Positions 1 to 64,000 of a stretch of 64,000 nt of DNA are shown here, piece after piece (position 1 is the stretch's first letter; each line of letters starts with the position of its first letter). The notes under the pieces were generated by a model that did no database searches, was not told the origin of the DNA, and was given only the letters and a program-made list of their open reading frames with translations. The position numbers were made by a program, and so were the translations under genes. Source of the stretch: Zychaea mexicana (Eukaryota > Mucoromycota > Mucoromycetes > Mucorales > Lichtheimiaceae); assembly GCF_025766255.1 (NCBI RefSeq), contig NW_026516680.1:62001-126000 (forward strand), given 5' to 3'.

Positions 1-3000
1 CGTCGTCATGGCAATATCTCCTTTTTTCAGACATTTCAGTGCGCCAAGATCGGCGCCGTCGATAGTAATACCGCTCATCTTCTGCTGCAGTTGCATCTTC
101 ATCTGAATCACTGGTTGGACTATTGCTTGACGACGATGATGATGTGAGCGTTGTCGACACTTCTCCTTCACTGGTTGTAGAGAAGCAGCTGGTAAGCGCT
201 GTTGTTGCTACTGATGGTGATGCTGCCGTTACGGCAGCTGGTGCTACATTGGCTGCAGGAGGAGGAGGAGGAGGAGGAGGAGAAGGGGATCTCGAGGGAG
301 AAAAAGAAGTGGGAACGTGTTCATGCTGGCGATGCGGGTCGTGTGAATGCTGTCGATGATGGTTATGCTTATGGTGATGGAGCTGTCGTTCGTGTTGCTG
401 CCCTGAGTTCGTAATGATAGGAAGTGTGTCTTCAGCAGTAGTGGGGGCAGTATGCACGATTAACTTTACGCGGTCGTGCCCCGTCTTATGTGCGAGCGCT
501 ACTGCATCCATGACATCGGAGTCACACGTCAACAGAATCTGATCGTCCTCGTCATCGAGATAAGCAAGTGTCAGTTCCTCTTGTGGCATCTTTGCCGTCA
601 TCCGGACCCGGATGGCGTGGCGCACAGCTGATAAGGTAAAGTGGCATCGGAACCGGTACGCTTTTGCGCCGTCGGAGAACTTGAATGAAAAGGTATTGGC
701 CTGTGCCTGCATGGATAGCACCGAGCGCTGGTCGTCGTCTTCGGACGATGCTGCATTGTAGGATATGTTGCTGCTGTTGTTGATGTTTCCCAACATCACT
801 TGTGCTTGGGCTGCTGCAGCTGCTACTGCACGTTGATCATCGGGCTGTGGTGGTGTTGAAGGTGAATCAAACACCCGCGACGAATCAGAAGCCACCGAGT
901 CGAAATCGTGCAGATCGCCTCCTGTGATGCTGTCCCAGAACCTGGGAACACCGTGGGTATTAGAGTTGATGTTATTATGATCACTGCTATGCTGAATGCC
1001 GTTGTTGCTATTAAGGTTGTTGTTTATGTTGTTGCTGCTATTTATATTATGGTTGCTGCTTTCACCGGCACTGGTATTGATGCTGCTGCTGCTGTTGTTG
1101 TTGTTGTTCCCTTCGATGCTGCTGATCTTTTTGCGTGCATAATAAACGTACACACATAAGCCCACTATGTCCCCCAAAATAAAAGAAGCTACTTTCTCTT
1201 CACATATGTGATAGCCTATTTAATTACCTGCTCAAGGGTTGCATAAGTCAGCCGGAGGACATCCACAAGGCCACAAATATTTCGATTGTCGTCCAAGACT
1301 GGTAGATTTAGGTAATGGCCATCTAGTGTAATATAAAGTAATCGTTGCATGTGAATAGATGCATGTAAAAACATTCCCTACAGCTCTCTGTCTCTCTCTA
1401 TCTCTCTCTCTCTTCTGCATCACACTTGCAAGCAGCACCGACGCTTTTCTTCACTTCAATGTACCATGCATCTTTTTCAGGGCTTCTAGAATGCTAGTGG
1501 ATGTAGTTGCAGTGTCCGGATGCGGAGTCATGACTCGAATCACTGAGCAATTATCCGGCACAAGCCCTGCTGCAATCACTCGAAGCACTATATCTTTAGT
1601 CTAGTAACAATAATAACAAGACGTATACACTCGCTTTAGCACACGTCTGTAACACGTAAATAAGAAAATAAAGAAACAGAATTAGCATTACAGTGAAAAT
1701 GCCTGCAAGGCCACCGTGGTCCATGACAAGCACCGCCGTTGTCCGATGTGCTTTCATCAGCTTAGCAACGTCGCGGACATGTGCTTTGACAGACACCTGA
1801 ACAGCTGCATGAGGGTAGTTATTGTTGTTGTTGTTGTTGTTGTCAACCAATACTGTGGTAAGGTCTGGGCAAGACATCTTTACCCGTAATGCATCCATAT
1901 GGTGTACAATTTCGGCAGGGCTGTTTTTGGCCCACTCGCGCTCAACACTCTCCAATGCGTCGTAGAGCTTCCGTGACGAGTCGTATGCACGTTCCATCTT
2001 TTTCAACGCTTCGTATAAACATTTGGTGATATCTAATAGGCCAAAGATATCTCCTTCTTCGTTGCATACAGGCTAAATCCAGTAGAATGCATATGTTTTC
2101 CTCGATGGTGTAAATAAATCTGCAAAACAATCTTTTTTTTTCCGCACCACCAACACGCACTTTTCTTTCTTTTCAAAGCTACTACACTCTAGAGCACATA
2201 ATAGCATGTACACGCGTCCTCCAAAGTAAACCTCGTTTTCCTGTTTATCATATTTACCAGATGTCGGAAGCCACGGGTAACCATCAGGCTCAACGCATCT
2301 TGTGCGGATGTATCGGCTGTTACACACATCGGGCCGCGTGTCATAATAGCAGATACTGCTGTGGATCTAATCAAGGAGGTATAAGTGTCAGTGTGCTATA
2401 CACACCATGCTACGATGTAGAGACGCAAACGCGGGAAAGAGCGGAATAGGAAGATTGAAACAAGGGGCGTGGGCAACCCCAGACGCGAGAAAGAGTGAGT
2501 GGGGCAATAACAGTTACCTAGCATCCAAATGATTTGCAACCACGCGATACGCCAGATCCTTTGCCTACCCTACACGCATTTAATAAAACACACGCACACA
2601 CGTACAGTACACGAGCACACAAAAGGAAAACTATAATGCATGTTCTCTTCTTCTCTGCAATTACGTATTCTGTGATTGCTTACCGTAAATATACCGCTCA
2701 AATGGTCCTCTTCATCCACCACCAACACACAGTCGTTCCGCTTTGCGGCCATCAACTGTGCAGCTTCAACAACAAGAACGCTTCCTTTCATTGTCAATGC
2801 TTGGGATGGTCGCAGAGCGGATACTGTGCCGGCAATTTTCTTGGTCTGTCGGACCCGTGTACCGTAATTCCGTTTTTTTGACAGTTCCTGCTCGATTTTT
2901 TTACGTATCGCCTGTTTTTTTTTCGGAAATTGAGAGATACAGACGTTTCAAGATAACAGGGGAGACAACAATAAAAGAGGGAGCATTATTAAATAGTAAT

Positions 3001-3194
3001 TAAACAGAGCAAAGTGGGAGAACGTGGCGAAAACGTACTTGGTCTTTTTTGGACTGGCGTTGTCGACTGCTGGTGGAAGGCGATTCGACATCGTGCACTG
3101 ATGGACTCATGGCCGCCGTGGATGAACTCATTGAAGACGACATTCTAAACGATCGTCGTGCGTTGCTTGAGGTATTATTAGGTACAATGGACAT
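1..3194 (-). CDS. CBS- and PB1-domain protein (partial; 3' end outside window)
   Basis: Eight exons join in frame on GT-AG sites: 3039-3194, 2684-2911, 2518-2564, 2258-2366, 1692-2072, 1465-1600, 1228-1322 and 1-1126, which runs off the window. At least 759 residues are visible. After a Ser-rich N-terminus come four CBS units in two tandem pairs (about residues 75-207 and 260-384), with repeated GIFT-type strand ends and KDL/KDI helices. An Asn/Ser-rich linker follows, then a PB1 domain at about 525-608 (starts NTFSFKFSDG, acidic LAYLDDEDDQ), then His-, Pro- and Ser-rich low complexity. CBS pairs usually bind adenosyl ligands and PB1 mediates heterodimers, so a regulatory scaffold like fungal Mug70-type proteins is inferred. 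The ATG at 3194 is the first in frame. The exon model is strong; the ligand and partner are unknown. Confidence 0.88.
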
Positions 3195-5581
3195 TATGTG
3201 TAAATAAGTATAGAAAGATTATATAAAAGCACACAGAAAGAGAGACAAGGCGAAGGAGAGATAAAGAAAGGAAGAAAAGAAGGCGGGTCAGGAGGTGTAT
3301 ATGTTGTTGTTATGGGGGCTTTTAGAGGATAGTGTGCATCGTATATACAGGCAAGAAGGCGTTTCAGCGATCTTTGTGTGTATGTTGTGCTTTCTGCTGC
3401 TGCTGTGCTGCTGTGTGCGTGCTTCTGCTTATTGCTTTGCCAAGCACAGATACACACTCTGCAAAGTACTTTTATCTTATTGTGTTTCGCACTGCAGCCT
3501 CGTACATATCATGTTTTATTGTTTCTTCTCCTTCTACTTCTGGCTCTGTGAGACTTGCTACCGCTTCCAAAAGTAGAATCTTTTGCAGCAGCAATTTGAG
3601 AGAGGAATACATGTGTACGCGCCGTCTCGTCTTCTACATATACACGTAATGTTCAAGCTATATATAGCAGCAAGAAAACTAGGTTTGTGACTTATTGTTT
3701 TGTAATAGTTGCTTTACTCACAACAAACAAGTACATACGTATTCCACAGTAGGATATATTCACAAAGACGCTGTAGACGAGATAATTTGATATTCACTAG
3801 GTCCTTTTTCATTGTATATAGAGGCGAAGATGTTGATACTTATGATAACCTCCAAAAGCCCTTACTTCGTGCTCATAATCGAGAAAAGAAACTCTTGTAA
3901 AAGATAACATGGAAAGTGTTGATTTGCACCCGCAGCCTGCAGTTTCCTGCAGTATCATTTATATTTGTTTATGTAGCCACTATATTATTACTATAGGACC
4001 AAACAATAGCCAGAAATCCGCATGTATGTGCGCTCAGCTCTGCATATAATAAGAAAGAGATCATAGTAGTATCATAATAGTGGTGGCGCCTGTTGCAACA
4101 TCACACTAATTGTGCATGCTATGTATTAGTCGTGGCGGCGCCTGTAACTACATCACACTGACTGTTTAGTCGTGTATGGAGAATGATGATGTGTTTTTTG
4201 TTTGCAGAAAAGTCGTCTTTTGTATTTAAAATTCAGTAGCAACGAAATTAGTACAGTACTATATAGAGTACACCCTCTATCAGTTTATACGATAATGGTC
4301 CTTCTATACTAAGTATCATCATGGCCAGGGTCAAACGGTTTTTCTTGTATCATCCTTCATCAACCATCTGTCTTATTACGCAACGTATTTCTAGAAAGCG
4401 TACATATTGCTTTGTACGATTCTGTCAACATAGATGTAGCGACATGCAGTATTTAGGTAAGCTGAAACGTGGAGCAAAGAGTCCCCGCGCTTCAACAAAT
4501 CTTTTGTGTACGCTCGTGACTTAATATTGCTACTCATCGGTAGCATTTAGCAGAAAGCAACACTATTATGTTTCAACATGCATTTGGTGAATTTGTCATA
4601 TACAATCTCACATTTCTGTGTATGTGCTCTGGACATTGAGGCTCATTAGTAGATCTAGGCCTTATGTTATCATCTTTACTACCTTTTGTCAATAAGAAGA
4701 AGACATACATAGTACTAGTATTCGGTCCAAATAAAACACTGTATCGACTCATCATCATTCTCCATTTTGGTTCGGGTCACCAAGCGGTAGGTCTCACATG
4801 CTTTAGGCTTTTGATTTGATGGGTTCTCATTGCTTCCTTTATTAAGGTTGTAACAGTACAGTAATATTTGAATTACACACAGAGAGAACAGCTATCATTT
4901 TGCTACTGTGTTCTTCTAAATATCCTAGCCGATTGTGACTATGACAGTAGCGACTTTTATATACTCGATTAACAATGACTTAACAACATACAACACACTT
5001 TTTCGTTCGTCATGACCACACATTTAGTTAGTGTATGATCTGAGAGATTTTTCAGTTCAGGGTATGGCACCTTTTGGCATATGAAAATCTATATCACCAT
5101 CTGTCTTCAAAAAGGTAAAAACCTGGACATACGATAAAAGCAACATTCTACATCGATGGCACCCCAGTTCTTGTGGATGAATATGAATAAGAAATCCTTA
5201 ACAGATATCAACAGTTGTTGAATGGAAAGAATCAGAGATTTTAATAGTAGCGAACCCCCTCCCCGAACATCGCTGAAGTGTTGTCCGTTAACTTGCCATC
5301 TGAGTCACCTTTGTGTATATATTCCGGAAGGAACCAGAAGACTGAGACTCGGAGAATCGTTCAGCCTTACTCCGCAATGCAATAACTCAGATAGCTCACA
5401 CCCGACAAGTGAGTCAAAATAACCCGAATGATTTGGTACCTACATTTCAGGTCTCTGAAAAAAAAATCTCTTTCTTTTTTCACATACACACCACCAAAGA
5501 AAAAAAAGCCTAGTGCTTTGTTTAAAAGAAAAAAAAGACCCGTCATTTCCCTTTTTCTTCTTTCTTAAAAAGTAATTCATA
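3195..5581. other. intergenic region, no gene called
   Basis: This is the divergent promoter region between the CBS/PB1 gene and the PPR gene. No reading frame shows a recognisable domain. A short direct repeat built on GGCGCCTGT followed by ACATCACACT occurs at about 4080-4108 and 4132-4160. An inverted 16-mer pair sits at 4176 and 4750 (listed separately). A pyrimidine- and A-rich tract at 5455-5575 immediately precedes the PPR start. Confidence 0.5.
4176..4765. repeat. possible small element bounded by inverted 16-mers
   Basis: The 16-mer atggagaatgatgatg at 4176-4191 recurs inverted and exact at 4750-4765, enclosing about 560 bp of AT-rich DNA with no coding potential. This could be a MITE-like or solo foldback element. 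I see no clear target-site duplication, and similarity stops just outside the 16-mers, so chance cannot be excluded. Confidence 0.25.
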
Positions 5582-8500
5582 ATGTACGGTGCAAAGAGCA
5601 GTTCCTTGCTCAACACCGTTGCTCGCCAAAGCGGTCTCACTAAACAACTCGCTGCCGCTCACAGCACTCCCAAATCAACAGCATTTCTTACGAATTTGCA
5701 ATCACGCAATGTCAATTTCGCGTATACGACGAGCCGAGCTTCTTCTCACTTGAACAAGCAACCAACTACTGAAGACGATCAGCAACAACAAAAACACCCG
5801 AATCACCAGCAGTATCGATCGGTAGCTCTGCATCGTACACCTGCCAACTGGCACCAACTGGCCAAAATCTCCAAAGTGCCAGTAGCTCGATTCAACCATG
5901 TTTTGGCAGCTCAACAGGAACAGCACAACCCAGAACAACCTACCGCTGAAAATGACGCCAGTATCAACAATCGTATCATGAGCGCTGCCAAGGCTAAGGA
6001 TCCCGAGGCCGTGGTTACGGAATTCTTGGCCGGCCGTACGTCGGGTGCGTCCATGTCCACACAGACATACGATGCCGTGTTGGATGCCTATGGCACGCTT
6101 CGCAAGAACAACCATCCATTAACTGCCATGCTGACTGTCTACGACGATATGGTGGAAAATGGCGTTCGTCCAACATCGCACACCTATGCAACGCTGATTA
6201 AGTTCTTGTGTACCCGAGACGACGAAGTGCACAAGACAGTCAGCATGTTGCGACGCAAAATTGCTCGATTCGGTGTCGAAGTGTCGAATCTCGGCGACCT
6301 CGAAAACGAAAACAATCTCGCCCGCGCCATGGCCTTGTTTGAACGGGCCGTCAGCGAACAGTGCACCGAGGATTTCGATGTTGAACTCTACAACCATATG
6401 CTCAGCATGCTTTCCTCCAACGGTCAAACCAGGGACGCATTGTACATTTACGAACAACTGGAATCATCCAAGACCGTCAACCCGAACAGTGCCACTTTTG
6501 CCATGCTCATGACCTTGTTTGGCTATGCTGGTGATTTGTCCGCTGTCCGCGAGTGCTTTAATGAATACAAGGCTGTCCGTAACCTGCTTCCCAAGCACGA
6601 TCCGGCTTACGTGTACAATGCGTATGTGTATGCTCATGCCGATGCTGGAGATCTCAAGGGCGCGTTGAATATTCTCGAGAGTGTCATGGTCAAGGATCGC
6701 GTGCGCGTCACGATCGTCCCTTACAATCGCGTTCTGAATGGTGCCACGATGAAGAACGACTTGTCGTTGGTGGACTCGCTCTTGACCAAGTTGGAGAGCA
6801 ATAACTCGTTTCCCAAGCCAGATGCCAATACCTATGGTATTCTGTTGGGCATGTATTGCCGCCTGAAGCAATTGGACAAAGCCGACATCATGTACACCAA
6901 GATGCTCCAATACGATATCTCCCGACAGTACGGTCGCTTGGCCGACTACGTGTGTCTATTGCGTGCTGAAAAGAAGCCCGATCAATGCTTGGAAGTCGTC
7001 AAACACATGAACGAAAAGGGCTTCGAGCTGGATGTAACGATGGCTCGAGAGGTGGTCATGGGCTATTTGGATACCAAGGAGACAGCCAAGGCGGTCGATG
7101 CGCTCAAGACGGTTGTCAACGTGTATGCCTCGTCTAGCTTCATTACGGAGCGCTCTCCTCTGTTGGATGTGGTTAGCGAGTTCACGGTCAAGTGCAATGA
7201 TTTGCATTCGTCGGTGCAGGCTATGCGTTTCATGAACAAATACGGCGTCAAGTTGGACAACCGTGTCGCGAAAGCAATTTTGGAACAATACGATGCAGCC
7301 AAGAAGAGTCCACAGGCATGGGAAGCTTTCACTAGGGATGTGAATACACGCGATTTTAATACGATCTACGAGGCCACATTCAAGTCAGATATTCGGCCCA
7401 ATGTGTTCAGCGAACGTATATTCGAAGTGATGAATGATATGCGCAGTTTGAATGTTGAGCCCACACTCAACTTGTATGTTCGTGTCGCCACACGATTCAA
7501 GAAGCACAAGGATGTTGAGTCGGATGCCCGATGGCACAAAGTGTTTGAGCCGTATCTTGCGCAACTTGAACAGCAAAAACAGTCGGGTGTTGACACTAAC
7601 CAGCAGCAGCAGCTACAACAACAACACCAGCACCAGCAACAGACACAGCAGCAACAACTAGGAGACAAAAAGTCGGGCATGTCAGAAGTGGAGGGCTGGA
7701 CGGTTGAATCAGATTTGCAATCGGGCGCTGCTTTGGATCTGGCTATCCAGGGCAACTTCAAGGGTGCTGTCGAGACGCTTGACCAGCAGATCGTCAAGAA
7801 GGGACATATTCCTTCGCCTGATGCTGTTCGCGACATCATCCAACAGGCAACGCGACAGAAAAATCTGCAAGGCGCAGTGCAAGCATACAATGTGGTGATT
7901 GATTCGTTGATGCGCCTGCCCAAGAACGTACAACACCGAGCACTTCAGCACGTGTACAACAGCATGCTTGTCGCCTATGCCCGTGTCGACGACTTGCCGA
8001 ATGCACGCGAGTTCTACGACATGATGCGTCAGCGAAATATGATCCCTGACGGTGATGCCTACGGCTCGCTCTTGACGTGCACAGCCAACACGACCGCTGA
8101 CGAATCGATGGACGCATTGGATATTTATGACGAGGCCATGAAGAACAAGGTGCGACCCACGGTCTACTTTTACAACGTGATCATGTCCAAGCTGGCGAAA
8201 TGCCGCAAAATTGACCATGTCTTGCGCCTGTTTGATGAAATGAAAAAGTTTGGTGTGCAGCCCAACTCGATCACCTATGCGGCTTTGATCTCGGCATGTA
8301 TTCGATGCAGCTCCGAGGCACGTGCAGAACGCTTCTTCCAGGAAATGTTGCGCTCGCCAAAGTACTACCCTCGCATTGGCGTGTTCAACAGCATGATCCA
8401 GTTCTACACACAGCAACGCCCGAACCGTGACAAGGCCTTGGAGTACTACCATCTGCTGCAACAGTACAATCTCAAGCCGTCTGGTCATACCTACAAGCTC

Positions 8501-9082
8501 TTGATGGAAGTTTATGCCAATATACCACCTTACGACATGCTCGCGGCGCACAAGCTTCTGACGGATATGACCAAACGCCATGGCATCAAACCTGGTTCAA
8601 GTCACTTTGCCACATTGATCCGTTCCTATGGCTGTCTCCATCGCGATGTAAGCTCGGCTGTGGCGGTCTATAACGAAATGCACAAGGCCCACGTCAAGCC
8701 CGACGAGAAGGTGTATCAGGCGATGCTCAACACTTACATTGACAACAACGACATGCAGGCTGCTGAAAAACTGTACCAAGACATGCTCGCCTCGGGTGCT
8801 CACTCGTCACCGTACATTGAGAATCTGTTTATTGCCGGCTATGGTTCCCGTGGCGACGTTGAAGACGCAGAAAAGGTCTGGCAACGCATGGTGGATGTCA
8901 AGGACGACAAGAAGCCGGGTGCGTTGGTCAGGGAGCCAAGTACCTATGAAGCAATGGTCAAGGCATACATGGCCAACAAGCAAACAGACAAGGCGCTCGC
9001 TGTGATTGAAAAGATGCACAATGGAAAGCGTAACTTCCCTCTCAAGGTCATTGATGGAGTGCGTGCATCGCTCAAAGCATAA
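5582..9082 (+). CDS. pentatricopeptide repeat (PPR) protein, probably mitochondrial
   Basis: Single exon, 1166 residues, from ATG 5582 to TAA 9080-9082. The first 60 residues are rich in Ser, Thr, Ala and Arg with no acidic residue before about 63, as in a mitochondrial presequence. Two blocks of 35-residue PPR helical pairs (about 155-660 and 740-1150) show repeated motifs such as TYATLIK, YNHML, TYGILLG, FYNVIMSKLAK and TYAALISAC, each followed by a Y/F..M helix and G..P turns. The blocks are separated by a Gln-rich linker (about residues 664-696). PPR proteins bind single-stranded RNA and usually act in organelle RNA stability, processing or translation. The specific RNA target cannot be told. 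Lack of introns contrasts with its neighbours. A pyrimidine- and A-rich leader precedes the ATG. Confidence 0.93.
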   Translation: MYGAKSSSLLNTVARQSGLTKQLAAAHSTPKSTAFLTNLQSRNVNFAYTTSRASSHLNKQPTTEDDQQQQKHPNHQQYRSVALHRTPANWHQLAKISKVPVARFNHVLAAQQEQHNPEQPTAENDASINNRIMSAAKAKDPEAVVTEFLAGRTSGASMSTQTYDAVLDAYGTLRKNNHPLTAMLTVYDDMVENGVRPTSHTYATLIKFLCTRDDEVHKTVSMLRRKIARFGVEVSNLGDLENENNLARAMALFERAVSEQCTEDFDVELYNHMLSMLSSNGQTRDALYIYEQLESSKTVNPNSATFAMLMTLFGYAGDLSAVRECFNEYKAVRNLLPKHDPAYVYNAYVYAHADAGDLKGALNILESVMVKDRVRVTIVPYNRVLNGATMKNDLSLVDSLLTKLESNNSFPKPDANTYGILLGMYCRLKQLDKADIMYTKMLQYDISRQYGRLADYVCLLRAEKKPDQCLEVVKHMNEKGFELDVTMAREVVMGYLDTKETAKAVDALKTVVNVYASSSFITERSPLLDVVSEFTVKCNDLHSSVQAMRFMNKYGVKLDNRVAKAILEQYDAAKKSPQAWEAFTRDVNTRDFNTIYEATFKSDIRPNVFSERIFEVMNDMRSLNVEPTLNLYVRVATRFKKHKDVESDARWHKVFEPYLAQLEQQKQSGVDTNQQQQLQQQHQHQQQTQQQQLGDKKSGMSEVEGWTVESDLQSGAALDLAIQGNFKGAVETLDQQIVKKGHIPSPDAVRDIIQQATRQKNLQGAVQAYNVVIDSLMRLPKNVQHRALQHVYNSMLVAYARVDDLPNAREFYDMMRQRNMIPDGDAYGSLLTCTANTTADESMDALDIYDEAMKNKVRPTVYFYNVIMSKLAKCRKIDHVLRLFDEMKKFGVQPNSITYAALISACIRCSSEARAERFFQEMLRSPKYYPRIGVFNSMIQFYTQQRPNRDKALEYYHLLQQYNLKPSGHTYKLLMEVYANIPPYDMLAAHKLLTDMTKRHGIKPGSSHFATLIRSYGCLHRDVSSAVAVYNEMHKAHVKPDEKVYQAMLNTYIDNNDMQAAEKLYQDMLASGAHSSPYIENLFIAGYGSRGDVEDAEKVWQRMVDVKDDKKPGALVREPSTYEAMVKAYMANKQTDKALAVIEKMHNGKRNFPLKVIDGVRASLKA

Positions 9083-9399
9083 AAAGGAAAAGTTATATAA
9101 TTTCAATCCATATTCTACTACACAAACACTACATATCCATCCACTTGGTTTCTTTCTTTCTTTCGTTTCTATCTCTGTTGCATATCATGTTACTCTCTCT
9201 TTTTGTACATTTGTTGGCATATACTTTCTCTCTCTTGTTTAATACGTGAAAAATTAGTAATCCGTCACATAGAAGGTTTTATTTATAAAGCATTTGCGTG
9301 TGTGTGTATTATTAGACTGTAATTGATAAGATTGTGCTGAGGTGGTGTTGATGACAATGATTGGTGAATAGGTAGGATAAGGAGGAGGGTGGAGGGGTA
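9083..9399. other. convergent 3' intergenic spacer
   Basis: The spacer lies between the convergent PPR and RhoGAP genes. It is T-rich with a short TG run at 9299-9306 and presumably holds both polyadenylation regions. No gene seen. Confidence 0.6.
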
Positions 9400-10893
9400 T
9401 CATGGGTTCCGTTTCGCTTCAAACTGTCGGCCAAGGGCCTCGACACGCGTACCAGTGGTCCGCTTCCAAGACGCGACAAAGGGAGCTTGTGAAAATGAGG
9501 AGGACATTGACTTTGACCGAGGCTTTGTTGGCTCGACGGGAGCGGGTGCGGATGAGTGATGTGTCGGTGGTGCCTGTGCTTTGTGTTGTAAGGAAGAAGA
9601 TGAAGATGGTTTGATATGGCTACGACTTGGTTTCGCTGGCGGTACACGCATGACCTGAGAGTCGGGCAGTGTCTTTGATTTGAAATGACGAGGCTTAGAA
9701 GGTACAGGAGGGGATGGGAAGATGTCACGGTAATGGTCGACAAGACAATGGAACAGAGTGCGATCGATGCCGAGTGTCGGAATGAATACAACGGCCAGAT
9801 TGGAGGTGGGCATGCGGTTGATATCGCTATGGTCCGCTACGTTTTTCAGATGTCGACATAGTCGCCGCAGTAGCTGCTGATTGTGTGTAGGGAGCTGTGT
9901 TGTGAGTGTTTTTACAGTTTGTAAGCCTGCAGCTGTGATGGCGTCGTCCACATCGTCGGTATCGTCGTCGTTGAGTTTTGGATACATGTCGGGTGGGATG
10001 ATGGGTTCCGGTACTGTTGGCACATGATTAGTAGAAATCCACACACACAAATATTTGTCAACTTACGTTCACGTAGATACATTTTCAGCAATGTGCTGAC
10101 AACGTGAGGCTCTGGCTCTAACAGCTGTAAGTCGACATCCGAGCCTTTTACGCGATACAAAGTTGTCAGTTACTCTCCCTTGAATGCTGTCGTGCTAGTA
10201 ATTGGTGTTACCTGTATCGAACACAGCACGCAATTTGTTGACCGCTGTCAGACTGCCGGGTATCCTGTATAATCCTACTTCCCGCACGCCTATGCAACAA
10301 ACGCCCTTTTAATTCCACTGGGCTATCAACAGAAAAGAGTGATGATGATGGAATGAGATGTAAAACCTTAAATATAAACTTACCATGCATATCCAAATAA
10401 TCCACACATTGGTTCACCAGCGGAGGCAAGCCGCCATCCAGTGGCACTGCCTGCTCTAATGGCACCCCAAAAACAAGTCCCAATGTTGTCGTGCTGTTGG
10501 GTCGTGTGGGTAATGCTGGAGCATTCGATGAATCTGTATATTATATCGTATGACTATCATCATAAGTATATGGCGTGTGCAGCACGTCTCACTGTTGTTT
10601 GCTATCAAGACAACTATACCTCGTTCAGCTAGTTCTTTCTTCCACCGATCGACAGCTTCTTTTCCTTTACGACTCCATTCGATTCCGGTTTCACGGGCAT
10701 ATTGACTGTACAATGCACCACGTAATTTCCATTCCGGCAATTTTTCTTGCATGGTAGCGTTCAATTCGAGCTTTTTAGCCTCCATTTTGGTTCGAGTGTC
10801 GCGCATGAGCCGAGCAAATCGATCGTTGCCACTGTCATTGTCGTCACTGCTCGTCGTTGATAATGGTACACTGTCTGGCGATGAAGGCGCCAT
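9400..10893 (-). CDS. RhoGAP-domain protein
   Basis: Five exons (10620-10893, 10384-10533, 10212-10289, 10067-10144, 9400-10013) join in frame to give 397 residues. Residues 1-95 are charged and helical. The RhoGAP fold starts at about 112 with VFGVPLEQAV, contains the arginine-finger segment VGLYRIPGS (about 144-152), the LLKMYLRELPEPIIP segment spanning the exon 4/5 junction, and the conserved Asn in NLAVVFIPTL. The C-terminal 100 residues are basic and Pro/Ser-rich. These proteins stimulate GTP hydrolysis by Rho-family GTPases at the cell cortex and so affect polarity and actin. Which GTPase is targeted is not visible. Splice joins restore the domain exactly, so the model is firm. The C-terminal tail may bind SH3-type partners, which is inference. 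Confidence 0.92.
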
Positions 10894-11740
10894 GGTTTTA
10901 TACTTGTTGAACGACGGGGCTTTTTTGTTTCTTTCTCTGTGTGTGTTGTATGTATGTGTTTGCTGGAATAGAGTTTGTTGCGGGCGGTAAGAAAAAAAAA
11001 ATATGTGGGTCGGTTGGCCCGTCAGTTAACGCAGCCGAAAAAAAAAATAACCTACGCTATCACCACAACCACCGTCTCGTTTGAATTTTTGCTACCAAGT
11101 AGACCCCTCTCTCCGTCACTCTTGCATCTATCTCTTCTCTTTTCCTTTTTCTCTTTAGCCCAGTTGGATCCTACAAGTCCACCAGTGATAAACCTGTGCT
11201 TATTGTCATTGTACGGCTATCACTCGAATAAAAGAACAGTGGTTGTTGACCAATATTTAAATTCCTTTTGTGCCGAAAGCAAATGATGAAAATGATGTAT
11301 GCAATGCAAAGCGGAGAGTGTGTGTGTGTGTGAGAGGGGTTTTTTTATGTACAATATCGTTCTCTGGAGGTGTATTTTTCTTGGGGGTTTGTTGGTTGAT
11401 TGGTTGTTGGTTGACATGAGAGGGAAGTAGGAGGAGCAGGATAGGATGACTTATGACTTTGGGGGAGAAAGAAGAAGGGGTGCTCCGAGCGATAGAGAAA
11501 GTGTGTGTGTGTGTGTGTGTCTGTATGTATGTGTGTATGTATGCACTTTAGGGTTTTTCTTTATGAGTTTTGATGATAGTTGACGATAACCGCAATGGAT
11601 GGTCTCTTTGCCTACAAGCTATGCCGGTGTGGACTAAGCACTACAACAACACACCACCTATATTTAATAAATACATGGGGAGTCTTTTTTATCTTTAGCT
11701 AGAAAATTATTGCTTTTACCTAGGAAACAACTTCACGCAT
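10894..11740. other. intergenic region upstream of the RhoGAP gene
   Basis: Holds the RhoGAP promoter and the 3' end of the small coiled-coil gene. Short GT microsatellites lie near 11319-11332 and 11500-11522. No gene seen. Confidence 0.55.
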
Positions 11741-12244
11741 TCATCCGACATACTGTTGATGTTGATGCTGTTGCGAATGCATAAAATAGTCATGACTTTC
11801 TCGACGTTGCTCCTCTTCTTCTTGTTGAACAAGCTGTTGCTTTATGAGTTGGAACAGCCGGTGTTTCTCGTTTCGTAATTCCTGCAATCTGACACAAATA
11901 TCCGCTTTCGTCATGCCCCCGGCAACTGTAGGTTCTGGCGACCACGAGTTTGTAGAAGAAACACTACTATTGCTGCTACTGCTACTGCTACTGCTACTGC
12001 TAGCAAGATCAGCCGGTGGTGGTGGCGTGGACGCTCTCATCTTAAAATGGCCATCAATGGGCGGAGACGGTAAACCATTTTGTACAGCAGTTGCAGCGGC
12101 CATGGCAGAAGAGAAAGAATCGGTAGACGATCTGCTTTGACGACGATGTTGTATGGCCTTGCTGATAAGGTGATAATGCGGTGAGCGATCAAAACTGTAG
12201 GTTCTGGGTTCGTCGTATCGTGAACGGGAGTGAAGATCGAACAT
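11741..12244 (-). CDS. small Ser-rich protein with GPS2-like coiled-coil motif
   Basis: Single exon, 167 residues if translation starts at the ATG at 12244. A longer frame opens at 12322, but its extra residues are hydrophobic and atypical. Residues 1-100 are rich in Arg and Ser with a Pro run and a poly-Ser stretch. Residues about 110-150 form a charged amphipathic helix, TKADICVRLQELRNEKHRLF followed by a QLIKQQLVQQ-E-rich tail. The RLQELRNEKHRLFQLIKQ core resembles, from memory, the coiled coil of metazoan GPS2, a subunit of NCoR/SMRT-type corepressor complexes. A corepressor-subunit role is therefore a hypothesis only. The end is Gln/His-rich. Confidence 0.6.
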   Translation of the reverse strand: MFDLHSRSRYDEPRTYSFDRSPHYHLISKAIQHRRQSRSSTDSFSSAMAAATAVQNGLPSPPIDGHFKMRASTPPPPADLASSSSSSSSSSNSSVSSTNSWSPEPTVAGGMTKADICVRLQELRNEKHRLFQLIKQQLVQQEEEEQRRESHDYFMHSQQHQHQQYVG

Positions 12245-13028
12245 TGTCAAATGGGGTAGTATGAGTGAATGAAACAAGGAAAAGAGGCATAGAAAATGCT
12301 TTGGCGGCTCGCACTGCTTCATATAATTGGGCTTAGAATTACCAAAATTGGAAAAGAAGGAAGATGAATTGGTATGGTGGAGGGGTCAAAGGCATATATG
12401 TTGTGCTACCACGACCACAAAAGTCTCCTTTCATTGTTACAGCTTGACTCATTTAAAAAGCTTATTTTGTTTAGCTCTCAAGATGAACGACGAAAGATTA
12501 CGTGTATACAGAAGCCTCAAGAATGATAAAATGCACTCTTGAAAGAAGGAAGTGTGGTGGAATACACCCTAGAATGTTCCACCGCAACAGTTAAATTTGA
12601 CTTGGAACAATATAAAAACCTTTATAGTTATTGAGAGTTAAGGGGGTACTACTTATAAAGAAGCCGTACCGGTCATTCTTTAATGGCTCGTTGTTGTGCC
12701 GTATAATCCGGCCATGTATTCCTTTCGGATGGTTTATCGCTTTTTCCCCTATGGAAAGCATAGCAACAGGTAGTAAAATTCCTTCGTCACTCTACTCAAG
12801 TCCTGAATATGCGCAGTAAATGTAAGCAGAGCTAAAAAAAACAATAAGTGAAACCATACAAGACATCACTCGGGCTATCTAAGTTCACTCTGTATACCAG
12901 GAATACCTCATGTCTTGTTTTACTTCCTTTTATCGTTATCATTGCCAAGTACATGTCCTCGACCCCCGGAAGTCATGACGATCCTGTGGTATACGAAAGT
13001 TGTCGGGTAAGAGGGTTTTAAGGCGTCG
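12245..13028. other. intergenic region, no gene called
   Basis: Contains only short frames without recognisable domains. It begins with the promoter of the small coiled-coil gene and ends at the MITE. Nothing else supported. Confidence 0.5.
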
Positions 13029-13210
13029 TACAGTGGTTCTTCATTTATAATCAACATCAAAGGGGTCTATAAAGTGTTGAAACTACTGAGGATTGACACA
13101 AAACGAGGGTGATTTAAGCAGTGTTCTATGCTTAAAGGGGGTATAGAAAAAAGTTGAAATAACTGAGGGCTTATCTTATTGAGAGTGAAATTAAGCGGGG
13201 AACCACTGTA
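13029..13210. mobile_element. MITE of Tc1/mariner type
   Basis: A 178-bp sequence is flanked on both sides by TA (13029-13030 and 13209-13210). It has terminal inverted repeats CAGTGGTTCTTC (left) and CAGTGGTTCCCC (right, read inward), of which the first nine bases match exactly. TA duplication and short TIRs are the signature of Tc1/mariner-mobilised miniature elements. The interior has no coding capacity. Confidence 0.65.
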
Positions 13211-13984
13211 TTAAAGTTCTGTTGTAAAAATGGTGCAATGGAAATCCACGCTTGAAGTTAGTATATTCCCTTCTATTAAAAGTGGAGGATGTCTTTCATC
13301 TCCCCTTCTATTAGCACGTCGACAACTGCGATATTTTGATCATGTAGCTGTCTTTCACCTTTATTTAACTATGTTACCTATAACTTCATTCGCCAGTTTT
13401 AGAGGACTACCGCTTCGAATTTTGTAAGGGGTCTTAATTTGAGTGATCAAAAATGCCTCCTCAAGCAAAGCAGCTACCGAACGCGAAGCTAAATGTCATG
13501 TCAGAAAAGCAGTTCTTCTTGCTGTCAATTTGAAAAATTCACCATTAATTCTATACAGTAGATTTTTCTCCATGAGCGGAAGAAACTCAGGGTAGACGGC
13601 CAAAATTGAAAACAGACTTTCCAGCCTTTCAGTTTCCTTTGTAGCCACTGCCTGGTGAGTACTTGTTGCAGCTAGAAGATACTAATGTAAGCGTATAAGC
13701 TAAAGTGCTCGATTCAAACCGTCGAGCAGTTGACGGAGTGGATACTGGTTGCTACATTCATTCGCCCACTATAGCCCAGGGTTCGTCATCAAATCCGTAT
13801 TTCACAGTGGAATTTCGATGTGTTGCAGCATCTAGCTCATCAACCTAAAAGTGCAGACAATGAGACTAGTCAATCACATGTGTCCCATACAACTTTACTT
13901 GAAGCTGATACTCACAGTTATTCTTGGTAGGTATCCAATTGTCCTTTTTTGCTTTTACAATAAACGTTTTTCGATACTCCAGAG
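13211..13984. other. intergenic region, no gene called
   Basis: AT-rich sequence between the MITE and the dispersed repeat. Short frames only. Nothing supported. Confidence 0.45.
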
Positions 13985-14745
13985 ACAACGGAGTTTCGGA
14001 AGCTTAAGCATGCTATCAACAACATTGGTACAGTATTCAGTATGGAGAGTAAACATGATAATCAAAAAATCTTATGAAGTGGGTGTCTCCTTCTTCAGAT
14101 CCAGTATGTAAAAAAATGTATTCAGTGACTAAAATACAGATATCTGAATATCTGATCGAACTACTCGTGACGAAGTCTGGATTGTACAGTAGTGTGCTTC
14201 GTCATACACGTCCAAATATACAAGGGACAATATCATGCTCAGTATTATGAGATGGTTACTGAATACAAGAAGGATAAGTGTGATAGCGTTATGTTTGCTT
14301 GCGCACCATAAAATATGTAAGCATTTTCAGTCAAATTGTACATATACAGTTAAAGAATTCTTTATTGTCCTGTAGTGTAGTGTAGTATAGTATACTATTT
14401 AAGCGTGTGATAAGATGAAATTCAGTAAGTACGTACAGTAATGTTCTAAAAACTTCATTGTCGATGGCCCTCATTGGTGATATGTGCAACAAACAGAATA
14501 GGTTAGCATGATCTCTTCTTTCTCTTCTGCTTCCTGCTCTTTTTTCAGTTTTTTTCTGGTCCTGCTCTTTTTTTTTTTGAAGTATGAATGGGGAAAGGGA
14601 AATAAGGAATGGCACACACGGTCCTCGGTTCGGCTGATAATGACCGTAAACTTGGAATGGCGGTCGGTTTCAAATCCGATAGTTGCATTGTGTAGGGTGT
14701 CAAATACATCATCAAGCTGGCCTTGGAGTTGTATACGTTTTCTTG
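13985..14745 (+). repeat. dispersed repeat, copy 1 (same family as the 33.8-36.9 kb inverted-repeat arms)
   Basis: The sequence is clearly homologous, with scattered indels, to the outer 760 bp of the left arm at 33.83-34.56 kb and to the complementary right arm. Shared landmarks include ctcgtgacgaagtctg, gaatacaagaaggataag and atggccctcattggtgat. On the minus strand both copies keep a short open stretch containing QLDDVFDTLHNATI (copy 1) or QLDVVFDTLHNATI (arms), so the repeat may descend from a coding exon or from a transposon gene. Similarity ends near 14745, so this copy is truncated relative to the 1.2-kb arms. No transposase was recognised. Confidence 0.75.
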
Positions 14746-14849
14746 ATGTCTTCAGTAACAAAACCCTTATCAATAATCCTTTTTTTCAGATTGTAAATAA
14801 AAGTGCTGCCTAAAGCACTCATACACTACATGCTGTGGCTCTTAACTTT

Positions 14850-15608
14850 TCACGGGAGTCTTCGATAAAATGGGGTGGACATCAGGGTTTTGGGCACTGT
14901 AGTCGTGTCCTCGACTGTTGCAGAAGAAAGTGAAAGATCGACATGCACAGCTGCTGTGGAATCACCCACGCTAGCAACCGGCACAGAGCGAGCGAGTGCA
15001 GAAGTGTATGCCACAGACGGTCGAACAGGTGTCGTCCGGACCTCATGAGAAGAACGTCTGAGCACAAGTCGTCGCGATGCGTCCTCAACTACACTTACTC
15101 CACGCGAAACTGGGGAACCACTCCACTACTTCTTTACCAGTTTCCAGTACTCGCGTTCTACCAACACATCCATCGGATCAAAACACAAACGGAATTCTGG
15201 CCGAGGATCAGATATGTCGATAGGCAGACGACTGATCACATGTTTGCGAACCTCGTTGTCGATTTCACGATCTAGGCCATTCAAACTCCCCAAGGGATCC
15301 GGTTGTTGCAGTCCTTCATACGGAAAATGATAGCGCTGGCTCACGTTCACAAATGCAGAAGTAGGTTGCGTTGGCGACAATGGCGGCAACGGCGGCGGAA
15401 GCAGACCTTACAACGTACAGAAGCGACGGATCGAGGTGCGCACCAAAGTGCAACACTCAGCACAGGCGACAAAGGCCAGAAGGGCAATGATGACAAGGAA
15501 AAATAGCAGGATTCGGTTGGCATGCCAAAGGTGATTGGCAGCGGCCAAAGCGAGAACGCATAGGTAAAAGAGAGTCACTCGGGCGACAGGAACCAGGAGA
15601 ATGTGCAT
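14850..15608 (-). pseudogene. membrane protein gene interrupted by two in-frame stops (unrecognised family)
   Basis: Three open stretches (15408-15608, 15126-15389 and up to 15125-14850) lie in exactly the same frame, separated by single TAA (15408-15410) and TAG (15126-15128) codons. From ATG 15608 the first part holds two hydrophobic segments, around VTLFYLCVLALAAA and ILLFFLVIIALLAF. The middle part is soluble with IDNEVRKHVISRLPIDISDP, and the last part is Ser/Thr/Val-rich. I found no GT-AG intron that removes the first stop while keeping the frame. It therefore reads as a decayed or mis-spliced host gene. An alternative is several small genes, which is less likely given the shared frame. 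The family is not recognised. Confidence 0.45.
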
Positions 15609-18261
15609 AGCGACAGTAAGAAATTAATAAGAAGCTGGTGAAGTTGGTTTTGTCAGGCAACGTCATATGTGTGCTGCCTGCGCAGTCAACTGAACTCCCG
15701 CTATAATGTGCGCGTGCGCGATACATAAGCATGATCCCTTTCTACGGCTTTAACGAAAGCGTATTCAAAGCAAACATCACTGCATCAAAGTTGTTAAAAG
15801 CTTCATTTTCGAATAAAAATGCTTTGTTTGCTGTTGCTGTCATTATTGGTAGAGAATATAGCAAAAATCAGCGAACGTCGTCCACCATCATTATTACTTT
15901 TCCCTTCGCCTACATAATCTCCCAATGCTTGGGTGTTAAAGTGTGGTCTGATGTCAAGAAAGTATTGTACGTCGGTAAAAGTAGTTGAACCATGTATGTA
16001 CATACAAGAGACATGGGCTTTGTGTTCCCTATTCAAATAACATGATTGCAAAAAACGAAAAGATATTTGAGCGCATATACGTCGGCAGATGATGTTCTGT
16101 GATGACTGGAGCTAATTGTTCCTTTTAAATCTTCATAAATACTTGGTAAAGTGCTCTTTATACTCCAAGGCTGTTATGTACAAAATAAAAAAGACAGAGC
16201 AGCGCAAATCGTGATTGAGCCGTAAGGACGACGACACTGAAGCTTCTATGTCACTTCTTTTATATGTAAAATAACTAAAAACCCGCCAATTAAGAATGCT
16301 AGGGCCTCACATGTCAATTTTATGGTGTTTAATCATGCTATTTCGGCTGCATCAGATAATAACAAAACTGCTGGGATACTCTGATGACTTCAGGAATTAC
16401 TGCGTCCCATGCACTCTGAAATGCCTCTTTTTAAAAACGGCGAAAAGCAGCCAATTGGCCTTTCGTTAAACGTTGTCCTGAGGGATCATGTTTCCAAAAA
16501 ACATATGAACAAACTTATTAAAGCATTATCGGCATAAAAACTTGCTAACAATCAAAGCATTGAAAGTTGTATCCGTATCAGTAAAAGTCGACCTTGATCA
16601 ATTACTAGAAATAATGAAAGAGGAAAGAATGGTAAGTCGGGCTGCGGAAATAAATGGCCTTTTGGATTTAAATCACTTATCCGTTTTAAAAAGGAAGCTT
16701 GCATAGAGGGATTTCGTTTGTGAAGAGGCTTGCTAACACAATTCCAAGAAGAATTTGAGTACAAAATCAAAAAGTTACAAGAGATACCGGCACGAGTTCT
16801 TGTCTTCGATGATAGGCCGTACGATAATGCTCTAGCACTCAAACGCAAACTTTTAAGTTTTCAAGACAAAGAACGTAACTGCATAGGCTGGCTCCCGGCT
16901 ATTTACAATGCCCACAACCACTCGAACTCAAAATCTACTTATCACCTCTTGCGGCATCTTTTCCACTACACTCTCTAACAAAGCTCCTTTCAAAACGATC
17001 TTAATAGCCACTACGATTCTCTCTGTCTGGACTGTACACCCGAAGCATGTGTCGTAAAATGAACCTTTATGACCCAACGCTATGGCTGCACAAGTCATCC
17101 AATCTGTTCAGAGTATCAACGACGAACTTCATCTATAGTCAGCACCTAATTATCTCACTTGTTCTTGCTTATCATTTGAAAGAAGTAGTTAAGAAAATAC
17201 TGTCATTGCTACTTGGTCCAGCCTGTTGCCTTTTTTGCCCCTTCACCGCCGAGCCTGATTCTAATACCGTCTTTTCAGCCCTCTATAATTTAAGGATGGT
17301 TGAAAAACGCACCAACAATCATCATTAGCAATTACAAGGTACTTCGGCGTGTGTAAATATGGGTCCTGTGCTTGGACATTTCTTTATCAAGACACATCCT
17401 GGTGTTACACTGATACCAATCCTCAGGAAGAAGTTGTCACTGTATGGATCACGTAATTCACATAATCTACTCATCCAATGCATTCACCCGGGCTGACTTT
17501 TTACTCACGTACCTTATATCACCTAACCCTCATTTCAACCAATAAAATTTAAAGGGGTCGCTGTAATACAAACGCATATATGCAGATAGATGAAAAAAGC
17601 AAAATACAATACTTTTATAACGCTTCAAATATTCTTCTATCCGGTAGAATGCAACATGCAGGGATTTTACTGAAAAAAATAAGCTTTTCCAAGTGTATGT
17701 AGTATAGTTACAGCTGTAGCTGCAAAAACAAGACGTTAAAATGTCTTGCAGGGTTGAAGAATGTCGGTAGAATGCGAAGCATCTGCCTATACGCACCTTT
17801 CAACCAACCAACAGCCATTTTAAAAGAGTATCTTAGCCACAGTTCGCAATAGCATTCTATTTCACTTAGCCGCAAGCATGCATGTTTGAGTGCGAATACA
17901 TATAATAGAACTGCCAGCTTTCGAAATAGCTACCCGTAAGTTGTGGTCAAATGGGGGTTCTTCTATGGAAGGAAGAAACACTGGCTAAACTGCTAACAGC
18001 GAGAAGGTACTCTCACTTGTCGGTTTTGCTCGAAGTTTCCGGCGAGTATTTTCTTAGTTTGAAATTTGATTTGATATGCGTCGTATCATCTGCAACCAAT
18101 GGAGTCTAATAAATATTCACGCTGCTTATCCAACTTGTTTTGCTCATCTCTAGAGTGCTTTTGTAAGCCACTGCAATTTTTGGCGGTTGTGTCCTCTGTT
18201 ATGCCGTAATACGTAGCGGCTCTATCTTTGAAAGCAACATGATGTGATTCTTTTATTTGTT
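15609..18261. other. intergenic/decayed region, no gene called
   Basis: 2.6 kb of AT-rich DNA with only short frames. Those at 16730-16978 and 17047-17328 (+) have protein-like composition but match nothing I recognise and carry stops between them. They may be scraps of an old transposon. The stretch ends where the duplicated monooxygenase segment begins. Confidence 0.4.
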
Positions 18262-18703
18262 AAAGAAAGGAACACTGTTGTATGAGAATAGAAGGAGCAG
18301 TTTCTCCTTCCTTCTGTGTTTTTTTGGTTTTAATTTTAAATATTATCGCGTCGCGCACCGTACATCTGGGGCACTCATCCTCGTTTCAAAGGCATGCTCA
18401 TGTATGTTCCGTAATATTTATGTTTTTATCTACACGATATTTATTGAGGTCGATTGGACTGGCTGTACGGGTTGACAGTTGAATGAGAATGTCACCAACA
18501 ACACACACACCGATACGTGATATCTTTGACGTCTGAGTCGGGGGAAGGAAATGATTAAATGAGTAGTCCAAAAGCGCATCTTTGCTGGATGGCCCTTCGT
18601 TCAGAATAGTGCTCCTTGATTTACTGCTGCATATGTCCAGCGCGGCTATTTTTTATTATCTACTTGCAATGAGCAAGAATTAAGCTTCTATCGTCTACCA
18701 TCA

Positions 18704-20097
18704 CTAGCTTTTAAAATCAACAGCCTTGGCTACCGCACTGATAAACGCTCGAGAACCATGCATCATATGAACAGCTTGATGTGACTCCGCAACCGCTTTT
18801 CGGCCTCTGGGCAGCATCTCCTTATAACACTCGTCATACACTTCCTCCAATGTCCTTACACCTTTGTAGGCGCTTGCAAGCTTCAAACCCAACAAAGCCG
18901 AATCTTGAATAGCATGATTTGCACCTACAAGATCCAAGTTACTCAGCTTGCTCCAACAAACAACACATAATTCATTATACTCCATATGTAAAAGAAGTAA
19001 GACTGACCTTCTCCACGAAATTGTGTCATTTTATGCACAGCATCACCTACTAGTATAACTGGACCAGCAGGTAATGTGTCCATTTTTATATGAGGGGATC
19101 GTTCCTTGATTTGCAAAGGCACCACCCTGGTATCGTCTGGTGATTCTAAAACCAGTCGGCGCAGCAACCCTTGAGATCCAGCCTTGTGTACCCATGACTT
19201 GGCTTGCCGGAGCCTTTCGTGATTCGACTCATAGCTTGGTTCGTTTTCATCAATACAGGAAATACTCCACAACATTTCGTACGGCTTGTCTCGGGTGCGG
19301 TCGATGTCAAGCAATGATACAAACAGGCAAGTCGAATGCTCAGCATCCTCGCTACTGCTGGCAGCACTCAGTATATGCGATGGCGATAAAGTTTGCTCTA
19401 TTTCCCTGCGCAAATCAGTATCGATCCAGTAGCTTCCGTTCAAAATACGAATTGCGTCCGTCGTAATTGTTGTCTTGTCAAAATCCTCGGCGCCGATCAA
19501 TTGACGGCACACTTGTGAATTGATGCCATCAGCGCCAACCAGTATGCTGCCTTGTTCCACCGTACCGTCCGTGAACGTGACCTGTACACTTCTTCCTTCC
19601 TCGTCTACTGTGTAGTAGTCAATGCGCTTGCTCCATGCAACATCGATGCCTTCCAAAAGCCAGCTACGAAATCGTTCGCGGTTGACTCGGAATACGTCGT
19701 TATTAGAATCCGCAGGAATCGCGACAACGCGCTCACCAGAGTTGCCATCTACAAGTCCAAGGTCGGCACGTCGGGGATGTTCTCGATCGACGGCTGCGGT
19801 TTCACCAAGCGTGGCATATTTGACTGGATCCATACCGGATTTCAATGCTGGAAGACAGAAATGGATACTGAGAGAATAACCCTGAGTTCGGTTGCCCGGT
19901 GAAGGGTCTCGTTCAAAAACTTTGTAAGGAACACCCTGATACTTCAGCACATTGGCCAGAGCGAGTCCAGCCAGGCCACCACCGGCGATGAGCACTTTTT
20001 TACTGTCGTCAATTGAAGAGGGTTGAAAGGGGCAGTGAAATGAAGAAAGAGGCATCATTGTACGAGGTTTTGTTGATGTTGGATAAATAACTACCAA
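18704..20097 (-). CDS. FAD-dependent monooxygenase (group A), copy A
   Basis: Two exons, 19008-20097 and 18704-18924, give 436 residues from ATG 20097. A TATATATA at 20105-20112 lies too close upstream for that start, so the MM pair at 20058 (423 residues) may be used. The Rossmann motif KKVLIAGGGLAGLALANVL binds FAD; GSILVGADGINSQV and GPVILVGDAVHKMTQFRGEG are the DG and GD motifs of the PHBH / salicylate-hydroxylase-like flavoprotein family. Splicing joins GEG directly to ANHAIQDSALLG, the canonical continuation. These enzymes use NAD(P)H and O2 to hydroxylate or epoxidise small aromatic or isoprenoid substrates. The substrate here is unknown. A near-identical paralogue lies at 37270-38674. 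No signal peptide or membrane anchor seen. Confidence 0.93.
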
Positions 20098-20104
20098 AAG
20101 GCTG

Positions 20105-20112
20105 TATATATA
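20105..20112 (-). promoter_or_regulatory. candidate TATA box of monooxygenase copy A
   Basis: TATATATA lies 8-15 bases upstream of the first ATG (20097) and about 47-54 bases upstream of the MM pair at 20058. A normal TATA-to-start distance of about 30 bases would place the transcript start between the two ATGs and favour the downstream one. The site is conserved in copy B. Confidence 0.45.
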
Positions 20113-21318
20113 GATTAGTCTTCGGCCAGGGTTCCTCCGAAAGTTCTACTTGGCTCATCTGAAGGTACTTTTTGGGTCTATGTGACACAACCTTGTAAGC
20201 CCCACTGGTTATTATGCAACTTGTTTTATGTACATGCAGTGGACTTGTGTACAATGAAAGTATCCTTATACTGTATATTTCAAAAAGGAACGACCCTCTT
20301 TAGTATAATCCCTTTTTTCTTTCCTCTTTCAGGCTTATGCCTTTGCGCGTGTTACACATCATGCCCTTTACAAGATAAGCTTCTATTTCTATAAGGAAGA
20401 CGTCATCATTGACATTGTGTTGTTGCTCACTGTGAGTACATAGAGAGGTAGCTATTTATATCTATGTATCACCAACCTGAGTTTTCCATTCTAAGTGAGC
20501 TATGACAACAATGTGATGATTTGAACGATTTTGCTGCCAGCAATTGTAGCTCTTTGCTGCTATCTAACATGTACTAATTCCCTACAGTTTTTGGTTTTTA
20601 GGGCACTTGTATCCTATCGAACTTTTGAGACTATTATGCTAACTTGAAAAGAAGATGGATCTAACATGGGCCCTGACAAATATCGAACGATGGTCTGTTG
20701 TCAATCTATATATCCTGTTTAAGCCCAAAGTAACGCGATTTGAGGTATTGGAAAGTTTTGCACTATCATCGCCCTAATCTCAACATCATCAGCCGCTGTT
20801 CGAATCCGTGGAAGTCTTTGGAGACACGCCAGCCAGACTTTTAAGTGATGACTATCTGAAAAGCTCGATTTATATCCAGCCACGTGACATAGGTATTCTG
20901 GCGCCGTCACTCGATCTTGTTCATCTCCAAGCTAGCAGCAAACTTGCTTGAACGACTGGAATCATGCTTTGCTGTGATAATGCCCGAAGCTACACTCTCT
21001 ACAAGAACTATCGATCCCTAGTTGAGCAAAGCGACTTTGGCTACGACGATTTTGATTATATCAAACCCCATCATCATGAACTGGTGTGCTTGGTGCATGT
21101 TAGCAGCTATAATTTCTTGACTGTAACTCAATCGGATCCGCAACTCTGCTGCAAAGCACAACGACTACTGGTACTCCAACGATAGCACCAGCATCAACAC
21201 AATTTCAGCATCATGAGTGCCGATAATCATAATAGGATTGTGCGCATTCCGCTTACATGAGGACCTAGGTGGTCCAGCGATCTCCGTTCTGGATATGCTG
21301 TAAAAAGCCAGAAACACT

Positions 21319-21830
21319 TTGGGACGTGTAGAAGAAATCAATCAGACGATCGAGATGACAAGTGTCCGCCGATATTCGGATCAAAGTCCTTTGACAGGAA
21401 TCGAGCTACCACACTTTTCCATCGTGGAGTTCGCTGCCATCGATTTTACTGATATGATAAGGCTCGCCGAATTTCTCAGTATCAACGAAGATACGATACA
21501 AGTATCGTTAAAGGACCGACCAATGGGATGGTGGATGCTATCAGCGCGATTTCTAGGCTTCGTCGACTTGGTATCGAAGCACATAAGCTATCAATATAAA
21601 CTCCTTTGGTTTTGATGATGGTAGAGAGCTCAAGAAAAATATCCAGGGCGTGTCAGTTTACGAGCTGTTTGCACGTTGTTTCCCGAGCTGGAAGAGGCGG
21701 ATTTGAAAGGACTACAAATCTCGGACCATGAGCTTAAGCCACCTTTCCGTGTTACGTATACTTGCAATTGATGCCTACTTTGTTGACCAGGGACGCGATG
21801 CTTTTTGTAATCCAAGTCCGTATCATAAAT
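21319..21830 (+). pseudogene. leucine-rich-repeat (F-box-like) gene fragment, copy A
   Basis: Broken frames contain recognisable LRR-style pieces: SRLRRLGIEAHKLS, then VSVYELFARCFPELEEADLK with GLQISDHELK, then LSVLRILAIDA. They sit in different frames with stops between. The same pieces occur in the second duplicate at 39850-40360 with different damage. Spacing resembles the LRR half of F-box/LRR proteins such as the intact gene at 41.6 kb, so an F-box/LRR relative is inferred. Confidence 0.4.
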
Positions 21831-22607
21831 GATGGGCCTTGCCGAAGCTCGTGATAATAGCTTGGTTGCGACAAATTTAGCACTGGGTCCCGTTTATGCT
21901 TTTTACACTAGCTATCAATGTTGTTGAGGTAGCAATTCTTTCATGTACCTCAGCAAATATATTACTCATGTCGATCCTTTTGTTCTGTAAAATATTAAAA
22001 AACACAAAGACCGCGTATCACTACTACGTTCCTTCGTCTCTTTCGTTCGTTCTCCTTACATTATTATCTTCCATACTCTCAAAGTTTATTAATACCATCA
22101 TATAAGCATGCTTCAAACATCAGACTACTGGAAAAATTGGAACTTAACAATGGAACGCGCGCACACCATCTATTGCGTTTGTGACGGATGAAAGATCAGC
22201 AAATTTCTGCTATATATGGAAGAAAACATTCTTTAGACTGTCTTCCAAAACAAAAGAAACCAGAAGAAAAGGCGTCCAAAATAAATTGGAGCTACTACTG
22301 TTAGTAATATACATTACCATGACTATGACCCATTATGATATCAACGAAACGCTATTTACAACTAGTGTCAACTCTAAAAGAAGAGTTTACAAATATGACG
22401 AAGCAGTTTAAAAGTCTACCCAAGAAGAAACAAAACGGTGAAGGCTTTTTCAAATCGCCATGACAGTCTGTCTTCAAGTGGCCTTTGCTGACTTTGTACA
22501 CGTGCTCGTGGGATTGTAGGACAATGACCACTTGCAGCAGTATAACGGGCAAACTTGTCAACTTTGTTTTCAAACTGTCACGATTGTTCCTGGTGACTTC
22601 CTTGTTT

Positions 22608-22873
22608 ACAGTCATTTCAGAAAGTAAAAGTCGCTGATTTTGAGTTTGATGTCGTGCAAAAAAATTGCGTGTTCAACAATGATGTCGACTGTTTCAAAAA
22701 ACAAAGTTGTGCTCACGTGTCATGAGCTTCATTTATGTTTACTTGTCGCTTATTAATTGCCCAATAAAATTTCTCGGCATGAATTGTTGTTATAAAAAAG
22801 GGGACGAATTTCTGTGTCCGTTTTACTCTCTTCTTCCTAATTACAATCTATTTTACAGACATTGACACTGAGT
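22608..22873. other. leader of the Tc1-like element
   Basis: AT-rich sequence immediately after the duplication breakpoint. It contains a TATA-like tataaaaaag near 22790 upstream of the transposase start. I could not define a terminal inverted repeat. Confidence 0.3.
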
Positions 22874-24110
22874 ATGCAATTTCTTTATGAAGATGGACAA
22901 GGTCGTGTTGTTGATGAAAATGGAGTTGAGCCCATGGATCTTGTTGTTGACGAGGACTTATTCGCTACCGAACCAATAAGTTCTGGTACTCAGTTTCTCA
23001 TGAATAAACCTCTAGAAAGACGTTCTAATCCTGTCGTGCGCTCAGTTGCAGATGAAAAGAACAATGATGTTGATATGGAGGTATGCAACAAGCGATGCTA
23101 TACTGTTTACTCTGTTGAAGACAAGACCAGATTTACAAATGCTTGAAATCTTCTGCGGCTGCGAGCCAATTAGGTATCCATGTCCGAGCAGCACAGAGAT
23201 GGGTTAAATGTTATTACGAAGACCCTGAAAGCATCTTCGGAGAGAAAAAAAAGTCAGGTCAGCGTCGTATTCTTGGTGAAGAGCATAAGCAGTTCCTTTT
23301 AAATTACATTTGTTGAGAATCCTTCTGCTGTTGTAATTGAAGTGACAGAAAGTTTAACACAAACTTTTGCAGATCTTTGTTTCTCATAGCACTATTTATA
23401 ACTCTATGACAACTGAGTGCAATCTATCTATTAAGAAGGCACAATTCCAGCCTGTAGAGAGCAACAGCGAATACAAGATTCAACAAAGGTACCATTGGGT
23501 AAAAAAGTGGCACAAACTGACTTAGATTTCACAACAAATCGCGTCTTTCTTGATGAGTTAGCCTTTCATATCAATTTTGAAACGAAGTATGGCCTGGTCA
23601 AAGAAGGGAACTCCCGCCGTAGTTACAGTGCCTACAACTAAAGCGAACGCAACATCGATTTTAGGTGCAATATTTGCAACTGGTTTAATCAATGTCAGTT
23701 TGAGAGTTCCAAAACGCATTAAAAAGAGAAAGATTGGACGTTCAACTGATGGTTATAGCATAGGAACAGTGACAGGGCATTATCTGAGCTTTTTGAAGGC
23801 TACTCTTGATGAAATGGACAAAAATCCCGATAAAGGGACATTACCTTGTCATGGATAACGCTCCTATCCACAACTCAACTGATACAGGTACATATATCTT
23901 CCTCCGTATTCTCCTGAACTAAATCCAATTGAGTAGTTCTGGTCCGTCGTCAAGAGAGTAAAATTAAGCGAAATACGTTTTTGGAGAAAGAATCGCTCAT
24001 GACAAGGATTAGTGAAGCATGTAACAACTTACATTTTAGTGATCTCCAAGGCTTTGTTTCTCATTCTACTAAATGATTTTACAAATGTCTTAACAAAGAG
24101 AGGCTATAAA
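22874..24110 (+). pseudogene. decayed Tc1/IS630-like (DDE_3) transposase
   Basis: Starting at ATG 22874, an acidic N-terminus leads, after a frameshift near 23145, into a helix-turn-helix region, SQLGIHVRAAQRWVKCYYED. A DDE_3 catalytic core follows, with pieces FLDELAFHIN (first Asp), LVMDNAPIHNS (second Asp) and YSPELNPIE-stop-FWSVVK (Glu). At least four frameshifts (about 23145, 23310, 23380 and 23515-23580, again near 23840-23890) and a TAG at 23934-23936 break it. The residue before FWSVVK is normally Gln in this family, so the TAG probably replaced CAG. The element has near-host base composition, unlike the AT-rich element downstream. It is non-functional as it stands. Confidence 0.82.
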
Positions 24111-24126
24111 ATATCCAAAAAAAAAC

Positions 24127-25028
24127 ACTCAACTTAACGCTCAACTCAACGCAACTCAACGCAACTTAACGCTCAACTCCGCTCAACTTAACGCAACTCC
24201 GCTCAACTCAACGCAACTCAACGCAACTTAACGCTCAACTCAACGCAACTTGACGCAACTCAACGCAGCTTAACGCTCAACTCAACGCAACTCAACGCTC
24301 GACTTAACGCAACTCAACGCTCGACTTAACGCAACTTAACGCAACTTAACGCTCAAATCAACGCAACTTAACGCAACTCAACGCAACTTAACGCTCAACT
24401 CAACGCAACTCAACGCTCGACTTAACGCAACTTAACGCTCAACTCAACGCAACTCAACGCAACTTAACGCTCAACTCAATGCAACTTGACGCAACTCAAC
24501 GCAGCTTAACGCTCAACTCAACGCAACTCAACGCTCGACTTAACGCAACTCAACGCTCGACTTAACGCAACTTAACGCAACTTAACGCTCAAATCAACGC
24601 AACTTAACGCAACTCAACGCAACTTAACGCTCAACTCAACGCAACTCAACGCTCGACTTAACGCAACTTAACGCTCAACTCAACGCAACTCAACGCAACT
24701 TAACGCTCAACTCAACGCAACTCAACGCTCGACTTAACGCAACTTAACGCAACTTAACGCTCAACTTAACGCAACTTAACGCTCAACTCAACGCAACTCA
24801 ACGCTCGACTTAACGCAACTTAACGCAACTTAACGCTCAACTTAACGCAACTTAACGCTCGACTCAACGCAACTTAACGCTCAACTCAATGCAACTCAAC
24901 GCTCGACTTAACGCAACTTAACACAACTTAACGCAACTCCGCTCAACTCAACGCAACTTAACGCAACTTAACGCTCAACTTAACGCTCAACTTAACGCCC
25001 AACTTAACGCTGAACTCAACGCTCAACT
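24127..25028. repeat. minisatellite of 10-11 bp CAACTYAACG units with higher-order repeat
   Basis: About 900 bp made almost wholly of AACTCAACGC and AACTTAACGCT units with sporadic CTCGACTTAACGC and CTCAAATCAACGC variants. A longer period is visible: the rare variant AACTTGACGC followed by AACTCAACGC and AGCTTAACGC occurs at about 24247 and again at about 24483, with the same series of variants after each, giving a unit of about 236 bp. It abuts the end of the decayed transposase. No CRISPR-like spacers and no long open frame. Confidence 0.95.
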
Positions 25029-25680
25029 CGGTGTCTCACCACGTCCTCTTTCTCTCCCTGTCCCTCCCCCTCTACCACAGTATACTTCTTTCATCAGCTC
25101 GCAAATGGAGTATCAAGCTGCTGCTGAATCTTCTGCTCGAGCTACATACGAACAAGCACGAGGAAGCCGTCTGCAGAATACAGTTAGATCGTATTCATGA
25201 TTACTTCTGATGTGACCAGTTAAAAATCCTAAGAAAACTCAATCACAAGTCGAGCAAAGTCGTGGGAGCACAGAGCTCCATATATGGTATGTGGAGATTG
25301 AATTTCGTCAAAACCGGCAATCGTAGAGCACAGAGTTCCACATACGGTATGTAGTATCTATCCAATGCCGAGGGTAAGCATTTCAATTCTGTATGCATCC
25401 AACTAATAAAACACCAGAACACAAACCTTCGTAAGTGTGGATAAAGAACAACATAAGCTCACCAAAGAAAACGACGGCAATTTTTTTGCTAAACACGTGC
25501 CGACTACTGGTAAGCCATTAACTTGTTTGATTCTTCCCCCTCGTTAACCCAATTGCTATGGACACAAATAGCCACTCCCACCCCATCTCCCAGTTCATCA
25601 TTCCTGCTGATCCCTATGTAAAAGCACTGAGACGTGTCAAGCAGCACCAGTTCGGATTTGAAGAATGAAAACTTTGTCGT
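25029..25680. other. accessory region with coding scrap and a short direct repeat
   Basis: After the minisatellite, an open piece at about 25080-25200 (+) contains SSQMEYQAAAESSARATYEQ and ends in TGA, resembling the tail of an unidentified protein. A diverged direct repeat built on agcacagagctcc / agcacagagttcc and ggtatgt lies at about 25268-25300 and 25327-25355. No intact gene. Confidence 0.35.
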
Positions 25681-27389
25681 CTTGATCACTAAGGCAGATT
25701 ACTACAGCAGCCACAGCAAGTGCAGCAAGTACAACATCAGCATTTGCAACAACTACGCAACAACAGTCGGTGCAGGTTGAACAGCAACCGGAGCAGCCGC
25801 AGCAGGTGGATAACAGTGCACACCTCTTGGCACTTACCAACGTGCAGCTGTATGTCGTTCCGGCTGAGGACATAATTAAGGTACCAACACCGGAACAGAT
25901 GGAGCAGCCAGAGCCGTCACCAAGACGAACGTCATATCTTTGTACATCAAGAAGTGCTGCGGACTGGCGGGATTCTGCTGGGTAGATGTACGACATTTGA
26001 AAATAGGAAGCAGTAGACAGATGTTTAGAACGTTGAAGCGAATACGCGATGGTCTACATCCAAGTCTGGTGAAGTCTGCCGATGCAGTACAAGAGTTGGA
26101 AGCTCTGTTTGTTGATTTCGAAAATCATGAATTTTCGAAATATGACGGATAGCCCTTCTGCCAGAAGCATTGGGTGACTCGTTATCTTTCCACGAGCTTT
26201 GGCATTTTAAGATGTAAGTGGCAGCAGAGGACATCAAGCATTTACATATTAGGTACCGATGAACTCGTCTCTAGCAATAACAGCAATGCTTCTGGTAGTT
26301 CTTCAGGCATTCACCGGACAAGGTATGTACAAATGGCGGTCTGTTACTGGATTTGTGGATTCGCTGCAAAAGTGATTCTCAAGTATATGAACAGGTCCAG
26401 TATGGATATGTCGTCCAGTAAACGTGGGGTATCTTAAGCTCCAACAACTGCATCGAAGGCATATTTATGTCGACGTAGGTGAAGTGATGCTAACTGTGTA
26501 AATTCTTAAGCTGTAGCGACAGTGTAGACGATGCTGCGGTGTAAGCATCAAAAAACTTGCCCATCCTGATGATATCGCATTTTAGTTTAAGTACTATTGT
26601 AGGTCATCGGCTGCTTCACGCCGCCAATCCTTGCTTCCTACTTCTGCTTCTTCTTCTGCCCCTGCCGGCCCTTCCATTCCAACATCATCATCGATTCCGC
26701 AACCACTACCGACACCACAATTGCAACCGATCCGCACTTCCACATTCGTTCCTTACATTAATTCTCGCTCTCGTTTCTCCTCCAAACTCCACACCAGCTT
26801 CCAACCCCACAACGACCACCTGAAATTCCCGTAGAACCAAACGTCAAAAAGCTTTTCCGTAGTTTTTTAAAGCAATAAACGTTTCTTGTAAATAAATTCG
26901 AGTATCGTCGCAAGTACGATAATCCGTTAGTGACTCTGATTGGGGTATGCTCGGTTGCCACAAATCACCAAAACCAGAAAACAAGTGCGCTGAGATCAAA
27001 CTGCACTGCTCGACTTGCTCGACATTTTCCCATGGTGTCACACAAAACTCCTAGACAATAAATAGTAAACTATCCTTTTCTCTCCTCCCCAAAATCCTTT
27101 TATAACTTTAAAGAAAACAATAGTATAAATTAAACCCTCAAGTATGTATTATCTCACCAATAGCTTAAATAACTATATACTAACAATTCAATAAAAGCCA
27201 TCTTGAAATCGCAAATAATCATAACTTTTGTTGGTCTAAATTCACTTTCACTTTTTTTGACATTGTAATGAAAGAATAGGGAGAAGACGTCCGTTCTTGT
27301 TTTTCAAAAACAGCGGCAAACTAAAGATACCTTGTTTTTTTTTTTGCGATGTTCATCAACCTTGCTTTGTTTTATTGGATTCGTTACTC
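25681..27389 (+). pseudogene. fragments of unrecognised protein-coding sequence
   Basis: A Gln/Glu-rich open stretch (25740-25985) passes, after a frame change near 25940, into a piece containing FRTLKRIRDGLHPSLVKSAD and ELEALFVDFENHEFSKYDG, ending at 26152. A Pro/Ser-rich stretch at 26590-26830 runs, in another frame, into IPVEPNVKKLFRSFLKQ and a stop near 26878. The order suggests one or two decayed multi-exon genes or transposon ORFs. I recognise no family. From 26880 to 27389 I see nothing beyond AT-rich spacer and the 3' end of the nuclease-like gene. Confidence 0.35.
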
Positions 27390-28361
27390 TTAGTTGTATT
27401 TCTTCAAATGGCAAGACCGCTTGCGATCCTGTGAAGTTGAAAAGATGCCATCGAAATTGGACACAGAGACAGTTGGACGGTGTCGCGAGGGTTGAAAGGG
27501 ATTGACAGAGCGGATGCAGAGTCGATGGAAGACATCAAGGACAAGCAAACCAAGTGGCATATCCATCAGCAGTTTGCGTAAATCACTCAAGTTATTCGGT
27601 AGCTGGAGAGTCCCTAATTCATACATGACATAGAGGCCTTCGGATGGCAACACCAAGAGATAGAAGGTAATGGATCGTCCAATGATTTGCAAACCTAGAA
27701 TACCCTCCAAGTTTTGTGCGTCGAGGGCATTCTTGTAAAATATCGCCACTCGGATCAGGTCCTTCGACAACAAAAAGTTGTTTGCTTCGTGGCATGCTGA
27801 TTTTACTTCACCGTATCCATGGCTGGTCGACCATTTCACACCTTTCAAGCTTGTAATGGTAAGATCGGGACGAGATGTCCACAAGGTTTCGTTTTTTCGC
27901 GCTTCGAATGTTATGTCGTTTGTCCATCGGAGAAATACCCCTTCTTCAGGATCATCAAACAGGCCACATAAAAACGTATCAACGAATCGGGTATTAAGCT
28001 CGGATTCGTTCACATCCTCTTCAATTGGCACACGAGGCAACTTCTTTACTAACTCGGCCAGGCCATTGGCAAATTTGCGTTCATCTGGCAAAAGATCAAG
28101 TTGCAGGAGTTTCACAATCGCTTGGCTGTGGCTGATTGCTTCGATGTCGAGTTCGTGTATAATGCTGATCATATTGGTTACCGTTTCAATTTGCACACGA
28201 GGCGAATTCAATCCATAAATGGACTTGATTTTGTTGATGGTCGCTCTGAGGCTGGCTTCACAGAAATGCGGTGACAAGTTGTCTGGATATTTGTTCGGTG
28301 ATAACAGTAAAATTGAATTGATTGCCATAGCATGGCGTCCTACTATTAGTTGTCTAACCAA
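27390..28361 (-). pseudogene. PD-(D/E)xK-nuclease-like gene, 3' part (separated by AT-rich element)
   Basis: Open frame of about 323 codons ending at 27390; it has no convincing own start (it opens at TTG after an in-frame TAA). It contains RPDLTI followed 17 residues later by GYGEVKSA, matching the P-D-x(n)-E-x-K core of PD-(D/E)xK nucleases, flanked by helices and a long alpha/beta region. The upstream half of the same-strand gene appears to be 32329-32760, on the far side of the 4-kb AT-rich element. Host-like base composition on both sides and the abrupt change at 28.37 and 32.34 kb support insertion. The two frames differ by one base at the junction, so the exact pre-insertion sequence is unresolved. 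Cellular function unknown. Confidence 0.6.
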
Positions 28362-28415
28362 TTATAACCTACTAGCTGTAATATAGATAATAAAATTGCT
28401 ATGATCGGTATAACC

Positions 28416-28473
28416 ATCAGTAGCCGAATTAATTATTGATTTACAATAAAAATAATAAAAATTGAATTTTTTT
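28416..28473 (+). repeat. left inverted terminal region of the AT-rich element
   Basis: Contains atcagtagccgaattaat and, further in, ataaaaattgaattttttt. Both have inverted counterparts at the right end (32223-32323). The alignment has gaps, so these are imperfect subterminal repeats rather than crisp TIRs. Confidence 0.55.
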
Positions 28474-28541
28474 ATTTATATTAGTAGCCTCCCATGAGAA
28501 AAAAAAGAGCGATTGTTTAAAGTACATAACAACAAATAAAA

Positions 28542-30020
28542 ATGAACACAATACAACACACTGAACAACTCGATATTGAAATTAAAAATTTAATTGATAT
28601 TAAATGGACTTTTCTTGATAAATCTTGGCCTGAAATGCAACATAGATTTAATCATAGAACAGCTATTAAAGATATGAAGAATAATACAATAAATGATATA
28701 AAGGATGTATTACTTAATAGATTTGGATTTATACCTGTATTTTATTTTCTTACAGTTTTATATGAAAATATTGAATATCCAGGGCCATACCGCGAGATTG
28801 AAAAAGGACTTACATTATTATATCATATGGTATCAGGTGTATCAGGAAAGGATATGCATACTGTTATGCTATATGCAACATTTTATGATTTATATAAGCA
28901 GTTCTGGATTACTAACTATAATGAATTGAATAAAAAGGTAAAATAAGATCTAGATAGTATGTTCTCATCACCACGTATTCGCATTCTATCAGTAATAATA
29001 AACAATCCAGATGGTTTTAAGAATGTTACACTATTTAATGATGGACATGATAGTAAAATAAAGTATTATAAACCAAATGAGTCACATTCACAGTTATATT
29101 CATATAAATTAAAAGGGCCAGCTGTACGTACACAAGTTATACAGGATATGAATGAAATAATTACACATGTTTCAGTATCTGAAAAATGTGCTATCGGAAA
29201 TGATGGTACTATGTTTATTAATATGAAACTATATAAAAAAATAAGTGAGGCAGATTGTTTAGGAATAGATGGTGGATATAACTTATTTATACAAAAGTTT
29301 AAAGATAATGCGACAGATGCTAGATATAGTTTTTATGATCGTAATTTTTTACATCCCATAAGAAAAGAACCAGGACAAAAGTTAACAATCAATGAGACAT
29401 ACTTTAATAACAAGTTTGGATCATTTCGTTCAGCAATAGAAGCACAGTTCTCTATGTTAGGCTCTAAATTTAAACGATTTAATAATAATCGTGCAGCATT
29501 GCAAATAACCGATATAAGATATTATAATATTCAGTTTCGTGTTGCTTGTATTCTTACTAATATATGGCGATTTGTAAATAAGTATAATATAGAGGTACAA
29601 CCACATCATAAATTATGGTATGGAAAAGATTTTGAATTCCCAAGTAAGAAAAACAAACTTGACTTAGTATTTTCAAATGAGCAAAAAGTAAATACTGAAT
29701 ATAACGAAATGGTTGATATGCAGCAGAAATTTCTACAGCTTAACATTAATCAATCAATAGATATGGCTATAGATAGTGAGGACGAAACTGAAAATAATAC
29801 ATCTAAACGCAAGAGAAAAAATCAAAGAGAACAGAGAAATATAGAACATAGTAATTCATATGAAATTGAGAAGATTGTAGGACATGTGTATACTGATAAT
29901 AAGTATATATTTGAGGTTAAGTGGGTTGGATATAGTGTAAAGGATAATAGTTGGTTAACAGTTGATAAGTTTAATTCCCGGGAAATGCTACATGAATATA
30001 TGGCCACACATGGTATTTAG
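28542..30020 (+). pseudogene. PIF/Harbinger-like DDE transposase with C-terminal chromodomain, one in-frame TAA
   Basis: Two same-frame pieces, 28542-28946 (134 codons) and 28959-30020 (353 codons), are separated only by TAA 28944-28946 and 12 bases. The first is a helical N-terminal domain ending YKQFWITNYNELNKKVK. The second carries the catalytic layout of DDE_Tnp_4: FNDGHDSKI (Asp28 of this piece), LGIDGGYNLF (Asp104), and FNNKFGSFRSAIEAQFSMLG (Glu161, the position matching RxxxE-FGxLK). Residues about 298-346 form a chromodomain: YEIEKIVGH, then FEVKWVGYSVKDNSW and LHEYM. A basic NLS-like KRKRKNQREQ precedes it. Chromodomains read methylated histone tails and can steer integration, as in chromoviruses. 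Whether the TAA is damage or was read through is discussed in the findings. Confidence 0.82.
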
Positions 30021-30022
30021 CT

Positions 30023-31845
30023 CTAAATTAATCTCTTACTTATTTGCTTATTAAAAAATTTCATATTGAAACTGACTGCATCAACTTTTCGTTTACTTGC
30101 CCAATTATATTTATGTTTTATGCATTCATTAGTTATACTTATACTTATATTAGTATCTGTTGATTTATTTTTGACGTCGGTTTCTTTTGTTATATCTATA
30201 TCATCTATTATAGCCTGTTTATATCCTTATGCTTTTTAATAGATTCTTTTGGCTGTATTTCTTCTACTTTTTGCTTGTTTCTCCGTTTATTTTTAATGTG
30301 TCTTTTTTTCTTTTTACGTTTTGGTATATTATTTGGTATGTTGCAGTCACTGCTTTTCTCTGATTCAGATGTACTTACATCTATGTATTTATGTTTCTCT
30401 ATATCTTCTGGTGGGTTTTCCCAATCAGTAGCATCATTTACAACATCATCACATTTTATATCATTAAACACATCTTCCCAATGCCTACAATCTACTGATG
30501 GTGGTACCTTTACAGTTGACTATCCTCTATTATTTTGTTGAGGCGGTTTATGTTGTTTATTGTTCTGTGTATTATTACTATTATGTTTTTCTTCTTGTTC
30601 CTTCATATATTCTTCTGTATCAGCTAATTCTTGTAGTTCCTCTACTGTTTTATCCATCGGTGTATATTTTTTAATATCATCCTGACCACTATTATGTGCA
30701 TAACAGATAAATGTATGCTGATCTTGGTATTCGTTTTTGAATTCACCTTTGTATAAGTCCTCATACATATCCATATTTTCATAATACATGAATTTATTTT
30801 CATAATCCTTCACCTTCATTGTGTATGAATTCCATATTATATGACCTTTACGGTTCTTATCAACATAGATAATATATAAACGATTGAGCGTTGGCTCTAA
30901 CTCATATACTGATTTGTTTTTGTATAACATGTGCGGCATATAGTTACTATTCAGTATTATTGGCATATTTTTCTTTTTAGTTATTGACTTTGTGAATTTG
31001 CCATTAAGTTTTAACCGTGTTCCTTCTAACATTTGGTTTAAAAATGTTAATTTGAAATCAGAACCTGTTTCTTCATTATACATAAAATCATAATCATCAT
31101 CCTTATAATCTGACCAATCATTTTCTTTATTCATTAGATATGCTCGATGGCCACCTTGTTCTAATACATCAATGCTATATGTCTTACCTACATTTGATGG
31201 ACCTACAATCCAGTATTATAGTACCTTATTTTTACCACCAAACATTGTTTCAATCCCAAACATAGACCACATATATAATTTATTTCCAGGGTTATTTTCC
31301 ATATCAGCATCATGAAAGTAAGAATTTAAATTAGATTTTACAGTATCATATTTAAATAGCAATTCTGGATATATTTCGGTAGCCTTCCACATATTAAGCT
31401 GCTTCGTAATTAATTGATATCCAAGTAACTGTTGGTGCATTTTTCTGGTCTTAACTTCATAATTTGGATCCATATTATAACAAATATAATCTTTTCCTTT
31501 CATACAGTAGCTAATGGACTTTTGTGGATTACCACCTGGTTCAATGTTTGGAGTGATACTATCAATAGTGAAAAACTTACGTGCAGTTCTAGTATCAAAT
31601 CGTTCATCTAATTGTATCCATATATGCACGTGTTTTTCGCCTGTTTCAGGTGCAATTTCATCACATGCAATTGCCTTTTCAATTTTATAACCAATACGGT
31701 CATGTTTAGTAAACCATTCTAATATCTGTTCTTTTGTTAAATGGAAATTTTTACAAATATATGTGAACAAGCCCTTAGTGTTTTGAAAGCGGAATTCTTT
31801 CTCACCCTATGAGGTAGCCGCACTAGAAGTGTTATCATTTAACAT
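30023..31845 (-). pseudogene. CRESS-type replication initiator (Rep): HUH endonuclease + SF3 helicase, disrupted
   Basis: From ATG 31845 the frame runs about 540 codons, broken by TAG 31807-31809 (codon 13), TAA 31216-31218 (codon 210) and TAG 30520-30522 (codon 442). A likely one-base loss near 30222 then shifts into a frame ending at 30023-30025. HUH nuclease motifs: LFTYICKNF (motif I), HVHIWIQL (motif II, His72/His74) and SISYCMKGK (motif III YxxK, Tyr113/Lys116). Helicase motifs: GPSNVGKTYS (Walker A, just after the TAA), YDFMYNEE (likely Walker B) and MPIILNSN (motif C). A long charged C-terminal extension makes it about 600 residues, far longer than typical CRESS Reps. Such proteins nick an origin and start rolling-circle replication. 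The host range of the ancestor is unknown. Confidence 0.85.
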
Positions 31846-32234
31846 TGCATCGGAAAATTGAGGATTTGAGGATTTGAGGATTTGAGGAATCTCACATATG
31901 CTCGAATTCTTCCAATGATTTTATTGCGTGCTTCATCCTTAGTTTTATTATCTACTTTAGCCTGTTTAAGGTCTTTTTCAGTTTCTGACCTCAGTTGTGT
32001 GACAAGAGGGTCATAATCAATATGCTGATGGTTTTCAGTAAGGTGTTTAGCTCTTTCGATTAAGAGCGTCAATGTAATTCCTAAAATAGGAACAAATTCA
32101 GCCATAATGGCTAAGAACGCAAGAAGGTTGAGTTGGTTCATGTCGATTGTTGAAAGAATAAAGATAAAAAATATAACAAATATATGTTGCTTTATATTCT
32201 GTGGTGTTATTTTTATATTAAGAAAAAAATTCAA
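31839..32234 (-). CDS. small membrane protein of the AT-rich element (unrecognised)
   Basis: 131 codons from ATG 32234, or 100 from the ATG at 32141, which starts MNQLNLLAFLAIMAEFVPIL. A strong hydrophobic segment (FLAIMAEFVPILGITLTLLI) is followed by a charged helical tail with QLRSETEKDLKQAKVDNKTK and GRIRAYVRFLK. If the longer start is used, a second hydrophobic segment (HIFVIFFIFIL) precedes it. The stop codon (31839-31841) overlaps the Rep ATG (31843-31845) in ATGTTAA, an arrangement typical of compact viral or plasmid genomes rather than fungal genes. The frame is intact, unlike its neighbours. No family recognised; a membrane or envelope-associated role is speculative. Confidence 0.5.
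   Translation of the reverse strand: MNFFLNIKITPQNIKQHIFVIFFIFILSTIDMNQLNLLAFLAIMAEFVPILGITLTLLIERAKHLTENHQHIDYDPLVTQLRSETEKDLKQAKVDNKTKDEARNKIIGRIRAYVRFLKSSNPQILNFPMQC
31854..31886. repeat. iteron-like 8-bp direct repeats upstream of Rep
   Basis: The octamer ttgaggat is repeated three to four times head to tail just upstream of the Rep ATG. Rep-binding iterons of circular ssDNA replicons sit in similar positions next to the origin. The repeats also lie inside the C-terminal codons of the small membrane-protein frame. I did not find a convincing nonanucleotide stem-loop. Confidence 0.45.
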
Positions 32235-32323
32235 TTTTTATTTTTTTCAAAAATTTAAATGTATGTATGCTAAGACATTCGTGCATGAATTATTTCAATA
32301 AAAATTAATTTGGCTATCCTGAT
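32223..32323 (-). repeat. right inverted terminal region of the AT-rich element
   Basis: Counterpart of 28416-28473: inverted ataaaaattgaattttttt at 32223-32241 and inverted atcag-gatagcc-aattaat at 32304-32323. The distance between the two blocks is longer than at the left end. Confidence 0.55.
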
Positions 32324-32328
32324 ATATC

Positions 32329-32772
32329 TTAGCTAATAAGCCAGCTAGGGTTACTAGATCGCATCAAATTCATCATAACCATGGCTGGTCCCCCATGGTG
32401 TATATGATCTTCAATGGTGAGCTTCCATTTTTGTTGTAAAATCGAATACTGGAATTTGTAAATTGTGTTTGTCACATTGAACTGCTGAGCGACAAAATGA
32501 TTATCATGGTTCATAGGTGGAAAAGACAAATCTTTTGGATCCAACAGCTCCATCTCCAGATAGCGATCTTCAGCTCTTGTGCTTGAGCACCGCTTTGTAA
32601 GAGATGTAATGCAATCGCTGTCATTCAGATGCTGCTGCGATGATGATTGTTCTTGATTATTGCTGCTTTCCTGTCGTTGTCGTAACGACGACGGCTCTTG
32701 ATTCTGGCTGTTGTTCTGCTGCTGTTGTGCTGTCGACTGTGATTCTGTAAGCTGGAGTTGATCGGATAATAT
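32329..32772 (-). pseudogene. PD-(D/E)xK-nuclease-like gene, 5' part
   Basis: Host-like composition resumes here. The frame (read downward from about 32772) begins DQLQLTESQSTAQQQQNNSQ, is Gln/Ser-rich for about 45 residues, then becomes globular: LEMELLDPKDLSFPP, NHFVAQQFNVTNTIYKFQ, LQQKWKLTIEDHIHHGG, and stops within the element border after SSNPSWLI. It likely continued directly into LVRQLIVGRHAM at 28361 before the AT-rich element arrived. A possible splice acceptor (cttacag) lies near 32745. Its own upstream exons are missing because a second AT-rich element abuts it at about 32775. Confidence 0.5.
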
Positions 32773-33215
32773 AATATTGAATTTAGTTTTATAATATAAT
32801 GTCATTATGTATGAAATAATACGACATGAACTGTCAAAAATTAACAATAAATACTGGCAATTTCTTGACTTTAACTATCCAATAGAAATATCTGAATATA
32901 AACATAGAGAAGAAATCAAAAATGTTAATAATATTCAACAAATTAAATAAGAATTAGTAGAAAAATTAGGTTTTACTAGTGTATTTTTCTTTTTGGTAAT
33001 AATTTCTATAAGATATGATTATAAATCACATAATAAGTATTTGATAGTTTTGAGGTTGAAAAAATTATAAAACATAGAAAATTTAAAAAAAGAATGAAAT
33101 TTTATATTAAATGGAAAGATTATGATGAAACATATAATGATTAGGTTTGGTAGGAAGATTTTAATAATGAAACAATTATTGAGGAATACTTGGCATCTAT
33201 TGAAAATAAGTAAAT
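32773..33215 (+). mobile_element. internally deleted relative of the AT-rich element
   Basis: ATG 32807 opens a frame, MYEIIRHELSKINNKYWQFL, whose later segment EEIKNVNNIQQIK-stop-ELVEKLGFTSVFFFL parallels the N-terminal domain of the 28.5-kb transposase (IKDMKNNTINDIKDVLLNRF, then GFIPVFYFL). After about 33045 it jumps, in another frame, straight to a chromodomain: FEVEKIIKHRKFKKRMKFYI, then KWKDYDETYND. TAA 32948-32950 and TAG 33142-33144 and 33151-33153 interrupt it. The DDE core is absent, so this is a non-autonomous derivative of a related but distinct lineage. Confidence 0.7.
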
Positions 33216-33299
33216 TATTAAAAATGTATTGTTTAAAACAGTACAAAATGTTGTTCTATTGAGTTTCTACCTCCAATTTTATCAATCTTTATATTATTA
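33216..33299. other. AT-rich spacer
   Basis: Very AT-rich sequence between the deleted element and the Merlin-like remnant. Nothing supported. Confidence 0.4.
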
Positions 33300-33659
33300 T
33301 CAATATTTTTTCTAAAAATTTTTATGATATTTTATAGCTGTTTTATGATTAATACTTAAACTTTTAGAAATACTAGTTATTGGTGTTTTTTTAAAAAATT
33401 CATATAAAATATGTTATTGTTAATGAGTTGGTAGTTTCATTTTTGTAAATATTGTATCTTTAAATAGTGAATATGTTTTTCTATATTTATAATATTTACA
33501 AACATATAATTTTCGTTTATAATTAAATTTAATATTATTATTTTTACATTTGTCACATATATCTCTTTTTTTTATATATTTATTATCTAGTAAATAATTT
33601 ATTCCATCAACTTCATTATCAAAAGCTTTCTTTAATATATGGTAACTTTCTATAAACAT
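33300..33659 (-). pseudogene. Merlin/ISXO2-like transposase N-terminal remnant
   Basis: From 33659 the frame begins MFIESYHILKKAFDNEVDGI and contains a zinc-ribbon pattern CDKC-x(15)-VCKYY, in which the last Cys is Tyr. It then reads KTYSLFKDTIFTKMKLPTH, which matches the RxxFSxxxGTIFxxxKLP layout of ISXO2-type transposases. After stops the same frame continues with ILYEFFKKTPITSISKSLSI and NHKTAIKYHKNF, the expected following helices. The catalytic DDE part is missing. The remnant is extremely AT-rich. Confidence 0.6.
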
Positions 33660-33797
33660 TTCGTATTTTAAAAATATTTTCTATAAAGTTTTCAATCATC
33701 TGTTTTCAACTATTTTTATTTTTAGATAGAAAATTTTAAAAATTTTTATAAGTAATTGAGTTTGAAATTTATATGAGACCTATAATGGATGTACTCC
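33660..33797. other. AT-rich spacer before the inverted repeat
   Basis: No gene or repeat recognised in this short AT-rich stretch. Confidence 0.4.
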
Positions 33798-36700
33798 CAA
33801 CAGTGTTCGTTTTTTTTAACAGATACAGTCGGAAGCTCAAGCTTGCTATCAACAACTGGGTATTCAGTATGAACAGTAAACATGAGAACTAAAAATCGTA
33901 TCAAAGGTTGTCTCTTCTTCAGATCCAGTATGTTAAAACATGTATCAAGTGACAAGATATATTAAGAATCCAAAATACTCGTGACGAAGTCTGAATTGTA
34001 CAGTAGTATGCTTCGTCTTACGCGTCCAAATATACAAAGAACGATACCATGCTCAGTATTATGAAATAATTACTGAATACAAGAAGGATAAGCGTGATAG
34101 CATTACTGTATGTTTGCTTGCACACCCTGAAATATATAAGTATATGCAGTCAAATTGTATATAAACAGTTAAAGAATTCCTTATTGCCCTGTAGTATAGT
34201 ATGTAAACGTGACATATGATAAATTCAGTAAGTACATAATGTTCTAAAACTTCATCATCGATGGCCCTCATTGGTGATATCATTATTTTCTCTTCTTTCT
34301 GTACTTTTTTCATTTTTCTGGTTTTTTTGTCTTGCTCTTTTTGTTTTGTTTTCTTATCATCTTTCTTAAAAAGTATGTATGGGAAAAGAGATATAAGGAA
34401 TGGCACACACGGTCGTCGGTTCGGCTGATAATGACCCTAAACTTGGGATTGTGGTCGGTTCCGAATTCGATAGTTGCATTGTGTAGGGTGTCGAATACAA
34501 CATCAAGCTGGTCTAGGAGCTGTATACGATTTCGTGATGTCTCCCGTAACCGCCAACGCAAGCAGCCGTTGTTTTGATTTGTGGTATGATGCTTCTATGC
34601 CACTTGGCAAGTATCTACATTTCTGAGAAAGCATATCAGTATTCGTGCCCGGCCTTGTCTTTTGTAAACATATAACATTAGAAGCTGCATGCTGCATATT
34701 GACTACGTACCTGATAGATGTGTTTTTTTTTCAAAGAAGCACCATTCATTTTTAGAAAGCCAGCTTGGTAAGCAAGCTACCTACAATCTATGTGGATTAT
34801 ACAGATAAGCAGTATTGAGTAATTTTTCGTTTTGTTCAAAGCGATTAAGTATAAAATAGCAAATACTGTAGTAAGATTGCTATTACATTTACCTGATCGA
34901 GAATTTTTTTTGCTGGTTTTCTTTCTTATTTGTAGGTGTTATATCTGTGTGTTTGTTTTTGGCTGCTGCACTGGCGGTATCAAAGATTGTAAGCTGTTTG
35001 CTTTAAGCTGAACATAATACGCAGATCAAGTGTTGTCGCTCAAACTTTACTCAGGTGTCTGACTGGAGGACTTGTCATTTCAAGGCGTCAAAGTCATTCG
35101 CTATCTATACAACCCTGTCAAGACACAATATGCGAGGTTCTGGAGCTACGAAGTCAAGCCCTTTCAAGGCTGCTACTATATGCAAACAGTCCGTTGCGCA
35201 TAACTATTCAATCCTGGAAATGAGGGTAAGTTATAGTGTTTTTTTTAAAACGGTCGAAGATACTGGTTCTAACTGCAGACCATAGTAATTGATAAATGAA
35301 AATATAAAAGACTGGCGGCACCAATCATCATATGGTCTCCTCGTTGCAAGGATTTCATCATTCCTTATTTCTGTTTCAACTTTGAATTTCATCTTTTCGT
35401 TTTCTGTTTCTCTTTCAACTTTGCACTTCATATGTCATTCCCTCATTGGATGGTAAGTAAAACAAATAGTTGGAAATGCTGATGATATTATTATTATTCT
35501 AGTTTAGAAACATGTACTACATCCCATACACCAAAACAACACAAAGGCACATACGGATCGGATCGGCACGAAACCCTTGCACCTATCCTAATCTTCAATT
35601 ACAACGAACCTGAATATCGGCGAGTGAACTGGCAAGACAAGCATTCACACAAAAGCAAATAGCTTACAATCTTTGATACCGCCAGTGCAGCAGCCAAAAA
35701 CAAACACACAGATATAACACCTACAAATAAGAAAGAAAACCAGCAAAAAAAATTCTCGATCAGGTAAATGTTATAGCAATCTTGCTACAGTATTTGCTAT
35801 TTTATACTTAATCGCTTTGAACAAAACGAAAAATTACTCAATACTGCTTATCTGTATAATCCACATAGATTGTAGGTAGCTTGCTTACCAAGCTGGCTTT
35901 CTAAAAATGAATGGTGCTTCTTTGAAAAAAAAACACATCTATCAGGTACGTAGTCAATATGCAGCATGCAGCTTCTAATGTTATATGTTTACAAAAGACA
36001 AGGCCGGGCACGAATACTGATATGCTTTCTCAGAAATGTAGATACTTGCCAAGTGGCATAGAAGCATCATACCACAAATCAAAACAACGGCTGCTTGCGT
36101 TGGCGGTTACGGGAGACATCACGAAATCGTATACAGCTCCTAGACCAGCTTGATGTTGTATTCGACACCCTACACAATGCAACTATCGAATTCGGAACCG
36201 ACCACAATCCCAAGTTTAGGGTCATTATCAGCCGAACCGACGACCGTGTGTGCCATTCCTTATATCTCTTTTCCCATACATACTTTTTAAGAAAGATGAT
36301 AAGAAAACAAAACAAAAAGAGCAAGACAAAAAAACCAGAAAAATGAAAAAAGTACAGAAAGAAGAGAAAATAATGATATCACCAATGAGGGCCATCGATG
36401 ATGAAGTTTTAGAACATTATGTACTTACTGAATTTATCATATGTCACGTTTACATACTATACTACAGGGCAATAAGGAATTCTTTAACTGTTTATATACA
36501 ATTTGACTGCATATACTTATATATTTCAGGGTGTGCAAGCAAACATACAGTAATGCTATCACGCTTATCCTTCTTGTATTCAGTAATTATTTCATAATAC
36601 TGAGCATGGTATCGTTCTTTGTATATTTGGACGCGTAAGACGAAGCATACTACTGTACAATTCAGACTTCGTCACGAGTATTTTGGATTCTTAATATATC

Positions 36701-36867
36701 TTGTCACTTGATACATGTTTTAACATACTGGATCTGAAGAAGAGACAACCTTTGATACGATTTTTAGTTATCATGTTTACTGTTCATACTGAATACCCAG
36801 TTGTTGATAGCAAGCTTGAGCTTCCGAAATTCCGTTACTGTATCTGTTAAAAAAACGAACACTGTTG
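33798..36867. repeat. large inverted repeat, 1.2-kb arms with 0.65-kb spacer
   Basis: The left arm (33798 to about 35005) and right arm (about 35651 to 36867) are reverse complements with only a few differences: an extra 9-10 bases near 36829-36838, a G/T change near 33884 and a T/A change near 34887. Both arm ends carry caacagtgttcg. The arms belong to the same family as the diverged copy at 13985-14745. The right arm abuts segmental duplication copy B. The arms contain short open frames (for example the one with VFDTLHNATIEFGTDHNPKF) but no recognised gene. A foldback transposon, a recent head-to-head insertion, or an assembly artefact are all possible. Confidence 0.9.
35006..35650 (+). other. 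spacer of the inverted repeat with host-like coding scraps
   Basis: Unique sequence between the arms. A frame at 35055-35285 includes DWRTCHFKASKSFAIYTTLS. Another near 35520-35666 includes LAPILIFNYNEPEYRRVNWQ and ends TAG. Both have protein-like composition but no recognisable family, so captured host exon fragments are possible. Confidence 0.35.
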
Positions 36868-37269
36868 TAAAGAGAATTAAGAAGGAGCAGTTTCTCCTTC
36901 CATCTGTACTATTTTATTTGCATTGTTTAACTTTAAATATTATGGGTCGCGCACCGAGCATCTGGGGCACTCGTTCTCGTTTCGAAGGCATGCTCATGTA
37001 TCTTATGTAACATTTATGTTTTTATCCACAAGATATTTATGTGAGGTCAATTAGAGTGGCTGTAGGAGTTGACAGTTGAATTTGAATGTCACCAACAACA
37101 CACACACCGACACATGATATCTTTGACGTGCAAGTCGAGGGAAGGAAATGATTAGATGAGTAGTATAAAAACGCATCTTTGCTGGATGGCCCTTCGTTCA
37201 GAATAGTGCTATTTTTTATTATCTATTTGCAATGAGCAAGAATTATGCTTCTATCGTCTACCATCGCTG

Positions 37270-38674
37270 TTATTTTTTGAAGTCAGCAGCCATGGCTACC
37301 GCACTGATAAACGCTCGAGAACCATGCATCATATGAACAGCTTGATGTGACTCCGCAACCGCTTTTCGGCCTCTGGGCAGCATCTCCTTATAATATTTGT
37401 CATACGCTTCCTCCAATGTCTTTTCACCTTTGTAAACGCTTGCAAGCTTCAAACCCAATAAAGCCGAATCCTGAATAGCATGATTTGCACCTACAAGATC
37501 CAAGTTACTCAACTTATGCTCCAACAAACAATACAAAAATCATTATACTCCATATGTAAAAGAAGTGAGACTGACCTTCTCCACGAAATTGCGTCATTTT
37601 ATGCACAGCATCACCTACTAGTATAACTGGACCAGCAGGCAATGTGTCCAATTTTATATGAGGGGATCGTTCCTTGATTTGCAAAGGCACCACCCTGGTA
37701 TCCTCTGGTGATTCTAATACCAGTCGGCGCAGCAACCCTTGAAAGCCGGCCTTGTGTACCCATGACTTGGCTTGTCGGAGCCTTTCGTGATTCGACTCAT
37801 AGCTTGGTTCGTTTTCATCAATACAGGAAATACTCCACAACATTTCGTACGGCTTGTCTCGGGTGCGGTCGATGTCAAGCAATGATACAAACAGGCAAGT
37901 CGAATGCTCAGCATCCTCGCTACTGCTGGCAGCACTCAGTATATGCGATGGCGATAAAGTTTGCTCTATTTCCCTGCGCAAATCAGTATCGATCCAGTAG
38001 CTTCCGTTCAAAATACGAATTGCGTCCGTCGTAATTGTTGTCTTGTCAAAATCCTCGGCGCCGATCAATTGACGGCACACTTGTGAATTGATGCCATCAG
38101 CGCCAACCAGTATGCTGCCTTGTTCCACCGTACCGTCCGTGAACGTGACCTGTACACTTCTTCCTTCCTCGTCTACTGTGTAGTAGTCAATGCGCTTGCT
38201 CCATGCAACATCGATGCCTTCCAAAAGCCAGCCACGAAATCGTTCGCGGCTGACTCGGAATACGTCGCTATTAGAATCTGCAGGAATCGTGACAACGCGC
38301 TCACCAGAGTTGCCATCTACAAGTCCAAGGTCGGCACGTCGGGGATGTCCTCGATCGACGGCTGCGGTTTCACCAAGCGTGGCATATTTGACTGGATCCA
38401 TACCGGATTTCAATGCTGGAAGACAGAAATGGATACTGAGAGAATAACCCTGAGTTCGGTTGCCCGGTGAAGGGTCTCGTTCAAAAACTTTGTAAGGAAC
38501 ACCCTGATACTTTAGCACATTGGCCAGAGCGAGTCCGGCCAGGCCACCACCGACGATGAGCACTTTTTTACTGTCGTCAAATATCTTTTCTGAGGAGGGT
38601 TGAAAGGAGGAGGGAATTGAAGAAAGAGGCATCATTGTACGGGATTTTGTTGTTGCTGCATAAATAACTACCAA
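37270..38674 (-). CDS. FAD-dependent monooxygenase (group A), copy B
   Basis: Two exons, 37576-38674 and 37270-37490, give 439 residues (426 if the MM pair at 38635 is used). The same motifs as copy A are intact: VLIVGGGLAGLALANVL, LVGADGINSQV, ILVGDAVHKMTQFRGEG joined by splicing to ANHAIQDSALLG. It differs from copy A by three extra residues before DDSKK and by scattered substitutions, for example E/G, A/T, N/S, S/F and several in exon 2 (SAYKGVRTLEE versus SVYKGEKTLEE). The catalytic and flavin-binding residues are not affected. Both copies therefore look functional, with the same unknown small-molecule substrate class. TATATATA lies 8-15 bases upstream of the first ATG here too. Confidence 0.93.
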
Positions 38675-39849
38675 AAGGCTGTATATATAGATTAGTCTTC
38701 GGCCAGGGTTCCTCCGAAAGTTCTACTTGGCTCATCTGAAGGTACTTTTTGGGTCTATGTGACACAACCTTGTAAGCCCCACTGGTTATTATGCAACTTG
38801 TTTTATGTACATGCAGTGGACTTGTGTACAATGAAAGTATCCTTATACTGTATATTTCAAAAAGGAACGACCCTCTTTAGTATAATCCCTTTTTTCTTTC
38901 CTCTTTCAGGCTTATGCCTTTGCGCGTGTTACACATCATGCCCTTTACAAGATAAGCTTCTATTTCTATAAGGAAGACGTCATCATTGACATTGTGTTGT
39001 TGCTCACTGTGAGTACATAGAGAGGTAGCTATTTATATCTATGTATCACCAACCTGAGTTTTCCATTCTAAGTGAGCTATGACAACAATGTGATGATTTG
39101 AACGATTTTGCTGCCAGCAATTGTAGCTCTTTGCTGCTATCTAACATGTACTAATTCCCTACAGTTTTTGGTTTTTAGGGCACTTGTATCCTATCGAACT
39201 TTTGAGACTATTATGCTAACTTGAAAAGAAGATGGATCTAACATGGGCCCTGACAAATATCGAACGATGGTCTGTTGTCAATCTATATATCCTGTTTAAG
39301 CCCAAAGTAACGCGATTTGAGGTATTGGAAAGTTTTGCACTATCATCGCCCTAATCTCAACATCATCAGCCGCTGTTCGAATCCGTGGAAGTCTTTGGAG
39401 ACACGCCAGCCAGACTTTTAAGTGATGACTATCTGAAAAGCTCGATTTATATCCAGCCACGTGACATAGGTATTCTGGCGCCGTCACTCGATCTTGTTCA
39501 TCTCCAAGCTAGCAGCAAACTTGCTTGAACGACTGGAATCATGCTTTGCTGTGATAATGCCCGAAGCTACACTATCTACAACTATCGACCCTAGTTGAGC
39601 AAAGCGAATTTGACTACGACGATTTGAATATATCAAATCCATCATCATGAACTGGTGTGCTTGGTGCATGTTAGCAGCTATAAATTCCTAGACTGTAACT
39701 TAATCGGATTCACAACTCTGCTGTAAAGCACAATGATCACTGGCACTCCAACGATAGCACCAGCATCAGCACAATTTCAGCACCATGAGGGCCGATAATC
39801 ACAATAGGATTGCGCGCATTCCGCTTTCATGATGACCTAGGTGGTCGAG

Positions 39850-40360
39850 CGATCTCGGTTCTGGCTTTGCTTCGACAAGTGTCCGCCGATAATCGGATCA
39901 AAGTCCTTTGGCAGGAATCGAGCTACCTCCACACTTCTCCACCGTGGAGTTCGCTGCCATTTTACTGATATGACAACGCTCGTCGAATGTCTCAGTATCA
40001 ACGAAGAATCAATACAAGTATCGCTAAAAGATCGACCAATGGAATGGTGGATGCTATCAGCGCGATTTCTTGGCTTCGCCGACTTGGTATCAAAGCACAT
40101 AAGCTATCAACTATAGGCTCCTTTGGTTTTGATGATGGTAGAGCTCAAGAAAATATCCAGGGCGTGTCAGTTTACGAGCTGCTTGCACGTTGTTTCCCGA
40201 GCCGGAAATGGCGGATTTGAAAGGACTACATATCTCGGACAATGAGCTTAAGCCACCTCTCCGTGTTACGTAAACTTGCAATTGATGCCTTGGAGCCGCC
40301 TGCTTTGCTGACCAGGAACGCGATGCTTGATTTTGTAAACCAAGTCCGTATCATAAATGA
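39850..40360 (+). pseudogene. leucine-rich-repeat (F-box-like) gene fragment, copy B
   Basis: Frames contain WLRRLGIKAHKLST, VSVYELLARCFP, ADLKGLHISDNELK and LSVLRKLAIDALEPP, with stops and shifts between. Damage differs from copy A, so the ancestor was probably already decayed or both decayed independently after duplication. Confidence 0.4.
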
Positions 40361-41141
40361 TGGGTCTTGCCGAAGCTCGTGATAATAGCTTGGCTGTGAC
40401 AAATTTAGCACTGGGTCCCGTTTATGCTTCGTACCTAGCTAAGTATCAATGTTGTTGAGGTAACAATTTCTTCACGTATCTCAGCAAATATATTACTCAT
40501 GTCGATCCTTCTGTTCTGTAAGACATTAAAAACACAAAGACCGCGTATCACTACTACGTCCCTTCGCCTCTCTCGTTCGTTCTCCTTACATTATTATCTT
40601 CCATACTCTCAAAGTTTATTAGTACCATCATAGTAACCATGTTTCACACGTCAGACTGCTGGATAAATTGGAACATAACGATGGACCGCGCGCACACCAT
40701 CTTTGTGTTTGTGACGGATGAAAGATCAGCAAAAATTTCTACTATATATGGAAGAACACCGTTTTAAACTGTCTCTAAAAAAAAAAGAAACTAGAAGAAA
40801 AGGCGTCTAATAAATTGGAGCTACTAGTGTTAGTATTGCGATACCATGACAATGACCCATTATGATAACAACGAAACGCTATTTACAACTAGTGTCAACT
40901 TTAACGAAGAGGCTACAAATATGAGGAAGCAGTTTAATAGTTCGCCCAACAAGAAAGAAAACCGTGAAGGCTTTTTCTTATCGTCATGGCAGTCCATCTA
41001 CAAGTGGCCTTTGCTGACTTTGTACACGTGCTCGTGGGATTGTAGGACAATGATCACTTGCAGCAGTATAACTGGCAAACTTGTCAACTTTGTTTTCAAA
41101 CTGTCACGATTGTTCCTGGTGACTTCCTTGTTTATCCGAGA

Positions 41142-41599
41142 TTTTTTTCTTCAGGTAGTGCGAGATGGAAAAGTTGTCCGGAAGCTACTATATATAGAAG
41201 CTATAGTGCGCTAGGTGTGTGCGTGTATTGTGCTGCATCATTTAATTGATGCTTTTCGCTCTTTTTTATCCTCGCACACAATGCGCACACAGTTAACATT
41301 CACCCCCGCAAATTACCAATGGTAACACATTTGTGAGCTTAATTTTGCACAGCCTCCCTTCTTCCGCAGCCTCCAAAGTCTGTCTCTTCGTGGATCCAAC
41401 CCCAACATGATAGCAGCAGAAGGGTAACGGAGAGAAGAAAAAGACCATAACTCGAGCCTATTTTCTGTCTTCCTTGCTCTTCTTTCTCTTTTTTTTTTTT
41501 TGCTCTTTAGCCTTTTTGTTTCCTTGACTCAAACATACAGACGCCTTCAAGCTGGCTTGAAGACAACAACAAAAAATCAATCGACTTGTCTACACTTTA
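41142..41599. other. promoter region of the F-box/LRR gene
   Basis: Sequence between the duplication end and the F-box/LRR gene. It includes a long pyrimidine tract (about 41462-41510), typical of fungal promoters. No gene seen. Confidence 0.5.
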
Positions 41600-43754
41600 A
41601 TGACGCGCTATTTGGAAGATTATATTTTGCAAATGACGCTCGGTTCCGTCGATCACAAATGTCAGTCAGAGATGGCAACATCTACTCGGGCTCAACATCA
41701 ATCGCATTGTCTTTTACAATTTAGCCAAGAATGGCGGGCAGCAACAACGTCGTCGTCATTAACGCCGGTATCTATGACAGCATCACCAGGACAACCAGTG
41801 ACCTTCCACGACAACAACAGCAGCAACAACAACAACGACAGTGCGATCGAGACAAGACGTGTTGACTTTATCTCCATTTTTCCATTTGAAGTAGCATGTG
41901 CAGTGTTTGAACTGCTCGCTACCGCCGATTTGTTTGAATGTATGAGGGTTAACCAAGAATGGTGCGCATGTATCTTGAGTGCACCCAGTTTATGGCATGA
42001 AATCACTATTACGGACAATCAATATGCATTGGTTCCGCTCCTGGTGCGCATCGGCAAGCACATCCGCAAATACACCATATACGAAGGCAGCCCAGGTATC
42101 GTTGACGGCAGCCTGAATATGATGTTCTTTGGGTGCATGAATAACATCCAATCTCTAAGTAAGTTAGACTCTCATATTATATTAGACACAACAACCTTGT
42201 TTTGTTCTGAGAATCTCACTTATCCGATTTGTATTTCTTTGTGCCATGTATTGTTGAATCAAATTATTTTATTATATTTGAACTTAAAAAGTCTGGGAAA
42301 ACTGTTTATGCGACGACATGGACATTCTCTACGCTCTACAGTATCTTAAAGACTCGTTGACAGAGTTGACCTTGTTTGCAGATTATGATCATGTCTATTC
42401 CCCTCCGCACTTCTTGTCGATACTGCGTACCTGTCCAAATCTGAAACGACTCAATGTCGTGATGCCACATGCTCACGTGCCTATCTTATTCGACGATCCA
42501 CTCGTGCTACCGAACGGCAACCTTAATCTCACCCATTTGAAATGGATAACTGGAAGTTCGCTACAACAAGAAGATATCGAGCCTTTGTTCGCTGTATGTC
42601 CGCGGCTACGATACCTTCAAGTTGGCTGTTTTGAAGGTGACCTGGACGTCTTCTTTAAGCCCATAACGCCGCCAAGTTTAAAGTATCTGAGCATCGACGA
42701 TGTGGCGGAGGGGTATGAGTCTGATTTGGAATACTGGGACGACGAAGAAGAATACCATAATGCAAATGACGACGACGAGAATAAAAACACATCAGCAATA
42801 TCAACCCACCATCAACAATACCACCGACGGGAAGAAACTAGAAAGCAACGACAACTAGGCTTACATGCGCTTACCTTAACTTGCACCGATGCGCATTCCT
42901 GGGAGATTATCAAGATGGTCATATCACGAGAGCAGTATACGCTCGAGAAACTCACCTTGTACCACGACTATAATGGTTTTGACGGAGGGTATTTGATCCA
43001 GAACTTTCGTGGGAAATGGCTGAATATTTATGGCTGTGGCTGCTGGAGTGAATCAGCTGAACTCGACGCGACACTTATCGGCCACCAGAATGACAACGAC
43101 AGCAGCAACACTGACTTTGATAACAGCAGTTTAATATCATCGCCAATATCATCAACAGCAGTATATCCTCGCTTATGGCACATTCATTCAACTGGAAAAA
43201 TCACTGATAGCGAAAGCGATGTAGCAGCGCTTATTATTGCTCTGAAAAACAGAACGTTGGCTACATCGCACAAAGTCACCCGGCTTCGATTAGCAAAAAG
43301 CCCCGCTGGTGGTGGGGAAACAATATTACCACTATTGTTGGAATTCCCATCGTTGCAAGTCCTAAAACTGGAACAATGCACCTTTTATACCCAAACATTG
43401 ATCCAGTTTGTAAAACAATTGGCAACTCGACAGCGCGGCATCTCTGCGTTGAATCATCTCGGGTTCACTTCAGTAACCGGATTGACGGATGCCGTTATCA
43501 TGGCACTTGCTCATGTGTCTGGACTCAGAAGGATCAAGTTGTGGCGCTGCGATTCTCTCACCGATCAAGCGATACGCTATCTTGTGGATGGAAAAGTCGG
43601 TGACGACGACAAGGAGCCCCTTTTAGCCTCGGATTTGGAAGATCTGGAACTTCTTCAATGCAAACATATCACTTGGGATGCAATAAGCTATGCTCAGGGA
43701 AAGCTGGATGCAAGGCAACGTTTCTCAACTCGCATTGGTACTCTGGCTAGATAA
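41600..43754 (+). CDS. F-box / leucine-rich-repeat protein
   Basis: Two exons, 41600-42158 and 42292-43754, give 673 residues. The N-terminus is Ser/Thr/Asn-rich. An F-box-like segment at about residues 90-140 reads FISIFPFEVACAVFELLATA then CMRVNQEWCACILSAPSLWH. The rest forms irregular LRRs: LTELTLFADYDHV, CPNLKRLNVVMPH, CPRLRYLQVGCFEGDL, PSLKYLSID, LQVLKLEQCTF, LNHLGFTSVTGLTDAVI and LEDLELLQCKHIT, separated by an acidic/Asn-rich insert. Such proteins recruit substrates to SCF ubiquitin ligases through Skp1. The substrate is unknown. The intron join gives NIQSLIWENC, which reads naturally. The true start could be a later in-frame ATG. It lies right after the duplicated segment, whose LRR fragments resemble it. 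Confidence 0.85.
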
Positions 43755-44833
43755 AGAGAAGCAAGATCTTGTTATGTAAACATGGACAGCTGGTACTGTC
43801 TTGTCACACTGTTTGTTCTGTATTCTCTTCCCTCTCTTTTCTTTCTTTGTAGCTTTAAGAGCACAAAAAGCAGTTGTATCTATTATGTGAAACCCACCCA
43901 TCATAATTTCAATGTAGTCGCAATTCTATGTGTAAAGTTTATGTAGTTTCAAGTAATATAAGATTAATTTGTAAAGTGAGCTACTGTACATATACAGTTC
44001 GTTAGCATGCTACTTGCAGGTATCGATGGAAGCAATGAGGCATGATGGTGAGCAATAATAAAAAAGCTTTGCATACAGACCTCATCTGTAACCAGCTCAG
44101 GAACACACAACAACTGTATGTAATTTCTAATTGCGGATGCAGTTGAGGAGGTAAGTAACGAAAGTTTTTTTTAGCTCTGCTCCGCTTACCGAAATAACCT
44201 AGATACAAGAGATATCTGTTGTGGCTCGTGCAGCCTTTATGACCAGGTATAAAAGTCGATACTCATGACGGTCAAGGTTCTAGTTTCTCAGGCGGTGAAA
44301 AAAGATGATGAGAGAAGCGTCAGGACAGTACGTTGACAACAAACTAATAGGTTATATTACGAAGAGATGAAGAGATGAGCAAACACTTCGAGCTGCTGGC
44401 CACCTACATATATATGCAGAACAACTTTAAATATAGAATTGTAAGTGTGTAATGCATACAAATGTATATCGAGCTTTCTATTATGTAGAGTGAGCCCATA
44501 CGATTTAGGTGTGGTGGTAAGATAATCACGTAGGAAAGCTTTTCGCAGTAGTATGATTACTATCAGTTTTCGTGCTAGTGTTAGCTTCCTATAGTAAAAG
44601 GTGCATGCTTGTAATGATTGACCAACTTACTATAGAGTATGATATATATCAGGTTATTCTTAGTTATGGTAGATATAGTATTGCGCAAAAGTGTTAAGTG
44701 ATCAAGTTGAAGTAAGGTACACCGGAATTCGAAAGCTATTCGTTCGCATACAAACACGCAACACAGCCTCGTACTGCAACGTTGTCTCTACCACCTTTCT
44801 TTGTTTCTTTCCTAATATTATATATCACACAAA
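43755..44833. other. intergenic region, no gene called
   Basis: About 1.1 kb of AT-rich DNA between the F-box/LRR and CSN7 genes, presumably terminator and CSN7 promoter. No RNA gene or repeat recognised. Confidence 0.5.
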
Positions 44834-45973
44834 ATGAACGAATCCAATTTAACGTTATCCACTAGCCAGAAATTGCAAACATTCTTACTACTATCGAAAT
44901 CCGTCAAAGGTGTTGCCAATTCAAAACTAATTCTCGATACACTTGCTGCGCCTGGCATTTACGTGTTTTCTGAACTCGCTGAATCGCCCAATGTCCTCGA
45001 GGTATATACAGAGAGCCATTCAACTGCTCCACTCTTCTGATACAAGACATGAGAGGGATTCATGCTAAGTGAGATTGCTGATTTTGTCGTAGGCATCACA
45101 ATCCCCTGAAGTCGCACCTTACTATGCTCTTTTAAAGATCTTTATGTACGGCACTTATAAAGATTATGTTGGTTCGTGTTTCTTTCTTAGTTTAAATATG
45201 CAGTTGTATCTGACATATGGAAGCACCCAGAGAGATATGGATAGCTCGATGCTTAAACATACTGCGTGTATATTACGTATGTGATAGCTGAACAAGCCAA
45301 TTTACCCTCACTCAACGACGCGCAACAAACGAAGTTAAAGCACCTGTCCATTGTAGCTCTTTCTGAATCGAGCCGGGTAAAATTGATTCAACTTGGAGGA
45401 TAGAAACAGTTAAAAAGGAGAAAGGAGAACTAACGAGTATAGCGTATATAGACACTACCATACCCACTACTGCAAGAATATCTTAATATTTCCAACGTAC
45501 GTGCGCTCGAAGACCTGATCATTGACGCCTTCTATCAAGGGATCATTGTCGGCAAACTCGATCAGCGGCAGCAGCAGCTCCAGGTGGAATACACAATGGG
45601 ACGCGATGTACGACCGAAACAGCTCGAAGAAACAATGGAGGCATTGAGCGTGTGGTCCAACAATACCAAGACAGTGCTGGATGCTATCGACAATCGGATC
45701 CGAGCAGCGCATGAAATGATTGCAGCCAACCAGGCCGAACGTGAAGACTATGACAGACATGTGGAGCGAGTACGTCGACAAATCCGTCAAAAATCTTCCT
45801 CTTCTCCTAATAGCGGTGGCAGTAGTAATAATAACAACAACAGCAGCAGGATGGATACGGATGAATCGGATTCAGCAGGCATGCTGCGAACGCGAGAACA
45901 AGGTGCGCATGATTCCAACAGCGAACAGCGCAGTGGAAGAGCCAAGAAGAGGTATAAAGTAATAATCGAATAA
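44834..45973 (+). CDS. csn7: COP9 signalosome subunit 7 (PCI domain)
   Basis: Four exons (44834-45001, 45093-45171, 45288-45376, 45452-45973) join in frame to 285 residues. The PCI domain spans about 35-165 with hallmark pieces LAAPGIYVFSELAESPNV, YYALLKIFMYGTYKDYV, KLKHLSIVALSESSRTLPYP (spanning an exon join), VRALEDLIIDAFYQGIIVGK and LDQRQQQLQVEYTMGRDVRP. These are characteristic of CSN7 proteins, the subunit that bridges the COP9 signalosome, which removes Nedd8 from cullins in the nucleus and cytoplasm. A coiled coil (about 170-215) and a Ser/Asn-rich, basic tail follow, giving the usual family length. Together with the F-box proteins in the window it belongs to the cullin-ligase system, although the genes are not co-organised. 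Confidence 0.93.
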
Positions 45974-47306
45974 GAAAAAAGAAAAAATGCAATAGCGACA
46001 TAAAGGGATAAAAAAGATTTACAGCGTATCAATCCTGCTATTTTAGTAGAGGTACCAAACGATTTATGGTGGGCCATCCGTGACGCAGTGTAGGGATGAT
46101 ATGCGCAATATAAAAGGAAAACGAAATCAAGGAAAAAGAAACTTTCGTGGTATCCCTTTTACATGTCCATTTCCTTTGATCTGCTGCCTCTGTGTGTGTT
46201 GTACGTACATAACTACCAAAAAATAAAACTTTGCATTTTACATAATACAATGTATGCTGAATTAAAATGGAAGCATCTTAACCAGATCGACTTTGAAGGG
46301 GAGGGGAAGGGTATTGAGTAAGAGCTTTTCTAGAAGAATATGGTACTTGCTATGATATACACTTGCCCTGTTTTTCATGAGTTTTTCGAGTGCATATGAT
46401 ACATATAGCCCACCGGCAGCTAGTATGATATACTAATGGCACTGGAATTACAAGAATAGTCTTTACACAATTATACTGTATAACCGCGATTGTGATTATA
46501 TTGAACGGAAGGAGAGTACATATTAAACCAATGTCATTACTAAATCCTTCTTTGTTGAGTCAGATATACAGTATGTACAAATTTATATCTATGAGCAATG
46601 GAGATACAGCCAACCTCTTTAACTTCAAACTCGTAAACTTTCAACCCTCATTATAATAAATTTGTTGGAGTTACTGTATCAGACGAGCAAGAATGGAAGA
46701 GAGTATTAGTATAGGTTGTTCTCGTTACCTTTCAACTTTCACTGATTTCACGAGGGTCTACTGTATAACAATTACACCGCGAATTACCGCTGGTTTCCCA
46801 ACGGTTAAAATTCATGGCTACAGTTCCGTAGCATTGTAATCATCCATCAATGGAGCATGTTCAGCCCATCGTCTTCAAGCACGAGTCAACTAAGAAGGGT
46901 GACACTGGAATATAGGTACAACATGTACAAACTCTCTGAATAACGTCTTCAGTTTTGACCTCTATTCAAGTTTTCAAAAACGGAAGGGTCAAGTACAATA
47001 GAAATTAAAACAGCAAAACACACTCTAATGACGGGATACAGTAGTAAGGATAAAGATGAAGGTAGATAAGTACATGGAAATATGGTAACGGATGACGTAT
47101 GGCAAACAAAGAATTAATGGAGAGTTATCGACGTGGTGTAAAAAAAAAGAGAGATGATCAATTAGAAAGGTGGTAAGGTATCTCTACAATATCTTCAGAT
47201 GTATCTGCTGCAGCAATTTCTAAAGATGGCTGGTTTTTTTTTTTCACTTGGCCTTCATCAATCGCCATCGTTGTGTTCTGGTCATTATCACCGACCCAAT
47301 TTTTTG
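45974..47306. other. convergent intergenic region, no gene called
   Basis: 1.3 kb of AT-rich DNA between the 3' ends of csn7 and the MFS gene. Only short frames. Nothing supported. Confidence 0.5.
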
Positions 47307-49770
47307 CTAGATAGCGCTATGTCGGGAAGCAGTTCTTGCCAAGGCATGCTGAATCTCGCCTTCTCTTTGTTCTTCATCTTGATGCTGCAATGACTCGTGC
47401 TGCTTCTTGTCTTGAAAGGCATCGTTGTCGTTATCGTCTTCTCCATCAATGCCCTGACGGGCCTTGACCTTCTCAGCATGTGCCTCTCTCCAACGTTGAC
47501 CAGATATCATGCACATGACAACGAAAACGATATTGACAATGTTCAGAGCTGCCAAAATACTAAACAGAATTCCAGTTCCGAGTGTATGTAGCGCTTCTGT
47601 TGAGAAAATGGCCATAATAGCAGCCACTACTGAACGCGAACAATTATTTACCCCAACCTATAAGATAATAACGCAGTGGTATGGTGCGTGAGCATATACA
47701 ATAAGCTTAGGTTTTCCTTGAATTTAGTCAAGCAAGTTTTAACAGTCAGCATACACCAAACGTCACTTACAGCAGTTGCAGATCTACCTGGCTGTGAGTC
47801 GACGAGGTATACCGTGGCCGGTGTGAAAGCTGACATTTGACCAAACGCATCTGTAAACAATGTGTGAGTCATAGTCCGTTTTATTGGTGTTGTTGCTAAA
47901 GAGACACAGACCAGCCTATTTTTTTGCATGTATACAGTACGAAAACTTACAAATAAATAGACCAAGGATGGGTGCATAGACGCCAATCCCATACTCTGTA
48001 GTCCAACCGTAGATAAAGTAACCGGCCGGAATAAGGATGAATGAAGGAATTGCTGCGCGAAGTCGCATCTCCGGAATGACTTTGCCGCCTGTTTGTTTGC
48101 GCAGGTACTGAAGCACAAAGTCGGAGACCTGTCCGGCGATCACGGATCCCATCATCAAGCCTACACCAAACGCAAGATAGCATAGACCGACTTGCCATTC
48201 GTTGTAACCATATAAGGATTGAAATGTATCGGTAATTGTAGGGTTCTATGTGATATAGCATGGCAGTATTATTAACATCCTCATCAGTTCGTCAGAACGC
48301 TGTATGCAATACTAGATATTAACGCACCAGGAAATAAAGACAGGCAAAAATCACGGTGCTATAGATGGTGATGAGAAGCACGCTTGGGTCACGAAGCATG
48401 GAGAACATTGGACCAAACACAGTCAGCATTTCTTTGACTGCGCTATGCGTAGGATTACTGTTTCCCTTTGGATGTTTCTTTCGTAATGTTTCCGGTAAAA
48501 AAACGGCTACAAGCACAAGTAAGACACCACCTAAGTTGTAAGTTCCAAGTAGTTAGTCATTTTCATTCTTTGTCTCTCTGTACTTCTCTAACCCGGTCCT
48601 TACCGAGAATTGCAGTGAAGTAGAATGTCGATTGCCATCCAAGGTACTGACACAAAACACCTATATCAAGGAAAAGATCAATGTTTAAGATCATAGTTTA
48701 TGACTTCCACACACGGCTGGATCAAAATAACAAATACCTCCGACCGTCGGCCCTGATAAAAAAAAAACAATAACAAAACAGAATAAGTGTTTCATTACGT
48801 GTTAGCATTCATGGTTCATGCTGTATGGTTCATTATATAGTACTAGGTAGAATCTTTTATTACCTATTACAGGACCTACCAATGGTCCTATATAAAAGAA
48901 GCCATATGCTCTTCCTCGTTGAGCAACAGGGATGGTATCGGCAATGACACCTGCGCCTATTATAAAGTTCACAGCAACAGCCATCGAGAACAATCCCAGA
49001 ATGGGGAATTACAAAGCATCAATTTCATGATTTCTCTCACAATGTATAAGGAAAAATATTAATGGTGACCTCGATCCGCGAATAACTTTACCCAATGTTT
49101 GGCTCGCACATGATCCACCCGCTTGAATAGCTCGAAACACAATCAACATGGCGACGTTGGTTGATACTGCACAGATAATGGATGCGATAATACCTATGAT
49201 GATGCTCAGCAAATACATGCGTTTTCTTCCGTAGTAATCAGACAAAACTGCCCAGAACAATGGCTGTAGCGTAAAGAAAATTGAGTAAAACATGACGATG
49301 AAGAAGTGTGCTACCATACATATTCAAGAAAAGAGCGGATATGAGCAGCGACACTCCATAAGCGCTTTATTACTTACAGCGATTCCCATAAAGACAACGT
49401 AGGCACTCACTGTGCCATTGACAGCCTCCATGCTCGTATCGAGATCGCGGGCAACACTTAATAAACCTGGCATATATATCTTTACTTACACTGTATCAGT
49501 CCTCTTGTTCTTAAATGTGTAATATGTCGTATTGTCTTGGATTCGTACCATACTGGCAAGAGGTCCGCTTATACCGCTTAATGCGACGATGAAAATGATG
49601 ATCTGCTTATGTCGCATAGAAAGTTGTTGTGGATCATCGGATGCATACGGATCACCAATCAGATACTTGATCCAACCTCGTTTCTTTTGTTCTTTATCTT
49701 CATTATGGCTACCGCTGTCATGGACTACTGTTTCTGATGTGTTGTCTTCGTTGCTTGTTGGTGATGTCAT
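47307..49770 (-). CDS. MFS transporter, drug:H+ antiporter (DHA1) type
   Basis: Ten exons join in frame to 529 residues: 49549-49770, 49378-49479, 49092-49263, 48864-48956, 48738-48752 (15-base microexon), 48604-48660, 48328-48530, 47951-48245, 47771-47850, 47307-47657. A hydrophilic N-terminus (about 50 residues) is followed by 12 predicted helices. Motif A is present as VLSDYYGRKRMYLL. Antiporter motif C reads GFFYIGPLVGPVIG and then PTVGG, the last residues coming from the microexon. The central loop is basic (LPETLRKKHPKG). The tail is long, acidic and Gln-rich. Family members in the plasma membrane export drugs, polyamines or other small molecules in exchange for protons; the cargo is unknown. 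An ATG at 49902 would add a hydrophobic leader, judged unlikely. Confidence 0.92.
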
Positions 49771-51611
49771 TGTAGTTGTCTTGGAGAAAAGAATTAAAGT
49801 GTTGTTGAAGGAAAAAAAAGACGATTCCGATTGAGGATCGAGGGAAAAAAATCCTATTATAATCACTAAGGCTGTGTAACATACAGATTCTCCTCTTTCC
49901 ACTTCTTTTCTTAAAAGAGGCCGTAAACTAGGAGAGCAGGCCTCATGTACAAAAAAATATGATCATTGATGATCTAGGGAAGAATGAGTGACTAAAAAAA
50001 GTTATTGACGTATCCTGATTATGAAGTATAGTAATACATGAACCATTATTGCTGTGCTTTTTCTGGTGACAGGTGTTCATATATGCTCAACAGACGCCTG
50101 CTTGTCAGCAGGAAGAGCTGAGATCAAGGGGCAGATGACGCTATGTGACGCTTCGGGAACCTGAGGGCCGGAAGGGAAAACATTGTCCCTGCCAAACAGC
50201 CCACGTTATAATAGTCGGACTCTGTACGACAGCACTATAAAGGTATTGGGCGTTTCGGGCAATCTATCGAATACAGGGAAATCAGATCTTTGCCTCCCGT
50301 CACAGTTGCTCTTAGCAATGTGTTACGAACAGCAAGTTATTATATAAATTGCACATGTTCAATTACAACAAAGCTGTTCTCTTTCCCGTAACGACCTAAT
50401 GTACCGTCTTTTTACAGTAAGAGTAAACCAAAACAAACGAAGGAGCATCGACCAATATGGATGATCTTCTGTTAGTAAAGATGGACTAACTAGACTGGCA
50501 CCTACTTGCAAACAACATTCGCTGTGTCGATTACTACACCTAATGTGCTTATTATGATAGCGGATGTCCACAAACATATTCTTTGGCTAAGCCATTCAGC
50601 AGTAATTACTTCTGAGAGTAAGGTTCTCAGCAGTACAACCAATTACATAGTGAATTAACCGCTTCTGTTGCTTTTTTATTGGCCAGAGTCCTCTTGACAA
50701 CAATGCCTGCCGACTTTCAAGATAGAGAGAATTGAACTTCAGTAATAAATGATTTGCTTGATCAGGTAATAGTAAATGTTTGTATTACGCTTCGATGTAT
50801 ATCGAAATGGCACGGTATACTCTGTCTAGAGAAATTCTTACAGGAAGTTTTTATAAACGTGCAGCGCACGGTATGTTTTGTGGCTGTCTAATACAGTAGT
50901 GAGAATGTTGATCCTGTCATTAGTACTGCGCTTAGCAATGGAAAATATAGAGACTTGCTTATCTAAGCATGTTACGCATGTGTGGCTTTCGCGATATCTG
51001 TCAAATCATCACAAATTGGTAACTTAATAACTTAAAAACCAATATGGTCATTACAGATAACCTTATCAAAGTCTAAGAAGCTTTAGTAGTAGCCACTTAT
51101 AAATTAAAATATCAAAATGTTTGTAAACCACAAGCGCTCATTAGCAATCAAACTTGAAATATGCAAATGCATAAAGCTTCTGATTGTTGTTAGCTACCTG
51201 CAGCCTTTTTATCGCGAGGAAGGGATAATGGCCACCCGATACTATACAGCACGAAGTCTACAGTATCCTGTGATCCCTCTTACTTCTCGGACGTTGTTGT
51301 AACAATAGCTGGCAGCGTATCAAACAGACATATAAGCATTGAACTAAGAGCGATAATGTAAGAGCGAATGCACGGCATTAACGCAGAGGGTGAACCAAAA
51401 AAATGCGTGTTGAACTCCGCAAGCGCGACAAAAGAAACAATTTTTTGTTCCTTCTTGTATAGGCTGGTTTTCCATCGTATTATTTCGTTTTCCAGGTTGT
51501 AGCGTGTGTGCACCTCTCGTTACCTTTGCTCCCTTTTCGAGTCGCTACCAGATCGCACCAACAAAATAGTTTTATTCCCGACTCTCTATACAATACATTT
51601 CTAATTCTTAC
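49771..51611. other. divergent promoter region, no gene called
   Basis: 1.8 kb between the MFS gene and the Nup35 gene. A G/C-richer patch at 50090-50260 lies in otherwise AT-rich DNA. No tRNA, repeat or coding domain recognised. Confidence 0.5.
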
Positions 51612-53345
51612 ATGTTTGGCCAGTCATCGCAACCATCCACTGCATTTGGCGGAGGATTTGGAAGTAGTAGTAGTAGCAGCAGCAACACAGGAAGCGGACA
51701 TCAGCGAACAAACACGTCGTTGTTTGCTCCAGCTGCATCAGGGCCTACTCCTAGCCAATCTACTACCACGGCCGGCACGGGATTGTTTGGCTCCACCAGT
51801 AACACAAGCGCAGGACCTGGCACTACAACATCAACGACTTCTTCATTCGGCGGATTTGGTGGATTCAGCGGCGGCACGAATGCTACAACGAACACTATGG
51901 GCTTCGGAAGTAACATGGGTAATACAGCGACTAGTGCACCAGGCGGTACTACGAGTCTTTTTGGTAATACTGGAACGTCTACTGCAGGTGGATTAGCTGG
52001 ATCGACAACAACGCCAGGACTTGGTTTTGGAAGTAGCAATCCATCAACTAGCGGGTTCAAGCTTGGTAGCAGTACATCAACAGCACAGCCGACAACAGGA
52101 TTGTTTGGTTCCAGTAACAGCATGACAGCTGGATTTGGTGGCGGTGGCAACGCGCCAACGTCGCTGTTTGGGGGCGGCAATAAGTCGTTGTTTACCAATA
52201 ACACACAACAAGCACAGCAACAGCAACAACAACAGTCGAACTCATTGTTGAGTTTACGGACAGCCTTTCCTGATACCAACGTGCCTCATTTCATTGTCAA
52301 GCCCGATAAAGTGACACGCACATCCATTCCTCCAAGCTTGTTCAACAAAGACGACCAAACGACAAAATCTGCTGTCCAACAAGGTATTACTTCGACCTCA
52401 TCCAAAGGCTTTGGAACACAACAAACAACATTACCAGGATTCTTGACTTCGGCTGCAGTGCCAGTAAGTATGACTAGTTTTGGATGAAGAAAAAGAGATA
52501 GCAAATGAATTTCTATTTTGCTAACTGATTTGATGTACGCTCTGCTATGTTAACCAGCAATCGTCCAAGTCAGGTCAGAAACGCGCGTTTGATGGTCAAG
52601 GCGAATCAGAGTAAGTTTCCAGAGGGATGGTGAGCCCGAGTTTGTGGAAAAGAGTTTATAATTTTGTTACTCGTGTGTATGTATGTAGACGACGAACACT
52701 CTACAAACAATCAAGCAACCACTCTGGCGTGTTTGGTATGGCGGGAGACGAAAGCTTTGGTGATAGCAATAGCCGATCGACAAAAGAACTGGAAGATCCT
52801 CCGGTGGTGTCACTTTGGGATATAGGTGTCAATCCTCGCAAACACTCATCATCTCCAGACACAGTCAAAACATCCAATAAGCCAGGTATGACGAAAGATT
52901 ATAAGCAAATATGTCGATTTTTTGGTCGCTTTGCTAACAATATCTAGACTTGTGGACACTGGCAGTAATGCATTCACGAAACGCGCCAGGCAAATCATCA
53001 CTGATGACTCAGGATGCAAGCAGCAACAACAACAATTTCCTCAAGGACAGCGGTGCTGCTGGAGCCTCCATTTTCACGCCCACGGCTCCAGACAGCCAAA
53101 GTAGAAAAAAGGGAGGCCCTACGATTGTCAAGGTGTTTGGATACCCATCTGGAATGAAGGTCGCTGTGATTGAGCATTTTTCACAGTGTGGCAAGGTAGA
53201 GGAGCGGTATCAGTCGGGGAGCAACTGGATGACGTTTCGATACGAGTCAAGCGATGCAGCAAAAGAAGCATTAGCAAGCCATGGATCGATTATTGCAAAG
53301 GATTGTATGATTGGTGTTGTAGAAGCGAAAAGCATGACCGGATAG
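51612..53345 (+). CDS. nucleoporin Nup35/Nup53 (FG repeats + MPPN RRM)
   Basis: Four exons (51612-52463, 52558-52610, 52689-52885, 52948-53345) join in frame to 499 residues. The first 230 residues are an FG/GLFG domain with many GLFG, GFG and SLFG motifs in Ser/Thr/Gly-rich sequence plus a short Gln run. Next come FPDTNVPHFIVKPDKV and a central segment with PPVVSLWDIGV and WTLAVMH. An atypical RRM (MPPN domain, about 415-495) starts GPTIVKVFGYPSGMKVAVIE and contains EHFSQCGKVEERY and SNWMTFRYESSDAAKEAL. This order is diagnostic of Nup35/Nup53, a linker nucleoporin of the inner ring of the nuclear pore that contacts membrane and Nup155/Nup170. The very C-terminal amphipathic helix typical of the family is short or absent. 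Confidence 0.93.
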
Positions 53346-53980
53346 AAGAAATTCAAATAAATACAAAAAAAAAAAAGAGGAAAAGAAAGGTCAACACCGA
53401 CTTTTAGCTTTTGTTGTTGGATCGGGTAAATAGAGGTGTGCTTTACGAGGAACAGATCCCTGGGTGGAACAATACAGAAAAAACAGGGCAGAAAACAAGG
53501 ATGAAAGTCCGCCAACTGACACCCCACCTTCACCTCATTTGATCAGGGTAGTTAGTATTGCATAATGGGTTGACAATGATGATGCGGTGTCTTACTGCGG
53601 TTGTATGTGTACACTGAAGTGGACGGTAGAAATGAAAGAAGAGGATCGATCTGGAGCCTGGAGCCTGGAGCGATCCGAGTAAACAATCATCGCCATCATC
53701 GTCGTCGGCGTGCATATCATATCACAGAGCGGACTGAGAACTGTGGATTGTCCAATCAGCAAAGCAAGCACAAGAGGTGCCAAAATGACTTATGATGAAG
53801 TGCTCACTTTGATTGGTCAACGGACTGAGTCACCTTGCAAAGCAGGCATTGTATAAAAGGCCCTTGATGAAAATATCTGCAACACCCCTTTAACGATATT
53901 TTCCATTTACTTCTCTCTCTCGATCTCTCTCTCTCTCTCTCCATACACGCAAGAGCACTCTGTCAATTAATCTACCACAA
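53346..53980. other. intergenic region upstream of the carrier gene
   Basis: Holds the Nup35 terminator and the carrier promoter. A CT-repeat (53916-53941) sits 40 bases before the carrier ATG, and a TATA-like tgtataaaag lies near 53852. No gene seen. Confidence 0.55.
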
Positions 53981-54997
53981 ATGACACCTTCAATTGTTAA
54001 TCGCACTCAAAAGAACTACTCCGTCGCCGAGCTGTACAAATGTAACGTATCCTAAAAAACCACTGATCTGGCGCTCAACGCACAAGAACTCATAGCCTTT
54101 TTTTACCAATGTTTGACAGATCATTTTGCTGCCGGCGCAATGGGCCTCTCGCTGTCGTACGCTTGCATGCATCCTCTCGACACCATCAAAACTCGTATCC
54201 AAGCCGACAACACACACTCATGGCGACGTATTTTCACTCGAGAAACAGCCCGCAGTCTGGGCAAAGGCTTCTTTGTCTCTGCACTGGGTGCAGCTGGCCA
54301 GGGCGGTGCTCGTTTCAGCACGTACGAGTTCTGCAAGAGTCAACTGATTCCTGACGACAAGAAATGGGCCATTCCTGTCACTGCACTGTCGGCAGTCATT
54401 GGCGATCTGGCTTCAAGTGTTATCAAGGTGCCTCGTGAGGTTGTCACAGCCAAGCTGCAAACCGACCACTACGCTGGCCGATCAACTGCGTCGTTCGTCG
54501 TACGCCAGACCTTGGCCGAAGAAGGACCGCGTGGTCTGTTCAAGGGCTTTTGGGCCATTGCCGCTCGTGATTCGCCCTTTATGGTTATCTTGCTCGTCTC
54601 GTATGAAAACTTCAAGGCTTTCCATCGTCGCTCAGTACATCAGGAATGGATTAATCGGGTCAAGCAGCAAAAGATTGTCGCTAGCGCCGCGTTTGAGGAA
54701 ACCGGTATTCCCACCCTACAGACCATCGTGTACGGCGGTGTCAGCGGCTTCTTGGCCGGTTACCTCACCACGCCCATGGATGTGATCAGAACTCGTATAA
54801 TTACCGAACGTCGCCATCAACAGCCAGTCACTGCCACGGACATGACTCGAAGAATGCTCTACCAAGCATCCGGAAAGCCATCTCGCATGTATCGTGAGTT
54901 CTTTGCTGGCGCCATGCCCCGAAGCTGCTGGTGGTTTGGTATCTGTGCCATCTTCTTCCCTACCTATGAGACGCTCAAGACGGTCATGCTCGATTAG
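53981..54997 (+). CDS. mitochondrial carrier (SLC25 family)
   Basis: Two exons, 53981-54041 and 54120-54997, give 312 residues. Three tandem modules each carry the Px[DE]xx[KR] signature: HPLDTIKTRIQ, VPREVVTAKLQ and TPMDVIRTRI. The second-helix partners include GARFSTYEFCKSQL, FMVILLVSYENFKAF and WWFGICAIFFPTYETLK. These proteins sit in the inner mitochondrial membrane and exchange small metabolites, nucleotides or cofactors. The sequence style (arginine in the second signature, RDSPFM) recalls S-adenosylmethionine/Mme1-like carriers, but the substrate is not assigned. The exon join ELYKYHFAAGAMG restores helix 1. Length is normal for the family. Confidence 0.92.
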
Positions 54998-55568
54998 ACT
55001 CTGCACGCGGTGTGTGTGTGAGAGAGCTCCGCACATAAACAAGATATATACCCCCTTCCCTCCATCCACCCATCCCCTCATCTTCCCATATTAATGTACA
55101 TAGTCTCACGTTGCAATTGTTATTCTCCACCTAGAAGCACAAAAAGTTAGTTTTTAATATAAAAAACATAATCAAGCGCAAAGCATGTCCAAATCCGACG
55201 GCATGGTAGTAGCGGACTTGTATTTTGAGGTTTCCTTTCCTGGAACCTTTGCCTTTTTTCTATTTCTCTTCTCCTTTCCTTCCATTCTACACTGCTCGAC
55301 TCTTCCTTCACCACTTTCTCATTTGATTGAAAAAACACTGTACTTGTTGCCACCATTCAATGAGGAATCTTAACCTCGAAAAGGCTATAGCTTCCGGTAG
55401 GTGTTTCTCTTGTCTCATGACAAGCTACAAGTAACCTGCTTTGCATTCCTACGGAAAGAGCTGATTGAAAACAATTTGGAACCATGTGTGTAAAATACAC
55501 GGGACATAGAATACGTTGACCATGCCGACGAAGGCTATGTTGAACAGCGATTCGAACTTCCCGACTGC
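54998..55568. other. intergenic region, no gene called
   Basis: Terminator of the carrier and promoter of the F-box/WD40 gene, with pyrimidine-rich stretches. In-frame codons continue about 60 bases upstream of the chosen start of the next gene, so its 5' end could be slightly longer. Confidence 0.5.
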
Positions 55569-58150
55569 ATGAACAGCTGGAGCGATGACCAAAAAGCTGG
55601 TAAGCCGCCTTCTTCGATCATTATTAGTCTTCCCTCTTTTCTCTGGCAGGCCGGTCGTTGGCTGGTTTGCCAGTGTAGTTGACGGGGGACAGAAAGGAAG
55701 CTGATAGAGAGAGTGTGTGTGTGTGTGTGTCGGGGGGGGAAGTGATTGTTTTACTCTATATTTAAAACAAAAGGGGAGAGAAGGGTGTGTGTGTGTGTGT
55801 GTGAGAAAGAGAAAAGACGGGGGGGATGGTAGGAGTATGGCAAGCAATTTTCGTACAGCCGCATTGACGCATAGTTCTTTTTCTCTTCTTTTTGGTGTAG
55901 AATTTGCATATCAGCTATTACTCACGATATCCACGTCAAATGCACGCGGTACGGTCAACCGGCTCCTTCCTCTACTTCATCGTGATTTCCTATCGGTAAT
56001 TAAGGAGGGGGGGAGGTTGGGGCTAGACGAGGGGTAGGGGAGGAAGGATCTGTCTAGTCACGTTGGAGCGATATTAAACTGAAATCGTCCATGTTCGTTT
56101 TTATCTAAAATAACAGCTGCTTCCTTACGAGCTTGCATTCCGTATTTTGGAGTTTGTGGATGCACTTACATTGACACGCATCTCGGCCGTCTCGCGCCGA
56201 TGGCGTCAGCTGAGCCAGGATCAGACGCTATGGAAAAAACTATTCATCCAGCAAGGCTGGGGCTATGATCGCAGAGCCATGGAAACATATCTTAACAACT
56301 CAATCGCGCTGGCCAGTAACAGCAGTAGCAGTAGCAGTGGGAATGGCAGCCTGTCACAGCAGCTGCATGCGGATGATATCCGACTAGCACCTGTACCGCT
56401 CGCACGCACGACCGCTTCCATGTACGACCCCGCCGCACTACCAAAGATGCCTGGGGCACCTACATCTGGTCGTCTGCGGCCATTCCGACGACCTGGTGAT
56501 CTGTTTTTACGACTACGGCAACGACGTACACTCCATCACCAGGGTCAGCAACAAGAGGAGAACGCTTTGACCTCTGCATCATCCAGCACTACGACCAACG
56601 CATCTATAGACGCACCCACTCCTGTCGAGAGTGACAGCACGAGCAGCATCACAACCAGCACAAACAACAATAACAACACTACCGATACAGAAGAACCGCT
56701 GTCAACTCAAATCAAAGACGACGATAATAATAACGGCAGTAGTAGTTACAATCATGAGAACCATATCAATAACAACATCAGCGCATCGTCATCAACATCC
56801 GCCTTGAGTCGTAGACTGAACAACAACATCAATCCATTACCGCCAATTCCGTTCCCACTTCCACTTTCACTCGCTGCACCAACATCGTCCTCACGTTCCC
56901 ATCCCTTACCAATGTCATCATCCTCCCATCACCGACTACAGCAGCAGCAACAACACATGTCACGCTTGCCGTTACACGAGAGAGTAATACGCAGTAGTGT
57001 ATCGACCACCTCACGCCCTTCCAGTATGACTGCAGCTTCTTCTTCGTCATCATCCTCCTCCTCCTCCGCCGCCGCCGCCCTCACGAATGTCGTCATTGAT
57101 CGAGCATACAAAAACCGACCGTTACCCCGCCGCCACGTGAAATACGACGAAACCGCCCTATACCATTACCACGAAACGACTGATACCCGCTACATCAACT
57201 GGCGACGGCTGTACCGCAACCGACACTTGATTGACAAGCGGTGGCGCGAAGGCAAATGCAAGATGCGTGTATTTCCGCACAAGGACTCGCTGAGCGACAT
57301 GCACCTTGAAGGGATTTACTGCATCCAGTTCGACGAGGACAAGATAGTCAGTGGCAGTCGAGATCGAACGATCAAGATATGGGACATGCGCACAGGCGAG
57401 TGTCGTCGCACACTGTGTGCACACAGCGCGAGCGTGCTCTGTCTTCAATACGACGAACGGTTTATCATCAGCGGCAGCAGCGACAGGACGATGGTCCAGT
57501 GGGATATGGAGACAGGCAGAATTATACGCACACTTAGAGGCCATAGCTCGAGCGTGCTGAACTTGCGCTTTTCTGCAGATCGTGTCGTGAGTTCCTCCAA
57601 AGATCACACGATCCGTGTGTGGGACTTGCACACGGGGGAGACCCTGCGTGTGCTCCGCGGCCACCATGCGGCGGTCAATGCTATCCAGTTCAAAGACAAT
57701 CGCATCGTGTCTGCCTCTGGCGACCGCACCGTCAAGATGTGGGACATGGAGACCGGGGAGTGCTTGCGCACGTTCGATTCACACAGCCGCGGTATTGCTT
57801 GCGTCGAGTTTGATGGCGAGCGGATCGTGAGTGGCTCGAGCGACCAGACAATTAAGGTATGGGATGCAGAAACTGGACAGTGTCTGCATACGCTGGCGGG
57901 ACACACGGATCTGGTGCGCACGCTGCAGATGGATGCCAGTGTTGACCGCATTATCAGCGGTAGCTATGACGGTAGTTTGCGCATCTGGGGCCTCAGCCAA
58001 GGATGTCATCTGCGAAGCCTAAGCCAAGCCATCGAAGGAAAGGTGCTCAATTTGCAGTTCGACTATGCACGGATAGTCTGTTGCTCCAACCTCGCAAAGA
58101 TTGTAAAATATGATTTTGCCCATGGCATCGATACTCAGTTTCTCATGTAA
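55569..58150 (+). CDS. F-box / WD40 repeat protein (SCF substrate receptor)
   Basis: Three exons (55569-55599, 55901-55995, 56117-58150) join in frame to 719 residues. An N-terminal helical dimerisation-like segment (MNSWSDDQKAEFAYQLLL) leads into the F-box at about 36-80, HRDFLSLLPYELAFRILEFV and RISAVSRRWRQLSQDQTLWK. A 280-residue Ser/Asn/Thr-rich disordered region with Gln runs follows. From about 400, seven WD40 blades repeat IYCIQFDEDKIVSGSRDRTI, KIWDMRTGECRRTL and close variants. This is the layout of Cdc4/Fbw7/beta-TrCP-type receptors that bind phosphodegrons and present substrates to SCF ubiquitin ligases. Which orthologue it is cannot be settled by eye. Intron 2 is short; intron 1 contains GT microsatellites. 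Confidence 0.93.
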
Positions 58151-58573
58151 TATTGCTTTCTGTCTCTCTCTCTCTCTCTCTCTCTCTTTTTTGTAATAAA
58201 GTATTATCTCTTGTCTATTTCTTTTCGGATTTACTGCTGTTGGTTTTAATGCACTCGGGCGTACTGCATGTATGAAAAGAAAAACGAGGGATATGCCGAT
58301 TGTATGTCTTGTCTCGTATATGAGTAAATGCATCTAGTATGGCATAGAAACAGGTGTTAAATTAATAACCACGGTAATAGCCACGGTGATGGCAGACATA
58401 AAATGAGTCACCGCTTATGGCGAGTAATGAGACTGTTTTTTTTTTCTGATTGATGTAGATAAGGATTTTACTTGATCGCCCAGCTGAGATCTGAGTTTTT
58501 TTCCTTTCTTCTTCCTCTCATTAGACTCTTTTTCCAAAAAACTTTTTGTACATATACCATCACTCTTGCTACC
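58151..58573. other. intergenic region upstream of DAHP synthase
   Basis: Contains a CT microsatellite at 58163-58187 just after the F-box/WD40 stop and pyrimidine-rich promoter sequence before the DAHP synthase ATG. No gene seen. Confidence 0.55.
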
Positions 58574-59728
<1,155 letters not shown>

Positions 59729-61751
59729 ATCATCACTGTCACTTATGCACCTTTTCTCGTCCTCTCGTCCCTTCCCATCATCTTTCATTAAACACGCTCA
59801 CCGTCACTCGCACACACACATATATTTATATCTGTATAGACTTGACACGTTCTTGTTTTCCTGTTGTCGTTATATAAAAAATTATTATCCATCATGAACA
59901 ACATTTAACGTACTTCTGTGTGTTATATTTCATTTTACTGCACACAGCAGTGTTGATTTCAAATTCAAACTGGTAATTGCGTGATATGATAGTATATGCA
60001 TGTAGCCAACACTCGAAAGCAGGATATACCATTAGCCGTGTACATGTTGATACCCTGTTAATTTGCTAGGCCGACTGGGCCTTGCACCCTATTTGCGATC
60101 ATAAATACCGTTCGACTGGGTCCTCTCGCAGATTAAGATGTACAGTCAAAATTGTGTATCTTATCAATAAGACCAGCATCATGCATTAAAGACTGAAAAG
60201 TACTGCCCCTCTCTGATAATGGCTGATTGAACTGTAGCTCTAGGTCTGTAGGAAGCGATCAGGACATACAGACATAGTAGGATGTCTTACTACATGTGAC
60301 AGTGCATTGCTTCTTTTCCTTATGATTTCAAGGATGGCTATTCAAATATGATCCAAGCAATAATTAAACTCTAATCCTTTTGTTTCTGCTTGCATGATAT
60401 ATGCATGATGGTAAATATATCACACACTACTGTTCATTAACAGATATCGCCAACGCATAATATAAAGCTACCTCAACATCTCAATTAGAGTGCATATAAT
60501 ATTATACAGTAGTACATAACAGGCTTCATTTTGAATTTATCCATATATTCAAGCATGTACAGTATTTGTGACATTCGCATCTGCCGTTATCCCGAATCCT
60601 TTATAAACACCGAATGACTTTTCTTTTCGTGACAAATGTTCTCACATAGCCAAGCATTGAAATAAACAATATAATAGCTTTGCGCAGCGACATATTTCCA
60701 GTGCAAAATCCTGTTTTGTTTGCTTCTACAGTTCGAAAAACATGTATTAATGACTGTATAGAATTACATAATTGCTATAATACATATTGATGTCAGCAAG
60801 AAACGACGCCAATATAAAGGGTCACGTATGTAATATCATACAGCTTACACTCAATTAACTGCTCAAATGTGCATACACATGCATCATACAGTATTAGACT
60901 TCACAGCCGAGGTCAAAGACCGACGGCTTACTGCTATTATTCGAGGCGTAAGCACTGATTCAGATTGCTCCTCCCTCCACTCCCTGTCGTTTATTGTTCT
61001 CCAGTCGCTTCTATATGATTCGGCTATTACACTTACATTCCACATATTTTTTTCTTTGAGCTTTCGACCAATAAGAAGAAAATAGTAACACCATCCTAGT
61101 CAGTGCCAGCCGAAGAATAATAAATTGTTGTGAGAAACAACGTTGTACAGCATTATGCTGAGAATATGCAATTCTTTTCTCCCACTATGTCTGGTTGGTC
61201 ATCGTGCATAATAAACATTGATTCCTTGCAGATGGAATATGCAACCTGTTTCGCACAACCAGCGGTGACTAGAGGAAATTGCTCTACGCGTAGGGCTATC
61301 ATACCTATACAATACCATCTCCTGATTTGGTGTTGGTTGTCGGCAAAGAGCCTAAACTACGTGTCGCGATGTGTAAAAAGCCTTGAAGCGCTTTTACATG
61401 CTTTTCATCCGCTTAGTTATATTATCGTTTGGAACTTACAGCGTCCTGGAAGGTCATTTCAGGTGCCCGAAGGCTGCAGATGGCTACAAAAGGAAGCTTG
61501 TATTTCCGCACGACTTGCGTGTGAATGCCGTTTAAGATGTACGTTCAAGGGGAACTCATCCGAAAGGTCTTGGAGGGTTAAAGGTATTTTACGCTTTGAG
61601 ATGTATACTGTGATTAATCTCACCATATGTAGCAGGCTTCTATGCCCATACTTTATCCTCACGATAGATGATTTTAGTGAAGTGTATAAAAGCGAAATCA
61701 ACCGTGCATAGCTTCAATGTTACTCTCATTTTGGTATCCATTTAATCCAGC
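59729..61751. other. intergenic region, no gene called
   Basis: 2 kb of AT-rich DNA. A long frame at 61130-61711 (+) lacks an ATG at its head, is Cys-rich and has no recognisable domain, so I do not call it. The last stretch is the promoter of the adenylation gene. Confidence 0.45.
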
Positions 61752-63806
61752 ATGGTTCAAGAACTTCCAAATTATAACGATTTTGACACACTGTTACAAG
61801 CATTCAAAGCAAATGCGGCCCGCTTCAAGAACAACACACTACTTTACTACCAGTTACAAAAGTCACCCGAACTAGAGAAGCTGACTTATGGCCAAGTCGA
61901 CAAAATCTCGACTCATCTCGCAAATACATGGAGACCGATAGTACCTGCCGGCACGCAATGCATTGCTTTATTGAGTGAAGACACGACGCAAGCTGTACTT
62001 GCATTCTTCGCTGTACTAAAGCTTGGCTTTATCTATTTTCCCTTATCAACCCACAATACCGAAGCGGCGAATGTCCATATGATCAAGAAAACTAACACAA
62101 GCTACATGGTTGCTTCGGAAACATACCGCAAAGACGCCATGGGATGTGCGGCTGCTTTAACCGACTCGAATTTCCGCGTCAAGATTTGGGATGACTTTGA
62201 CATTGATCAGCTTATTGCGTCAAGTGAAGCTTTTGTCAGTACTCCACAAGATGAGGATAGCACCAGTAGACAGCGCGAAGGCACAGTGACTGCAGACCCA
62301 GATGCTATTATTACATGGCTCCATAGTTCTGGGACAACCTCCGCGTTACCGAAGCTTATCTCTGGGAGTACACGGTCGCACTTGTTTTCAGTCCTGGAGA
62401 TCGTCTTGAAACCGATTCAAAAAGTCTGTCCATACTTGGCGGTGGGACCGAGCGACGTTATTTTGATAACAGACAAGTTTTTTCACGCACCTTCGATCTG
62501 TATGTCTACTTATAATCCTGTTATATCACGCGTTGATTTGCATTGATCTATTTGTTTTAACGTGTTCGTTAATACTTTCTGGTGTATCTAGTTACGCTTA
62601 TAATGAGTGTGTTGACCGGTGCGAGTATTTTATTGCTCAATTGTGAGAATCCCATACCTCTAGATAATCTTGCTGCTGCCGATGCTAGTGGAGCGACCGT
62701 CTTAATAACGACACCGGCTTTCTTGGACAGGCTGGCCAAGTATCTGAAACATTGTACAAATGATGAGCGCCATGCAGCGACCTTGCAGCGTTTCAAGTTC
62801 AGTTTGACCACTGGATCACCACTTCGGAAGGCAGTTGGAGATTATTTGCATTCCAAGGGATTAAACGTTCGAAATGCGTACGGAATGACAGGTAACACTG
62901 TTGAAATATGATCGCTTACAAGAAATAAAACAGACAACTAAATTGTATAACATACAGAAGTTGGATGCGTTAGCCTTTCAAACTTTGAGGATAACGATCG
63001 ATGGGCTAACATTGAACCTAGTAATGCGTTGCTACGCTACACGACTTTTGAGCCATATGAAAAAGATCTGCATCAACTTATCTTACACAGCAGCTATCCT
63101 GCCTTACGTGGCGCTAATGACCGGCCCACTGGTGATCTCGTGACAGGGGATCTGTTCGTAAAAGATTCGACAAGGCCCGGAAATTGGATGTTTGCAGGCA
63201 GGAAGGATGATCTAATCTTTACGTAAGAGTAATGGATAGCGATACGGAGTGAGGGAGAGAACTAAAAGACGTATGGTTTCAATGTTTATTGTGTATAAAC
63301 ATCATAGGGGCTTCGGGGAAAAGCTGAATGTAGTACCTATGGAAGAGGAGGTTTGCAACGAGGATATAATACGCAGCTGCATTATTGTCGGCGAAGACCG
63401 GCCGTGCACTACTGCATTGGTGGAACTGAACATGGATGAAGATCCTCATTGCTCTTCAGCGGAAATGACATCAAGGGGTACTTTTATACTAATAAACACA
63501 AGGCAGTGCATATGTTGAATAAAGAAGATTCTGACAATTACTCTACTGTTTAAATTAGTGTATACAGCAGTGAATCGAGCGAACAAACATGCGCCTTTCC
63601 ATGGACTCGTTGCTGTTCCTGACATGGTATACATCCTTCCGCCCAATAAACAGTTACCAACTACCGTAAAAGGATCGGTCAAACGTCAAAAGGCAATCGA
63701 AATTTTTAATCAAGAGCTGGATGAAATGTATCGCATCTATAATCAGAAGGTCGTCGGAGAATTCTCAGCTGGAAGTGGGTTTAAAGTGAGGGCAAAGGAG
63801 GAGTAG
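61752..63806 (+). CDS. standalone AMP-forming adenylation enzyme (ANL superfamily)
   Basis: Five exons (61752-62499, 62592-62891, 62958-63222, 63308-63477, 63568-63806) join in frame to 573 residues. Core motifs: A3 ITWLHSSGTTSALPK, A5 NAYGMTEVG (created by splicing at 62891/62958), A7 TGDLFVKDS with WMFAGRKDDLI, A8-like GFGEKLNVVPMEEE, and a C-terminal lysine region TTVKGSVKRQKAIEIFNQEL. It therefore activates a carboxylic acid as acyl-AMP. No phosphopantetheine carrier or reductase domain follows before the stop, unlike NRPS-like aryl reductases with a similar A domain; it may act as an acyl-CoA ligase or in trans. The A3 loop (SGTTSALPK) is slightly degenerate relative to SGTTGxPK. The substrate is unknown. 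Confidence 0.88.
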
Positions 63807-64000
63807 TTTGTATTCATGTAATTTGATGTTCATAGTTCTCTCGTCTTTTTGTGTTATCATTTGATAATAAGTATTATTTTCACTTCTTGCCAGCTCAATT
63901 CCACTCCCGTAAATTTATAATATATGTGCTCTCTAATACAGATTTTTTAATCATATGAATTTTTACGTCAATAGCGTAACATGTTCTGATCCCAGCTTGC

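What the first reader, a model, noticed from the sequence alone, without database searches (positions are those of the whole stretch)
28374..32340. A 4-kb AT-rich element pairs a viral-type Rep with a PIF/Harbinger-like transposase
One unit with inverted ends carries both a CRESS-type Rep (HUH motifs HVHIWIQL and SISYCMKGK; SF3 Walker A GPSNVGKTYS) and a DDE_Tnp_4 transposase. The two genes converge with stop codons only 2 bases apart (30018-30020 and 30023-30025). Known Harbinger elements normally pair the transposase with a Myb-like protein, and CRESS viruses pair Rep with a capsid. A replicon able both to roll-circle replicate and to insert by a DDE enzyme would be a new composite. That function is inferred; this copy is broken.
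Basis: partly seen in the sequence, partly recalled or inferred. Interest (0 to 1): 0.92.

Follow-up and report, generated by a model that had tools for sequence, protein, structure and literature searches.

The report
Fungal jumping gene carrying viral Rep
A family of cut-and-paste jumping genes in a mould probably related to Circinella carries, inside one 4-kb unit, both a DDE transposase and a replication enzyme like those of small circular DNA viruses; a broadly similar pairing was reported in truffle in 2011, so this looks like a striking new variant rather than a wholly new kind.

Summary
Window 28334-32393 is one 4,060-bp insertion with a CAT target duplication; it splits a host gene whose two parts adjoin in three paralogues. 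Of 33 elements paired by both ends, 29 carry both genes, and all 18 of 4.00-4.08 kb do; the right-end pattern used was the Rep type, so Rep-less elements are undercounted. Nested insertion is excluded. Gene 1 is a DDE_Tnp_4 transposase with an HP1-like chromodomain. Gene 2 holds a geminivirus-type HUH domain and an SF3-like core inside a longer protein. 13 of 23 insertions have identical 3-bp flanks, so the DDE enzyme most likely does the inserting. Rep shows purifying selection (pN/pS 0.20) but is a swappable module: Tnp-bearing elements with the same kind of ends and a Rep-less gene 2 exist, one with its own 3-bp duplication. Rep is thus an accessory, not needed in cis for insertion. Whether it roll-circle replicates the element is inferred only; seven head-to-tail junctions with one recurrent 15-nt spacer hint at it. 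A Tuber transposon with Rep and transposase ORFs was published in 2011 (PMC3198968). Verdict: new variant of a known kind.

The parts
28334..32393 (.). the element, 4,060 bp, GC 29.5%
   Evidence: copies lose similarity at these ends; 61 left-end and 51 right-end matches in the genome, reversed-pattern control 0; length and GC
28331..28333 (.). target duplication CAT, left copy
32394..32396 (.). target duplication CAT, right copy
28334..28358 (+). left tip, conserved across subfamilies
32371..32393 (-). right tip
28449..28481 (+). subterminal inverted repeat, left arm
   Evidence: 33 nt, 91% complementary to 32215-32247; similarity of left and right end regions reached by 2 of 500 shuffles
32215..32247 (-). 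subterminal inverted repeat, right arm
28542..30020 (+). gene 1: DDE_Tnp_4 transposase, interrupted here between the pieces 28542-28946 and 28959-30020
   Evidence: uninterrupted 494-aa ORFs in other copies
29064..29561 (+). DDE_Tnp_4 domain (residues 36-201 of ORF 28959-30020)
   Evidence: Pfam PF13359 E 5.6e-11
29859..29969 (+). chromodomain (residues 301-337), HP1-like
   Evidence: Pfam PF00385 E 1.6e-6; family profile against solved HP1 chromodomain 1kna E 6.1e-10
30023..32141 (-). gene 2: Rep-fusion accessory protein, broken here into several open pieces in three frames
   Evidence: long ORFs in L044, L056
31842..32141 (-). gene 2 N-module, the most divergent part between copies (about 19% over 13 copies)
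31480..31797 (-). HUH endonuclease core: FTYIC 31753-31767, HVHIWIQL 31609-31632, SISYCMKGK 31492-31518 (outer limits by eye)
   Evidence: family profile matches the solved Rep domain 1l2m E 7.8e-8
30900..31230 (-). SF3-type ATPase core: Walker A 31174-31203, motif LNSNYMPH 30931-30954 (assigned by motif, limits by eye)
30028..30115 (-). gene 2 C-terminal tail (YNWASKR 30089-30109), shared with Rep-less accessory proteins (limits by eye)
27393..28330 (-). host gene, downstream part (multi-copy family)
32397..32847 (-). host gene, upstream part; adjoins the other part in paralogues C179, C297, C157

Best explanation
A PHIS-type (Harbinger-related) DNA transposon family of a fungus, probably Mucorales. 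The chromodomain-bearing DDE transposase recognises the two dissimilar tips, perhaps with the subterminal repeats, and inserts the element with 3-bp duplications (duplications, ends and the split host gene are shown; recognition and catalysis are inferred). Its convergent accessory gene exists in alternative versions; in the common 4-kb version a geminivirus-type HUH-SF3 Rep core sits between the accessory's N-module/linker and its tail. Rep is kept by selection with its H, H, Y, K and Walker A residues, so it most likely acts enzymatically, nicking and unwinding excised or replicating element DNA so that more copies are available to the transposase (inferred; I put this step at about 0.4). 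It is not needed in cis for insertion.
For: One unit: 29 of 33 paired elements carry both genes, 18 of 18 at 4.00-4.08 kb (the right-end pattern favours Rep-type elements). Insertion: identical 3-nt flanks in 13 of 23 insertions against 1.34 on average and at most 7 in 20,000 shuffles (flanks; count); the host gene's parts adjoin in three paralogues. Selection: Rep pooled pN/pS 0.195 over 27 copies against 0.62 (0.32-1.70 per pair) in a neutral simulation. Catalytic residues: both His in 27 of 27, Tyr and Lys of motif III each in 26 of 27 genomic copies; Walker A in 12 of 12 database relatives that reach it (13 of 16 relatives looked at). Old and wider than this genome: relatives in Rhizopus stolonifer, R. 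arrhizus, Circinella minor and unnamed assemblies at 36-89% over part of their length; Rep P0011 and Tnp P0039 each list a longest contig of 4,459 bases, possibly the same one. Swappable module: copies C112 and C115A carry a 96% identical Tnp and the same kind of ends with a Rep-less gene 2 that shares linker and tail; C112 has its own AAA duplication.
Against: No direct evidence for Rep activity or circles. Tnp pN/pS 0.43 over 20 copies lies inside its neutral interval 0.27-1.70. No CRESS-type origin: NANTATTAC occurs twice in the window element, both times inside genes. 10 of 23 insertions have non-matching flanks. Relative P0011 lacks the second His of HUH, and P0005 and P0016 lack the YxxK motif. 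Tnp and Rep distances do not correlate (Mantel r 0.10, p 0.33, n 7). No viral, plasmid, phage or prokaryote relative was found at the reach.
Confidence: 0.62

Rival explanations
1. The Rep core works only as a DNA-binding accessory that brings the transposase to the element's ends, filling the place of the Myb/SANT partner of Harbinger elements; its nicking and ATPase activities are not used on the element.
For: In two of six distant Tnp loci read, a small ORF lies convergent to Tnp where gene 2 would be (L063, L066); Rep-less versions with the same linker and tail exist; no origin found.
Against: Catalytic H, H, Y, K and Walker A residues are mostly kept over about 50% protein divergence, more than binding needs.
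Confidence: 0.3
2. Nested insertion or assembly artefact: Rep and transposase belong to separate elements.
For: The region is rich in other elements; Tnp-only and Rep-only elements exist.
Against: 18 of 18 paired elements of 4.00-4.08 kb carry both, at nearly fixed spacing; one 3-bp duplication surrounds the window unit.
Confidence: 0.01
3. Passenger: an endogenous CRESS-virus Rep captured once and carried along, without function.
For: Many copies are broken; 11 of 27 Rep segments hold a stop.
Against: pN/pS 0.195; present in several genera at about 50% identity with catalytic motifs.
Confidence: 0.07
4. The Rep does the moving (Helitron-like or viral integration), and the DDE gene is the passenger.
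For: HUH enzymes can transpose DNA (established knowledge, recalled).
Against: 3-bp duplications; a Rep-less element with a duplication (C112).
Confidence: 0.03

Closest known systems
Geminivirus-like transposon of Tuber melanosporum (Liu et al. 2011, PMC3198968; passages, section 8 read)
   Same: Multi-copy fungal element (42 Rep genes or remnants) with a geminivirus-like Rep ORF and transposase ORFs inside one unit with inverted repeats.
   Different: There: two transposase ORFs (type not stated in the text read), 37-bp terminal inverted repeats, no obvious target duplications, Ascomycota. Here: one DDE_Tnp_4-chromodomain gene, dissimilar tips with a subterminal repeat, 3-bp duplications, Rep fused into an accessory protein, probably Mucorales. 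Sequence homology between the two was not tested.
PHIS superfamily (PIF/Harbinger, ISL2EU, Spy, Pangu, Nuwa; Han et al. 2015 PMC4482050, passages; PMC12730594, passages)
   Same: DDE_Tnp_4-type transposase, two genes, 3-bp target duplications, element size about 4 kb.
   Different: No group's target preference fits, no Myb/SANT match, an HP1-like chromodomain on the transposase, a Rep core in gene 2. PMC12730594 shows other PHIS elements with unusual extra genes (TET/JBP).
CRESS-DNA viruses, geminivirus-type Rep (solved domain 1l2m; PMC6668415, passages)
   Same: HUH motifs I-III and a Walker A/SF3-like core in one protein.
   Different: No capsid gene seen, no recognised origin, chromosomal multi-copy, full-length relatives of 626-797 aa with extra modules.
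Terminons (rotifer giant retroelements with Rep among their accessories; PMC6431247, passages)
   Same: A transposable element that moves by another enzyme carries Rep as an accessory.
   Different: Retroelement, telomeric, large.

Membership tests
PHIS / PIF-Harbinger superfamily | DDE_Tnp_4-type transposase | tested here: met
   PF13359 in the window ORF and in 30 of 30 database relatives scanned, of 95 found
PHIS / PIF-Harbinger superfamily | conserved DDE triad | tested here: met
   D of DGHD and E of the IE motif invariant, D of DGGY nearly invariant in A2 (20 sequences); all three kept in 20 of 20 genomic copies. Assignment of the triad is by motif
PHIS / PIF-Harbinger superfamily | 3-bp target duplication | tested here: met
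   13 of 23 insertions
PIF/Harbinger group proper | TWA target preference | tested here: not met
   1 of 13 duplications (TTA) is TWA; preference from PMC4482050
PIF/Harbinger group proper | terminal inverted repeats at the tips | tested here: not met
   524 of 1000 shuffles as good over 40 nt (on end stretches written by eye); only a subterminal repeat
PIF/Harbinger group proper | Myb/SANT-like second protein | tested here: not met
   no such Pfam match in gene 2, Rep-bearing or Rep-less
CRESS-DNA virus | HUH endonuclease of geminivirus type | tested here: met
   profile matches 1l2m E 7.8e-8 and 9pqq E 6.6e-10; Gemini_AL1 in 11 of 15 relatives at E up to 1, best 2.3e-8; below Pfam's cut-off in the window copy
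CRESS-DNA virus | SF3 helicase domain | tested here: inconclusive
CRESS-DNA virus | capsid gene | tested here: not met
   in the window unit no ORF of 100 aa or more besides pieces of the two genes; a 64-aa ORF at 32107-32301 (+) and shorter ORFs inside the genes were not studied
CRESS-DNA virus | origin hairpin with nonanucleotide | tested here: inconclusive
   NANTATTAC only inside genes; the left tip holds TACTATTAG, 8 of 9; no fold was computed
CRESS-DNA virus | circular genome | not testable with these tools
   no reads available
Tuber geminivirus-like transposon | Rep-like and transposase ORFs in one repeated unit | tested here: met
   description
Tuber geminivirus-like transposon | two transposase ORFs, 37-bp terminal repeats, no target duplication | tested here: not met
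   one transposase, 33-nt subterminal repeat, 3-bp duplications
Tuber geminivirus-like transposon | common descent of the proteins | not tested
   Tuber sequences were not at hand
Helitron | RepHel protein, no target duplication (recalled) | tested here: not met
   no such Pfam match in either gene; 3-bp duplications

The most novel reading that the evidence does not exclude
A dual-lifestyle replicon: the element leaves the chromosome as a circle whose ends are joined through a constant short spacer, is multiplied by its Rep as a multi-component replicon (Tnp+Rep, Tnp+Rep-less accessory, accessory-only circles), and re-enters the chromosome by its DDE transposase. The seven head-to-tail junctions right-end/15-nt spacer/left-end, which join three combinations of component types and were found nowhere next to one end alone (at up to 3 mismatches), would be scars of that circular phase.
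Probability: 0.2. Interest if true: 0.88.

Novelty: new variant of a known kind. Interest (0 to 1): 0.66.

Why it matters
It links two mobility enzymes usually treated as belonging to different worlds, a cut-and-paste transposase and a viral-type rolling-circle Rep, in a family that is multi-copy, with Rep under purifying selection, and with relatives in several Mucorales. It gives a present-day model for how ssDNA viruses and transposons exchange replication genes, and makes it testable whether a DDE transposon can gain copies by amplifying itself outside the chromosome. The accessory gene, with the same linker and tail with or without a Rep core, shows module exchange.

Tried and rejected
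Nested insertion and assembly artefact: rejected. A close viral source: none in IMG/VR with the Rep alignment, the Tnp alignment or P0010, none in prokaryote genomes with the Rep alignment, none in plasmids or phages with P0010; these searches use few peptide patterns or one query, and no positive control was run. CpA-directed repeat-induced mutation as cause of the decay: C-to-T cells in Tnp are most frequent at CpG (42 of 600), then CpA (91 of 2,760), CpT (37 of 1,960), CpC (8 of 940), and in 24 of 27 Rep segments CpG 37 of 384, CpT 37 of 960, CpA 73 of 1,920, CpC 19 of 840, so methylation-type decay fits better. An origin: motif not found outside genes. Fold comparison: structure prediction not available. 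NCBIfam and PHROGs gave nothing useful. Literature: ten searches listed no other Rep plus Harbinger-type element; preprints and most subscription papers are not in that library. A first TSD count (12 of 23) held two misread flanks and took the C291 tip too short; reread from the loci it is 13 of 23.
Full report
What is there. The window is G000:C79:62001-126000, part of an unnamed 50.3-Mb genome in 305 contigs. Many of the nearest named relatives of its proteins are from Circinella minor (Rep pieces 56-89% identical, Tnp up to 78%), so it is probably a Mucorales fungus near Circinella. The unit runs from 28334 to 32393. It is bounded by CAT on both sides. Copies elsewhere share its ends and lose similarity there (left; right: mean difference 61-64% outside). 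It carries two convergent genes.

Gene 1 is a transposase. In the window it is an interrupted frame, 28542-30020; other copies have an uninterrupted 494-aa ORF. Pfam gives DDE_Tnp_4 (E 5.6e-11) and Chromo (E 1.6e-6). Of 30 database relatives scanned (of 95 found) all have DDE_Tnp_4 and 22 the chromodomain; the family profile matches solved HP1 chromodomains (E 6.1e-10).

Gene 2 is a fusion. Natural ORFs of 688 and 764 aa show an N-module, a serine-rich linker, an HUH domain, an ATPase core with Walker A, a charged stretch and a short tail (module names are mine). The HUH domain is of geminivirus type: the profile matches the solved domains 1l2m (E 7.8e-8) and 9pqq (E 6.6e-10). The SF3 assignment rests on motifs only; no fold comparison was possible. 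Relatives of the same build, 626-797 aa, come from unnamed assemblies; shorter ones from Rhizopus stolonifer, R. arrhizus and C. minor.

It is one unit. The genome holds at least 117 Tnp and 83 Rep matches (for Tnp 115 of 702 first-look candidates were scored). In 36 of 117 Tnp rows (34 elements) a Rep lies convergent and 1,181-1,216 nt downstream. Pattern searches found 61 left and 51 right ends, none for the reversed patterns. They pair within 9 kb into 33 elements: 29 with both genes (some only as fragments; five are longer than 5 kb and may hold other insertions or be wrongly paired), 3 with Rep only (C115B, C194, C234) and 1 with Tnp only (C223). All 18 of 4.00-4.08 kb have both. The right-end pattern was the Rep type, so Rep-less elements are undercounted; two more with both ends, C112 and C115A, are seen. 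Some elements share flanks because they lie in duplicated segments (C13/C141, C46a/b, C79b/c), so about 15 of the 18 are independent. 28 of 61 left and 18 of 51 right ends had no partner; most of these were not looked at.

How it inserts. Of 23 insertions with both flanks read (C13 and C141 counted once), 13 have identical 3-nt flanks: CAT, AAT, ATG, AAA, TGA, TAG, ATT, CTT, TTT, GAG, TTA, TGT, ATG; 10 do not match. Shuffling partners gives 1.34 on average and at most 7 in 20,000 (flanks; count). The TGA case (C115) is the outer flank of a tandem of two elements. The ATG of C291 depends on taking its altered tip at the usual length. Some non-matching cases share one flank with another copy (C46b, C79b; C35a by its right flank), which suggests recombination between copies. 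In the window the element splits a host ORF; in paralogues C179, C297 and C157 the two parts lie 3-6 nt apart, in order (identities 25-35% for the upstream and 45-52% for the downstream part; C179 and C297 hold one stop). Together these show cut-and-paste type insertion of the whole unit; that the DDE enzyme does it is inferred from its class.

Rep is a module, not a fixture. C112 and C115A carry a Tnp 96% identical to the window's and a gene 2 without Rep: it shares the linker and the tail but has another N-part and a cysteine-containing middle. C112 has its own AAA duplication, so a Rep-less element has inserted. C223 keeps only the tail end of gene 2. Between copies, Tnp differs by about 2% (10 copies), the Rep core by 4-8% and the N-module by about 19% (13 copies). 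Tnp and Rep distances over 7 pairs do not correlate (r 0.10, p 0.33). The parts therefore seem to have different histories and to be exchanged among elements. Of six more distant Tnp loci read (45-58% identical), two have a small ORF convergent to Tnp in the place of gene 2 (L063, L066), one a small ORF on the same strand (L061), three none of 100 aa or more that I could link to it; the three ORFs have no Pfam match above cut-off.

Is Rep functional? Its pooled pN/pS is 0.195 over 27 copies, below the neutral per-pair interval 0.32-1.70; Tnp's 0.43 over 20 copies lies inside 0.27-1.70 (pairs are not independent). 16 of 27 Rep segments and 7 of 20 Tnp segments hold no stop; only ungapped segments were used, 27 of the 30 Rep and 20 of the 30 Tnp loci fetched. 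The two His of HUH are kept in 27 of 27 copies, the Tyr and the Lys of motif III each in 26 of 27. In 13 of the 16 relatives, looked at, HUH is intact in 11 of 12 with that region (P0011 is the exception), the YxxK motif in 10 of 12 (not P0005, P0016) and Walker A in 12 of 12. So this copy is broken but the family mostly keeps its catalytic residues. I commit to an enzymatic helper role, most likely amplification of excised or replicating element DNA, at about 0.4 for that step; a binding-only role is the main rival at 0.3.

A loose end that may matter. Seven places have a right end, a 15-nt stretch close to AATTTTAAAAATTCA (read outward from the left end), and a left end, head to tail. At up to 3 mismatches the stretch was not found next to one end alone. 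It joins Rep-type right ends to ordinary left ends (C115, C174), Rep-type right ends to left ends of elements in which I found the accessory but no Tnp (C79, C51, C194), and accessory-type right ends to ordinary left ends (C53, C303). C51 and C194 look like duplicates of one event. The right sides of C115 and C174 have different nearest copies. Either one old tandem has been reshuffled by recombination, or the spacer marks a circular phase. I cannot decide this from one assembly.

What is known. Liu et al. 2011 (PMC3198968; passages and section 8 read) describe in Tuber melanosporum a repeated element with a Rep-like ORF and two transposase ORFs. That makes the pairing a known kind. New here, as far as my ten paper searches show, are the PHIS-type chromodomain transposase as partner, the 3-bp duplications and the uninterrupted paralogues, the fusion of Rep into an accessory protein, and its exchange with a Rep-less version. 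Target preferences of PHIS groups are from PMC4482050 (passages); none fits these duplications as a set. I therefore place the transposase in the PHIS superfamily but not in PIF/Harbinger proper, and I do not call the element a CRESS virus.

Noticed in passing
window 33829-35004 and 35652-36827: A perfect 1,176-nt inverted repeat (100% complementary, 647 nt apart): a very recent fold-back duplication or an assembly artefact.
   Followed up: no
window 32767-33250: Remnant of a second, diverged Tnp-chromodomain element next to the first, judged by eye: a Tnp-like N piece at 32849 and chromodomain-like pieces at 33097 and 33184.
   Followed up: partly
window 33420-33659 (-): ORF with a four-cysteine, zinc-ribbon-like motif (weak PF08063, E 0.063); looks by eye like the N-terminus of an IS1595/Merlin-type transposase.
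   Followed up: no
G000 C51:10313, C79:237469, C115:38319, C194:10362, C53:15914, C174:4106, C303:10350: Seven head-to-tail junctions of two elements through nearly the same 15-nt spacer, joining different component types.
   Followed up: partly
L088:2919-4070, L091:38-1222: Small elements of about 1.15-1.19 kb in which only the Rep-less accessory gene was found, with related tips.
   Followed up: partly
L061:1226-1918, L063:1945-2286, L066:2357-2794: Small ORFs with cysteine/histidine clusters beside more distant Tnp copies; Rep relatives P0012 and P0013 carry a similar cluster near their C-terminus by eye.
   Followed up: no
Tnp and Rep copies in L001-L060: Substitutions at C and G are dominated by C-to-T, most frequent at CpG, as expected in methylated, silenced repeats.
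   Followed up: partly
window 27393-28330 and 32397-32847 (-): The split host gene belongs to a large family; its downstream part has 73 matches in the genome and no Pfam match at E up to 0.1.
   Followed up: no
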